64,000 nt of DNA, taken from positions 930,001 through 994,000 of the forward strand of contig NC_090770.1 in assembly GCF_001761485.1 (NCBI RefSeq), in the 5' to 3' direction. Shown one piece after another: positions 1 to 64,000 of this stretch. Positions within the stretch are counted from its first letter, which is position 1. Every line of letters starts with the position of its first letter. The DNA comes from Yarrowia lipolytica (taxonomy: Eukaryota > Ascomycota > Dipodascomycetes > Dipodascales). The notes under the pieces are model-generated. The model saw only the letters and a list, made by a program, of their open reading frames with translations, was not told where the DNA came from and ran no database searches. Both the position numbers and the translations under genes were made by a program.

Positions 1-2519
1 CATGTGATGTTGATGCCATGTGAGCCTTAGCAACCCATTGCATTCACATGAGATAAGTCTTGGCACCGGCTCATCCGAAGCTCCCCAATCATGCTGTTCC
101 AGATGTTTTGTGATGGAGAGCCTTGAAACTCTAAACTTCTCTGTCACCTGAGCCCCATATCGGTGTTTACTCAAGTTTTTAACTGCGAAATTGTTTTTTC
201 TCGTCTAGATAAAGCCTGGCGAGGCTGAGCTTTGAGCTTTGAGCTTTGAGGGGCTTCAGTTCGCGGGGCGATGCTGCGGGGGTGCTCATCTTCCGCGGCT
301 TCAGATGCGTCTGGTCGGATCGCGTTTTCGTTTATTATTTCCTCTAATGAGATTTGTTGTCGTCATCCCCAGACCTTCGACTGTAGGTAGGAGCGAAATC
401 ACGTTACGACATCCGACTGCCGGAATGCTGTAGAAATAAAAGAAAAAAGGATAGCCAAAACTCAAATAAATTGGTCACAATGGCAGATTGAGCTCTTTGT
501 CCTGGACTATGATGAACTCACGTTGGGGGAGTTGAGGGCTGAAGGGGCGGTTTTAGGAGAAAAATATAAACGTTGGGAGGGTAAAAAAAGCTTGCCGAGT
601 CGGACTTGGATCTCTGTCTTTTGCTTTTTCTGGTTACTTCTTCTAGAAGTTGCTCTGCAACCCTGTGGAGAAGCCCGACATATATTACTGGAGAGCATTT
701 AATCAAGCACCTTTTAGGGTTAAGTTCCTCACGGCCAGTAGGTTGTTTCTATTGATGGGTATGCAATAGGTGCACGTACTTAGTATTACTTGGTTTCAAG
801 TAATTTACAAGTACGTACCAACTAATTGTAGTTACTGTAAAATGATTATGATGTTAAACATATTATAGTTGTGATGTTTATGACAGTTATACTGTATATT
901 GTACTTGTATTATGCCGGTTCTTGTGCTTTTGGACAACTTCAACATTGAACGGAATGTATATCAATCCCTTATCGTTGGCCCTACTATTCAACAGTCGCT
1001 GAGAACGACCTTCATCTATTGTGCGACCAAAACAGCAGAAAATACCCGTTTATTTGTCTCGCCTAACCGATCCAAAAAGCTCACCGGCATCTTATTATCC
1101 CAGGATGGCATGCACCGATACCGCCGGCTTTAGAGCACTGTGCCGATATCGTACCTGTGCCGAATTTGAGCCGCCGCCGTGTCGCAAAAGTGAATCTGCG
1201 AATCTGTGATATTATGCTGATCATGGAGCACTGATGCAACTGACTGGCTCTTGTCCTTTTGTGGTATGAAGAACGACCTTGCTGAAGATCTCTGTTGAAT
1301 TGGCGCAACAACTCCTCGTAGTTTAAAAGATCATTCGATGTCACTATCGTACAAGTACTGTAACTCTCAGACCCACCATTCAGGCCAAAGAGATCCTTGT
1401 CCTGTACAAGATGCAGCTGAATGAGGGTTCTATTAGCGCAATAACGCAGGTGCGCAGAGAGCTCCAGTTCCCGTGTTAACTCGGATCATCTGGTATGAGA
1501 GAAAACAAAGACCCCTGGTACTGTCAATCCACAAGCTCGTCATCTCTCGCACGTCATACGTACGATACAAGTAAAAGTACGAAGTATCGATGCTTGTCCA
1601 GTTCATATCAAAACCCTGAAGGCAGCAGTCAAAACAAAAACTACATACAGAATCATAGCCGAAAGACCATCTGCCAAATTGCTGTCATTCTTGTCGACAA
1701 ATGTTCTCAAATGTTGTACCTCTAACCTCCCCACTCTTGTATAACACCATACAGTATCAGTATGTTACAATATTGTACCCATAGTCACTCGACAAAGCTG
1801 GCTAAGATTGTAAACCTCCGATGCCGACAATCACGTGATTCCCAAATACTTGCCCCCAATCCCCCTCCATCTGTCAGGAAATGATCCGACTTCCACGGAT
1901 GTACACATTACACATGCCGAATGACTGCAGACAAAGATTCACGTGACATTATAGCCACAACTCATACGCCCAAGGTTGCCAAAAAAAACAACCACACACT
2001 ACCACACCATACAATGCGTTTTTTTGACCCCGTTACTCTGCATACCCCATTGTTCGAGACCCTACAGCGCATGGCATGGGCCATGTTGCGTGACAAGGCC
2101 ATTGTGCTCGCGTGAGGACTGCAGCGCTCATTTTCAGGGCTAAATCCCAAACGCCAAAGTCCTCATTTCGCGGCCTGCATCAGTTTCATCTGTTGAAAGT
2201 CCATGAGAGTTTGTGTGCGGCCCCGAGCCTCACTCTGTATTCTGTCGATATTATACTTAGGGTTTCCGGATTTAGGACTAGCTCAACGTTCGGTGAGAGT
2301 TTAACTTTGTTGACATATCTTGTGTCTTTGTTCTTCTGTTCCAATTGCAGATGCACACATGTAGCTGCATGTAGGTGCAGCCTTGCAGTATGTGCCCCTT
2401 TGGCGGCACCACCACTCACGCTCTCCCGCAAGCTGCAACAGGCTCTGTACACCCAGATTATTGTCTCCGCAGCCTCGCCTTCACCCATCTCTCCTTTCTT
2501 CTTCAGCACCCATGGCACC
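1..2519. other. Long spacer without a convincing gene
   Basis: Only short open frames occur here and none has protein-like composition or clear CGA-arginine bias. On the minus strand a GTGAGT donor at about 532-527 follows a 60-codon open frame starting near 706. If real, it would be the first exon of a gene running off the left edge, but no matching acceptor is visible inside the window. The rest is AT-rich spacer with GTAC-type words. Confidence 0.5.
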
Positions 2520-3728
2520 ATGATACCCACCCCCGTCTATACCACCGAAGCGCATCCCATTGGCGTGTGGCAGGCCTGGTACTCGGACAATTTGGCGGCG
2601 ATTGAGGACTCCTCGAAATATGTCTTCTACGGCCCCAATGGCCATAACGACGGTAGCAACGACCTTCAGCAGATAGCGGTGCCTTTCTATCCCGAGTGGG
2701 CTGGACCTGTGGAGGGTAGCAACGGCAACGGAAGCAACGGGGGTCGGAATGGCAGCGGCACCAATGGCGGGAAAGGGTCTAGCAACAACTCCTCTGCGTC
2801 TCACGATATTGCGACTGTCGCCATCCCGACCCAGCCTCGCACGCCCCGCGACACGTGTCCCAAAACACAGACCTCAGCAAACATGCGCGTATATTCCCCC
2901 TACGAGTACACTGACAGTCTCAACAAGCGAGTGTGCTGGACGCCATATTTTTTGGGCACTGAACGACAGGAGTTTGACTCTCATCTGCGCATGTTTATGA
3001 ATTATTGCCGCTGGGCCAACATGAGACTACGACCGGCCCCGCAAGCGGAACGTGGCGACGTCAAAGCCGAGGTGGTGGTGACCACCCAAGCGGCTGGGTG
3101 CATGCTATCCCCAGGCACAAAACGACCGCGTAACAACGGCATGTTGGATAGTATCAGTGAAGCCCATGATAGAGCTAACGCCACAACCCCCACCTCGAAT
3201 GACAGACCGGGTGCAACAGCGGCTTCTTCTTCACCCCACGGCCGAGGCATGCCAAATGCGAAAAGACCGAGCTACGGGTCAGTACCGAGCTATGTGACGG
3301 CAGGTGCCCCAAACTATGTGGCGACATCGTCAACCCCAAGTTACACAGCAACTGCCGTCAATTCCACATATGCGCCTACAACAACGACCTCTACATCTTC
3401 GGGTGCCACAAACTCGCCATACACATTTCAACAGTCACAGCAGTCATATTTACCACCGCCACAACCGCCAACATCGAAATCAACAACCTCGTTGTCACCA
3501 TCAATCTCTTCCGGGTCACCCAACAATCAGAGCCTCACATCTGTGTCTTCAATCAGCAGCCCCGTGACTTCACCATATCAAACGCCGCAGACGCGCCCAT
3601 TGGTTCCCGAGGCAGCCCACGCCGCGCAAGCTGGGCAGCCGCCTTCCACCCAACAATTCTACTCGGCATACCAAAACTACTACAACCTATCCCCTCAGAA
3701 CGAGTTTCAGCCCTTTGAGGGAGACTAA
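2520..3728 (+). CDS. Unknown low-complexity Ser/Thr/Pro/Gln-rich protein
   Basis: I do not recognise this protein (402 residues from the chosen start). The frame is open from about 2112, but upstream of 2520 it has noncoding-like composition, so I chose the ATG at 2520 that follows a pyrimidine-rich leader. Residues 1-65 are compact and aromatic-rich. A Gly/Asn/Ser run follows at roughly 60-90. A second ordered-looking block with many Trp, Tyr, Arg and Cys residues lies around 130-175. The last 200 residues are disordered, rich in Ser, Thr, Pro, Tyr and Gln, with repeated SYxxTA/PSY motifs. This layout fits a nuclear or regulatory protein, but no named domain is visible. The start codon is the weakest part of the call. 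Confidence 0.6.
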   Translation: MIPTPVYTTEAHPIGVWQAWYSDNLAAIEDSSKYVFYGPNGHNDGSNDLQQIAVPFYPEWAGPVEGSNGNGSNGGRNGSGTNGGKGSSNNSSASHDIATVAIPTQPRTPRDTCPKTQTSANMRVYSPYEYTDSLNKRVCWTPYFLGTERQEFDSHLRMFMNYCRWANMRLRPAPQAERGDVKAEVVVTTQAAGCMLSPGTKRPRNNGMLDSISEAHDRANATTPTSNDRPGATAASSSPHGRGMPNAKRPSYGSVPSYVTAGAPNYVATSSTPSYTATAVNSTYAPTTTTSTSSGATNSPYTFQQSQQSYLPPPQPPTSKSTTSLSPSISSGSPNNQSLTSVSSISSPVTSPYQTPQTRPLVPEAAHAAQAGQPPSTQQFYSAYQNYYNLSPQNEFQPFEGD

Positions 3729-3776
3729 CTTGCCATTAACGGTGCCTATTCAACATGGCCCAACCAACCCCCAAAA

Positions 3777-4329
3777 GTGAGTATCTGTGTGGACTGGATT
3801 TTGTTCCTCACCAGCATGAATGTTTGTTATTGTTTATTGTGTGTACGCCGAAATTGTGTGCCCATTCTTGTGTCTGACGTTTGGTGATATTCTGTGCTTG
3901 ACGCCGTGTGACTCCTTTTCGAAATGACCTCCCCACATTTTGCTTCCCTCCTTCCTTTTGTTTTTCCCCTTCTTCTTCTTCTTATTCTTTTTTTTTTTTT
4001 TCCTTTGTCTAGAAAGACCTCTCCTATTCATTTCTCTCGCTTTTTTTTGTTTTTGTTTTTGTTTTTGTCACTCAGCTAATTAGCATCTCTCAGCCCAACT
4101 CAATCACAGAATGGATGCCACATTGCTGTGTCATTATCTGGCACTCGTGTCTCCCCTCTCACACATTCCCCGCGCACAGACTTCATATTTGTTCCTTGTC
4201 TCTCTGTTGTTTTTTCAACAGTATCCCTCTCTCTCTCACCCTGCAGCTTTTTCTCTCTCCTCTACAAGTGTACTTGCATCATTCAGGTTTCTTTCTTTTT
4301 ACTGCTTCTTCTAACAAGTCTAACATCAG
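3777..4329 (+). other. Intron-like segment (GTGAGT to CTAACATCAG)
   Basis: A perfect Yarrowia donor GTGAGTATC at 3777 and a branch-point/acceptor CTAACATCAG ending at 4329 bound 553 nt with a long pyrimidine tract before the acceptor. The donor follows the start codon at 3755 after 22 nt (ATG GCC CAA CCA ...). Splicing would encode only a 21-residue peptide ending near 4373. It could be a tiny spliced gene, a non-coding transcript, or a 3' UTR intron of the gene upstream. RNA evidence would be needed to choose. Confidence 0.3.
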
Positions 4330-5487
4330 AGCCAATGGACCAATGTCCACCACGCACCAATTCAAGTAAATAGTAATTGTTATTGTATTTATTTTATTGT
4401 TCACAACGCGAGCTAGGGCTATATCTGAACCTCCGCACACACCGAGGCACCATGGACGCTGTATTGATTTGAGCAATATATCAGGTCAAGGTTTTTAATT
4501 GATGTCATTTCATGTCGTATAATTGATTGATATTTATAACGGGAAAGTCGAAGACAAAAACGACAATTGGCACGGCAACAAGTGAGACAATTGGCGTTAG
4601 CCGGTGACGTTTCTCAAGCCCTAAATGATGCCTTGACCGTGAGTCTGAGTGCAGTAAGTGGACAGATGCTACTGAAACAAAAAAAATCTGTCGTCATTTT
4701 CAGTCGAGGCATTGTGTGCAGTTGGTACGACACTTTCTGCAGGTCTGTTCATGATTTTGATTCGTGCTCCAGTTTCTTTGTGTTGGTTTCAGGCACACAT
4801 GTGAACTGTTATGGCTGTATATCTTGCGGAGAATGGATGACTTTGTACTTCCAGGAACTGGACATGTCTTTACATTGTACAAAAAGAGCAATTCCTTTCC
4901 TTTAACTTGTCGTCTGTTTCCGAGTTTCTCATGGTTCAAGTCTGCTTTTGGTGACGAACATTTTCAAGGTTCCGAGGCATCCCCTGTCAGTCTTGCTGGA
5001 GGGGCTGATTGAAGAAAGTGCAACAGGTTGCTGTCGTTATGACACGGATTTTCTGTGGGCTGAGCAAGTTCTGCTTCGGCCTCGGTAGTTTCGGAATTAC
5101 ACAACTAAAGACAACTGGTACTTGTAATGTACTGTACTGTAGGGACCTCGGAAGACCGGCTAAAGCTGTCCCTTCCAATTGAAGAACTTCCCAGACAGAC
5201 AGGTAGAGACGCCAGTTTGCACAGTAGCTGTCTCCCGCAAATATTGAAGTTGATTTTTCGTACTTTGTTGTACATATAAGACTGGAGAGACCCCTACTTG
5301 TAGGGTCTTTTGACGTCTGCTCGGCAAAAACAGATACGAATGTGATTTTTGGTTCCAAAAGGTACTTATACATACAAGGGACCAATAGGTAACTTGTTCA
5401 GCCTCGATTCCACTTTGCATGGAATGTACGTTTTTCTGGCCTGTGTTCTACACCTCTCCCAGTAGCTACTGTACCAATCTATTGTCC

Positions 5488-5488
<1 letters not shown>

Positions 5489-5518
<30 letters not shown>

Positions 5519-5519
5519 G
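5489..5519. repeat. (TC)n microsatellite
   Basis: About 31 bp of nearly pure TC dinucleotides inside the spacer upstream of GPA1. Length variation between strains is likely. Confidence 0.8.
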
Positions 5520-7213
5520 CTCTAACTGCTGCTACCATCCATGTCTGTTCTGTAGGGTCCAAGTGCATGCACAAACAGATGCCGCCGTATTCGTACTCGT
5601 ACCATAAGTAGAAGAAAGAAAGACTGCGCCAATCAGCGTACCACTTGTTATGCAGAAGGACACAGGCCAGGCAAGAGTTGGACTGTCTACGCTGTCCTGT
5701 GTAACTGCCTTCACTCAAGATACACTACATGCAGCAAGGTGTAAGAGTGCCATTACTCTCTCACTTTCATCATTGATTGGAGAAACGGGTGAAACTTCGA
5801 GTTACTGATTCACAGCTACAAGCACCTGCAAAATGACATCAAAAGACCTTCACGATTGAGCCACAACTCCAGCCACTACCTGTAGTACATACTGCACATA
5901 CAATGAGCCGCAGGTATGTATAGGTGCAATTGTAATCTCTTGGCAACAACCGTCCATCCGGCAGTAAAAGACAACGAACCATTCATTCTGCCCGGACTCA
6001 CCAATGTCCCTTGTACAGTTGAAGTTTTTCCGCCCAAGACCGGAGATTTTAGACAGCAGAAAACCCCCCATAACGAAAAAAAACACATCGAGTAGTCACG
6101 TGGTTTAAGCACCACCACTTTACTTCTCATTGTCATGCCCCTATTCACCATATTGCCCTTGTCCATATTGACCAATAACCGAGGCACATGGGGGATGCAG
6201 GTGGAATTTTTCAAATCACGTGATTAATGGAGTGTGCATGGTTTCTCGTGACTTGGAACCTTGTTACGGATGACTTGAAAATGCAATGACACGGCACGGT
6301 TGTCCCCCTCTACAAGAGAGTCATTAATCATAAAGTACTGTACTGTACTGTATTCGCAATTACTTGTTCACATCTATGTGTTTAAGAGGTGGCAGGTATG
6401 ATGTGGGCGTGAGAATTAGTCTGTCTGACATTATCACGCTATGGGGCGTACAACTGGCGCGCTGGTGGTGTCAAAGTAATAATAAATGACTATATTAGAA
6501 ATAGACTCGCGTATAAAAATAATAACGGCGCCGACACGGACCCCGGAAATGACCCTCAGGAGATTAGGTACCAACGAAATCAGATATTCTGGGTTCAAAA
6601 GTCACGCCTTGCTTGGATGTATGTAGTTACCAAGCTCAGAATCTCGAGGTATCGGAGGTTGTGTGGAGTTTTCTTACAACCTTAAATTCTCCATTCCTAT
6701 CTCCGAAACATGGGACGAGGCTCGCGATAGGGCTGTGCAAAACACTGTCGTTCGTGTTCGAGGTCCGCGAAACGCAAAGGCGGATGCGTGTCTTTGCCGC
6801 TTTCTTGGGTTGTTGGTATTTCTTGGCTTATTTGGGGTCAGATTTATGTCCTCGTCTCCTTCTGCAAAACTCACTTGAAAATCATTTGTAAGCTGATATG
6901 TTGTTTTGGGCCCCTATTCCAAACTTAGTGGGGCCTCATTTTTGGCTTTTTGTGTTTTTGAGGTGCACTTTTTTTGGGAGTGGTCCAATTAAGCTCCGTT
7001 GGGACCAAAACAGATAGGGATTGCTTTTGTGTACATAATACTATTCCCTACCTGACATCACCACTCGAGGATAAGGAGGTCATTGGGGTGGTTGGATCAA
7101 TCTTCAGATACGTGATACGGACACTACGAGCTTCATATACACCCACACGCATTAATTCGCCCGACAAATAACGCCAGCCGCACACTAATACGCAAGACAC
7201 TCCACAAGACGCC

Positions 7214-8542
7214 ATGGGATGCACGAGTTCGAAGGAGGTCAAGCCTGGACCTAGCGGACCCTCCGCAACGGCAGGGAAGGCGAAACCAGCTAATACGGCG
7301 TCAAATTCGACAGCAAACACGAATTCCGCCGCCACCGCAAATGCAAACGCAACCAGCACGGCCAACAACACAACTACAACCCCGAACAGCGCACCAAAGG
7401 CCAGAGCTGGTGCAAACGACGCCACTAACGACACCGCCAACACGCCAGATGAAGAGAAGGAAGTGAAGACGCTTCTGCTGGGTTCCGGAGAGTCCGGAAA
7501 GTCCACCATCATCAAGCAGATGAAAATCATCCACCAGAATGGCTACACAGACTCCGAGCTCTATCTGTTCAAGAGCACCATCTATAAGAACCTGTTGGAT
7601 TGCGGTCGGGCTCTGCTGGCCGCCGTTGATAAGTTTGGACTGCAGGAGGAGCTTGCTGCCGAGGTTGGCCACAGCAACAAGACAGAGGCCATGGAGGCCA
7701 ACGATTTTGACTTTGTGGAAGACAAGGTCAATGAGGCAGAGCACCCAGTCTACACAGGTGGTAGAGGAGGCGTGGAGCAGTTCCAGATCATCTTGGACAC
7801 CCCCAACCCCAATGATAACAACACCAGCCTGAGCCCAGAGCTGGTGGATGCTTTGGATGCACTGTGGAAGACTGCGGTCGTGCAGGAGAAGCTTCTCAAG
7901 GGTCTGCGAAACCAGTTCTACCTGATGGACTCGGGCCCCTACTTTTTCCACAACCTACAGCGTCTCGGAGGAGCCCAGTACATACCCACTCAGGACGATA
8001 TTCTGCGAGCCCGAATAAAAACTACTGGTATCTATGAGACCAAATTCCGACTGGGCTCGCATTTGATTCACATGTACGATGTGGGAGGACAACGGTCAGA
8101 ACGAAAAAAATGGATTCACTGCTTTGAGAATGTCACCTTGATCATCTTCTGTGTGGCTCTGTCCGAGTACGACCAGGTTCTGTTGGAGGAAAAGAAGGAG
8201 AACAGAATGAACGAATCGTTGGTTCTGTTCGACTCGATCATCAACTCACGTTGGTTTGTACGAACTTCTGTCGTTCTCTTCCTGAACAAGATTGATGTCT
8301 TCACCGAAAAACTTCCTCTTTCGCCCCTAGAGAACCAGTTCCCTGATTACATGGGCGGAAACGACATCAACAAGGGTGCCAAGTACATCTTGTGGCGTTT
8401 TACCCAAATGAACCGGGCTGGACTCAACATATACCCTCATTTGACTCAGGCCACTGACACCTCCAACATTCGACTGGTGTTTGCTGCCATCAAAGAGACC
8501 ATCCTGCAGAACGCTCTCCAGGACGCCGGTATCCTGACTTGA
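7214..8542 (+). CDS. GPA1: Heterotrimeric G-protein alpha subunit, GPA1 type
   Basis: G-alpha GTPase of 442 residues that couples a seven-helix receptor to downstream signalling at the plasma membrane. The N-terminus MGCTSSKE has Gly2 and Cys3, the usual myristoylation and palmitoylation sites. An unusual Ala/Asn/Thr-rich linker spans residues 10-75. The nucleotide-binding motifs are intact: G1 GSGESGKST (90-98), the switch I RIKTTGI with the conserved Arg, G3 [13 protein letters not shown]4 NKID and G5 TQATDT. An insertion in the helical domain (roughly 150-200) resembles the insertion in S. cerevisiae Gpa1, and the [11 protein letters not shown] segment also favours the pheromone-pathway class over GPA2. 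The assignment to the mating pathway is family inference. Confidence 0.9.
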
Positions 8543-8595
8543 TGTTGACATTGACTGTACAGTACCATTATATAACTTCCATTATTACTAATTTG

Positions 8596-8611
8596 TATAT
8601 ATATATATATT
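8596..8611 (+). terminator. (TA)n 3'-end element of GPA1
   Basis: A TATATA run about 55 bp after the GPA1 stop resembles the efficiency element of yeast polyadenylation signals. Similar runs follow THI4 and RPL35. Confidence 0.45.
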
Positions 8612-8820
8612 GATGATGTAACGTAGAACCGTATGTATAACAGCCAGGTGAACTGGAGGCAGAGAGCACAAATTTGCTACGCGGATCTTGGAAAAAACAA
8701 CCTTTCAACAGTAGAACAATGGTTTATTACATCACAAATGTATTGGTTCTCGAAGTAAGTATCAGCGCTATGGATTTTGATGAATTCGTTCACTTTTCCC
8801 ATTCTTCCCACATTTCTTCT

Positions 8821-9717
8821 TCATAGGTCGTCACCTTCGGGCCAGCAACACCAGGTGTACAAAAACTGGTCCCACCAGTTCTTTGTTTCCCCTTTCGTTA
8901 TCGGGGCATCTGTTTGGGGTCTGGCAGTATCAAAATCGGGTGTGGGTGATCTTTCTCGGGTCTGTCCAGCAATTGGAGCTCTAGAATAGGGATGAACAGC
9001 TCCTGGAACGTATCCATGATGGGATCTTCCACGATTTAGTCGTCGTGGGATATGCTTACTCTCCATTTCTGCCTGTTGAGGTGTCAACGGAGTGAGTGTT
9101 GGTGTCTCAAAAACCGGCATCCGAGGGGACGAGGTATCGAATACAGGGTTGAAGGGACCAATAGCGCTTGGAATGAACTTGTTTCGGATCTCACCTCCAT
9201 CAATTTGTTCAGGAGATTCAGAGTGTGATGACTCCGTTTCAATTTGGTCACTAATCTCATGTGAAGCCATGTATAGCTCAAGGCCGTTGTCCACTTTGGA
9301 GAAACTTCGCTTGCGTCCCTCATATTGGGCTCCATGTAGGGCCACTGGGCCAGAGACTCCTGCACCCACCCACCCCATCATGTATGTGTAATCTGCAGCT
9401 GTCTGGGGTGTCAGTTGTCGGTATCCTGCAACGACCTCCTTGGCATTAGGCAACGTTGTGGTATCATCGTTTTGACTCTGGCTGTTATACTGGCTGCTCT
9501 CGTTAGAGATGGCTGCCTGTGGGGCTATCATGGCAGCCACATTTGTAGATACGTCGATCACTTCTTCGGTATCCATAGTTGACGTGGAGGTATCTGTGGA
9601 GTTGTTTGGGGATCTTGAGAAGGGGGAATCTTGGGTTTGGCGATTGGTTGAGCCGACGGTAACATTTGAGGTGTTTTCTTCGATGGATATCACAACTGGG
9701 TCAGGTTTTAGCGACAT
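8821..9717 (-). CDS. Unknown Ser/Thr-rich protein with Cys-Cys tail
   Basis: A 298-residue protein I do not recognise. The N-terminal 90 residues are acidic, Ser/Thr/Asn-rich and disordered-looking. A short conserved-looking block (YMMGWVGAGVSGPVALHGAQ) sits near residues 112-131. The middle is again low-complexity with several SP/TP sites that could be phosphorylated. The C-terminus WWDQFLYTWCCWPEGDDL combines aromatic residues with adjacent cysteines, which might serve as a membrane or palmitoylation anchor; that is inference only. It lies 237 bp downstream of EFM7 on the same strand. Codon use is yeast-like and the frame is clean, so a real gene is likely. Confidence 0.65.
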   Translation of the reverse strand: MSLKPDPVVISIEENTSNVTVGSTNRQTQDSPFSRSPNNSTDTSTSTMDTEEVIDVSTNVAAMIAPQAAISNESSQYNSQSQNDDTTTLPNAKEVVAGYRQLTPQTAADYTYMMGWVGAGVSGPVALHGAQYEGRKRSFSKVDNGLELYMASHEISDQIETESSHSESPEQIDGGEIRNKFIPSAIGPFNPVFDTSSPRMPVFETPTLTPLTPQQAEMESKHIPRRLNRGRSHHGYVPGAVHPYSRAPIAGQTRERSPTPDFDTARPQTDAPITKGETKNWWDQFLYTWCCWPEGDDL

Positions 9718-9954
9718 TTTCAGCGACAGTTAGCAATGAGTAGCAGACAGCGATGGTGGTTGTTTAGGTGAATATCATCATGTTGAGCTTATATTGACAT
9801 TCTGTGTGTGTGCACAAAAAGTTGATTACAAAGGAGATTTATATTGATCTTTCGACCAGAACGATCACCAAGACTGCAAGAAACGAACATTACAATGAAA
9901 AAAAAAAAAGTACGCCCATACGCCCTAATCCATTCCCATGCATTTTTCTACTTG

Positions 9955-10776
9955 TTACTCCTTCAGGGTCAGCATGTAGCCAAACACCATTGATCGCAGC
10001 TCCTTGGTCTCCTCCTCCTCCTCGAACATAGGGTAGTACTTGAGCTCAAACAGTTTCTCGCTCTCAAATCCAGCTTCATCCTTTGCTCGTCGGAAAAAGT
10101 CCAGATCCTCGTTGAAGAGCTTGGCTCTGTGGGGAGTGAACACAACGAACACCTTTCCTCCGGGGGCCAACAGCTCCTTGGCAGATCGCACAAGCTTAGC
10201 ATGCTCAGAGTGGTTGAAGACGACATCTGAAAGAATGACCAGGTCGTAACCAGTGCCACCCGACATCTCAATGAGCTCAGAAGCATCGTTTCCCCAAATG
10301 AAACCTTCGACCTTCATGGATGAGACGTCAGCGCAAGGGGAAGGGCCAGAGAAGTCGGCATTCTTGGCATCCCAGTCCTTCTTCAGCTGGTCAACGTTGT
10401 ATTTGAGGTTGTAAAGCAGGTCAGCATCAGGGTAGTCAGTGATCACAACCTGCTTAGCACCAACGGCGTGGCACAGAAGAGACGGTAGTCCGGCTCCAGC
10501 TCCGAACTCAATGACCTTCTTACCCTCAACCAGCTCCTTGGAGTGCTCATCAAGGTAGTCAGAAGTCACCTTGCCAGCATTCCACAGCAAGTGACCCCAC
10601 AGTGGGTTCTTAGCGGTAAGACGCAAGTTGAAGTTGGTGGGCTCTTTGTACTCGGAGGCAGCCACGTGTTTTTCTTGACGGGCATAACTGTCGCTGCCAG
10701 GCTGCTCCTCGGGCTTGTAAAAGTCCTTGGGCTCGTCAAAAAGGCCTCCGGAGGCGAGATCTTCAATGTCAGACAT
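9955..10776 (-). CDS. EFM7: EF1A N-terminal/lysine methyltransferase Efm7 (Nnt1 family)
   Basis: A seven-beta-strand S-adenosylmethionine-dependent methyltransferase of 273 residues. The known family enzyme methylates the N-terminal glycine and a nearby lysine of translation elongation factor 1A in the cytosol. The SAM-binding motif I VIEFGAGAGLPSL lies at residues 88-100, followed by the acidic strand-2 motif VVITDYPD. A DLVILSDVVFNHSEH block follows around the active-site strand, and a short C-terminal domain ends the protein. The N-terminal motif GGLFDEPKDFYKPE is typical of Efm7/Nnt1. The start is the first ATG. The gene diverges from CDC4 across a 1.4 kb spacer. Length and motifs match fungal orthologues well. 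Confidence 0.88.
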   Translation of the reverse strand: MSDIEDLASGGLFDEPKDFYKPEEQPGSDSYARQEKHVAASEYKEPTNFNLRLTAKNPLWGHLLWNAGKVTSDYLDEHSKELVEGKKVIEFGAGAGLPSLLCHAVGAKQVVITDYPDADLLYNLKYNVDQLKKDWDAKNADFSGPSPCADVSSMKVEGFIWGNDASELIEMSGGTGYDLVILSDVVFNHSEHAKLVRSAKELLAPGGKVFVVFTPHRAKLFNEDLDFFRRAKDEAGFESEKLFELKYYPMFEEEEETKELRSMVFGYMLTLKE

Positions 10777-12213
10777 GTCAGTCAGTAATTTTTCGGTGGT
10801 TTCAAAATTTCAAAATTTAGACTTCAGATCAGGTTATGATGAAAAGCATAGGTTAAGAGTACTTTCCAGCTACAGTACGCTGAACGAGGTTATGACTCCG
10901 TTTAGTCTGGTTTCGTAGCTGAAAAAAAAATACCCTACTGGCTTGAGACCAACGTTAGCACACACGTCACAGTAGGACTGAGGGGTTTCTGTCTAGGTGG
11001 GGGAGATTGCAAACATTGGCAGTCGTATTATTATAATATTTTGAGATAATTTCGTTTCATGTCATTTAATTCGTTCCATTTGATTGCCTTTCCTGAAAAG
11101 AATTGTAAATTCGGACAATCGTATTGTTAAACACTTGCATGCATCGATTGTAGAACAACTCTGTGCCATGGTTACAGATAAATCTGGTTTGTCACGGTGC
11201 AATATGGTTCTTGGTGATGTTGGTGGTGGTTTGAGTGAGCAGAAGCCTGACAACGTGTGCGGAGACCCCATAATCGGGTGGTGCCTCATTTCTGAGATAA
11301 TAAATGTATTTAGGGGGACTATTAGGAGTGACACAATTAAGGGCGAGAGGGGCATGTTTAATCCGGCATTTATTTTCATTTATTCGTGTGTAATTTCACC
11401 ATCACGTGTGCTTAGTCAGAACCTTCAGTATCACCCCACATTGGACCATGCAGCCCACAAGTGGAGTTTGCTGCTTGGGGTGGCCCCTGCCTCCAGAGGT
11501 GCAATTTCCCACATGGGCTGGCCCACGCTAATGCTATGGTAACATCAGGCTGTGGAATCAAAAATCGGGAAAAACATCCATAAAAAGAGTGTAAGCAGTA
11601 TCTTTTTTACGCGCATTTTTCCGCAATAATATATTATCCGCCTGACCTTGCACACTCGTTTTTTTGGGCGTCTCCAAATCCGGCGAATATACCAACCTTA
11701 GTGGCGTTTTCAAACTCAGACTAGGTTCGGGGCGGAAATGAGACCGGAAGAGTGTGTGATGTGCGTGAAGATGGGAAATGTGCGAGATATATGAGGACAG
11801 GTGAGATTGACGGCATAAGTCATATCCGGCTCCTGGCTGAAAACGGTATGTGGTGTGGCATCTTAGCGCGGTGTAACAGTGACAATGCAGTAGTGCACAT
11901 CCTGTAAGTGCAAGTTGTGCAACAATGGCAAGGCACATACGGGTCAGAGAGACCGATACGAGGCAAGCGAAAAAGGCTACAGTAATATAATATGGTCAGT
12001 GAAAAGCCGACCGGACACAAAGCACAACACGCCAGCAGCATCATCCTAACTTTTTAGTCCGACAGCCACTGCGATCTCACTTTTCTACCACATCGCAACC
12101 ACACATTGGCGACCTCCACCTAAACTCTATCTTCCTGGTCTACGCTATCACTTTCTTTTGACATCACGACAACATCAAAACCTCATAAATCCCTCCCCAG
12201 CACCCACACCGCA
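10777..12213. other. 1.4 kb divergent spacer between EFM7 and CDC4
   Basis: No supported gene. A 152-codon open frame on the plus strand at 11084-11542 has noncoding composition. A CTAACTTTTTAG near 12045-12056 could be the acceptor of a 5' UTR intron of the downstream gene, but the donor (perhaps GTATGT near 11847) is uncertain. Confidence 0.5.
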
Positions 12214-13959
12214 ATGCCAAAATCGAAAAAGATGCTCATTGCACCCACTTCGGCCTATCTAGGTCGAGACAGAGCAGTTACCCCCACTGCAGACTTCGAC
12301 GCGGCGTCCCCACCGACCCCAGCACCTTCGCCTACACCGTCATACCGAGTGTCACAAAACGGCGAGTCACGGTCGACGAACACGCCAGGTGACGGACTAC
12401 GACAACTCATTACAACCTTTGACAAAGTTTACTCTCGACTGTCGCATGAACACAAGCAGCGCTTCTTTGATCACATTCTTTCCAAATCGCACCACCAGGA
12501 ACTGTCGTATCTCAGCGAGGCCGTTGTTCCTCTGCTGAAGCGAGACCCCTTCAGAATGCTACCCTATGAGATTTCGCTGCGAATCCTCAGCTACGTTGAC
12601 GACCCTAAGACACTCGGTAAGGCAAGTCAGGTCAGTCGGCTGTGGCATCTGATTCTGAGCGACGACCAGACGTGGAAAACCCTGTGTGAACGACACCAGT
12701 ACAGACGTCTCAGTGCCGCTCAACGCATCACTTACAGGCAGAGCAGTCGTCTTGCTAGTATACCCAACGTGCCGGAGAATATGGAGGTGGACTCCAACGT
12801 GCTCGAGTCCATGTACGATCCTGAGCCACTTCGACAGGTTCCTCTGAGCTACCGGTCGCACTTTAAACACCAGTACTTAGTAGATGCTGCATGGAACAAG
12901 GGAGGAAGACTCGCAGCGAAACATGTGACGTCTGACCAGGCTGTGGTTACATCTCTGGAGATGAATGGTCGATACATTGTGGTTGCGCTGGACAACTCGC
13001 GCATCTACGTCTTTGCCGAAGACGGCCGTTTGATACACACGCTGTTCGGTCACGTCATGGGAGTGTGGGCTATCACAGTTCTGGGAGATACGCTCGTCAG
13101 TGGAGGATGTGACAGAGATGTACGAGTGTGGAATCTCAAGACCGGCGAGTGTTTGCAGATTCTACGGGGACATTCGTCAACGGTAAGATGCCTCAAGATG
13201 GTGGACGAGCGAACAGCCATTTCTGGTTCACGTGACAACACGTTACGTGTGTGGGACATCCGATCTGGTGTGTGCCTTCGTGAGTTGATTGGTCACGACC
13301 TATCGGTACGATGCATCGAGGTGGTGGGTGACATCTGTGTTTCAGGAAGCTACGATTTCAAGGCCAAGGTGTGGCGAATCTCTACAGGCGAGTGTCTGCA
13401 CACACTCGAGGGCCACTACTCGCAGATTTACTCGCTCGCGTTTGATGGAAAGCGTATTGCAACGGGCTCTCTGGACACCAGTGTGCGTATCTGGGACGCC
13501 GCCACAGGAAATCTGATATTTGTGTTGCAGGGACACACCTCTCTGGTCGGGCAGCTGCAGATGAAGGACAAGACGCTGGTCACTGGTGGCTCAGACGGTG
13601 CCATCAGGGTGTGGGATCTCGAACAAGGAGCTTGCACTCAGCGACTTGCTGCACACGATGGGTCTGTGACCTCGTTGCAGTTCTCTGACAACAGAATTGT
13701 GTCTGGAGGCTCTGATGGGCGTGTGCGAGTGTGGGACATGGCATCAGGTCAGTACATTCGAGATCTCAGCCAGGCGTTTGACTCGGTGTGGCGGGTGGCA
13801 TTCAAGGAGGAAAAGGTTGTAATTCTGGCGAGCCAACGTCGACAGATTCACATGGAGCTCATCAGCTTCAGCCCTAAGGGTGAAGACAAGGAGGTTGACC
13901 CTTTGGAGGATGGCGTGGTGGTGGAAGACATTGTTATGGAAGAGGACGAATTCAAGTAG
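12214..13959 (+). CDS. CDC4: F-box/WD40 SCF substrate receptor, Cdc4/Fbw7-like
   Basis: A 581-residue F-box protein with a WD40 propeller, the substrate receptor of an SCF ubiquitin ligase. Residues 1-55 are a disordered, Pro/Thr-rich head. The F-box lies at about 111-160 (DPFRMLPYEISLRILSYVDD followed by QVSRLWHLILSDD). WD repeats run from about 265 to 550, with clear blades ending VRVWNLKTGE, LRVWDIRSG, AKVWRISTGE, VRIWDAATG, IRVWDLEQG and VRVWDMASG. The blade GHVMGVWAI and overall order match Cdc4/Fbw7, which recognise phosphodegrons on cell-cycle regulators. An acidic tail ends the protein. The substrate set is inferred from family knowledge only. The chosen ATG follows a CA-rich leader. 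Confidence 0.87.
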   Translation: MPKSKKMLIAPTSAYLGRDRAVTPTADFDAASPPTPAPSPTPSYRVSQNGESRSTNTPGDGLRQLITTFDKVYSRLSHEHKQRFFDHILSKSHHQELSYLSEAVVPLLKRDPFRMLPYEISLRILSYVDDPKTLGKASQVSRLWHLILSDDQTWKTLCERHQYRRLSAAQRITYRQSSRLASIPNVPENMEVDSNVLESMYDPEPLRQVPLSYRSHFKHQYLVDAAWNKGGRLAAKHVTSDQAVVTSLEMNGRYIVVALDNSRIYVFAEDGRLIHTLFGHVMGVWAITVLGDTLVSGGCDRDVRVWNLKTGECLQILRGHSSTVRCLKMVDERTAISGSRDNTLRVWDIRSGVCLRELIGHDLSVRCIEVVGDICVSGSYDFKAKVWRISTGECLHTLEGHYSQIYSLAFDGKRIATGSLDTSVRIWDAATGNLIFVLQGHTSLVGQLQMKDKTLVTGGSDGAIRVWDLEQGACTQRLAAHDGSVTSLQFSDNRIVSGGSDGRVRVWDMASGQYIRDLSQAFDSVWRVAFKEEKVVILASQRRQIHMELISFSPKGEDKEVDPLEDGVVVEDIVMEEDEFK

Positions 13960-14202
13960 TGCCCAGCAGACGTTAAGATATACATAATATATTTGTATAT
14001 TGGAATAGGATGTCAGAGTCTCTATTTTTATATATATACTCCTTTTTTTTTGCTTCTCAGATTGCCGCAGTTGTCCTTCATCCCAGAGTGTGCCTAAACC
14101 GGTGAACCCTAAGGCGCCGCAATAAACAATTTTAATCTGCACTGGTCCAAATAAGATTCATCAGAACGGCGGGCCACATCAATCGCATCAGCACCCGACT
14201 TA

Positions 14203-14361
14203 ATGGCTCTCATCAATATCCGACGAATTTTTGCGTCTTTTCGAACCGACGAGGAAGAGCGAGAGTATTCACGAAAGGCGTTCTATTACCTGCTTGGTTT
14301 TCTCGGTTCCTGTGCATTTTCTTCTCTGGTGGCGCAACGACTGAGCGGAGTTGGAAACTAA
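14203..14361 (+). CDS. Small ORF, 52 residues, predicted single-pass membrane protein
   Basis: A short frame below usual gene-calling limits. The peptide starts MALINIRRIFASFRTDEEER, continues with a hydrophobic stretch around FYYLLGFLGSCAFSSLVA and ends RLSGVGN. All six or more arginines are CGA apart from none seen in other codons, which matches local highly biased coding DNA. A basic amphipathic head plus one hydrophobic segment would suit a mitochondrial inner-membrane microprotein, but this is inference. Its stop is only 43 bp before the EXO5 start, so it may instead be an upstream ORF in the EXO5 leader or share one transcript with it. I do not recognise a family. Confidence 0.45.
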   Translation: MALINIRRIFASFRTDEEEREYSRKAFYYLLGFLGSCAFSSLVAQRLSGVGN

Positions 14362-14404
14362 GACGCAAGAAAAAATCGACATCAAAACAACGTGATATCT
14401 GCCC

Positions 14405-15595
14405 ATGAGTGGATTTGTTAGAAGTGGAGGGTCTTTTGGTCGCGTGTGGGGCAAATCAAGCCCAGGGGTGGCCGCTCCAAGCCTCCCCAAGTACGGAGAT
14501 CGGCTGGAATCATATGATTTCAGAAACAGGCCATGGCTCCAGAGGGATAGGAGCGGACTGTTTCCTTTAATGGCGGAAGAGAAAACTGAAGAGGGATATC
14601 TGCGTATTTCGCCACTGCAGCTCAAGGCGCTAAAGAATCCAGGCAGCAACAGGGTCAGTGTGACAGCAGCTAGTGCCCCCTTCTGTGAAGTGCGCACGTT
14701 GTATGAGCTGGCAGAAGTGGCTGTGGAGGAAGAAAAACCCACTAATGCTATGGAAAGGGGAGCTCAAGTCCACAACATGGCTGAATATAGTCTGTACGAG
14801 GCTACAGAGGTGTCTTTACCTGTCCCTCCAGCTACAACTCCCACAGAGGAGTGGTACCAGAAGCTGATGAACATGTACCTGAAGCTCAGCATGTTGAGAA
14901 CCGATTCTGCTCCAGCGGTCAATGAACTTGAGATGAGCCCCACATTTATGGCTCGTGAGATCCCGGTCTTTGGCAACTACAAAAATACACGTCTGTTTGG
15001 AATTATGGATTTGATTTATTGGAGGAACAAGAAGCTCAACATTTGTGATATGAAGACCACATATCGTCGTTCGGTCCCTGAGGAGCCCCAGATGACGTCA
15101 CACATTCACCAGACAATGCTGTATCACTACTTGTTCAGTGACATGTGTCGTGATATTGACGCCACTATGGGCGAGTATCTGCGAGACGACATTTGCATTG
15201 ATACAGATGTGCGGTCTGAGTTTTCTGCGGCTTATGAGGGTCAGAGTGGACCAGCCGACACAATCCCGACTTCGATATCTGGGTTGATCAAGCTGATTGG
15301 CGACGAGCTGCCTAAGCCCCGGTCTCTAGCGAAAACCGTGTCTGTAGAGTACGTGAAGCGATCGGAAGATCGAGTGCCTGAGGAGTACCAGGATCTCTAC
15401 CCACTCTCGGATTACACCCAACGACAGTCTTTTGCCGTGGTTCAAGCCCCTGTTGACTACAAGGAGCTCAAGCGGGTCATGTCTGAGACACTGCCCTTCT
15501 GGCATGGTCAGCGGGCGGCTATCGGTGTGGATGCAGACAGCATGAACAAATGCCGGTACTGTCAATTTCGACCTGTTTGTGGGTGGTACAACTGA
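14405..15595 (+). CDS. EXO5: Exonuclease V, iron-sulfur nuclease (EXO5/DEM1)
   Basis: A 396-residue PD-(D/E)XK-type single-strand exonuclease. In S. cerevisiae the orthologue Dem1/Exo5 acts in mitochondrial DNA maintenance. The 4Fe-4S ligand pattern is complete: one cysteine at about 94 (APFCEVRTLYEL) and three near the end at 383, 386 and 392 (CRYCQFRPVC). The nuclease core shows LFGIMDLIYW followed by ICDMKTTYRR, giving the catalytic Asp and D-x-K motif near residues 200-220. The Arg/Ser-rich, acid-poor N-terminus fits a mitochondrial presequence. The start lies 43 bp after the stop of a 52-codon ORF, which might influence its translation. Length is normal for yeast homologues (about 390-590). 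Confidence 0.88.
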   Translation: MSGFVRSGGSFGRVWGKSSPGVAAPSLPKYGDRLESYDFRNRPWLQRDRSGLFPLMAEEKTEEGYLRISPLQLKALKNPGSNRVSVTAASAPFCEVRTLYELAEVAVEEEKPTNAMERGAQVHNMAEYSLYEATEVSLPVPPATTPTEEWYQKLMNMYLKLSMLRTDSAPAVNELEMSPTFMAREIPVFGNYKNTRLFGIMDLIYWRNKKLNICDMKTTYRRSVPEEPQMTSHIHQTMLYHYLFSDMCRDIDATMGEYLRDDICIDTDVRSEFSAAYEGQSGPADTIPTSISGLIKLIGDELPKPRSLAKTVSVEYVKRSEDRVPEEYQDLYPLSDYTQRQSFAVVQAPVDYKELKRVMSETLPFWHGQRAAIGVDADSMNKCRYCQFRPVCGWYN

Positions 15596-16761
15596 AATGG
15601 GGGTGGTGGTGATGGGTTAAGGCGAGACAGATAGATTGGAACACGATTTGAGACTCTCAGCGGTGCCCAAGTGGGCTGTGGAATCGCATATAGTGTAGTC
15701 TGCTGTGTAGGCGTCATGGGTGTAGTGGGCGCCGTTGAGGTGGCAAACATGATAGGTCCTGTGGGTGTCTTTGGCGGCGTGTCCAGCTTGCTCTGCTCTA
15801 TGGATGTTGTAGTGAAACATGAGGTATCGATCTTCAAAACTGGCCGCTGTGATATGGTCATTTTTATCGCGTGACGTTCCATCTACAGTAACATGTTTCC
15901 TCCCTGGTCTTTAAATATATCTTCAGACAACTACACTTGTAATTGGGGCTGGTGGTGAGGCAGGCAGAGAATTGGGGAATATGTGGAAACGACGCGGGGA
16001 AAGTTCTGAACCTTTACAAATCTGATGATATCTAGAAACCTTCGACTTCTTAATAAATCTCCATCTTCTTCTCGGATTCTGTCTATTTGGTACGTCCTGT
16101 TTTTGTTCGATGCGTTCTCTCCATCACCACTGTTGACATCCTCATCATGGCCCACTATTTTCCCTTTTTTTATATACCCCGCCCAGGTGTGGCCCGAAGT
16201 TTAGTTAAACTATTTTAGCCATGTTCTTTGTTAAACTAAACCTTGTTGCTGTGTAACTAGTTACATGGAGACAACCAAATGGGCTATTCGAGAAGCCTCA
16301 ATAGAAGTATAGGGAATGTTGTGGAGATCTTGGGGCCGTATTGTTAACATGAACCTGGGGGTGGCTGTTTGTGAAACTGTTCTTGAAATGTTACGAACCC
16401 TTGCAGCTCTCGACAACACTAAGCACACCTCGTATCAGTGTACAGAACCCTCTCTGATAATGATCAAGCTTTTGGGAGGGTGATGATGTTACGCGATGAG
16501 ATGGTCTTTTGGAAATTATTTCTTGCTGTTACTTGTACAAGTTGTACATGTTCTACGTACAAGTGTTAATACACAGTACAGCCTAGTATGTACTTCGAGT
16601 GGCGACGTTCTTGCTGAACTTGTTTTAACGGGCTACTCATATTGATTATGTAAGCCCAAAAGTGGGGACTCATTTTGGGTATACCTAACCCTGCACCTTA
16701 TCCAAACTCAATACGTAGTACCAAACATGGATGGACTTGTAATAACTCAACACACACATTA
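15596..16761. other. 1.2 kb spacer between EXO5 and SGM1
   Basis: No gene seen. It contains a 12-bp perfect palindrome GTAACTAGTTAC (16253-16264) next to an imperfect inverted repeat of GTTTAG/CTAAAC arms (about 16198-16242), then GTAC-rich words near 16530-16600 and the SGM1 promoter. Confidence 0.5.
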
Positions 16762-18879
16762 ATGTCGACAGAGTGGACGTCGTACCTGAAGAAGGCGGTG
16801 GCGACTGCGGAGAGCAGGTTCGACCAATTGCTTGAGGAAACGTCACAGGGCTCTCAGAGCTCCCAACTCCAAAGCCCACAGCCAAGCAGCACTCCAGATC
16901 TAACCAAAGATGTGAAAGCAACCCCCTCTCCGCGACTGAGTATGCAAGAGAGATTGAGAGGGGCCGTGAGTGCGAGTCCAAGGAGCTCCGGTGAATTGGA
17001 GCGTGAGACGGACTCAGACTCTGTCAGCATCAAGGACGACGCCAAGGGAGCAGAGGACGTGGATAAACTGGATACCCCGCCAACTGATTCGAACACGTCT
17101 ATGCCCCCAGAATCCAGGGGAGCTAAGGAGCTTGTATCTGAGTCTGTATCTGTTGTAGATTCGGACCTACTTTCGAAGATCCAGACCGAAAACGCGACAA
17201 TGGCTGAACAGCTTGACTCGTTGCAAAACAAGGTGGTACTTCTGGCAGGACTGGAGGCTGAGCGGACCAAAAACAGCCCTGCAAGCGCCAAGAAACTCGC
17301 GGAGAAGGACAAGCAAATTGCTTTGCTTATTGAGGAGGGCACAAACCTGTCTAAGAAAGAACTTACTTACATGAACACGATAAAGAAGCTCCGGGTCAAG
17401 GTCAAGCAGGGTGAGACTTTGCAGGAGGGATTTGACAAGATTAAAGCGCGACAAGACAAGGAGCTGGGGACTGTCAAGGAGAAACTGAGGAGCAAGGAAT
17501 CTGAGTTGATGAGTCTGAAGGAGGAGGTGAAAATTCTGAAGAAGAACGTCTCACAATCGGGGAAGTTGGACAATCCCGAGTTGAGGGTGGAGCTGGAGGA
17601 CCTCAAGAAGTCTCGCGACGCCTTAAAGAAGGAAAATTCAGAGCTATCCAATGATCTAGAGGAGGTGAAAAAGTCTCGTGATACACTGCAAAGATCTCGA
17701 GAGACCCTTCAGGCATCCCATACGACTCTTCAGGAGACCCACGACCAGCTGAAAAACACTCTGAACACATCCTCTCTGTCATCCCAGACGTTGATTGCTG
17801 ATCTCAAGCTCGAAATCTCTCGTCTCGAGACACGTGTAGAGCACTACAGAGGGCTGAACGAAGAGGCTACTGCCCGCAACTCGGATGAGAATACTGCTAA
17901 ACTGCTTAACCAGATTGAGAATCTCAACTCGCAGCACTCTCATTCTCAGGACAACTGGCGAAGTGTGGAGCTTTCGTTACAGGGCAAGATTTCAAAGCTC
18001 GAGGAGGAAGTGGAGGAGTGCAAGTCGCGTGAGGCTGCCTTGATGAAGAAAAACAAGGCATTGCAGAATGATCTGCGTGCTGAGAGAGAAGAAATTGCTA
18101 ATCTCCAAGACGAGCTAGGAGCTGTCAATGAGCAGATCTTCAAGAGCAAACGACAGGTTGAGACACTACGAGAAGAGCTGAAGGAATGTTTAGCTAATGA
18201 GAAAGATGACATTCCTGTATCTGAACCTGTTTCGGTGCCTTCCATTGCTAAGTCCCAACACGCTGAAGAAATGGAGAAGCTTACTCTCAAGATTGCGGCA
18301 TTAGAAGAGCAGCTTGAGGAGCGAAACATGCGTCTTGCTGCTCGTGATGAAGCAGATATGGCAGTGACATCTCCTCTGGAGGCAGAGTCTCCTTTTGGGG
18401 GTGTTCCCACATCTCCTTCTGACACTTTTGACCGCTCTTTCTCTTACGATCGCTCTTTCGGCTCATTTGAACGGCTGCAAGATGTCGATCAGTTAACTGA
18501 GCTAGACTCGCGACGGTCTGGAACTGGTCCCTCTATCCAAGTCATCGGAAGAATGAGTTCTCAAGTGCGAAAACTCACGTCCGAAGTCAGTAACCTCAAA
18601 GAGGAATTGGTGCGGGTGGTCGGAGAAAAGGACGAGGCCTCGCGTGAAGTGGTGAGGCTGATGACCGAAAACGATGACTTGTTGGAGTCCAAAATCAAGC
18701 TGGATGCGGTGGAGGGAAGACTAGATGCGATGGAAAAACGTGAATCTCAAGCTCTGGGTATGCTCGGCGAAAAGGAGGAAAAGATCAACGAGCTGAGAGC
18801 AGATATCGCAGACATGAAGGAGCTTTACTCAAGGCAGATCAGCGATCTGGTTGACCAGTTGGTGGAGGCGAAGAAGTAG
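16762..18879 (+). CDS. SGM1: Golgi coiled-coil protein, TMF1/Sgm1-like
   Basis: A 705-residue golgin-type protein. The start at 16762 gives MSTEWTSYLKKAVATAESRFDQ, a typical TMF-family N-terminal helix; the frame is open 29 codons further but without a better ATG. After a Ser/Pro/Asp-rich linker (30-150), coiled coil runs almost without break from about 155 to 530, with many heptads rich in Glu, Lys and Leu. A loop with FDRSFSYDRSFGSFERL follows. The C-terminal 110 residues form a second coiled coil ending in EEKINELRADIADMKELY, which matches the TMF/Sgm1 Rab6 (Ypt6)-binding region. The known role is tethering at the Golgi under Ypt6. No membrane segment is present. The family call is good; the exact orthologue is less sure. 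Confidence 0.75.
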   Translation: MSTEWTSYLKKAVATAESRFDQLLEETSQGSQSSQLQSPQPSSTPDLTKDVKATPSPRLSMQERLRGAVSASPRSSGELERETDSDSVSIKDDAKGAEDVDKLDTPPTDSNTSMPPESRGAKELVSESVSVVDSDLLSKIQTENATMAEQLDSLQNKVVLLAGLEAERTKNSPASAKKLAEKDKQIALLIEEGTNLSKKELTYMNTIKKLRVKVKQGETLQEGFDKIKARQDKELGTVKEKLRSKESELMSLKEEVKILKKNVSQSGKLDNPELRVELEDLKKSRDALKKENSELSNDLEEVKKSRDTLQRSRETLQASHTTLQETHDQLKNTLNTSSLSSQTLIADLKLEISRLETRVEHYRGLNEEATARNSDENTAKLLNQIENLNSQHSHSQDNWRSVELSLQGKISKLEEEVEECKSREAALMKKNKALQNDLRAEREEIANLQDELGAVNEQIFKSKRQVETLREELKECLANEKDDIPVSEPVSVPSIAKSQHAEEMEKLTLKIAALEEQLEERNMRLAARDEADMAVTSPLEAESPFGGVPTSPSDTFDRSFSYDRSFGSFERLQDVDQLTELDSRRSGTGPSIQVIGRMSSQVRKLTSEVSNLKEELVRVVGEKDEASREVVRLMTENDDLLESKIKLDAVEGRLDAMEKRESQALGMLGEKEEKINELRADIADMKELYSRQISDLVDQLVEAKK

Positions 18880-19216
18880 TAATGTTTGTAGATATATAAC
18901 GATAATCATGTTTCCAAAATGTGCACAGTCTTCCGTTTATACAGCTCCTGAATCTACATCTGCAAGGATCGGCGCTATCGTCCTGGTCTGAGTTAGTTAT
19001 CTGTGTAATTACAAGTGTATGTACAGGAATTATGTCGAGTATGTACAGTACAAGTGGCTACAGGACTTGTACTTGTAGTATCGTACAGTATGTACAGTGA
19101 GATCTGGGTAACATTTCCAGTGATACCAGAGAGACGTCTAAAGAAGGGACTTATTTTCAGACGTTACAGTATTCAATCAATGCATTCAACAAGTAAAGTA
19201 GATGAACAAACATCTT
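18880..19216. other. Convergent spacer between SGM1 and MSH3
   Basis: About 340 bp holding the 3' ends of two converging genes. A CTGAGTTAG at about 18985-18993 reads as a branch-point/acceptor on the minus strand, but no matching exon is evident. Dense GTAC/TACAGTA words occur at 19015-19100. Confidence 0.5.
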
Positions 19217-22189
19217 TCACATCACCTTTTTGATATCAGTGAGCATTCTCACTCCTTCCTGATACATAACATCGTGCTTCATATCTTTGCCCATTTCTTC
19301 GGCTCTGTTGATGATAGCTTGGGGAATACCAGCTAGTCCAGCCACGTTTAGACCATAGCTGTCTGTGGCACTGCCAGGCTTCATCTTGTATGTGAAAATG
19401 GGAGGGTTGGTGTTGGTAATATCCATGTGCACGAGGTCGCACTTATTGCTATCTTCACTATCAAGCAACTGACCTAGGGGATAATGAGTAATAAATAATG
19501 TCAATGCTTCAAGCTCGATGAAATGTTTCAGTACAGAATGAGCAATCGCGATACCATCTGTAGTGGTGGTTCCTCGGCCAATCTCATCCAGTAATACTAG
19601 AGATTTGCTGGTAGCATTCCTGAGAATCTCTGCACATTCACACAACTCCACCATGAAGGTAGATTGGCCACTCATAATGTTATCCTGAGCCCCCATACGA
19701 CACAGGATAGAGTCTGTGATAGGAATCTGGGCCTTCGAGGCAGGCACGTAGCACCCGATATGTGCCAGGAGAACTGATAGAGCGATCTGTCGGACCAAAC
19801 TTGACTTACCTCCCATGTTAGGGCCTGTAACGACGGTAGGGCATCTAATTTTGATGTCATTGGAGATGTAATTGGTCATCAGCTTCTCGGTGATTACGTG
19901 GCGGGAATCCTTCAAGTCAATACCACCTTCGTCGACGTAGTCTGCCTTGACCCACCCCGACTGTCCACTGACCTTAGCCAATGCAAATAGGCAGTCGAAT
20001 TGAGACATGGCTACAACCATAGATCTGAAGAACTCATAGTGGGTGGCACACCGCGACCGGAACATGTTGAACTCGATATCGCAGGCAGCCTTGAGTTTCT
20101 CCACGCAGTATTCGTGCCTCTTAACTAGACTGTTGAGCGTGGGTGTCCTGAATCGTGACACAGACTTTGTGCCACTAATCTTCGTCCATTCAAGAGGTAG
20201 CTTCTTGGTGTCCTTGTTTGCAACTTCAATCAAGTAATCAATACCAGCCACGGAAGAGTATTGCAGCTTGGGGCGGTTGAGTTCCGCTCGGAGTGCTAGC
20301 AACTCAATTTGAAGCTCGGCTTCCACTTTCTTAAGGTCTTTCTTGCGATCTACCAAGCTCGGGGGGTCGGTCACAAAGAACGTGAGAGCCTCGTCTTGTC
20401 GCGCTGCATCAGGGTTAATCTCCTCCAGAAGTTTCTCAATATCACTCACGTGAATACCCAGAGAATTAAAAATTTCACCTAACACAGGGTTGGTGTCGAT
20501 GTACTTGTCGCCACTGCCAGGCTTGAACTCTTGGGCAACAAACAACAGTTCCCGAAGCAGTAAATACACCTCCTTTCTGTTGAGCTGACCGTAGTGGAGT
20601 CTCATGAGCATCTTGCTAAGGTCAGGAATAGGTTTGAGGAGCTTCACCAACTTGTTGATCAACGTGGTCAGCTCGTCTGATTCAGCTCCATATATGCTTT
20701 TGATGATAGCTTCCACCGCACTAAGTCGTTGAAGAATCGCAGTTCTGTCGGTAAGAGGCCGCGATACCCACTTCTTGAGCTCACGGCTGCCGAAAACAGT
20801 AAGACATCTGTTCAGAACCCAGAATAATGAACCCTTAGCTGTGTGATCTGTGGTATTAGCAAACAGCTCCAAGGATGCCACTGTATTGGCCGAGAGGCGC
20901 ATGTAGCTGCCTGTGTATCTAGTGAAGTTGTTTGTCAACAAAAAGAGTGAGTCGAGCTTACAATGGGTAAGGTAGCGCGAAGTAGCGAGGATCAGTGTTT
21001 TCACCATGGCAGGTAGTTCCAGAACAGTAGAACAAGTACCTGCATTTGCTTTTCCCTCAAAGAACAGTGCGACCTGGGCATCTGGATCTTCCACTTCCTC
21101 CTCAAGAACATTCATCTCAGCCAGTCGACCCTTGTTCCGATGCATATACTTCTGGCACATTTTGAGCGTACTCGAGCTAACGCCGCAGTTCAAAATTTCG
21201 CATGGTGCTAACGTCAAAAGCCTTATCTCGAGTTCGGACTTTACGTAGTCATCATTGAACGAGTCCCAGATGACGTCACCAGTAGACACCTCCGTAGCGA
21301 GCAATGTGACAGTAGGCTTGTCCCCCTTGCTCTCGTGCAATGCCACTAAGTACGAGGAGTACTGCACATCATTCACACTGCCCCCATTTCCACTCTCGAT
21401 ATATGTTCCCTTAGTGAACGTGTTGGTGAGTTCTCTGATCATAGGTCCCTTTTTGTTCTCAACATTCTTCAATGCTGCCACCTCCATCTGCTGCACATGG
21501 CCCACCTTGAATCCCTTCTCAACCAGTTGTTTCGTGTAAAAGTCGATTCTGTGCACTGGAAACGAGGAGTAGGCTAGCTTGATGTACTTGCTGCCTTGTT
21601 GGACTACTCCATCGTTTCCGATATCCTTCAGGTTTGTGATACCTGGACTGAGGAATAGGCGTGTTTGGGCGTGAGCAATTTCTGCGTCATCGCCGTAGAT
21701 ATGGTATTTGTAGCCCACCTGCACAAACAACAATGTGTCTCGATGCTGCTTCTTGATTTCGTACCACTGGAACTCTGTAGCGTTCAGCTTCGTCTTTTTC
21801 GTAATCACTGGCAAGTCTTCATCATTCTTGTTTCTAACTAGCTCGAGCTTCGCTCTGAACTTCTGCTTGAGCTCAGGGTTGTGATCAGTGTTAATTGACT
21901 TGCCGCTCTTGAAACTCGCCAAGGATTTTGGACGAGACTTGGAGTTGATTTCAGATCCAATTGATAAATCAGGCTGCGTGTCCATGGCAACGACGTCTGT
22001 CGTTACTGTCACCGGCTCCAGGGGCGGCTCATCTGTGACTTGCTGAGGTGATTTGGCGTCCTTTTGCTCAGCTGGAGAACCAGAGTCTGTAGGTTTTTTG
22101 CCGATCACCGCTTCGGTGTGCACAGCGTCGGCCCCTGTTTTGGGCTTCTTGAAAAATCGACTCAGTGTCGCTTGTTTCGATCGTTTCAT
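19217..22189 (-). CDS. MSH3: DNA mismatch-repair protein Msh3
   Basis: A MutS homologue of 990 residues, the partner of Msh2 in MutS-beta, which recognises insertion/deletion loops in the nucleus. A PCNA-interacting box QATLSRFF sits at residues 6-13. The mismatch-binding domain I begins near 125 (WYEIKKQHRDTLLFVQVGYKY) and lacks the Phe-x-Glu wedge of Msh6, as expected for Msh3. Connector, lever and clamp domains fill the middle. The ATPase has Walker A GPNMGGKSS (about 788-796) and Walker B LLDEIGRGTTTTDG (about 864-877), then the helix-turn-helix dimerisation tail. It shares a 328-bp divergent promoter with PSF1. Length is close to other yeast Msh3 proteins (about 1000). Confidence 0.95.
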   Translation of the reverse strand: MKRSKQATLSRFFKKPKTGADAVHTEAVIGKKPTDSGSPAEQKDAKSPQQVTDEPPLEPVTVTTDVVAMDTQPDLSIGSEINSKSRPKSLASFKSGKSINTDHNPELKQKFRAKLELVRNKNDEDLPVITKKTKLNATEFQWYEIKKQHRDTLLFVQVGYKYHIYGDDAEIAHAQTRLFLSPGITNLKDIGNDGVVQQGSKYIKLAYSSFPVHRIDFYTKQLVEKGFKVGHVQQMEVAALKNVENKKGPMIRELTNTFTKGTYIESGNGGSVNDVQYSSYLVALHESKGDKPTVTLLATEVSTGDVIWDSFNDDYVKSELEIRLLTLAPCEILNCGVSSSTLKMCQKYMHRNKGRLAEMNVLEEEVEDPDAQVALFFEGKANAGTCSTVLELPAMVKTLILATSRYLTHCKLDSLFLLTNNFTRYTGSYMRLSANTVASLELFANTTDHTAKGSLFWVLNRCLTVFGSRELKKWVSRPLTDRTAILQRLSAVEAIIKSIYGAESDELTTLINKLVKLLKPIPDLSKMLMRLHYGQLNRKEVYLLLRELLFVAQEFKPGSGDKYIDTNPVLGEIFNSLGIHVSDIEKLLEEINPDAARQDEALTFFVTDPPSLVDRKKDLKKVEAELQIELLALRAELNRPKLQYSSVAGIDYLIEVANKDTKKLPLEWTKISGTKSVSRFRTPTLNSLVKRHEYCVEKLKAACDIEFNMFRSRCATHYEFFRSMVVAMSQFDCLFALAKVSGQSGWVKADYVDEGGIDLKDSRHVITEKLMTNYISNDIKIRCPTVVTGPNMGGKSSLVRQIALSVLLAHIGCYVPASKAQIPITDSILCRMGAQDNIMSGQSTFMVELCECAEILRNATSKSLVLLDEIGRGTTTTDGIAIAHSVLKHFIELEALTLFITHYPLGQLLDSEDSNKCDLVHMDITNTNPPIFTYKMKPGSATDSYGLNVAGLAGIPQAIINRAEEMGKDMKHDVMYQEGVRMLTDIKKVM

Positions 22190-22517
22190 GGTGATGATAA
22201 TTTTGATCTGGAAAAAGACACGTCCGTACAGTAATTAACCAATTTGTTGGATTTAAGGTTTCGATTGGTGAAGTGCTGAACACTCTACTTGTAGCTTGAT
22301 AAACCCCACGAGGAAACTAATATAAGATGCTGGAATTGGCTTGAGGCATTGGTATAATTAGTGGCACAGACTCTACTCTTCTCAGTCCCCTACTTCTTTA
22401 ACCGTAGTTGGAGAGCTGATCGTCTTTATGGGCTGGGACCTAACCCATCTGCACACCAACTCAAAAACGCGTCGCGATTTATTTCGGCTTTTTTCCGTAT
22501 CAACTTTTCAACCCAAC
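22190..22517. promoter_or_regulatory. Divergent MSH3-PSF1 promoter with MCB box
   Basis: A 328-bp shared upstream region. It contains ACGCGT at 22467-22472, overlapped by a CGTCGCGA word, 46 bp before the PSF1 start. ACGCGT is the MluI cell-cycle box bound by MBF (Mbp1/Swi6) in ascomycete yeasts, which drives S-phase genes. Both flanking genes act in replication or repair, so cell-cycle control is plausible; no other regulatory motif stands out. Confidence 0.5.
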
Positions 22518-23078
22518 ATGCTGGGAGACACGGCCCTCAAACTGGTGCACGATTCGCGCCGAACTGCTGCCCTTGATTTGCTTCCAGCGTATCAGGAAGA
22601 GCTGGTTCGTGGTGTGTGCCGAGAAATTCGCCAACTGGATGCCTCCATCAACAAGACACAGGATGAACCGGGATACGACCCACAAGATCGAGTGGCCCAT
22701 TGCAACCTCCTGGTACAGCATCTCGCCATGCGACGAGACAAACGCTGCTTGTTGGCATATCAATTCACGCGTGCCCGGCGTATGAATGAAGCCGCATGGA
22801 AACAGACGGAGGAACCAAACCTCAACGGTAATGAGCAGGAGTACATGAAGGCGTATGAGGATCTCATTGTTGACATCAAGGGCCCGTACACCGATATCGA
22901 TCTGACAGGATCATTGGAGCCTCCCAACGATGTGTTCATTGATGTTAGAGTGTTGCAAAGCGTGGGCGAGGTACAAACTGAATACGGAGTGTTCAACCTT
23001 GAGAAAGATTCGCAATTTTTTGTTCGGCGAAGTGATGTCCAGACATTGTTACTTCAGGGCTACTTGAAAGAGATTTAG
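22518..23078 (+). CDS. PSF1: GINS complex subunit Psf1
   Basis: A 186-residue subunit of the GINS heterotetramer (Sld5-Psf1-Psf2-Psf3), which binds Cdc45 and Mcm2-7 to form the replicative helicase. The frame is open upstream to 22428, but the ATG at 22518 gives MLGDTALKLVHDSRRT, the standard Psf1 N-terminus. The helical A domain shows LPAYQEELVRGVCREI and the RCLLAYQFTRARRM helix around residues 75-95. The short B domain at the end carries VFIDVRVLQSVGEVQTEYG and terminates in TLLLQGYLKEI. Length is slightly shorter than S. cerevisiae Psf1 (208). It diverges from MSH3. Confidence 0.92.
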   Translation: MLGDTALKLVHDSRRTAALDLLPAYQEELVRGVCREIRQLDASINKTQDEPGYDPQDRVAHCNLLVQHLAMRRDKRCLLAYQFTRARRMNEAAWKQTEEPNLNGNEQEYMKAYEDLIVDIKGPYTDIDLTGSLEPPNDVFIDVRVLQSVGEVQTEYGVFNLEKDSQFFVRRSDVQTLLLQGYLKEI

Positions 23079-26264
<3,186 letters not shown>

Positions 26265-26292
26265 TCTATAACGAAGAATAAATTGATTTATG

Positions 26293-26311
26293 ATATATAT
26301 ATATATATATT
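26293..26311 (+). terminator. (AT)n 3'-end element of THI4
   Basis: A 19-bp AT run about 30 bp after the THI4 stop, matching a yeast polyadenylation efficiency element. Confidence 0.45.
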
Positions 26312-26477
26312 ACCCTGTATCGAATCTTGCTCGCAGACACTGTAGAATGTATAAGAAGCAGCAGCATACTAATTACTTGTACTTGTAACCAGTCAGACCG
26401 CATCTCGGTGGCAAATACCATTGCAAAATATTTTGCACGTCATGTACAGTTATTTTCTATGGCTCTGTATATACCGC

Positions 26478-27614
26478 CTATCCCATGTTCATAGTGTTTC
26501 CACTACCCTTGGGGTTCGCCTCCACAAACTCATCCCATTCCCGTGCCTTCATTGTTTCCCTGTCTGCGGCTTCGTCATCCATGTCATTGTCGCTCTTTTC
26601 AGTAGAAGGAATTTCTCCTCCTCCTTCGATGATTCCTCCTCGTCGTTTCTCTTCCTCCAGATAATCCTCAACAGACATGGTGGGGAGATATTGACCTGTT
26701 CCACGCACCTTGCTCTGTAGCTGCTGACGAGTGCTCACCAATTTAAACGGTCTGTTTATTTTGCCCATTGAATCGAGAATAGGTCGACCTGCCTCAGTGA
26801 GAGGATTCTTCTCAAGCTTGTCAGTGTAGCCTGTCACGTCCTCTATCTGTCTCTCTCGCCCATCCTGATCCTGTTCAGCCTGCGCACGTCTCATCAGATC
26901 GATGGGAGGCTCAGGCCTGCTGGGTGCTCTTGCTAGCATTTGAACCTCCATGCTGAGCATCTCAAGTGTATTCAAGGATTTCAGAGTATAGAGCTTCAGC
27001 TCCTCCTTTCTCAAGTCTCTGACTTCATCTTCGTCGACATTCGGCGCATCTGGATCTTTCTGCTTGGCCTCAGTTTTCTGAAGCAAATTCAGTTTTCCTT
27101 CCAGTTCCTTCTCGGCCTTGTGTTTGGCAATCTTCTCAGCTCGGAAAACGGCGGCGTCAGTGGGTCGCAGTTGATCTGAGAGCTCCTTCACCTTGGATGC
27201 GACGTTTTCGATGGTTAGCTGGCCCGCCAGAAATGACTCCAGACGAGAGGCATGTGTTTTAGGTAGCAGGCCGTAATGGTCGAGCGATTTGAGAAAGTCA
27301 TTGTAACTCTTGACTTGGTGGTACACCAGATTTTTGCGATCTTCGGCACCTTGTACTCGTACCCGTTCCAGCGCCAGAGCCTTGTGATAAGGGATTGTCA
27401 GGTAAACGATTTCATTTGTTTTTAGGTCCTCCCAGGACTCGTTGTCTGAGAAGATGCCCAAAGACGAGATCATTTTAGAGCATTGATCCAGTGATTCTAG
27501 CACCTCCTTGACTTGCAATTGGTACTCTTCGGAGACAAATGGGTGACTGGATCGTTTCAAGGTATCGATTAGATCCAATGAGTGTTGGAATTCCTCCTTC
27601 AGTGTTCGAGACAT
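26478..27614 (-). CDS. TAP42: PP2A regulatory protein Tap42 (alpha4 family)
   Basis: A 378-residue TOR-pathway protein that binds the catalytic subunits of PP2A-type phosphatases. The N-terminal half is an all-helical TPR-like domain (about 1-230) with YLTIPYHKALALERV near 75-90 and FLAGQLTIENVASKVKEL near 125-142. The C-terminal region includes KLVSTRQQLQSKVRGTGQYLPTMSVEDYLEEE, the most conserved family signature, and the tail DEFVEANPKGSGNTMNMG, which matches yeast and plant homologues closely. A Lys/Glu-rich charged segment lies in between. Length compares with 366 in S. cerevisiae. It converges with THI4. Confidence 0.92.
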   Translation of the reverse strand: MSRTLKEEFQHSLDLIDTLKRSSHPFVSEEYQLQVKEVLESLDQCSKMISSLGIFSDNESWEDLKTNEIVYLTIPYHKALALERVRVQGAEDRKNLVYHQVKSYNDFLKSLDHYGLLPKTHASRLESFLAGQLTIENVASKVKELSDQLRPTDAAVFRAEKIAKHKAEKELEGKLNLLQKTEAKQKDPDAPNVDEDEVRDLRKEELKLYTLKSLNTLEMLSMEVQMLARAPSRPEPPIDLMRRAQAEQDQDGRERQIEDVTGYTDKLEKNPLTEAGRPILDSMGKINRPFKLVSTRQQLQSKVRGTGQYLPTMSVEDYLEEEKRRGGIIEGGGEIPSTEKSDNDMDDEAADRETMKAREWDEFVEANPKGSGNTMNMG

Positions 27615-29300
27615 TATGTGATAATGGTGAACCGGTTGTCTTGTCCGCCTTGATATTTCCTGAGACTATGCATGATTGTGTAAGGGCGAGGCTATCCGTG
27701 GGTTCAATTCCTGAGTATGTACATTTTTCTATTTTTCAGTAGGACCACATGAACTCAAAGAAGAAAAAAACATGCTTATGTCATACGGATCTTTAGTGGC
27801 ATGCACCAAAGATACCATGCAAGGGGGGGCGGTGTTGAGACCCTTTGAGGGGCAATCGATACCCTGCCACAACAAATCACATGTACTTGTTGCTGATGGT
27901 CGGAGCTCGACCGTTTCTGTGAGCACTCCTCCTAATTATAACTAACCAGGTGCGGGCATCCTGAGCTAAGGGTGAGCATGCTGCTTGTGTTGATATCATT
28001 GTTTGGATGCAAGTTCTGTACAATGGAGAGGAGCCACATGGGCCGGTATCGGTGTCCTGCAAATATTCCGTGGGGTCACGTGATGGCCACTTGATGCCAC
28101 GTTTCACTAATTCCGTATTTGTGCATAGGCTCTCTCTAATGACGTCATTCAACTTGTGCATGTAGATCAGGGAGACTGCACAATGTACTCGTATGTACTT
28201 GTATGACTCCTCTGAACATCCACATCCAGTTTATCACCTGGAATGGGGACTTTGCACTCTTCCAGGGCTCTATCTCGTTAAGTAGGTTTCTGTTTTGACT
28301 GAAAGTGAACCAGTAACATCGAAGTTTCAGAAGTGGGTGGATATAACTCACGCATCTCACCTACGAATACTCTACAGTAAGGTTATTTGTACAGAGGAGT
28401 GAAAGATAGGAAGACCGTATATAATAATACGCCTCTTGTTTGAAAAAGGAGCAAAGACAGGGCGTGCGAGAATGACCAACTGTATCCACCCTGTGGTGGT
28501 GGATTTACGTTTATGCTATTGCAATTGAGTGTACAAGTTCCTGTATATGATGCGCGGTTGTATTGCTCTATCATTTGTGAACACAGATCCAGCAGTAGGC
28601 CAAAAAATACAGTACAAGTACTGTACTGGCACAGTATAGACTCTACATTGTGGTTAAAAAATGACCCTCCACTTGTACCGACAGTATGTACTGTACTCAC
28701 ACTTGTAACATTGCTAATCACATGACTTTCCAAAGTTCTACGTTGTTCCATGAACCCAATCCTGGAAGTTGGTTAGTGAGTGAAATAGTGGCCGCGGTTG
28801 TACCAATAACAAGGTTTGCTTTGCACCATGGAACTGAGCAGGTTCACGCGTTCAATTGGATACCAATAACTAACAGAAATGTCTACGTTTATAATCCCTC
28901 GGTTCGTTGAGGTGTGCCCAACAAGTGCTAGAAACAACAGATGCAACCCCCCCACAAAGCCCTAACTGTGTCAGTGACGCTTCGGGAATAAAATGGCACG
29001 TTCATGATTACTGTACCTATGGTTTACTGTTAAGAACACTCCAGTCCGTGTCATCTTGTCTGTTTACCACGTTGCACCTCTCACTTCCTACACGTCCCAA
29101 ACGTCTTCATGTCAACCCAAAAACAACGTGCACCTCCAACGTCAGATTTCGTCATAGGGTTCCCTTTCCAACAACGCAGGTAACGTTAATCAGGATAAAC
29201 TGTGTGCGGTCTATAGCGCTGTGTAACCAAAACGACACATATAAAAGAGCAACTCCCGCCCACCCTCACTGCTCAATTGACTCTAAACAGAAACAAAAAA
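27615..29300. other. 1.7 kb divergent spacer between TAP42 and the DUF89 gene
   Basis: No gene supported. Several GTAC-type words occur near 28180-28210 and 28600-28700. TATAAAAG at 29240-29247 is a good TATA box for the downstream gene, about 55 bp before its start. Confidence 0.5.
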
Positions 29301-30674
29301 ATGTCTACTGTCTCCACTACCGATTTCAAGCACCCTCAGGTCTACCTGAACAACGACAAGAACTCCTTTGCATACACCTCTTCTCGGGATCGATGGCCTC
29401 ACATCCTCACTGGTGTCATTGACGATGTTCACAAGACCATTGCCGAGACCCCCGAGGGAGAGAAGCGAGATGAGCTCAAGAAGGTCCTCGAGCAAATCAC
29501 CGCTCTCAAGCACGATGTTGAGCACGACAAGCCCCTGAAGGAGCTTCCCAACGTTGCCGACGACATCCCCGTTTACAACCGTCTGCTTAAGGAGAACCCT
29601 ACTTCCTGGCTTCAGGGCGGATGGGTCTTTGTTGAGTGCTACCTCTACCGAGAGCTCCAGGTCTACTTTGATCAGACCAAGAACTGGAAGACTTACGACA
29701 TCTTCAGCAGTCAGAAGGAGGATGCTTTCAAGGCCTCTTCTGCTGGTGTCTCCGAGCTCGCTACGCGGTACAAGGCCCTTGCTGAGCAGCTTAACGGCGT
29801 CTCTGACGAGGCCACCCTCAAGGAGCTCTTCAAGGAGTTCTCTGATATCTCTCTCTGGGGTAACGCTACTGATCTTTCTCTGCTGACAACCATGTCTCTT
29901 GAGGAAATCAAGAACCTCCAGGGAGCTGATGTCCGAAAGAAGAACGAGGAGAAGATTCTCGTCAACCACATTGAGAAGGCTTGGGACGTTCTGTACGCTG
30001 ACTCTAAGCAGAACGATGGCTCTCGAGTAGACATTATTCTCGATAACGCCGGCTTTGAGCTTTATGCCGACCTGTCTCTTGTCCTCTTCCTGCTTGACTC
30101 GAAGCTTGCCAAGAACGTCATTCTCCACCCTAAGAATATCCCCTGGTTCGTTTCTGATGTTCTTCCCATCGATCTTGTGAAGACCATCAACTACCTCAAG
30201 GACTCCTCCTTCTTCCCCGAAGGCCGAGAGCAGATTGACTACTTTGTCTCTAAGCTTCAGGGATACCTTGATGATGGCTCTCTGTCTGTCAGAACCTCAG
30301 CCTTCTGGACCACCCCCCACTTCTTCTGGGATATCTATCCTCAGGGTATCGATGGTGGCTCCCAGGTCTGGGAGGACATCAAGGATTCCGCTCTGGTTAT
30401 CCTCAAGGGTGATCTCAACTACCGAAAGCTCACTTGTGATGCTGAGTGGCCTCGAGACACGTCTTTCCACACCGCACTCGGTCCCCTTGGAGTCCACGAT
30501 GTTCATATTCTGTCTTTCCGAACTTGCAAGGCAGATGTTGTTGTTGGCCTCAAGCCTGGTCAGGATAAGCAGCTCGAGAAGGAGTGGGTCGAGCAGGGCA
30601 ACTCCAACCCTCTGTCTTGGTGCTGGTCTGGCAAGTACGCCGTCATCGAATTCAACGACGGTAAGAAGCAGTAA
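29301..30674 (+). CDS. DUF89 damage-control phosphatase (Hrt2/ARMT1-like)
   Basis: A 457-residue metal-dependent phosphatase of the DUF89 family, class III, similar to S. cerevisiae YMR027W (Hrt2) and human ARMT1. Family members hydrolyse sugar phosphates such as fructose-1-phosphate and are thought to clear damaging metabolites. The chosen ATG follows seven A residues and a TATA box at the expected distance. The helical N-terminal domain runs to about 190 and includes SWLQGGWVFVECYLYREL. The metal-binding signature DIILDNAGFELYADL lies near 242-256, followed by HPKNIPWFVSDV near 278-289 and a conserved W-x-T-PHFFWD stretch. Very strong codon bias suggests high expression. The physiological substrate is unproven. 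Confidence 0.85.
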   Translation: MSTVSTTDFKHPQVYLNNDKNSFAYTSSRDRWPHILTGVIDDVHKTIAETPEGEKRDELKKVLEQITALKHDVEHDKPLKELPNVADDIPVYNRLLKENPTSWLQGGWVFVECYLYRELQVYFDQTKNWKTYDIFSSQKEDAFKASSAGVSELATRYKALAEQLNGVSDEATLKELFKEFSDISLWGNATDLSLLTTMSLEEIKNLQGADVRKKNEEKILVNHIEKAWDVLYADSKQNDGSRVDIILDNAGFELYADLSLVLFLLDSKLAKNVILHPKNIPWFVSDVLPIDLVKTINYLKDSSFFPEGREQIDYFVSKLQGYLDDGSLSVRTSAFWTTPHFFWDIYPQGIDGGSQVWEDIKDSALVILKGDLNYRKLTCDAEWPRDTSFHTALGPLGVHDVHILSFRTCKADVVVGLKPGQDKQLEKEWVEQGNSNPLSWCWSGKYAVIEFNDGKKQ

Positions 30675-31201
30675 ACAAGTTATAGAAGTATTATAGATTA
30701 TAGACAACCCCGAGTGAGGGATTTTTGACAATTGATTGACTTGTAGTTCGGAGAAGCTAAGAAGTACCGGTGCACTGCAATTGTATTCATAGTTATACGA
30801 GTACATACTGTATGGTACAGTTACAAGAACGTACCGATGGTGTATAGGACGGGTATGTATTCGTATCGTATGTCAACTGTATACGAAATATCCGCATTAC
30901 GAGGTCATTGGGTCGTATGAACTCCTGACACACCGACGCGGGTATCACTGTAGGAGGCATCCCATTTGACGTACATACTAAGCCAACTGGCTCCCTAGTG
31001 TTCACTAGGAAATACGCACAACAAACACGCACACGATTATATTATATTTATATCTCGGCCACAGGCCACCTCCCTTGCCCACCAACATCGCAATCCACAC
31101 ATAATTGATACACACTACAACAAGTAAGGGTTCCTTGACTAGAATAACCCAAAACTCCATATAAATTACATGCAATATACAAAACAATGCTGTTTTGAAG
31201 A
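30675..31201. other. Convergent spacer between the DUF89 gene and MPE1
   Basis: About 530 bp with 3' ends of both genes and GTAC words near 30800-30870. No other feature seen. Confidence 0.5.
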
Positions 31202-32614
31202 TCATCGACGGTCATCGTATCTTCTCTTCTGGTTCATCTGCTGTCGTCTCGCACCCTTGTCCATGAACTGGCCATTGGTGACTCCATTGGGGTTAGCCAC
31301 AAACGTCTGGCCGCCAGAAGCACCACCCATGGGCATATTGGGCATTGGTGGCACAGGCATACCCATCTTTCGCATCTGCTCCATCTGCTTCATGAAGAAT
31401 GGCATCATCTGTGGAGGGATGAAAGGCATCTGGGGCATTCCTGCGGGTCCTGTTGGTGCATTGGGAGGAGCCGAGGAACCAGCCTGGGAAACAGCAGAAC
31501 CATCCTCGGTTTTGGTTCGCTTTGCATCGGGCTCTTCCTTCTTTTGCTCTTTCTTAATATGCTCTTTCACTCTCTTCTCCATTTCCTTGTCGGGGTGAAG
31601 CTGGTCCAACAGAATTTCCTCAGCACCACACTTGGGGCAAACAAAGTCACCATCCAACAGTGCCTGTTGAATGGCATCTTCTGAGTACGTGGTCTTGCAG
31701 CAAGGAGTTGTGACCGGGTGGTCAAACAGTTTCTTGCTTAGAGGGCATACCAGTTCGGGATCGATATCAGCCTTTCGTTTAGCCTTGGTATCTTCAACTG
31801 CATGTCGAGCACGAGCCTTTTGCTTTTCCCATGACTTCTGATCTGCTACCTGCACCACATATTCGCCATCCTCATTGATCAAGACAGCAGACTTACCATC
31901 AAGATCGTCCTCGTTGAGGTTGGGCTTAGCAATAGTCTTGAGAAATGACTTGGGAATACCGGTGGTTCGCCGCATTCGCATTCCCTCCCAGTTGGGATCG
32001 TTGTTGGTGGGGCAGTTCCAAATGAAATGGTCCTTCTTACCGCACTTATGGCACATGTATCCTTCCGGCGGAGTATCTCCATACTGGGCCTGAGCAGCTG
32101 CTGCCTGGGGGTTGTTGGAGTTGGCAGAAAGAGGCTTTCCAGAAGAAGAGGGTCGGTTGTAGACAGGGGTTTGGTAGGCCATTTGCTTCTGTGTTTCCTT
32201 CCACTGTTCTCCCTGAGCAGCAAACATAGCATTGATGAGATCATCTTCGGCTCCTCCAGTGCCAGTAGATCCTGGTGTTGCTGATGTTGGTTGCACTACT
32301 TCTTGATCGTCTCGTCTGTAGCGTGTGACTGGAGGCGCTCCGTTGACGTACCTAGCGGCCTCGCCCTTGCCTGGTCGAGAGGGCAGTCGTCGTGCCAGTA
32401 CGGAAGAAGATCTGGCAATCAGCTCGTTGTCGTCTCTGTATTCATCCTTCGTATCGGGATTGACAATAGCTAGATCAAACTGATCCGCAGATTTGTCCAG
32501 CTTGTTAGAAGTGATAATTTCACGCTTCAGATCAAACACAGAGATGGATGTGCCGTCAAATACGACCTTGGACGGCTCCTTCTGCGACTTGAATTTGTAG
32601 TATACAAATGACAT
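31202..32614 (-). CDS. MPE1: mRNA cleavage and polyadenylation factor subunit Mpe1
   Basis: A 470-residue RBBP6-family subunit of the nuclear cleavage and polyadenylation factor. The ubiquitin-like DWNN domain occupies residues 1-78 (MSFVYYKFKSQKEPSKVVFD). A CCHC zinc knuckle CHKCGKKDHFIWNC lies at 188-201. A RING/U-box-like domain with CPLSKKLFDHPVTTPCC and CPKCG lies at about 290-330. The C-terminal 110 residues are Met/Pro/Gly-rich, with repeated MP motifs, and end in a basic tail. The order matches yeast Mpe1 (441 residues), needed for poly(A) site recognition, with possible E3 ligase activity from the RING in relatives. The start is the first ATG. Confidence 0.93.
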   Translation of the reverse strand: MSFVYYKFKSQKEPSKVVFDGTSISVFDLKREIITSNKLDKSADQFDLAIVNPDTKDEYRDDNELIARSSSVLARRLPSRPGKGEAARYVNGAPPVTRYRRDDQEVVQPTSATPGSTGTGGAEDDLINAMFAAQGEQWKETQKQMAYQTPVYNRPSSSGKPLSANSNNPQAAAAQAQYGDTPPEGYMCHKCGKKDHFIWNCPTNNDPNWEGMRMRRTTGIPKSFLKTIAKPNLNEDDLDGKSAVLINEDGEYVVQVADQKSWEKQKARARHAVEDTKAKRKADIDPELVCPLSKKLFDHPVTTPCCKTTYSEDAIQQALLDGDFVCPKCGAEEILLDQLHPDKEMEKRVKEHIKKEQKKEEPDAKRTKTEDGSAVSQAGSSAPPNAPTGPAGMPQMPFIPPQMMPFFMKQMEQMRKMGMPVPPMPNMPMGGASGGQTFVANPNGVTNGQFMDKGARRQQMNQKRRYDDRR

Positions 32615-33816
32615 GCTGCGATGGAGAGGTAATAAATTGATTAGTAGTTGTGTTGGATGACTGGTGTGGTGTGCACTTCTTCAAGCTCTCTAAAAGTATA
32701 ATGAAAAGTGTCGTTGATTATGTAACACTGCAGGTGGCGTAAATACAGGTTTTAAGGCATCACAGTGTTTTTGACATTCGAGCCAGTACATGTACCGAAG
32801 TTCAAACAACAAGTACTAGGTGAGGCTTTAAGAGCTTTGGGCTTTAGGATGTTGAAGAGCTACGATATGGCACCTCATCGGTATACTACATAATCTGTTA
32901 CCATGGCTCCTATCGCTCGATACGAAGTTCTTCTTATCGTTGTGCCACAGTACTTGAACGTACAGTTATTTATTATGCCGACGTTTACGACAGGGTAACC
33001 CGTACCCAAACCAAATTTATGGGATAAATGATTGTGCTATTATAACGAAATTTGTAGAATAATTCCGAATTACCCCTTCAGTGACCTCTCTGGGCACGCC
33101 CTTAGCTTACAATCCCATGAAGATGGCACCGATATTAAGAACACTAACATATTAGTCATCCCATACCACGTGCAGTCCATTCATGCACGCGAAGTACAGT
33201 ATTTAGTAGCAACTTTGGTACACTTGTAGCTATCGTACAACTATCGCACAGTACAAGTATAAAAAACCAAAAAAAAGTACAAGTTATTGAAGATCATTTT
33301 GTTCTTGTATTGTACAATACATACTGTATAGCAGCAGCATTAAGTGGGACGTCCCAGAGGCTTGGACAAGAGCCATTCTACACTGTACTTATAAGTACGA
33401 GTATAGTATGTAGTATGTACTTGTACAGTATGTATGTACTTCTACTTGTACGAGTACAGTAATTGGAACGTGGTCTAAAGCAGCGGTCGCATAATTTTTC
33501 TGTCTTTTAGCACGGTGGTCATGAAGATAATGCAGATTTTGCCACTTCTACAGAGAATCTCACAGCCTGACATACATCGCCCCTGAGACTACAAAATAGG
33601 TATCGTACAGTATGTCCTGTGCACGCGTACAAGTACAGTACTGTACTTGCAAGAGTTGTGTTTGTCCATCACGTGACTCACATACCGGAAACGTAACCCT
33701 AACCCAAACACGGACACGTAGGCTATCGTGTGGGATGCATAAAAAAACACTGTTCCCACAAATTCGTTGATACTGAACCGGCTCTTTGGTGTTCACCGAA
33801 AACAACAACAACAACA
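32615..33816. other. 1.2 kb divergent spacer between MPE1 and YIP3
   Basis: No gene seen. Strong GTAC/TACTTGTA density at 33360-33470 and 33600-33650. The YIP3-proximal part has AACCCTAACCC at 33695-33705, a Tbf1-like (telobox) motif, and a CACGTGA-type word nearby. Confidence 0.5.
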
Positions 33817-34880
33817 ATGGACGCTATCACATCTATGGGATCCAGCTCAGTAAGTATGAGACCCCTGCGTTTTCGCATCCCAACTTTTACTAACTACAGC
33901 TGTCTGGCCTGTCTGAACGGTTCAACCTCGAGCGACTAAGAGTGAGTATCATCAAGGAGATGGGCATGGTGAAATTAATACGAGACTATCGCGAAGTCTC
34001 AAAAAGAGATGGTATTGAGAATAAACGGAAGCGTTATTGATGTACGTTCAATGCTGTTGAAATTTGTCTCACAACGCGACCGTAATCCACCGTGATGAGG
34101 CTTGCCCAAATCTGTGTGGACTGTGAGACGAAGATGGTCATCCCGTGCTCGACTCTTTGTTGTAAGCAGAATGTGACGCACTTAAGCATATGGCGCTAAA
34201 CCTGAGAATCCTCAGTGACGTGAAGAAGTCTAGAGGGTGCGCGACTGTGAGCGACCATCGAACACGTCCTTGAGCCAGCGCGATGATAGCGACCCCTACG
34301 TGTCTCACGTTATTGAAAACATTGGTGTGCCTCTAGTACTCTGAGGTACCATCACCCGCGAGCATATGGAGGCGAAGGGAATTCTCTGGATCTGCGCTTT
34401 CTGAGCTTTGGACTAACACAGACTGAGGGCGCGAATCTCCAGAACCGATTTGCCAATCTCAAGTCCCCCACCGACTTCTTCGATTTCCGACGAATTTCCA
34501 AGCCCCCGACCTGGGGCGAAGCTCAAGCTCGAATCAACTTCAACCTGGGATACTTCAGCACCAACTATGCCATCATTTTCGGTCTCCTTTCTCTCTATTC
34601 TCTCCTCACCAACTGGCTGCTGCTGTTTGTTATCGGTTTTGTTTTCCTTGGTCTGTACGGAATTTCGTTTCTTGGAGGATCTGACCTCAACCTTGGCTTC
34701 ACGACTCTTACTTCCTCCCAGCTTTACACTGGTCTCATGATTGTCGCCATTCCCCTTGGATTCTTCGCCTCTCCTATCAGCACTGTGCTTTGGATTGTTG
34801 GCTCTTCTGGTTTCCTCATCCTTGGCCATGCTGCCCTGCTCGAGAAGCCCATCGAGTCAGCCTTTGAGGAGACCGTCTAA
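33817..34880 (+). CDS. YIP3: PRA1/Yip3-family membrane protein, three exons
   Basis: A prenylated-Rab-acceptor (PRA1) protein of ER-Golgi membranes, 177 residues after splicing. I read exon 1 as 33817-33849, intron 33850-33899 (GTAAGT...CTAACTACAG), exon 2 as 33900-33941, intron 33942-34421 (GTGAGT...CTAACACAG) and exon 3 as 34422-34880, all in phase 0. The product starts MDAITSMGSSS, continues LSGLSERFNLERLR and TEGANLQNRFANLKSPTDF, and has the family block RARINFNLGYFSTNYA (as QARINFNLGYFSTNYA here). Four hydrophobic segments lie at roughly 75-95, 95-112, 133-150 and 152-168. S. cerevisiae Yip3 is 176 residues. Intron 2 is large (480 nt) with no certain content. Confidence 0.88.
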
Positions 34881-35339
34881 TTAGGTAACGGTTGTGTGGG
34901 TGAAATGGTGGAGAGAACAGTTAAAATGTAAACTAATAGAACGTGGGATTCATCCCACAAGTACCCTGTATAACCTGCTGTGTAAGCTATAGGGATATGA
35001 CTGTTGATAAAAACACCATGATGAAGTGCCGTTGTATGTATCGTACTCGTAGTAATGTACATATTGGTGTTATTCGTTGTGTCATGTACCCGTACAGTCC
35101 GTGAATTAGACATGAGATAGTTCATGTTGGATATTTGCGCTCTACTGTACGAGTACAAGTACTTCAGGTGTTTGTATGACGCTCGCAGAACAACTCCTTG
35201 TATGAAAAATACGTATTGGTGAGTACCTTGTAAAAGTAACTACTAATTACAGTAATAGTGTTCAGTAGACGGGACATCTGTATTGTGCAAACTACATCGT
35301 ATCAAAGTAGTTCTGCACTTCAATGAGCGTTATGATATA
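34881..35339. other. Spacer between YIP3 and the snoRNA host gene
   Basis: Holds the 3' ends of YIP3 and, converging, of the minus-strand host gene. GTAC words at 35040-35165. No other feature seen. Confidence 0.45.
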
Positions 35340-35415
35340 TATCTCCAGTCTCAGCGCGTAACGAACTCATCACTCTCTGGGGTTAGTATATTTCAAACGA
35401 CGGAACAAATAACTA

Positions 35416-35512
35416 AGAATATCAGCTCCACGCCTAGTCACAGGCAGATTATCATCAAGGCCCTTTCGGGGCACAGTAGACCGTCGTGATTGTGGTAAAT
35501 CATCATCCAATT
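35416..35512 (-). ncRNA. snR73: C/D-box snoRNA 6, snR73-like (25S Cm2959)
   Basis: C box ATGATGA at 35506-35500, D'-like CTGT at 35476-35473, C'-like TGATGA at 35457-35452 and D box CTGA at 35425-35422. The guide CACGACGGTCTA pairs 12 nt with UAGACCGUCGUG of 25S rRNA and puts the C of GAC at the fifth position, the yeast Cm2959 site of snR73. Lies in host intron 5 (35535-35377). Confidence 0.85.
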
Positions 35513-35549
35513 GTCGCAAAGTTAATAATACTCACCAATTTGTTGATCA

Positions 35550-35633
35550 CGGTTAGTCAGACGTAAGAAAATTTTTCTCCACTTGAGAGTCAGACATATG
35601 CTTGTCATTTTTCTGAAATCATCATTCTAACCG
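35550..35633 (-). ncRNA. snR74: C/D-box snoRNA 5, snR74-like (18S Am28), exonic
   Basis: An 84-nt snoRNA with a perfect 7-bp terminal stem CGGTTAG (35633-35627) and CTAACCG (35556-35550), C box ATGATGA at 35625-35619, D' CTGA at 35593-35590 and D CTGA at 35560-35557. The guide GACAAGCATATG before D' pairs 12 nt with CAUAUGCUUGUC of 18S rRNA, placing A28 at the fifth position, exactly the snR74 target. No acceptor AG lies between it and the next donor at 35535, so it appears to sit in an exon. Confidence 0.88.
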
Positions 35634-35729
35634 ATTCTAAGGGTGTTGTAGGCATTGTCGTCTGATGACTACGAGGAATAAACCTGGGTTAGTTGAGCTC
35701 ATGCATTGATACGATCTTCAAAGAGACCA

Positions 35730-35820
35730 TCATTTCAGAAGGCATGAATGGTATTAAAAGTTTGTATCGTCAAGGGGAAGCCCCATTCTGACTCGTCATC
35801 TAGGGAATCATCATATAAGG
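35730..35820 (-). ncRNA. snR76: C/D-box snoRNA 4, snR76-like (25S near C2197)
   Basis: C box ATGATGA at 35814-35808 and D box CTGA at 35738-35735. The first guide TAGATGACGAG pairs 11 nt with CUCGUCAUCUA of 25S rRNA, the snR76 target region (C2197); its D' box is degenerate (CAGA). A second guide CCATTCATGC before the D box pairs 10 nt with GCAUGAAUGG, about 20 nt further along the same rRNA. Lies in host intron 4. Confidence 0.8.
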
Positions 35821-35941
35821 TGGACGGACTGAGCGAAACGTCTGTAAATACTCACGTTTAGGAATTGGGTTGGAACGAAGAATGTATTAACTGAGGTTAG
35901 TACATGTGTGATAACAACTCGAAAGCACACCCGACACACAA

Positions 35942-36052
35942 TAATTTGCTATTGTTCTGTCAGTGAACGAGGGTTTTCTAGGCCCTCTTTAAGCTTGTCA
36001 CTCATTATTTTTCGGTGCCCAGTGCTATGGTTCATCATGTTGCAAATAATAA
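35942..36052 (-). ncRNA. C/D-box snoRNA 3 (host intron 3)
   Basis: C box ATGATGA at 36038-36032 and D box CTGA at 35963-35960, closed by ATTTGC (36047-36042) pairing with GCAAAT (35949-35944). The nucleotides before the D box, CGTTCA(C), could pair with GUGAACG of 25S rRNA near yeast C663 (snR58 site), but the match is only 7 nt, so the target is tentative. Confidence 0.65.
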
Positions 36053-36116
36053 TGAGAGCGTGAAACATACCTGGAGTTAGTAATGTGGTTGAAGGGATAG
36101 ACTTCATTTCTGTTCA

Positions 36117-36206
36117 CAGATCAGTAAAGCAGCAACTTGTTATCTAACATGGAAAAGAGTACATTCAGTCGGTAATTCCAACTTAAAGTAGTAATCATCA
36201 TATGAT
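36117..36206 (-). ncRNA. snR77: C/D-box snoRNA 2, snR77-like (18S Um578)
   Basis: C box ATGATGA at 36201-36195, D' box CTGA at 36168-36165 and D box CTGA at 36124-36121. The guide TGGAATTACCG just before D' pairs 11 nt with CGGUAAUUCCA of 18S rRNA. The fifth nucleotide upstream of D' pairs with the U of CGGU, the position methylated in yeast at U578 by snR77 (human SNORD65 site). Lies in host intron 2. Confidence 0.85.
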
Positions 36207-36499
36207 GGGTGTGCAAATAGCAGGATGTACTTACCATTTGGTTTGTAGTTGGAACAGTCGGAGTCAGTCGGCTGCGTTATGGCTACGGTGCTGAACACTT
36301 GGCAGCCGTGTACCGGGTATTAGGTCCATACATCGACCTCTGTCGAGGTCAACGGATAGGCCACGAGCCCATGGTACCGGTCATCGTCCATTGTGTTGCT
36401 AGCGTGTAATCACACGTAGGACTGTGTTTGGATAAGGTATCTCAGTATCTTCTGTCCTAATGTTAGTAATTGATATGGGAAATGTCGCGAGAGCAATCA

Positions 36500-36588
36500 A
36501 AAAGTCAGACTGACATGCAAAAAACGTTGTGATCATAAATTGCTTCACATACTCTAGTTTGATTGGTTTGTTGGATCATCACATGCTG
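36500..36588 (-). ncRNA. C/D-box snoRNA 1 (host intron 1)
   Basis: C box GTGATGA at 36582-36576 and D box CTGA at 36508-36505. The segment after the C box contains TCAAACTAGAGT, complementary over 12 nt to ACUCUAGUUUGA, a conserved stretch of eukaryotic 25S/28S rRNA near yeast position 2330-2345. The D' box is not clear, so the exact target is left open. Ends are approximate. Confidence 0.65.
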
Positions 36589-36623
36589 TCCGTGGTGTTT
36601 GTGTACTCACTGTTCGTAGTGTG

Positions 36624-36669
36624 AGGGGGTGGCATCTTCCATGAAAAACATGGAAGACACCTACCCCTA
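36624..36669 (-). other. Stable hairpin in exon 1 of the host gene
   Basis: Read on the minus strand, CTTCCATG-TTTTT-CATGGAAG forms a perfect 8-bp core. It extends with wobble and Watson-Crick pairs to a GGGG/CCCC base, about 18 bp in all, and ends just before the first donor site. It could be a processing signal (for example for an RNase III) or a chance structure. Confidence 0.5.
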
Positions 36670-36810
36670 GAGTTGGGTATCACGTGGATATCGTTGCGTA
36701 TGTGTCCGGTGACGCCATTTTGTCGCTAGGCTGATGTGTTCCGTGTTGTCGTTCTTGTGCTCGTAGCACGAGTGTTGGGTAGAAAGAAAACTTTTTCTGA
36801 GCTATACTAA

Positions 36811-36816
36811 TTTATA
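36811..36816 (-). promoter_or_regulatory. TATA box of the snoRNA host gene
   Basis: TATAAA on the minus strand in the context GAGTATAAATTAG, about 200 bp upstream of the first donor site. An AACCCTACCC word slightly further upstream resembles the Tbf1-type motif seen near snoRNA and ribosomal protein genes in yeasts. Confidence 0.5.
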
Positions 36817-36829
36817 CTCTCAGTCCGGA

Positions 36830-39390
36830 GTTGCGAAGGGTAGGGTTGTACTGTTACCCGGTGTTGGGTTGTACCTGAACTACTATGGCAGACCCATAAA
36901 TAAGGTTGTCTTGACACAACCGTGGCTACTCGCCTATATTACAAGTCAGTGAAAAGGGGGGAAGCAGCGAATCTGTTTACTTCTAATCACACAAAAGACC
37001 CTGGGGTATAATGATTGGTGCTTGGTAATTGCTGTACTTGTAGAGGCTAAACTACAAGTACTGTTGTATGATGTCTCCTATAAGTACAGTATGTACTATG
37101 TACAAGTACATACAGTACCTTAAGTACTTGTACTTGGGGCACTGGACATATGGAGGAGGATTAACATCCGTAAACGAAGACACAACTACATGTACATACT
37201 TGTACACCAGTTCAGCTCATAAGACTGCAGTACTTGTAGTTCCAAGCACCTACTTGTACTTGTACAACTTGTACACGAAAAAATTCTGTGCACCACAAAA
37301 GGAACAGGGCAACTAACTACAATACGAGTACAACTCTGTACTTCCATCGTAGTCAGCTAAGCACAAGTACTCGCACCCCTACTTCTAGCTACACCTGTGC
37401 AGAAACTACTTAGTGATTTTTAAATTGACCTAGGTCGAAACAAAGTTTCGCGAATAATGACATTGGCATGCATGCCGGGATCGGCCGATGGCCCGGGTAC
37501 AGTGCAATAGTTGTCATTGGAAAGAGGTTGGAAAGCACGGTAAGGAGCCCAATTACATACAGTCAGTGACACCACATAGGTTGCACACATTATTCTGTAC
37601 AGTACCTGTATGTGGGAATGTCCCCAGGCTCATCGAGTTTACTCTTCTTCACAACCCCACAGGGTTATCATAGAATGGATAGCATTAGCTAAGGAGGCCA
37701 CACCCGAATGAAAGCGGCTACTCATCAAGGCTACAAGTAGGTGTATTCCCGATTGTACAATACGGCTCGTTTCTGAGATCAATATTGTATAGCGATCGCA
37801 AGGTCAGATCCTCGGTCCAGCCAAATTAAGGTTCCGAGGATATACTTCTGATTTTGGTACCGTACTGACGAAAAAGGAAAGGATGAGTATCGGTACAAGT
37901 ACACTGTATGTACTGGATACTCATACGGATTAGTAACGCCATTGTAAGGATATATCTACTAGGTTGGTAGTCTCTAGAGGGTTAGTTTTTTGCTTGACTG
38001 ATGTTACGAACAAGTTCATCGAAGACATACCTGAAGAGCGACTGATTTCATGAATAAGTTGTGCCGTTTCTACTTGTAGGAACTGTGTCACATAATTGCC
38101 TTATATAGATACAACCCTAACCACTACACATACTGTACGTTGTAACTATCCTTACAGCTATTCTATCATTTGAATGCATGTTAATGTCAAATTCGAGTTT
38201 ATCATTCTCCTTGTGATATAGGCATGGTCTTATGGATTCACATTTCCTCGAATTTACAATCAATTGTCACTACCATGGCGGTTCGTCCAATGCTTCAAAG
38301 GCAACCACAACCACGAAGGTTAATGTAAGACTTTCTCTGGATGATTTTCATCGGTTGCATTGAAGGGACAACTTTTTATTAATACTGGACTACATGTACG
38401 ATATAGTAGCCAACTACAAGTACGAGTAGAAGTCATCCCTGTGAAGACACGAACATATTTTTTACTGGATAAGGGTTCACCTGTTGATAAATCGAAATGG
38501 ATTTAGTTCATACCATACCAAAAGAGGTGTAGCACACTGCGAGGTCAGGACATCCATGTGATGTGGTCACACATCTTACTGCTGCCTTTGATACACTCGA
38601 CAAATAATCCACCCAAAGCAAACGGACAGAACGCAATCCAGAAAAGATGGAATCGACTAATAAGAAAGAGGCAACCAACAATCGCGAACTAATATTGACC
38701 AACAAAACAATCGGCGACTCCCCCTACAATAACCTAAACTACGAAATTTCCTGTACTGTGCTTTTTTTTTTTGTACACACTGTGCTTGTAGTTGTGCTTG
38801 TCTGTAATTTACTCAACTGCAGCATTTCTTCCTGGGGTACTTGAACCATGTGCGCCTGTGTGCGGCTATTGGCGCGACCATAGATTGAAATCAGGAGGGG
38901 AGGAGGGAAATATCTGAGCCACGTATCGCAATGCCCTATAATTAATCATACCTGATTTTGGCACATATGTTTCCATCACCGCGTAACTCGAATACGAATT
39001 TGTCAGTGCTTCAGACACGTACTATTCGTCAGGTTGTTCTGCAAAGTGTACAGACAGATCCCGAGCTTAGTTCTGCACACCTATGCGAAATAAACTTCGG
39101 GAGATAACAAGATGATGGAGAGAAGTTGCCGTGTAGCAATGATGAACAACACGATTTCATCTCATCATAAGTTCACCTTAAATCACAATTGTTCAAAGGA
39201 TAACAAGAACCCCCTTCTCTTTGACTCACTTGGCATTACAGATTTAATTTGTCATGAACATGGAACCACCTCTATCGTCACTCTTCATCATACTCAGTGA
39301 TTTGTGTCACAATCACTGAGTCAAACCTAAAAGAAATATATATACACTGAGTCCCTTCTACGGCGAGATTCAGCCAACCTAACCACAAAA
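36830..39390. other. 2.5 kb spacer upstream of GCV2
   Basis: No gene supported. Dense GTAC/TACTTGTA words at 37030-37280 and scattered later. The GCV2-proximal 170 bp hold TGACTCA and TGAGTCA sites and a palindrome listed separately. Confidence 0.5.
39222..39344 (+). promoter_or_regulatory. GCV2 promoter: TGACTC sites, 11-bp inverted repeat and TATA
   Basis: TGACTCA occurs near 39223-39229. A perfect 11-bp inverted repeat, ACTCAGTGATT (39292-39302) and AATCACTGAGT (39311-39321), overlaps a second site TGAGTCA (39317-39323), then ATATATATA at 39335-39344. TGACTC is the core bound by Gcn4 and Bas1, which control glycine-cleavage genes in S. cerevisiae, so similar control here is likely. Confidence 0.6.
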
Positions 39391-42375
39391 ATGCTACGAA
39401 CCCTCAACCGGACAAGTCGTATCTTGCGACTGTCGGCCACAAAAACCCGATTTGGATCCACATTTTCAGCAGCAACACGACCTCTGGACACTTATCTTCG
39501 ACGACATGTTGGTAGCGAATCTGCAGATGTGAACAAGATGCTCCGAGCTCTAGATTACGCTACTGCCGAGTCAGCTATGGACAGCTTCGTGTCAGATGTC
39601 GTTCCCCCCAATGTTCTGACCAAGCGACCTCTTGCTGTCAAGCCCACACAAGGTTTCTCTGAATCTGAGCTGACCAGCCGGTTGGGAGAGATTGCTTCCA
39701 AAAACAAGGTCTTCAAGTCCTATATCGGAAAGGGCTATGTCGGAACTGTTGTTCCACCCGTCATCCAGCGAAATGTTCTCGAGAACCCCCTCTGGTACAC
39801 CTCATACACACCCTACCAGCCTGAGATCAGTCAGGGTCGTCTGGAGTCACTCCTGAACTACCAGACCGTTATTACTGAGCTCACCGGAATGGCAGTTGCC
39901 AACGCTTCTCTTCTTGACGAGGGTACTGCGGCATCGGAGGCCGTTACAATGGCATTCAACGCTTTCAAGGGCAAGCGAGGCATTTTCCTTGTTGACAAGA
40001 ACGTTCATCCCCAGACCATTGCTGTTGTCCAGTCTCGAAGTGTAGCTCTTGACGTCGACGTCAAGGTTGTCGACGTGTCTGATCTCTCCAACGGCAAGTC
40101 TGAGAGCCCTATTGACCAGGTCTGCGGTGTTCTAGTGCAATACCCAACCACGGACGGTTCCATTGTCGATTACCAGAAGCTCAGCGACACCCTCAAGGGT
40201 GAGGGCAACGGTAGCCTGCTGTGCGTTGCCGCTGACCTTCTGGCCCTCACCCTTCTCAAGCCTCCTTCCGATTTCGGTGCCGACATTGTTCTCGGTACCT
40301 CCCAGCGATTTGGTGTCCCCATGGGTTACGGTGGACCTCATGCTGCTTACTTTGCTGTTGCCGATGGCCAGCACCGAAAGATGCCAGGACGACTTATTGG
40401 CATGTCCCGTGATCGACTTGGCGGCGAGGCTTATCGACTGGCCCTCCAGACTCGTGAGCAACACATTCGAAGAGAGAAGGCGACCTCTAACATCTGCACA
40501 GCCCAGGCTCTCCTTGCCAACATGAGCGCATTCTACGCTATCTACCATGGACCTGAGGGCCTTCGGAAGATCGCCGAGCGTGTCAACCTGCTCACCTCCA
40601 TCCTTGCCACTGCCGTTGAAGCCAAGGGCGTTAAGGTCGAGAACAAGCACTTCTTTGACACTCTCACCCTGCAGGTTCAGGATGCCAACAAGGTCATTTC
40701 TGCAGCTGAGGCCAAGGAGATCAACCTTTACAAGCTTGACGATAAGACCGTTTCTCTGACTCTCGATGAGACCGTCACTCACGGTGATCTTGTCAACCTT
40801 GCATCGGTTTTTGGCGTTTCTGAGGCTGACTTGGAGTCTGCTGCTGATAATGTCACCAACAGTATTCCCTCTGATATGCTGCGAACTGATAAGTACATGC
40901 AGCACGATGTGTTCAACAAGTACCATTCAGAGACCGAGCTTCTTCGATATATGAAGCATCTTCAGTCAAAGGATCTGTCTCTCGCCGATGCTATGATTCC
41001 TCTGGGTAGTTGCACAATGAAGCTTAACGCCACCACTCAGATGGCACCCATCACCTGGCCTGAATTTGGCCAGCTTCATCCCTTTGTTCCTCTCAACCAG
41101 GCTCAGGGCTACAAGGAGCTTTTGATCGAGCTTGAGGATGATCTTGCGGACATTACCGGTTTCGATCGAATGTCTCTGCAGCCCAACTCTGGTGCTCAGG
41201 GTGAGTACACCGGCCTACGAGTCATCCGTGCCTACCTTGAGTCTCAGGGCCAGGGCCACCGAAACATCTGTCTGATCCCTGTCTCTGCTCACGGTACCAA
41301 CCCAGCTTCTGCTGTGATGTCAGGCATGAAGGTTGTCGCTGTCAAGTGTAAGAAGGATGGTGAGCTTGATCTCGTCGATCTTGCTGCCAAGGCTGAGAAG
41401 CATAAGGATAACCTGGCTGCGTTCATGGTCACTTATCCTTCCACTTTCGGTGTTTTCGAGCCTGGTGTCAAGGAGGCGATTGATATTGTTCACAAGAATG
41501 GCGGACAGGTATACATGGACGGTGCCAACATGAACGCTCAGATCGGTCTGACCTCCCCTGGTGAGATGGGTGCTGATGTGTGCCATCTCAACCTCCACAA
41601 GACCTTCTGCATCCCCCACGGCGGTGGTGGACCTGGCATGGGCCCTATTGGTGTCAAGTCTCACCTGGCTCCTTTCTTGCCTGCTCACCCCGTTGTTGAG
41701 ATGAGCGAGGTTACAGGCCTTTCTACAGAGAAGTCAATTCAGCCTGTTTCTGCTGCACCCTTTGGATCTGCTTCTATCCTCCCCATCTCCTGGGCTTACA
41801 TTAAGCTGATGGGTGCTACCGGACTGCTCAAGGCCACTGAAATCGCTCTCCTTAACGCCAACTACATGAAGAAGCGACTTGAGCCCCATTACCCTATTCT
41901 CTACACCAACAACAAAGACAAGTGCGCTCATGAGTTCATCCTTGACATGCGACCTTTCAAGGCATCGTCTGGAATCGAGGCTATTGATATTGCTAAGCGT
42001 CTCCAGGATTACTCTTTCCACGGTCCCACCATGTCCTGGCCTGTTGCCAACACTCTTATGGTCGAGCCCACTGAGTCTGAGTCTCTAGCAGAGCTTGACC
42101 GATTCTGTGATGCTCTGATTTCCATCCGACAGGAGATCAAGGAGATTGAGGACGGCAAGATTCCCCGGGAGAACAACGTCCTCAAGAACTCCCCCCATCC
42201 TCAACAGGACCTTTTGGCCGAGACTTGGGATCGACCCTACACCAGAGAGCAGGCTGCTTATCCCGTAGCTAGCCTTCGAGAGAAGAAGTTCTGGCCGTCA
42301 GTTGCTAGAGTAGATGATACCTTTGGTGATCTCAACTTGTTCTGCACCTGTGAACCTCCCGCTCTCGAGGAGTAG
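39391..42375 (+). CDS. GCV2: Glycine decarboxylase P subunit, mitochondrial
   Basis: A 994-residue pyridoxal-phosphate enzyme of the glycine cleavage system. It releases CO2 from glycine and passes the aminomethyl group to the H protein in the mitochondrial matrix, feeding folate one-carbon units. An Arg/Ser/Thr-rich presequence covers about residues 1-30 ([20 protein letters not shown]). The two tandem aminotransferase-like halves characteristic of eukaryotic P protein follow. The cofactor lysine is Lys737 in [18 protein letters not shown], and the glycine-rich loop follows directly. Length agrees with S. cerevisiae Gcv2 (1034). Strong CGA codon bias marks high expression. The promoter carries Bas1/Gcn4-type sites. 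Confidence 0.97.
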
Positions 42376-43285
42376 AGTAGTAACAGTTAGTATTGTTACA
42401 GTTTCAACAGTCAAATATTTATATGTTCAACACGATTATAACTGAATGTCGTCATTGTTTTTAGAGGATCGATCGCGTTATGTGTTTGTATGTGTAGCGC
42501 AAATACAATGATTAGCCACCGCAAGTATGTACAGTACATACATGCAGAACAAGGATGGTGTTCCTTGGATCAACACTACCTCATTTTTTGATAGTAATTA
42601 TCAATTAAGTATTTCTGTTTATTATAAATATCAGAAGGATGTGGTTTATGTTATGAACTCCAAAGGGCATATACGACCCCAGTAATAACGATTGGTACAC
42701 GCTCTCCTGAACACCCAAATCGAGTCCGATGTGCTGGTTTAACGTTGCCTACCGTGCTTGGAATTTTCCTCCTATTCCTCCTCTAAACCGGAGAATAATA
42801 ATAAATATAAAAAAAAAAATTATGGCAAAAAATCATGGCAAAAAATCATGGCAAAAAATCTAGTACAGTAGTCGTCTCAAGATGGGCCGTTAAGGGCCGC
42901 TGATTAACGAAGAAGCTGTAATCGGTGTGATGTGGAGTACATACTGTAGTATAATGTGTAGTCGGTGTAACGTCTGGTCTTTGTGACGAGTATTCGCCCC
43001 GTCTGTATGATTGAGTGGTCTGTGTGACGGTTGATCTTGTCGACAAGGGCCGGTGTAACTTGTTAGGCTGTATGGGGTGTGTGGTCTGTGCGGCTGTTGG
43101 TCAGATAGACGTCGTATGGTATTCGGCCTCATACACAATATGTGAATTTATTTCATAAGTCGAAAAAAAATCATTGTAGATTCCTAATGGACAAGATTTG
43201 CATCAAGTTTGTCTGTGGTCTGCGTTGATACTATGGTAACTAGCAATATGCCTTTCCATGGCCATCATAAATAAAACTGAAAGCA
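42376..43285. other. Convergent spacer between GCV2 and RNH1
   Basis: About 0.9 kb without a gene. It contains a 13-bp tandem repeat listed separately and some TACAGTA words. Confidence 0.5.
42822..42860. repeat. Three perfect copies of a 13-bp repeat
   Basis: ATGGCAAAAAATC is repeated exactly three times, directly after an A-rich run. Perfect copies suggest a young slippage product. Confidence 0.9.
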
Positions 43286-44059
43286 TCACATTTCTGCACC
43301 TCTTACTGCCAGAGCATCAGCAGCATCATTTCCAGGGTCACTTGAATGGCCTTTGACCTTCGTAAGCCGAACTCTGTCGCCCAGAGATATCAAGAGATTC
43401 CTAGCTGGCTTGATAATATCTTGATTGCTGACATCAGCGCCTTTGCTATTTTTCCAACCATTTCTCTCCCAGTTCATACCCCACTCCTTCAAGCAAGAGA
43501 TAGAATATTGGGAATCAGTCCGAATGTCGTAGTAGCGTCGGTCGTTACGATCCTTGATGATCTTACACGCTTCATAAATTGCAGTCAACTCTGCCCGCTG
43601 ATTGGTTTGCTGCATCCCTGCCAATGGCTTGCTGACATTATCTTCGCTGCCGTTACCGAAGAAAATTCCGTATCCAGCTTTTGCGTTCGAGGACTGATTG
43701 TTGCGCGATGCTCCATCAGTGTAAACAGGTATGGGGTGGTCGGCACCTCCCAGAACAATCGCTGTTATTCCACCCACATACGCTGTTTGTACTGGCACAG
43801 AAGTGTCTGACAGCCTCTGGGCGCTGGCTGCTATCGTGCCAGGCTTCGTGACCTTTGACGATGATGTTGAACTTCTTATCCCATATCCGTTTTGTCTGAG
43901 AAATGCTTCCGCTGCAGGTCTATTGGTGAATTTCTGATACGCGCTTCCAGAGAACCCATCAACCAAAGGGCTCACTTCACTCCAGCTTGTGTAGATACCA
44001 GGTTTCCGTCCTTTCTGGACAGCATAAAACGCCTGCTTTGGTCCGTTTTTTTTGGTCAT
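43286..44059 (-). CDS. RNH1: Ribonuclease H1
   Basis: A 257-residue enzyme that degrades RNA in RNA-DNA hybrids (R-loops). I chose the ATG at 44059, giving MTKKNGPKQAFYAVQKGRKPGIYTSW, because the hybrid-binding domain begins at once; a 19-codon in-frame extension exists to 44116 and might add a mitochondrial signal, as dual targeting is known in this family. The hybrid-binding domain covers residues 9-56. A Ser/Thr-rich linker follows. The catalytic domain spans 107-257 with all four acidic residues: Asp115 (VYTDGAS), Glu157 (QRAELTA), Asp182 (RTDSQYS) and Asp245 (PGNDAAD). Only one hybrid-binding domain is present, whereas S. cerevisiae Rnh1 has two. Confidence 0.94.
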   Translation of the reverse strand: MTKKNGPKQAFYAVQKGRKPGIYTSWSEVSPLVDGFSGSAYQKFTNRPAAEAFLRQNGYGIRSSTSSSKVTKPGTIAASAQRLSDTSVPVQTAYVGGITAIVLGGADHPIPVYTDGASRNNQSSNAKAGYGIFFGNGSEDNVSKPLAGMQQTNQRAELTAIYEACKIIKDRNDRRYYDIRTDSQYSISCLKEWGMNWERNGWKNSKGADVSNQDIIKPARNLLISLGDRVRLTKVKGHSSDPGNDAADALAVRGAEM

Positions 44060-44924
44060 TTTCAATACTGTGAGTAGTCTGTATTGCTGCAATAATATCC
44101 AAGGACTTTGTCGCATATATAGCCACAGGCAAAGAGGATGCTGCTGGTGGTAAGGTCAGGTCGCAATAGGTCGCCACGGTCACCACGGTCGCCACGGTCG
44201 CAATAGGTCGCAATAGGTCGCAATAGCAGGAAACTGAGTTCAGACCTTCCCAAGATCGAGTGCAAGAACACTGCAGGTGTGTTAAAAACAGTACAGTACT
44301 ACTGTAGTGCACGCACACGTTGAAACAATACAGAGAATATTTAGAGGACAATTTTGTGTCAATCAGTGATAACTCAGTGTAATAATTTGAACTTGCAGGG
44401 AAGATGTGATGTGTTGTTTTCTGTCGTGGGTATCAGAAGAATTGATAGTAGGGGGCGAGAGTTGAAGAAAAAATGGGTTTCTAGGTACGATTTTTATCTG
44501 GAAAATGGCTTGCTATTAATTAGTATGAGTGCCAATTGAACGAAGTGTACAGTTGTAATTTACGACAGGCAGGTGCTCTCGTCGCCACTCTTATGGGATC
44601 TTCAATAATACCAATCTCTCTCCAATCTCTCTCCATTATAACTCCATTATAACTCTCTAGCCAGGCGCTTAACATAAGATCATACTGACCCAAATCAACT
44701 CATGTAAGCGCCGTACTCGGTGAAAGTCATGTTAACTACAGCATGTACTGTATGCACATACGAATGTACTATGCTTCTAATAGTTACAACTTCAACAAGA
44801 TGATGATCATCTTAAAAAATCAGCTACCGTAGGAGCATTTTTTGGTCATCATCAAAAGTCAATGTCTACAATTTTTGATACTACTAATATATTATGGTTA
44901 AAACATGTTTCATCAAAACAATGC
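44060..44924. other. Spacer between RNH1 and VMA1
   Basis: No gene seen. It contains a GGTCGC minisatellite (listed separately) and short direct repeats of CAATCTCTCTC and ATAACTCCATT near 44610-44655. Confidence 0.5.
44159..44225. repeat. GGTCGC minisatellite of two unit types
   Basis: Seven tandem units in the order A-B-B'-B-A-A-A. A is the 10-mer GGTCGCAATA, B the 9-mer GGTCGCCAC, and B' has one change (GGTCACCAC). It lies just upstream of RNH1. Confidence 0.9.
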
Positions 44925-47270
44925 TTACTCTGAGTACTGGGTGAACTTGTCGACGATATCAGCATCAAGCTTATCAAACTCCTTGTTGAGAGCTTCCTCT
45001 CCCTGCGAAGGCTCAAAGAACTTGGCCGAGGAAACCTTGTGCTTAATGTCTGCAGTTTTCTCAGACAGCTTGGACCAAGAAGCACCGTTGGAAACAGCTC
45101 GCTGAGCCTCATCGTGATAGGTGATGAAGGTCTTCATCATGGCAGCAGTCTTCCAAATGGGACAGAAGGCATCGTAAGTGGAGTATCCGTTTTGCTGAAG
45201 GAAGTCTTCCTTGAGAAGAGTGGCCACATCCAAGGTAACCTTGTCAGTATCAGAAAGAGAAGACTTACCGACAAGCTGGACAACGGTCTCAAGCTCCTCA
45301 GCGTTAGTCAGAATCTCCTTGATCTTATCTCGGTTCTGAGGAAAGACCTCGAAATGTTCGTTGTAGTACTTGTCAAGCACAGTGGTGTACTTGGAGTAGG
45401 ATACAGCGGTGTTCACGGAGGGGAAATGCTTTCGCTGAGCCAACTTCTTGTCAAGACCCCAGAAAACCTGTGTAATACCAAGAGTAGCAGTGGTAACAGG
45501 ATCGGAGAAATCACCACCCGGAGGAGACACAGCTGCGACGATAGAAACAGAACCTTCTCGGTCAGGTCCACCAAGGGTAGCTGCTTTACCGGCTCGCTCA
45601 TAGAAGGAGGCCAGCTTTGCACCGAGGTATGCAGGGAAACCCTGGTCGGCAGGCATCTCTCCCAGTCGGCCGGAAATTTCTCGCAGAGCCTCAGCCCATC
45701 GAGAAGAGGAGTCGGCGATCATGGAGACGTCCTTACCCTGGTCTCGGAAGTACTCTGCGATAGTGATACCAGTGTAAATGGATGCCTCTCGCGCGGCGAC
45801 AGGCATGTTGGAAGTGTTGGCAACCAGAGTGGTTCGCTTCATGATAGGCTCCTCACGGCCGTCGATCTCAACATTGAGCTCAGGGAACTCCAGGAGCACC
45901 TCCGCCATCTCATTACCTCGCTCACCACATCCGACATAGATAATGATGTCAGAGTTCGAGTACTTGGAAAGGGACTGAGAAATGACAGTCTTTCCACAAC
46001 CAAAAGCACCAGGGATACAGGTAGTACCACCCTGGACAACAGGGAACAGAGCGTCCAGAACTCTCTGGCCGGTGAGCAGAGGGTAGTTGGCAGTAAGTCG
46101 CTCATTCACGGGTCTGGGAACTCGTACAGGCCACTTCTGCAGCATTCTGTACTTGGTCTTCTTACCCTCAAACTCAACCTCCAGAATGTCGTCAACAACA
46201 GTGTAGTCACCCTTGCTGGCAATCCAGGTGATAGTTCCTCGAGCTCGAGGAGGCAGCATGATCTTGTGGTCAGAAAGAAGGGAGTTCTCAAAAACAGATC
46301 CGTAGATGTCACCACCGGAAATGTGGTCTCCGACCTTGAGAGGGCCAGGGGTGAAGGCGTACTTCTTCTCTCGGTTTAGAGCAGGGGCATCAATTCCTCG
46401 GGGAATGTATATACTGTCAGACTTCTCTTGGATGGCCTTAAGGGGTCGCTGGATACCATCGTAAATAGTTTCCATGAGACCGGGGCCAAGCTCAACGGAC
46501 AGGGGTTCACCAGTTCGGGTGACAGGGTCTCCAACTGTGACGCCGGCTGTTTCCTCGTAAACCTGAATAGTGGCTTTATCACCCTCGATTCGAATGACCT
46601 CACCGACCAGGTTGTCATGGCCAACCTTGACCAATTCGTACATAGCACATCCGATCATGTTCTCGGCAATCACGACGGGTCCAGAGACGGAGTAAATGGC
46701 ACCTTGGGCCTTGTCATCGTCGTCGATGGAGAGAGACTTAAGATTCTTAGTTGTCTTTTCGGGCTGAGTTAGTATGTTCCAATTGTCTGAGTGGGTCGTA
46801 GGTCGACGAAGATGATGTTGTCTAACATGGCGGCGTTGTAGTACCTAATGCATTGCCGGTGGCCATCTCCCAAGCGATGACTCTCTGTTTTTCCAAAACC
46901 TCGATGGCATGCTCCACCATTGTCCTATTCAAATTAGAGGCTCAACTAGAGAAGTCTCCTTGTGACTGTTCAAAAAATGACATCACAAGTAAATGGCTGT
47001 GTGTCAAATTGACGGTGTCGATAAGTATCCTCGAGTACGTCCGATGAGCCATTCGCACCATTGAGGCACCATTGTCTCCGAGCTTTCCCCATCGTTTGTG
47101 TGTTGTCGTGATCGTTCGTAAGTTGTCGTCGTTGACGACTGTCGACGTCATGGGGGGCATCTCAAAAATGGAACGTTTTAACCAGGTAAAGATACACGTT
47201 GTACACATGTTCGCCCTCGCAACAATCCTTGTCTCCACCCCTGGAATCGGCTGCTTATCACACTCACCAT
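44925..47270 (-). CDS. VMA1: V-ATPase catalytic subunit A, two exons, no intein
   Basis: The ATP-hydrolysing A subunit of the vacuolar proton pump V1 sector, 613 residues after splicing. Exon 1 is only the ATG (47270-47268), followed at once by GTGAGTGTG. The 504-nt intron ends at 46764 with ACTAACTCAG, and exon 2 (46763-44925) begins in phase with [18 protein letters not shown] and then [22 protein letters not shown]. Walker A is GAFGCGKT at about 253-260. The segment [16 protein letters not shown] is continuous, so the site that holds the VDE intein in S. cerevisiae is empty here. Length equals yeast Vma1 without intein (617). Inside the intron another short ATG frame (starting near 46917) is out of phase with exon 2 and was rejected as the start. 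Confidence 0.94.
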
Positions 47271-47975
47271 TGTGTTGTTGATGACGTTGTCGAGAGACAG
47301 TACTTGTAGTAGTGCTGTTGTCCTGCGTTGCTGGGAGTTGGCCGTCGTCCATGCGTTGTCGTCCAAACGCTAATCACCACACAAACTCCCACCTATCAGG
47401 TTTGGGTTGTACACAGAGAAGGGATACAGCCACGGAGTGTAGTTTTGTAAAACAAGAATAAAAAAGAGTCCCCAAAAGTATCCTTGCTCTTCTCATCATG
47501 GGGTCTCTTCTCCTATTGTTATTACTATAGAGTTCCTTGTCACAGTAGCAGTGCTCTGACTAATCGACTACAGAATAGAGTAGATGAGGCATGAGATGGA
47601 AATAAGCTTCTGTCAGTGATGTATCAAAGACCAGTGCAATACTACATACTGTTACGTACATACGATACTAAGATGCTTGTAGTGTATGGTGATATCACAG
47701 ATGGCGATTGTACCTTACACGAATTCAGCACATTATTAACTCTGGCCGGTATGAATGCCAGTATGCTTACTGTGAACGATACGTTCTAGGGTATTACTCG
47801 TACGGCACGGGTTTTTCATTCACCATGTATGATCTTCCTCACCTCATCACCTTCACTGTAATTAATATGTGCAGAATAATTGGGGCGCTTTGGCCGTGTC
47901 ACTCGATTCGCTTATTAACTCAGTGTCGGAACCCTAACCTTTTACACTACGTCGCCTTCCATATGATATCTCCCT

Positions 47976-48350
47976 GGTCTCCGCATCAGTGGACTGTGGT
48001 GTAGGGTAGGCAGACCGGGTTCAAGGGCGTAATCACCGGGAACAGCACGTTATCGGGATGGGACCTGTGAAGAGAACATCATGCCTCTAGGTCTCGGTAT
48101 CAGTAAACTGCGTGCGGGGTGCAGGACCTCGAAGAAAATCAAGGCAGACCAGGTTCAGGAGCGTAATCGCTGGGAATAACACATAGTCGGATATTAGTAC
48201 AGTGGGAGGCGTGCCTCTCGGTCTCGGCATCAGTAGGCTACAACGCTGGGGGTTCGTGGAAGCCTCGGAAACGAAGCAGAACTGGCCATAGGTGCGGGCG
48301 CCGGGGAACGGCGTCACAGTCGGGATCGGATCTGTGAGGGGGGCGCGTTG
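47976..48350. repeat. Three imperfect tandem repeats of about 115-130 bp
   Basis: The phrase GGTCTC(C/G)G(C/T)ATCAGT recurs at 47976, 48090 and 48220. Between them GGCAGACC(G/A)GGTTCA(A/G)G is followed by a CGTAATC motif in the first two copies. GTGCCTCT/ATGCCTCT precedes the second and third starts. The array abuts the fossil retroelement-like fragment. Confidence 0.7.
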
Positions 48351-48755
48351 ATGTCGATGGCGTCAATGCGTGTGGAGTAGGCAGGGTTGCAATTTTCCAG
48401 GATACGAGGTAGGAGTTTTGGCTGGGCCGCTTCCACTTGAGGTGGATGAAAGCTGTGCGGTCGGCGTTGAGCCAGTTACGGATGTCACAGCGTCTAAACG
48501 GGAGGTTCGTTAGTCCATTCGGGTAGTGCGTGGGCGAGGCGGACGTTGCCGATGTTGGCCACTCTGTAGCGGTCGTGAAGTAGGGTGGGGTTTCGATGAC
48601 GATGCCACTGTCGTGGGCAAGGTAGACAACTGGCTGTGGTCCCATGTAGGAGCCTGCGGCTCGGGGGATGTGGCCTGCCACCATCTTCTTGAGTTTCACG
48701 TAGACGTAACAGCCTGGGGTGATGGTTCCGGCGGTTCGACAGCGGCAAAGCATCG
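48238..48755 (-). mobile_element. Fossil fragment resembling a Ty3/gypsy-type polyprotein end
   Basis: A GC-richer block whose minus strand codes for a stretch with composition and a G-P motif reminiscent of the region after the integrase core in LTR retrotransposons. It is short, looks broken, and has no visible LTRs or tRNA primer site beside it. The family assignment is weak; another mobile element or a decayed host gene is possible. Composition differs clearly from flanking AT-rich spacer. Confidence 0.35.
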
Positions 48756-49694
48756 TCTACATGAGTTGATCTTGGGCCTGTATAAGACGTTCCAGTACTG
48801 AGGAATAAGTCAGATCGCGGCTCTCCTCTTCTTCAGGCAGGGGACAGTGGCAGATATCGTTGCTAGCGGAAGAGCCTCGTCGAATGGCATGTAGTGGGGA
48901 GTTTGTAGGGTGGCTTACAAGTGGAGCGTTCTGTGGAAGTGTTAATAGCGATATCAGTCTCCGGTAAGTAGTCGGTCCACAGTTTCACCTCTTATCCAGT
49001 GATTCGGCACTCTGTAATTTTGGCGAAGACATCTTTGTCATTAATATACGTACAGTATATACTGTACATACTGTACCTGATGCGTTAGTTCGACTGTGTT
49101 GAAGAAGAGATGACGTTAATGTAGTCTCTCGATTCGCTAATGTACAGTGTACCCGTACATACTATGCCAGCAGTATCGTGTAAGTGTAAAGTAGCAATAT
49201 TTACGGTTCTAGTACAAGTGTGTATGCACGTACAAGTCGTTGTACAGTAAGAACATCACGCGAAGCCATGATCCCAAAATCCGGGGGGATAAAGTGACTT
49301 GCTGGTTCGTCATACAACACAGGTACACTGTATGTACGGTACAATTACGACAACTTAGGGAAGGAAGCACAAGTACGAGTACAGTACATGTACTGGTACT
49401 TGTATGAGGCAATGGGATTTCTACCCTTATCCCGCAGTTGAGCGTGGTCCAAATGATGCAATTGCAACTACAAGTAGGACACTTGGAATGTCAGACTGGT
49501 GCTTCTCGCATTTAGGCTACCATCCTTTTTGCACTTTCATCATCCTTTGCTCCCTTATCAATTCTCGATCTATCCACCATCTGTTCGGTTGCCTATTTTT
49601 TTTGCTTATTAATGTTACGTTAAGCTTCTTCATCACATGATCATTCCCAATATAGAAAAAGACTGTCACAATTTTCTTGTATCCAAAACAGGCT

Positions 49695-49702
49695 AACCCT
49701 AA
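49695..49702 (+). promoter_or_regulatory. AACCCTAA box upstream of RPL35
   Basis: AACCCTAA, the Tbf1/telobox motif found in ribosomal protein promoters of many ascomycete yeasts, lies 108 bp before the RPL35 start and next to a TATATTT stretch. Confidence 0.5.
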
Positions 49703-49809
49703 ACATATATTTCCTCTTACGGCGTTGGGGACTGCAAAAGTATACTCCCATTTTCACTTTTCAGGTCCCTCTTTTCTAGCTGTACGAACGACACGACCAA
49801 CAGATAAAA

Positions 49810-50575
49810 ATGGTGGGTATTGCGCAAGGGAACGACAAGCGATGGATGGATGTGATCAGGACAGATATGACTATGCCGGATATTCACCGTGAAGAAATTG
49901 CAGTATTTCTGAACCAAAGCAGTCCACTATTGATTTGGTTGCGGTGGGTACTATTGGAAGAATTTTTACGAAAGATCCCTGGAGGTTGGACTCGCCTTGG
50001 TGTCTCCTCACGACTACTTTCGGGTTCTCTCAACGTTGGCATCCCATTTTCAACAAACGGCAAAAGTTCTAGGTAACAAGTTCAGTGTGAGGAGTCTCGG
50101 TCTGGGCGGACTAAATATCTGCTGGGCGTGCTTCTTTACCTGGAAGATCCAGTCAACAACCATCATATTGAGGACCGGGAAACCAAGCGAGCAATTACTA
50201 ACATAGACCAAAGTGAAGGCTTCCGAACTCTCTCGATTCTCCAAGGCTGAGCTTGAGGGCAAGCTTGTCGAGTTCAAGACTGAGCTCGCTAACCTCCGTG
50301 TCCAGAAGCTCGGTGGTGCCCAGAGCGGTAAGCTCACCAAGATCTACGATGTCCGAAAGAACATTGCCCGAGTTCTGACCGTTCTCAACCTCACCCAGCG
50401 AGAGCAGGTCCGTGAGTTCTACAAGGACAAGAAGTTCCTGCCCAAGGATCTCCGAGGTAAGCAGACCCGAGCTATCCGACGACGACTCACCCCTGCCCAG
50501 GCCGCTGCCAAGACTACCAAGGCTACCAAGAAGCAGACCCACTTCCCCCAGCGACGATACGCCCTCAAGGCTTAA
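49810..50575 (+). CDS. RPL35: 60S ribosomal protein L35 (uL29), two exons
   Basis: A 123-residue large-subunit ribosomal protein near the peptide exit tunnel. Exon 1 is only the ATG (49810-49812), followed by donor GTGGGTATT. The 394-nt intron (49813-50206) ends in TTACTAACATAG, and exon 2 (50207-50575) starts TKVKASELSRFSKAELE in phase. The family motifs ELANLRVQKLGGAQSGKL, VRKNIARVLTVLN and the Lys/Arg-rich tail RRLTPAQAAAKTTK are all present. Length matches S. cerevisiae Rpl35 (120). Codon bias is extreme. The long intron right after ATG is a known habit of Yarrowia ribosomal protein genes; I see no clear snoRNA inside it. Confidence 0.95.
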
Positions 50576-52057
50576 GTCAAAGGGAACTTTCTCTTGTATT
50601 AAAATAAAAGGCATTTATGGACCACAGTGATATATATATATGTGTGTGTGTATACATACATGTATGCTGTAGTACATCCAGAAGTACAAGTACAAGTAGA
50701 GCCAATCAGAGAGCTCTCCAACATATCTCTCAAGTACATACAGTACAGTACAGTACATACAGTACGAGTAGTTGTACTCATACGTCGTACTTGTAATGTC
50801 AGTGTTTGGTTTTTAACACTGGTACGAGTTTTAGCTGGTACAAGTTTTAGCTTCTACTTCCATTCTTTATCAGGCATGAATACTTGTGCTTGAGCGGTAT
50901 GTGCTTGACAGATACTGTACAGTAAGTACTGTACTGTACTTGTACATGTCTATACGGTGTCGTCCTATAGCACGAGTATTAAGCTGTAGTGCAGTACTGT
51001 ACTTGTAGCCAGGTTCTCGAGTAGACCTGTTGCTTGTGGTATGGCGGAGAGGTGCCGCCACAGAGCTGGGTGAATCTCAATATACAAGGATGTATTGTAC
51101 AAATACCACAAAAGAGTATATGTACAGTATGTGCTAGCTACCTTACAGACTTGTGTCTGGTATGAGTACAAGTGTAACTGTTGCTGCTCTCAGTAGTAGT
51201 CGTCTGCTACTGTTTCTGATGTTGGTACGGTAGAGTACGGGTAACCATAATCGTACCAATGTGTGCACATAATAGTATTACTCGTACTGTACACTTATGT
51301 GATTATAAAGAAAAACATTCGGCTCATATGGCCATTATCCACGCAACTAACCACAGTACAAGTACGAGTATAAGTTGTATATAGGAATTAGTTGCACACG
51401 TGAGTGATCTTAGTGGTATGAGTATTGAGTATGTATGTAGTGTGCAAAATGTACTGCATACTCGAACTGTATCCACAGCAGTGCTTTATCTACTGTAGCT
51501 ACAATACTGTAGTTGGTAGTGCCGCAGCCGGAAGTGGCAAAGTGGCCAAACACGAACTATCATACTGGCAGGTAGCGCAAGCCGTAGACCGATTTTAAGG
51601 CGATCCCTTCCGTAGCAGCTGTCGATATATTGAATTTTCCAGCCCTTCTGTACATACATTCTGTAGCACATTTACCACAGCTACAGGTACAGTACCCGCG
51701 CAAGGATATCAGACACAGTGAGCCGGCAATGGGAAAGGATGTGCTAGTCACTTGAACTTGGTGCACGCACCGTCAGCCACAGTAAGGCACACATACTAGA
51801 ATCGCTTCATCTACAAGTTACAGGGCGTCTCGCTATAAGCACTCTCTATGCACGTCAACATTTTGTTACCCTACAGTTTCTTTGCCACCAAAAGCGTAGG
51901 TCTGGAAACTACACCCACTCAATTTTGGGATCCGAATTTTCAGAACCTAATTTATCTGTTACCCGGCCTGTGGCTCGCACAGCTTAAAAATGGTCAAACT
52001 TTCCCCTTCTTGTCTTTTTTTCCTCACATTCATCAGGTTCTTGTCTTGATCTTTCAA
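50576..52057. other. 1.5 kb spacer between RPL35 and RPL41
   Basis: Begins with TATATATATA plus (TG)n at 50631-50650, likely part of the RPL35 3' end. The rest is among the densest GTAC/TACAGTA DNA in the window. The last 200 bp, with a T/C-rich leader, are the RPL41 promoter and 5' exon. Confidence 0.5.
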
Positions 52058-52228
52058 GTGAGTATTAATTACCGACCTTGGTTCTTCATTGGGAGAGCAT
52101 TGGAAGCCGTGGTGAAGCAACCACAAAACGGTTCTTCCCCTTCGATACCTTCTTGCCTGCCTTTCAATACAAGTCGGCTCGATTAGCGGTGGTCGCCCCC
52201 GCCAGCGGAGAACATGGAACTAACCCAG
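52058..52228 (+). other. 5' UTR intron of RPL41
   Basis: Donor GTGAGTATT at 52058 and acceptor GAACTAACCCAG ending at 52228 bound a 171-nt intron. The acceptor lies one nucleotide before the RPL41 ATG. The leader before the donor is pyrimidine-rich, as in other ribosomal protein genes. Confidence 0.8.
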
Positions 52229-52229
52229 A

Positions 52230-52307
52230 ATGAGAGCTAAGTGGAGAAAGAAGAGAGTCAGACGACTCAAGCGAAAGCGCCGCAAGGTCCGAGCTCGATC
52301 CAAATAA
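52230..52307 (+). CDS. RPL41: 60S ribosomal protein L41 (eL41), 25 residues
   Basis: The smallest eukaryotic ribosomal protein. The 25-residue product, starting MRAKWRKKRVRRLKRKRRK and ending VRARSK, is nearly all basic and matches eL41 of yeasts and animals almost residue for residue. It binds the bridge between ribosomal subunits (eB12/B-type intersubunit contact in 80S structures). The ATG comes one nucleotide after the acceptor of a 171-nt 5' UTR intron. It is too short for standard gene calling and easy to miss. Most arginine codons are CGA or AGA. Confidence 0.96.
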   Translation: MRAKWRKKRVRRLKRKRRKVRARSK

Positions 52308-53099
52308 GCGGTTTTTAACGGAGATTTAACACTAAATCGAAGAACTTTTCCCGTTTCATTTGCGAATGAGCTCGTTAACAAAATCCCCCAGTTTTTTTAT
52401 CCAGCTGTAAGGATTGACATTAGTAATGAATTATTGTTTGGTATATTTAAATCTGTAGTTCCTTTCTGTCCGTGTCGGCAACTGTCGTACTCGTGATTTA
52501 CTTGTATTGACGAATACTTACTGTAGCGCACTCTGCTGCTACTGGTCGTAAGGATGTGCTATTTCGGTGTATGGTGGGTTTTTTGGGGGTCGGAACCGAA
52601 GACTGTTACACGGGCACGGCTCGTTGTGTACACGCACAGAGCTCTTGCGAGTCATGTTGTAGCTAGCTCGTCGTGTTCAGGAACTGTTCGATGGTTCGGA
52701 GAGAGTCGCCGCCCAGAACATACGCGCACCGATGTCAGCAGACAGCCTTATTACAAGTACAGTATGTACATACTACTGTATATTCAAGCAAGTATATCCG
52801 TAGGGTGCGGGTGATTTGGATCTAAGGTTCGTACTCAACACTCACGAGCAGCTTGCCTATGTTACATCCTTTTATCAGACATAACATAATTGGAGTTTAC
52901 TTACACACGGGGTGTACCTGTATGAGCACCACCTACAATTGTAGCACTGGTACTTGTACAAAGAATTTATTCGTACGAATCACAGGAGCGGCCGCCCTCA
53001 CCGAACCAGCGAATACCTCAGCGGTCCCCTGCAGTGACTCAACAAAGCGATATGAACATCTTGCGATGGTATCCTGCTGATAGTTTTTACTGTACAAAC

Positions 53100-54950
53100 A
53101 CCTGTGTAGCTCCTTCTAGCATTTTTAAGTTATTCACACCTCAAGGGGAGGGATAAATTAAATAAATTCCAAAAGCGAAGATCGAGAAACTAAATTAAAA
53201 TTCCAAAAACGAAGTTGGAACACAACCCCCCGAAAAAAAACAACAAACAAAAAACCCAACAAAATAAACAAAAACAAAATAAATATATAACTACCAGTAT
53301 CTGACTAAAAGTTCAAATACTCGTACTTAAAACAAATAGAAATGAGCCGGCCAAAATTCTGCAGAAAAAAAATTCAAACAAGTACTGGTATAATTAAATT
53401 AAAAAACACATCAAAGTATCATAACGTTAGTTATTTTATTTTATTTAATAAAAGAAAACAACAAAATGGGCTCAAAACTTTCAACTTATACGATACATAC
53501 CAAATAACAATTTAGTATTTATCTAAGTGCTTTTCGTAGATAATGGAATACAAATGGATATCCAGAGTATACACATGGATAGTATACACTGACACGACAA
53601 TTCTGTATCTCTTTATGTTAACTACTGTGAGGCGTTAAATAGAGCTTGATATATAAAATGTTACATTTCACAGTCTGAACTTTTGCAGATTACCTAATTT
53701 GGTAAGATATTAATTATGAACTGAAAGTTGATGGCATCCCTAAATTTGATGAAAGATGAAATTGTAAATGAGGTGGTAAAAGAGCTACAGTCGTTTTGTT
53801 TTGAGATACCATCATCTCTAACGAAATATCTATTAAAAATCTCAGTGTGATCATGAGTTATTGCCACCCTGGAAAATGTCATCATGGCTGATATTTCTAA
53901 CTGTTTACTTGAGATAAATATATATTTACAAGAACTTCCCTTGAAATTAATTTAGATATAAAATGTTTGCGGGCAAGTTACTACGAGGAATAAATTATAT
54001 CTGTTGACTAGAAGTTATGAACATTCAGTATATATGCACATATAATAACCCACTTCGAATTTTCCAAATTAGGAAGTAAATTGTTATAATGAAACATAGT
54101 TTTAGGTTTTTATATATTATAATGGAATACGTCTCCATTATTTTCGCCATCTAATTTATTTAATAAAAAAATTTTAGATAGGTTGATCTAATTTTATATA
54201 TTAAAATAGATGGTGAGAGAAAAAAAAAATGGCTTGCATATATATATATATATACAGATCTTAAAAGATGTCCTAACACGTAGTCTTTAATCTTTATTGG
54301 GGACAACAACATAACACTGGAAGATTAATTCGACCTCATTCATGTATATTGATCTAATAATATTAATATCGTTTGACATTTGTTCTCCACCCTACATCAT
54401 GATAAATCATCCCCATTAAGACTTTGTTGATAGTAACTTATTTGTAACTTATTTGTTTATTGTAATTTATTATGTCTCTAACTTATGAAATCGACGTCAA
54501 GAATAGTTTTGTGAAAATTTTTGCGAAATTTGTTCCGACCCGATTACCCGTACAAGTTCAACTTGATATAAGTATGAATTAAAGCAAGTTAGGTTTACTC
54601 ATATTTCCAGGTTTTTAATTTTTGTTAATGTACGTTGTAACGTAATATCTTTTTCTGCTTTCGGGTTAACACTTTTTTACAGTTGCTTAAAAACTGTTGT
54701 CTACTTGTAGTCGATTGAACTTGTATTCTTATTACACTTGTGCTCCCGATTTCGTTCTCATACGGCCTTTAATATGTAAATGTCTTTGAGCATGTCGATT
54801 TTCACCACGAACGGTAACGAGTTTTCCTTCTTCATTTTGATTTTTGTACCTGTTTCGGTTTATTTTTATTTTTGTTTATCTTAAGATGCTTTTTGTCTGG
54901 AGCTACAAGTATATATTGTATATATATATATATATTTGTTACAGGACGGA
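53100..54950. other. Extreme AT-rich block, candidate centromere or replication origin
   Basis: About 1.85 kb in which A and T dominate, the GTAC words of normal spacer almost vanish, and no frame looks coding. It contains a 17-bp imperfect palindrome ATTTTA-TATAT-TAAAAT (54191-54207), a 13-bp TTATA-TAT-TATAA (about 54110-54122) and two (TA)n runs (about 54237-54253 and 54916-54935). Y. lipolytica centromeres are reported to be short, AT-rich and to contain 17-21 bp imperfect palindromes (from memory). Alternatives are an ARS, a nuclear copy of mitochondrial DNA, or a decayed insertion. Confidence 0.45.
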
Positions 54951-54970
54951 CTTCGTGCACCGCACACTAT

Positions 54971-55246
54971 TGAAGATTATAAGTATTATTGATGTGATAT
55001 AGTTAATTAACAACTTACAACCCACTTCTAGGGACCACGGACGTTCCGATAGTAGGCACACCACCCTTCTGGTGTGTGCTTGCTTATTCACCAGAAAAGA
55101 GATTCTAGATCAGTGGATAAAACTATCTACAGGATGGACATCTCTTCTACGACCCAGCTGATTCCTCTTATTACTATGTGGTGACATCTCATCATTATGT
55201 GAGGAATTAGCCAGGTATTACCCCACCGGGTATTACCTTCAACACA
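54971..55246. mobile_element. Solo-LTR-like repeat, copy 1 (276 bp)
   Basis: Begins TGAAGAT and ends AACACA, sharing most of its length with a second copy at 62118-62386. TG...CA ends and 276-bp length fit a solo LTR, and I recall 276-bp LTRs for the Ty3/gypsy element Tyl6 of Y. lipolytica. No internal coding region adjoins it and no target duplication is obvious, so it is an old remnant. It borders the AT-rich block. Confidence 0.6.
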
Positions 55247-55626
55247 CCAAGTATTGTACGATTTGTTTTGTTCGCTTATTGGTTTTCCTTCTCAAGTCAA
55301 GCAGATTTTTGAATTCACTTCCCAATCATGGAATACACATACAGAGCAACAGTAATTTTGGTTTTATCTTCACAACGTCATATCGGTTGGAATCTACAAG
55401 TTAATGTACAGTACTGTAGTACAAATAGAATGGTTTGTTACACCCTGTACTTTTGGTATTTATTTTCTTTTCCCAGAAGCAGATTGTGGTACGAGCACAG
55501 AATCATGTTGTGGTTGTGTCAACCTGACTACAATACAGTACAGTATGTATGTACTTCTACGGTGAAGTTAAAAAAGCTACATTCCATCTCACCTGCATCA
55601 CAATTTTGGTTCAACCTTGAGCAACC

Positions 55627-57957
55627 ATGAGACGATTTTCGACCTTGTCGCGTCGCCTTCAAAGGGTTGTACCGGCATCTTCAGCCTCGACCGCCAATAC
55701 AAGTCCTTCTCCTGCACTCTACACTGGTCTAGAGCCCAAGATCAAGGAGTCACAAGATTCGCTAATTCGGGCGGTTTTTGATAACGGCGATGTGTGGCAG
55801 GATTTCTCGCAAAAGTCTGTGGCAAAGCCCAAGCAATCTCGTAGCATTACGGGATTTATCAACTACCTGACCAACGAATCTGATTACGAAACGGGGCTAT
55901 TTATGAACGATTTCCTCAAGACCCCCGCGGGATTTCAGAAGTACACTGCAGCCTCAATCGAAGAGGCGGGCCAGTTGATTCAGCAGCTTCTAGGAGCGCT
56001 TACCCAGCGAGACAAGCTGCGACACGCCATTACCACATTTGACAGACTATCCGACGTTTTGTGTCAAGTTATCGATCTGGCTGAGTTCATTCGCGCAGCT
56101 CATCCGGAACAGCATTTTGTGCAAGCTGCTCAGGAGGCACACGAACAAATGTACGAGTACATGAACGTCCTCAACACTTCTGTGGAGCTGTACACTGTAC
56201 TCGACATGGTCTTCAAAGATTCCGAGATTGTCAATCAGCTCACCCATGAGGAAAAGGTAGTAGGAACTCTCCTACTGGAGGATTTCAAGAAAAGTGGAGT
56301 AACCCTGGACGACGCTGGACGGGAAAACTTCGTTTCATTAACTACTAAGATCTCATTACTTGGTCGGGACTTCATCTCCTCCAACCATCCTAAGGAGGAT
56401 TACATCACTCTCACCCAGGGTGAGGCCCAGGGGCTGGACCCACAACTTGCACAGCAGTTATCCCAGGGGAACTCCGTTTACGTTCCTACTGGTGGTGTTC
56501 CCGGGCAACTGGCTCTGAGAGGCATGAAAAACGAAAATTCGCGAAAATTGCTTTGGTCTAAAATGAGGGAGTCGTCAGACAAATCTATTGAATCGTTGGA
56601 AGACTTACTTGTTAGCCGCCTGGAACTGGCCAATCTAATGGGAAAGGAATCGTACGCTGATTATCTGCTTTCAGACAAAATGGCTGGTAATCCTGAAAAT
56701 GTGATGAGATTTCTTAACGGCCTCCTAGATAAGACACTTCCTGGCGCCAAAAAAGAGCTCTCTGTGCTTGAGCAAATCAAAAAGCAGGCGACTGGGAACC
56801 CCAAAAGCATCCTGCAGGCATGGGACAAGTCTTATTACGCCTCCCAGCTACTCTACCAAAAGAGAAACAAGACGAAGACAGCCCACATGCTAAGTGAATA
56901 CTTTTCCGTGGGAACTGTGGTTCAAGGCCTTAGTCGGATCTTTGACAAGATTTATGGTATCAGGTTTGTACCGACTGAGACCAAAACAGGCGAAACATGG
57001 CATCACGATGTCCGACGACTCGACGTGGTATCTGAAACAGAGGGTCTGATCGGCATCATGTACGCTGATTTGTTCCAGCGGGAGGGTAAATCTCCCAATC
57101 CTGCACACTTTACTGTTCGTTGTTCGCGCGAGATCTACCCGGACGAGTTGGCCCACATGAGCAGTAGTCCTATTGCCAAGGTTCCAACACTGAATCTCAA
57201 TGGCAAGGTGTTCCAAATTCCAACCATCGCTCTCATTTGTGATTTCACTACTCCCCATGACCTCTACCCTTCGTTGCTGTCGTATCAGGAGGTTGAGACA
57301 CTATTCCACGAAATGGGACATGCCATTCATTCTATGCTGGGGCGCACATCGCTCCACAATGTGTGTGGAACTCGGTGTGCCACCGACTTTGTTGAGCTTC
57401 CTTCTGTCTTCATGGAGAACTTCGCATCTAACCCTGAGTCACTTGCGCTCTTTGCACGACACTATTCTTCAGATAGCCCTCTTCCTTACCAACAGCTGGA
57501 GCGCCATTTGAACGAACAGTCGTATTTTAAGGACGTTGAGCAGTATACCCAAATTAAGATGGCTATGTTGGATCAGGTGTTGCATGGAAATATTTTAAAG
57601 AGTATCACAAATGGACACTTCAACTCACAGAAGCTATACGACAATCTTGAGAAGGATAGACCGCTATTTCCTCCTTCCCCATCCTCTTGGCACGGATCGT
57701 TCGGTCATCTTTTTGGTTACGGTGCGTCCTACTACTGTTATCTGCTTGACCGTCAAATGGCTGACATCGTCTGGAAGAAGCTGTTCTCAAAGAACCCGCT
57801 ATCTCGTGACGCGGGATCCAGAATGAAAAACGAAGTTCTGCAGTGGGGAGGATCTCGAGATCCTTGGGAGTGTATTGCTGGTGTTCTTGAAGATCCCGAA
57901 CTAGCAAAGGGTGGCTCGCAAGCGATGGAGAAGATTGGAAATTACGACAAACATTGA
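55627..57957 (+). CDS. OCT1: Mitochondrial intermediate peptidase Oct1
   Basis: A 776-residue M3-family zinc metallopeptidase of the mitochondrial matrix that removes an octapeptide from imported proteins after the first presequence cleavage. The N-terminus MRRFSTLSRRLQRVVPASSAST is itself a good matrix-targeting sequence. The zinc motif HEMGH begins at His561 (ETLFHEMGHAIHSMLGRT), followed about 26 residues on by the third-ligand region VELPSVFMENFA. The large helical N-terminal lobe is intact. Length matches S. cerevisiae Oct1 (772). The gene starts about 380 bp after an LTR-like repeat and converges with the dioxygenase gene downstream. Confidence 0.95.
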   Translation: MRRFSTLSRRLQRVVPASSASTANTSPSPALYTGLEPKIKESQDSLIRAVFDNGDVWQDFSQKSVAKPKQSRSITGFINYLTNESDYETGLFMNDFLKTPAGFQKYTAASIEEAGQLIQQLLGALTQRDKLRHAITTFDRLSDVLCQVIDLAEFIRAAHPEQHFVQAAQEAHEQMYEYMNVLNTSVELYTVLDMVFKDSEIVNQLTHEEKVVGTLLLEDFKKSGVTLDDAGRENFVSLTTKISLLGRDFISSNHPKEDYITLTQGEAQGLDPQLAQQLSQGNSVYVPTGGVPGQLALRGMKNENSRKLLWSKMRESSDKSIESLEDLLVSRLELANLMGKESYADYLLSDKMAGNPENVMRFLNGLLDKTLPGAKKELSVLEQIKKQATGNPKSILQAWDKSYYASQLLYQKRNKTKTAHMLSEYFSVGTVVQGLSRIFDKIYGIRFVPTETKTGETWHHDVRRLDVVSETEGLIGIMYADLFQREGKSPNPAHFTVRCSREIYPDELAHMSSSPIAKVPTLNLNGKVFQIPTIALICDFTTPHDLYPSLLSYQEVETLFHEMGHAIHSMLGRTSLHNVCGTRCATDFVELPSVFMENFASNPESLALFARHYSSDSPLPYQQLERHLNEQSYFKDVEQYTQIKMAMLDQVLHGNILKSITNGHFNSQKLYDNLEKDRPLFPPSPSSWHGSFGHLFGYGASYYCYLLDRQMADIVWKKLFSKNPLSRDAGSRMKNEVLQWGGSRDPWECIAGVLEDPELAKGGSQAMEKIGNYDKH

Positions 57958-58241
57958 TGTATATGTATATAGGAAATCGCATTCGCATTTGAGATGCTAC
58001 AGGGCTTGTCCCTATGACCATGCTTTTATCACTAAAATACTTTGGACCCCATACAATGGTGCAACAAATGATCCATCTACTTGTACTTACAATATCGCAA
58101 GTATCCCCAATATATGCTCATTTCCCAAATGGAATTGTCAGCTGCTTCATTTAACAAAATCAATCTGTACTTTTAGCAGCAAGGTGCGGTGCGGTGCATT
58201 TGGCCGGTACAGATGGTGCCAACAGGCTATCTCAGGCGTTA

Positions 58242-59117
58242 TCATAGGCGCGTAAAGTTATTACCGCCTGTAGTGGGCACTTGAAGCCAGTTTCTTCGGT
58301 CGTATTCACACTCGCCATCAATGGCATGGAAAGTATATGCAAATCGACTTTTTTGACTGACGTTTGCCTCAGACTTGTGCAGGACGGAGTTGTGAATAAG
58401 AACCAGAGAACCAGCGGGAATGTCTAAGACTTTAAATTCTTCTTCCGAGGGCTCTGGACCAGCACAAATATCTTCAACATCTTCGAAGGTGGTACCACCA
58501 GCACCATCTCTCACAAATCGCTTAGAGACAGGATGCGTCTTGTGCGACCCCGGAACAAATGCGAGGGTACCATTATGTGAGGTGCAATCTTCCAGAGCAT
58601 ACCAAAAACCAATAGCGCTTTGAGGCTTCGTGTAAAGGAACGTGCCGTCTTGGTGACTGGGCACCTTGCCTCCAATTTCAGGTTGCTTGAAGATCAGCAT
58701 AGATTGAAGAATTTTTGGATCCTTAAGCCCAAGGGAGGTCGCAATATCTCTGTTCCTTGCTGTAACACTCATTGTGTTGAATTCGGGGTTCAGATCGTGC
58801 AAGGCATGACCTATTTTGTTGACCGCCTTCTCCTTGGCCACAGTCAGTTTGCCATCCCTCACAGCGCCCTCTTCGAAGAAAAATCTGATCTTATCGGAGC
58901 TCTCCAGAAAGTAAGCATCTCCAATATGCTTTGCGTCCCCTGACCCTAGACTGTCTCCCGTTGAGAACTTGGTCATGGGGTGTCCTTCTAGAGAGAATTC
59001 TGATAGTAACCGGTGGCTCTCCTGGAGCAGTGATGAGATAGTTTCTGGAGACAGCTCGTTGGGGACAACGATACATCCATCTTTTTGAAATTTCTCGATT
59101 TGATTTGGTGTAAGCAT
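58242..59117 (-). CDS. Phytanoyl-CoA dioxygenase family protein (PHYHD1-like)
   Basis: A 291-residue Fe(II)/2-oxoglutarate-dependent oxygenase. I chose the ATG at 59117, giving MLTPNQIEKFQKDGCIVV, the usual family start; the upstream extension is Cys/Thr-rich and noncoding in look. The first metal ligands are in PSHQDGTFLYT (His-x-Asp) near residue 155, the distal His is in LIHNSVLHKSEANVS, and the 2-oxoglutarate Arg is in KSRFAYTFHAID. All catalytic residues are thus present. It resembles animal PHYHD1 and many fungal relatives more than the peroxisomal PHYH enzyme, and there is no clear peroxisomal C-terminal signal. The substrate is unknown. Confidence 0.82.
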   Translation of the reverse strand: MLTPNQIEKFQKDGCIVVPNELSPETISSLLQESHRLLSEFSLEGHPMTKFSTGDSLGSGDAKHIGDAYFLESSDKIRFFFEEGAVRDGKLTVAKEKAVNKIGHALHDLNPEFNTMSVTARNRDIATSLGLKDPKILQSMLIFKQPEIGGKVPSHQDGTFLYTKPQSAIGFWYALEDCTSHNGTLAFVPGSHKTHPVSKRFVRDGAGGTTFEDVEDICAGPEPSEEEFKVLDIPAGSLVLIHNSVLHKSEANVSQKSRFAYTFHAIDGECEYDRRNWLQVPTTGGNNFTRL

Positions 59118-59951
59118 GATGCTTGTGCGTGTGCTGGAAGAGGTGAAGTCTCTCAATACCTTGCAGGCGGAGCACAGAAAATATAATACAGTATTAAGGT
59201 TTGTGGGGTGATCCAGTTGAGGTGGAGATAAGGTGGATAGTACGATGTACAGACGAGTATGGTATGTACATGTACAGCACATACAGTACATACTGCTTGT
59301 AGTGCAAGTAAATTTCTACGAGTTCACTGTCCAATTTTTGTAGAACCAGAGATTTACCTTGAGGGGCCATTGAATGAAGTTCGCACGGACCCATATATTC
59401 TGAACAGATTCCGAAGTGCTTATCAGAGTTTGAGTGACCTATATACGTACAGTATGTACTCGTAATTCATACTAATTATTACTATTTAGAGAAGCAGAGA
59501 ATAGAAACAGGAAGATCTACTTGTAGTTGTACATATAAACAACATAGCATTTAAAATCAAGGTGCACAAGCGTGCCCATCGAAGACATTTTTTTTATTCT
59601 AATGATTCATTACAGCTATATACCTAGTAAGCCGGGTGGTTTTTTTTTTGGCGTTCAATAAATCATACACTTATAAATCGTTTCGGTGTGCGCTGCAAGG
59701 CGCGTGTCAGTTGGTTTGTCGACGCTTCGTCTTGTTCTTGTCCTTGTCGTGGTCTCGTGGTAGTGAATCAAGGCTATATTGTCTCGTACAAGAACAAGAC
59801 AGCTATCAGTAATTTCCATGGTTTTTTTAGCATCGATATAGTGACAAGCCAGTAAAGCTTCCTTTGATGTAGTAACGCATATATATTCAAGTGTAATAAT
59901 TACCATTCTTATCATGCTTGGTTCTATTATGTGCAGACGTAGATGCTTCAC
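59118..59951. other. 0.8 kb spacer between the dioxygenase gene and FOL3
   Basis: Tandem minus-strand spacer with GTAC words near 59245-59300 and T runs near 59590-59650. No gene seen. Confidence 0.5.
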
Positions 59952-61172
59952 TTACCTTCCTTCTAGTCGTACGTAGTCAGCGACCAAGTACAAACTGCCG
60001 CACACAACAATAGGAGTGTCTCGCCCAGCAGCCTTTTCCAACGCAACTTGAATCCCCCCGGCATCGACAATATCCACATTTTCAAGTCCTTGCAAACCTT
60101 TCAGAATGTTTTCATGGGTCTCGGACTTGACCCATGGCATACCTTCCACCGCAGAAAACCCCGTGGTGATAACTGTGTCGCCTGATCTAACAAATTCCTG
60201 TACGATCTCACTTACATTCTTGCCTTCTGAGAAGCCCAAGATGAAAGTAATGTGGTTATTCGATGGCTCATTGCGCATGCTAACATCGATGTACTCCCCT
60301 AGCAACCTAGCTGCCTGGGGGTTGTGGGCACCGTCTAACAACACCTCCCTGCTTTTGTAGTGACACATTTGTAGTCTGCCGGGCCATTCTGTTGCACTAA
60401 TACCAGCAACAACAGAATCGCGCTGAACCTGTGGGTAGGACTGTGCCACAATCTCAAGTGCATCGACAGCCGCTGCAAGATTCTCAGCCTGATACGTGCC
60501 CTTTAAAGGACTTAGGGAGGGCTCAAGAGGTCCAAAATCAGACCTGTATGAGTCCGTCCCACTTTCAGTTACCTCAGTCACATACTCGGCTACATCTCTG
60601 ACTCCCATTTTAGCGTCAGGGTCGTTGTATCCGTCGAGAATCAGAGGAACTCCAATTTTTGCGATGCCCGCCTTTTCCTTGGCGATTGCCCTGAGATTGT
60701 CTCCCAGAAAGCCCTCGTGGTCCATACCTACACGAGAAATCACCGACACCAGAACATTTTCAGGACAGAGGACATTGGTGGCATCCAGCCTACCTCCCAG
60801 GCCAACCTCCACCACGGCGATTTCCACACTGTGCTCCATGAAAAGTTCAAATGCCGTTGCAGTAAGCATTTCGAATTCTGTTGGCTCCAGTTTTCCGTTT
60901 TTAGCCACCTCACAGATCTTGGCCTTTGCCGACAAGAAGTCGCTTTTTTCAACTGCCTTGCCGTCTATTGTGATGCAGTCCCACACATAAGCGAGGTGAG
61001 GAGATGTAAAACGACCCGTCTTGATATGTGAAACAGTCAGAACCGACGAAATATAAGCACAAATCGAGCCCTTTCCGTTGGTACCGGCAACATGAACTGC
61101 CTTAAATCTGTTTTGAGGGTTTCCAAGCAGTTTGAGCAACCGCGAGATTCGAGAGAGGCCCAAGTCAATCAT
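59952..61172 (-). CDS. FOL3: Dihydrofolate synthase Fol3
   Basis: A 406-residue Mur-ligase-family enzyme that joins glutamate to dihydropteroate to make dihydrofolate. The ATG at 61172 gives MIDLGLSRISRLLKLLGNPQNRFK, which mirrors the N-terminus of S. cerevisiae Fol3; the 47-codon upstream extension shows no family similarity. The P-loop AGTNGKGS is at 29-36, GRFTSPHL at about 55, the Mg/ATP motif VVEVGLGGRLDATNV near 120, and the C-domain DGAHNPQAA near 285. Absence of the folylpolyglutamate synthase N-terminal targeting region and the shorter length favour Fol3 over Met7. A GTAAGT overlaps the stop codon, but no acceptor follows. Confidence 0.88.
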   Translation of the reverse strand: MIDLGLSRISRLLKLLGNPQNRFKAVHVAGTNGKGSICAYISSVLTVSHIKTGRFTSPHLAYVWDCITIDGKAVEKSDFLSAKAKICEVAKNGKLEPTEFEMLTATAFELFMEHSVEIAVVEVGLGGRLDATNVLCPENVLVSVISRVGMDHEGFLGDNLRAIAKEKAGIAKIGVPLILDGYNDPDAKMGVRDVAEYVTEVTESGTDSYRSDFGPLEPSLSPLKGTYQAENLAAAVDALEIVAQSYPQVQRDSVVAGISATEWPGRLQMCHYKSREVLLDGAHNPQAARLLGEYIDVSMRNEPSNNHITFILGFSEGKNVSEIVQEFVRSGDTVITTGFSAVEGMPWVKSETHENILKGLQGLENVDIVDAGGIQVALEKAAGRDTPIVVCGSLYLVADYVRLEGR

Positions 61173-62597
61173 GCCAGTGTCGTATGGTGCCGGGTTTTTT
61201 TCGATCGGAACGAGAGAAGAACGATTGGTAAAAGTGCTGCTGAATAAGTAATTCAAATAGAGGGCAAAAGCGGCCAATTGACAAGTATCGTCCAAGTGGC
61301 ACGACTGGTACAAGGTAGTGAATGCATGTATCGTAGCTATGTTGGGAAGACCAACTTAGGTTTAGCTTCTGCATGTTAGACTTACTTTCAGGCTACAGTA
61401 ATTTGGGTTGGCGGGATTCCAATGCGACCTCAGAATCACGTGACAAGATCAATGAACAAGAAAATAGCTAATAACATGCAATACTAGTGTGTATTTGTTT
61501 CCACACACACCCGCTGTATATTATGTAAAGAGATCACCGCTGTCTTGTTACATGTCGATGTCAGGACGCTTCGGTTCTCCCCTTCACGTAGAGCCATAAC
61601 ACCACCACGTGGTGTGAAAGATGCACTACATCAGTATGTACAGGTATGTACAGTATGTACAGTAGCTGCTTGTACCGTTACTTGTACCAGCATCGTGCAT
61701 ACTTGATGGGTTTGAAATCGACGAAAAACTTGCTTTTAGTATCAATTTTAGAACTCTCAATCTGCCCACCTTACGAACACATCCCCTCCTCCACTTTCCC
61801 AACACTTTTGAACTGGCTCTTCTTGGCGCCCTTGCCCACCGCTTGTGGATTGGGTTGGGAATTTAGCCTCTCGTTTCATGCCTCACATTCATGGCAAGTA
61901 TGATACTGTACTCGTACTTTACTCGTACTGGGGGTTGCCGTGTGGCACTTTCATACAAAGCGGGTCAAATAGAGTACACTTTGCATTTACTGGTTAGGCT
62001 AAGAATTTTTCCTGATTCCTCCCGATTTTTCCAGGCTTCCGTGGTTACAACAACAGGGTTAGGGTGCGGTTACGCGGTTCAAGATCATACACGTGATATA
62101 CACAGTGTACAATATATTGAAGATCATAAGTATTATGGATTAGATATAGTTAATGTAACGACTTACAACCCACTTCTAGGGACACCACGTTCCGACAGTA
62201 GCACACACCAGAAGGGTGCGTGCTTGCTCATTCACCAGAAAGAGATTCTAGATCAGTGGATAAAACTATCTACAGGATGGACATCTCGTCTACGACCAAG
62301 CTGGTTCCTCTCATCACTATGTGACTTCTCATCATTATGTGAGGAATTAGCCAGGTACTACCCTACCGGGTATTACCTTCAACACAATACACACACAGAA
62401 ACAAACTTATATTGTAGCGACGTATCATGATACAATACTGTACACAGAAAGCGCTGTCCATAATGGCATCCTACAACGTCATTGATTACTAAACATTGCA
62501 CACTGTATTATAACCTGGTGTAAGCTACAAGTAATAGTCTTTGCACGGGTTCTCGCAGTTAGAGCAGCTACCACAGGGAGAGTCCTTCCTGATGATT
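61173..62597. other. 1.4 kb spacer with an LTR-like repeat
   Basis: Holds the FOL3 promoter, GTAC words at 61630-61690, the second LTR-like repeat and the 3' region of SQS1. A 179-codon frame at 61891-62430 overlaps the repeat and is not a gene. Confidence 0.55.
62118..62386. mobile_element. Solo-LTR-like repeat, copy 2 (269 bp)
   Basis: Same orientation and order as the copy at 54971-55246, starting TGAAGATCATAAG and ending CTTCAACACA, with small differences throughout. TG...CA ends suggest a solo LTR, probably of a Ty3/gypsy element (Tyl6-like by recalled LTR length). No coding interior and no clear target duplication; it looks old. Confidence 0.6.
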
Positions 62598-63935
62598 CTA
62601 ATCTCTCAGAGGAAACATCTTAGAGTCGAAAATCTCTCGGGGTGACCATCTGAATCCAGACACGTAGGCGATATAAGCCATCAGTCCAGACATCGAGAAG
62701 ATAACTGCTAAACAGACAATTAGCGACAGGGCCATCTCTTTTCGTTCACCTTCCAGTTGTGCAATGGTTTTAGCGGGGGGTCCTCGCTGTCTCTTGATCA
62801 GAGCCGCATGCTGCTCGATCTTACCGCAGAGCACAGACACTCGGAAGTAGTTGGGGTCATTGGGGTCGGACTTCTTGTACACCTTCCGGGCGTATCGAGT
62901 GAAAATGTCACATACTCCAGAAACGTTGCTGGCCTCAAGAATCAGGCTGACAGTAGTTCCCTTGCGCAACTTGACGTTCTTCTGGAAAACGTCGGGGTTT
63001 CGGTAGACCAAGTCCAGGGTAGCAATGGCCATGACCTGGGGAATGGCGCAGAAAGTGAAGGTTGAAGGATCGGTGACGTTGTCGAGGTAATCGAGGCAGT
63101 CTGTGGCATGTCCGAGGGCATTTGCAACCAGATCGGAGGTGCAATGCAAGGCCTTCTTGGAATACTTCGGGTCCTTGAAATCTCGCATTTCTTCGGCGTA
63201 CTTGTGCCAGATTTCTCGAGGCCAGAAAGCTCTGTTCACGTCAATGTCTTCTCTGTAGTCTCGGATGATGTTGACCTTTTGCAAGAACAAGCCCATAGAC
63301 TCCTGAAGTCGGGGGTTTTCGTGCAACACGTCGGTTCCAAAACCAGCGAGAATCGTAATTCGGGTAAGGCCCTCACCCACGATGCCGGCAACATGATGAC
63401 AGTACAGATCATAAGCGGCAATGGTGTCCACGCCGTTGTTGTTGAAGTCGTCATCAATGACGTAATCGGCCATTCCGTTTCCCATTCTGTCGGTAATGTC
63501 GTAGATTACTTCCTGGTACTTGGGCTTGAGCTTGTTGAACTCAGTCATAACCACAGGAAACTCCTGTAGCACCACACGATCTCGCTCGTTGGGATCAGAG
63601 TCGGTGAACTTCCAGCCAGGTGTCTTCATGCACTTCGTGAAGTCTCGAAGAATTGGGATCTTGATGTCACGCGACAGAGTCATATCGTCTTCAATCGTGT
63701 CGAGAGCACGAAGAATCAGATAGAACAGCATTACAGCGTCTCGCACCTCAGGATGCAGTTCTCGAATAACGGCTGCAAATGATCGTGAGCACACGTCTAG
63801 AAGCTCATAGCATCGTCGCAGCTCAGTGGACTCCTTGGAAAGATCGCGGGGATGCAGAGGCTGACGCCACAGCTTGTAGTGGATAGCAGCAGACAGTTCG
63901 CTAGGGTGCAAGAGCAGTTCGATGAGTTTTCCCAT
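62598..63935 (-). CDS. SQS1: Squalene synthase
   Basis: A 445-residue ER enzyme that joins two farnesyl diphosphates into squalene with NADPH, the first committed step to ergosterol. The ATG at 63935 gives MGKLIELLLHPSELSAAIHYKLW; a 12-codon extension to 63971 is less likely. The first Asp-rich motif DTIEDD lies at 79-84, and the second, IIRDYREDID, near 215-224. The block YCHHVAGIVGEGLTRI is intact. One C-terminal membrane helix (MALSLIVCLAVIFSMSGLMAYIAYV, quoted only in part as ALSLIVCLAVIFSMSG) anchors it to the ER. Length equals the known Y. lipolytica enzyme as I recall it. Confidence 0.97.
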   Translation of the reverse strand: MGKLIELLLHPSELSAAIHYKLWRQPLHPRDLSKESTELRRCYELLDVCSRSFAAVIRELHPEVRDAVMLFYLILRALDTIEDDMTLSRDIKIPILRDFTKCMKTPGWKFTDSDPNERDRVVLQEFPVVMTEFNKLKPKYQEVIYDITDRMGNGMADYVIDDDFNNNGVDTIAAYDLYCHHVAGIVGEGLTRITILAGFGTDVLHENPRLQESMGLFLQKVNIIRDYREDIDVNRAFWPREIWHKYAEEMRDFKDPKYSKKALHCTSDLVANALGHATDCLDYLDNVTDPSTFTFCAIPQVMAIATLDLVYRNPDVFQKNVKLRKGTTVSLILEASNVSGVCDIFTRYARKVYKKSDPNDPNYFRVSVLCGKIEQHAALIKRQRGPPAKTIAQLEGERKEMALSLIVCLAVIFSMSGLMAYIAYVSGFRWSPREIFDSKMFPLRD

Positions 63936-64000
63936 GGTGGCTGAAAGTGGTGGTTCGAAGTTGGTGAACAAGCGAGTTTGTGTCCCTGAACTCTAAACGC

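Follow-up and report, generated by a model that had tools for sequence, protein, structure and literature searches.

How are the C/D snoRNAs encoded between the YIP3 and GCV2 genes of Yarrowia lipolytica produced: from a spliced host RNA, or from an intronless precursor cut by RNase III, as in Saccharomyces cerevisiae? The question concerns the minus strand at 36785-35340 of a 64-kb window (the whole stretch of DNA analyzed, 64,000 nt), where a first-pass annotation had placed a non-coding host gene with five introns. The flanking genes that it named are right by family: a PRA1 family gene (YIP3) on the plus strand, with its frame ending at 34877, and a glycine dehydrogenase gene (GCV2) on the plus strand, starting at 39391. 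We conclude that this stretch is very probably snoRNA cluster I (snR72-78) of Y. lipolytica. Its single predicted transcript is likely non-coding and has five predicted introns, each with a C/D snoRNA that splicing, debranching of the lariat and trimming by exonucleases are predicted to release; snR74 lies in a predicted exon. The boxes, the pairing of the guides, the splice signals, the snoRNA order, the zero-length exon and the snR74 stem can be read in the sequence itself, whereas transcription, splicing, release and methylation are predicted from it. The features are, in the direction of transcription:

36811..36860 (-): predicted promoter core, from sequence motifs (CGGGTAA at 36860-36854, AACCCTA at 36847-36841, TATAAA at 36816-36811)
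36611..36785 (-): exon 1, with the putative start at 36785 taken from the first-pass annotation, 31 nt past the first base of TATAAA; fold z -3.20
36626..36667 (-): exon-1 hairpin, 18 pairs, loop TTTTT, with a stem sequence shared with a second locus, L013
36457..36610 (-): intron 1, GTGAGT...ACTAACATTAG
36505..36586 (-): snR78/72 double guide, D' to 25S U2421 and D to 25S A876 (sub-cut-off Rfam snR78 match, snoZ122 likeness, pairing)
36547..36552 (-): GTATGT in snR78/72 that might serve as another 5' splice site (giving a 96-nt intron), from sequence
36235..36456 (-): exon 2, 222 nt; fold z -2.43
36071..36234 (-): intron 2, GTAAGT...ACTAACTCCAG
36113..36203 (-): snR77, D' to 18S U578 (sub-cut-off Rfam snoR77Y match, pairing)
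36070..36071 (-): intron-intron boundary CAG/GTATGT, a zero-length exon
35891..36070 (-): intron 3, GTATGT...ACTAACCTCAG
35956..36046 (-): snR76, D' to 25S C2197 (Rfam match above cut-off, pairing)
35856..35890 (-): 35-nt exon
35684..35855 (-): intron 4, GTGAGT...ACTAACCCAG
35733..35816 (-): snR75, D' to 25S G2288 (Rfam match above cut-off, pairing)
35536..35683 (-): 148-nt exon containing snR74
35550..35633 (-): snR74 (SNORD27 family), D' to 18S A28, 7-bp terminal stem (Rfam match above cut-off, pairing, stem)
35377..35535 (-): intron 5, GTGAGT...ACTAACCCCAG
35420..35510 (-): snR73, D' to 25S C2959 (Rfam match above cut-off, pairing)
35340..35376 (-): beginning of the last exon, as follows from intron 5

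The six C/D snoRNAs lie on one strand in the order snR78-77-76-75-74-73, which becomes 78/72-77-76-75-74-73, the order of cluster I, when the double guide is counted. Four of them scored above the Rfam gathering score (snR75, snR76, snR73, and SNORD27, the family of snR74); the other two fell below it, namely snoR77Y (34.9 bits against a cut-off of 52, E 0.00037) and snR78 (31.8 bits against 48, E 0.028, or 0.0019 when scanned alone). Despite these scores, snR77 and snR78 occupy their expected places in the cluster and possess boxes and guides. Degenerate boxes are three D' boxes (GTGA, CCGA, and CAGA) and the CTGT of snR73.

Guide pairing was assessed against seven short pieces of presumed S. 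cerevisiae rRNA sequence. The rRNA site numbers and the assignments of snoRNAs to sites are likewise presumed ones, but a Neurospora crassa table lists homologous sites for snR72, snR74, snR75, snR76, snR77, and snR78 (PMC2780460). All seven guides pair through position +5, each with the expected residue, and all seven sites of the cluster I guide set are covered with these presumed targets: snR78/72 pairs with 25S U2421 through its D' guide (12 bp) and with 25S A876 through its D guide (12 positions, one wobble), snR77 with 18S U578 (14 positions, one wobble), snR76 with 25S C2197 (11), snR75 with 25S G2288 through its D' guide (11), snR74 with 18S A28 (12), and snR73 with 25S C2959 (13). The four guides already read in the first-pass annotation (U578, A28, C2959, and C2197) are among these and hold. 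Shuffled guides equaled the real pairing in 0-2 of 1,000 cases, as measured against the same seven pieces and not against whole rRNA. The D guides of snR77, snR76, snR74, and snR73 matched the rRNA pieces no better than shuffles did. The D guide of snR75 (35738-35756, minus strand) has a second 10-bp match near G2288, and it sits one base closer to box D than the Rfam consensus has it.

The snoRNA in intron 1 carries two guides, a feature that the first-pass annotation had missed. Its D guide resembles that of snoZ122 (Rfam 20.7 bits against a cut-off of 38), and the A876 guide pattern occurs as a single copy in the genome (20,500,066 bases in six contigs searched), in intron 1. A separate snR72 was sought in the stretch and rejected, as there was no Rfam match and the sole genomic A876 guide pattern is that of intron 1. 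An snR78/72 hybrid has been named for Y. lipolytica and filamentous fungi by Luo et al. (2013; PMC3596301), and by its guides the intron-1 snoRNA is that hybrid. Because it is a double guide, six snoRNAs would cover all seven sites targeted in S. cerevisiae.

A conserved 18S pattern had no match in the genome assembly, from which the rDNA seems to be missing, and the search for rRNA targets was extended to viral and prokaryote contigs. Among the viral contigs, one carries a 25S fragment, and four other rRNA patterns gave no match there; the prokaryote contigs include five rRNA-like, contaminant-like loci (L004-L008). The G2288 target is present on all five of these loci and the C2959 stretch on L002, whereas the C2197 target was not found on these rRNA-like loci. 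Eukaryotic LSU was recognized at the Rfam cut-off in L002 and, among L004-L008, in L005 alone. These loci were fetched with patterns containing the G2288 or C2959 targets, and thus confirm only that the letters of the presumed pieces occur in real DNA.

Five of the six snoRNAs are enclosed by consensus introns (154, 164, 180, 172, and 159 nt for introns 1-5), as judged by splice signals and as in spliced non-coding snoRNA hosts of the UHG type. The 5' splice sites are GTGAGT, GTAAGT, GTATGT, GTGAGT, and GTGAGT, and the branch site ACTAAC sits 1-2 nt ahead of YAG in the cluster introns. The 1,446-nt stretch contains five such signal pairs, compared with a mean of 0.012 and a maximum of two in 1,000 dinucleotide shuffles, which bears out the five introns first proposed on this strand. 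Across the 64-kb window, strict intron signal pairs number six on the minus strand (five of them in the cluster stretch) and two on the plus strand. The remaining minus-strand pair is located at 37974-38133, between the cluster and GCV2, where it belongs to no assigned gene. In a published survey, canonical Y. lipolytica introns begin with GTGAGT (73.0%), GTAAGT (5.9%) or GTATGT (2.2%), and ACTAAC is the commonest branch site (67.5%) (PMC13309789); the cluster introns fit this description.

The spliced sense RNA is without a long open reading frame, again as in UHG-like hosts: its longest ATG frames are of 32 aa, and none of five frames tested, in the stretch or 3' of it, matched Pfam at cut-off, the one weak match being to PH_alsin (13.1 bits against a cut-off of 40). 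In keeping with the first-pass annotation, the gene is likely non-coding. Upstream of the putative start, TATAAA is accompanied by AACCCTA, which we take to be Tbf1-like, and CGGGTAA, which we take to be Reb1-like; these motifs are not rare, with 23, 10, and six copies, respectively, on both strands of the window. The fold of exon 2 (z -2.43, equaled by 1 of 200 shuffles) raised the possibility of an H/ACA snoRNA, which was rejected as Rfam gave no match there at E values up to 1. At 35268-35371 (minus strand), in the last exon, there are a C-box-like GTGATGA and CTGA motifs that are probably due to chance; Rfam gave no match for them.

Introns 2 and 3 abut, which had also escaped the first-pass annotation: intron 2 ends in ACTAACTCCAG and GTATGT of intron 3 starts on the very next base, which is the sequence arrangement expected for recursive splicing. 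Given the zero-length exon, the junctions 36234/36071 and 36070/35891 leave a single junction in the final RNA, from 36235 to 35890. On the basis of the shared CAG/GTATGT boundary, we propose that the two introns would be removed stepwise: once intron 2 had been spliced out, exon 2 would be followed immediately by the 5' splice site of intron 3. The count of such boundaries is not above chance, given that the genome contains two matches to a strict pattern (ACTAAC-N(1-4)-YAG-GTRWGT) and three to a reversed-pattern control; the other match, in L013 on contig C5, likewise separates two introns that contain C/D-like RNAs. Alternatively, the two introns may leave as one 344-nt intron (36234-35891) with two snoRNAs and with the inner sites little used. 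Such an intron would yield an identical final RNA, and the products of clusters II and III fit either stepwise splicing or alternative acceptor choice according to Luo et al. (PMC3596301). However, the inner boundary has a full branch site with CAG and GTATGT, for which a single large intron would have no need, and recursive splicing is described at the snoRNA introns of another cluster in Candida RNA-seq data (PMC5033589). We therefore regard the single 344-nt intron as possible but on balance unlikely, and retain stepwise removal as the proposed route.

The claim that processing must use splicing and debranching applies, as a deduction, to five of the six snoRNAs; it does not extend to snR74, which is exonic and enclosed by no consensus intron. 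A strong terminal stem is usual for snoRNAs that are not trimmed from a lariat. snR74 has a 7-bp stem (CGGTTAG/CTAACCG, -10.1 kcal/mol) that was equaled by 1% of 300 shuffles, compared with 7-75% of 300 shuffles for the other five snoRNAs. We infer that snR74 is likely shielded within a snoRNP while the spliced exon RNA around it is trimmed away, or else derives from a larger lariat upon exon skipping. Its N. crassa homolog, CD21, is listed as intronic in the table (PMC2780460), which makes the loss of an intron at snR74 plausible in Y. lipolytica. The genome encodes a Dbr1-type protein as well as an Rnt1-like protein of 467 aa.

In the exon-skipping alternative, a 479-nt intron (35855-35377) would carry snR75, snR74, and snR73 together; it would have strong splice sites at both ends, and exon skipping in cluster I has been reported for N. 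crassa (PMC2780460) and, as minor variants, for C. parapsilosis (PMC5033589). The terminal stem of snR74 itself, which suggests independence from an intron, makes this a minority prospect as the source of snR74. RNase III could instead free snR74 via a hairpin whose arms come from two joined exons, the route by which Pac1 releases snoU14 in Schizosaccharomyces pombe, since the cluster I host is mixed (intronic and exonic) like the S. pombe host (PMC12508059) and an Rnt1-like protein is encoded. However, none of the four exon-exon junctions, with flanks of 30, 45, and 60 nt, gave a junction-spanning hairpin that beat shuffles; the sole strong junction fold (exon 1/exon 2, 60 nt, 0 of 200 shuffles) is the exon-1 hairpin, with no pair across the junction. 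A splice-junction hairpin beside snR74 is thus unsupported at all four junctions, and release of the S. pombe type appears distinctly improbable. The most remote reading adopts the S. cerevisiae arrangement, in which RNase III cuts a polycistron that has no introns, and treats the splice signals as relics without a use: the snoRNAs and their order are the same and the Rnt1-like protein is present, but five intact consensus introns hold five of the six snoRNAs, and Luo et al. describe such clusters as spliced except in S. cerevisiae and the species closest to it (PMC3596301). We give this reading almost no credence.

A further possible splice signal lies within snR78/72, namely the GTATGT of 36552-36547, which overlaps the D' region. 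If it were used as a 5' splice site, the snoRNA could be destroyed. C. parapsilosis RNA-seq data include a splice from a GTATGT within snR78, with a viable snR78 judged unlikely (PMC5033589). We would guess that the position of GTATGT is the same in the snR78 of both species.

A hairpin similar to that of exon 1 occurs at a second locus elsewhere in the genome:

G000 C5:2958658-2961674, locus 1115-1675: L013, a likely second snoRNA host with two abutting introns

The C/D-like RNAs of L013 match Rfam snoU61 (E 0.39) and SNORD110 (E 1.6) with scores that fall far short of the cut-offs, and a scan at E 0.1 gave nothing; these matches share the guide blocks CAATCCTCTAAGAAG and TCTGTCAATCCCCTGA. 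One RNA is U61-like and the other SNORD110/snR55-like. L013 may be the Y. lipolytica cluster II of Luo et al., for which RT-PCR products fit stepwise removal or alternative acceptors, although a U61-like RNA is absent from cluster II as they name it (PMC3596301). The first exon of L013, with bounds set in this analysis (fold z -5.38, 0 of 200 shuffles), ends with a 10-bp hairpin whose stem is nearly that of cluster I exon 1; between the two stems, one pair differs in both of its bases (C-G versus T-A), and wobble accounts for two further differences. The hairpin match ends 17 nt before the first 5' splice site in cluster I and 12 nt before it in L013, where that site is GTACGT.

A strict hairpin pattern, written from both hosts, matched only those two places in the genome (control 0). 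Looser patterns matched 38 places (control 24) and eight places (control 8), counts that are little or not above chance. Among the 26 and eight loci fetched, only in the two known hosts was the match followed by a 5' splice site and a branch site, and no third host emerged; seven places among the 38 lacked a locus and lay outside the inspected set. A DNA similarity search with the exon-1 hairpin matched only itself. Of 2,000 shuffles, 30 did as well as the real likeness when the last 70 nt were compared, 89 when exon 1 was compared, and 358 when the promoter was included, and on the letters alone the likeness is modest. Upstream of both hosts there are AACCCTA and CCGGGTAA/TTACCCGG, presumably resembling Tbf1 and Reb1 sites. 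In S. cerevisiae, Tbf1 acts upstream of snoRNA genes (PMC7952879). An MIR7991 Rfam match on the exon-1 hairpin (plus strand, 26.4 bits against a cut-off of 58) was set aside as a chance hairpin match. The loop rule for Rnt1 is AGNN; the loops are TTTTT in cluster I and TCTTCGACT in L013, and for this reason we claim no canonical Rnt1 site in exon 1.

It is conceivable, though doubtful, that the hairpin (GGTGTCTTYC/GRAAGAYRCC followed by ACC, ending 12-17 nt ahead of the first 5' splice site) acts in cis to mark the spliced Yarrowia snoRNA hosts with abutting introns and to regulate them together, coupling splicing or snoRNA release to supply. The GTATGT in snR78/72 would then be the off-switch of cluster I, because its use would destroy a snoRNA serving two rRNA sites. 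The sharing of the exon-1 hairpin by two hosts seems new: a literature search by title and abstract returned no paper on it, a weak negative in that two snoRNA papers (Mitrovich 2010, Canzler 2018) lay outside the search. We regard the hairpin as a small, weak new lead.

Compared with the S. cerevisiae snR72-78 polycistron, reportedly described by Qu et al. in 1999, the Y. lipolytica locus has the same guides and order, whereas the S. cerevisiae cluster is unspliced, cut by RNase III, and composed of seven single snoRNAs. Luo et al. cite Mitrovich et al. (2010) on the spliced fungal cluster I hosts. The first-pass annotation had called the present locus a different expression mode; this is correct when S. 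cerevisiae is the reference, but among fungi the widespread arrangement for this cluster is a spliced host (PMC3596301), and the host-gene reading as a whole is partly supported, in that it fits both sequence and literature. According to Luo et al., cluster I hosts are spliced across fungi, and Y. lipolytica is among the species treated; their cluster I has the same snoRNA set and order, intronic snoRNAs, and no long reading frame, and the two features that they name in Y. lipolytica, the hybrid of snR78 with snR72 and exons that are small or missing, match by comparison of text (PMC3596301). Theirs is most likely the very same locus. The spliced cluster I host of Y. lipolytica is thus already known (PMC3596301), a prior publication absent from the first-pass annotation, and is largely ordinary.

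C. parapsilosis and its relatives likewise have a mixed intronic and exonic non-coding cluster I host with GTATGT inside snR78, but that host has four introns rather than five and a separate snR72, which is fused with snR78 in Y. lipolytica (PMC5033589). The cluster I host of N. crassa also has little coding potential, and its intronic CD5 is a double guide with snR78 at D' and snR72 at D; the snR74 homolog CD21 is intronic there and exonic in Y. lipolytica (PMC2780460). The mamRNA/snoU14 host of S. pombe similarly carries intronic and exonic snoRNAs on one transcript, whereas the Y. lipolytica cluster lacked a junction-spanning hairpin in our test and has an exonic snoRNA followed by an intronic one (PMC12508059). 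With its exact coordinates, the Y. lipolytica locus lends itself to clean tests of recursive splicing and of how an exonic snoRNA is released, in a yeast that is both rich in introns and tractable. With a snoRNA in an exon, an exon lost, and two guides combined in a single snoRNA, the locus looks intermediate between the all-intronic clusters reported for filamentous fungi and the intronless cluster of S. cerevisiae.
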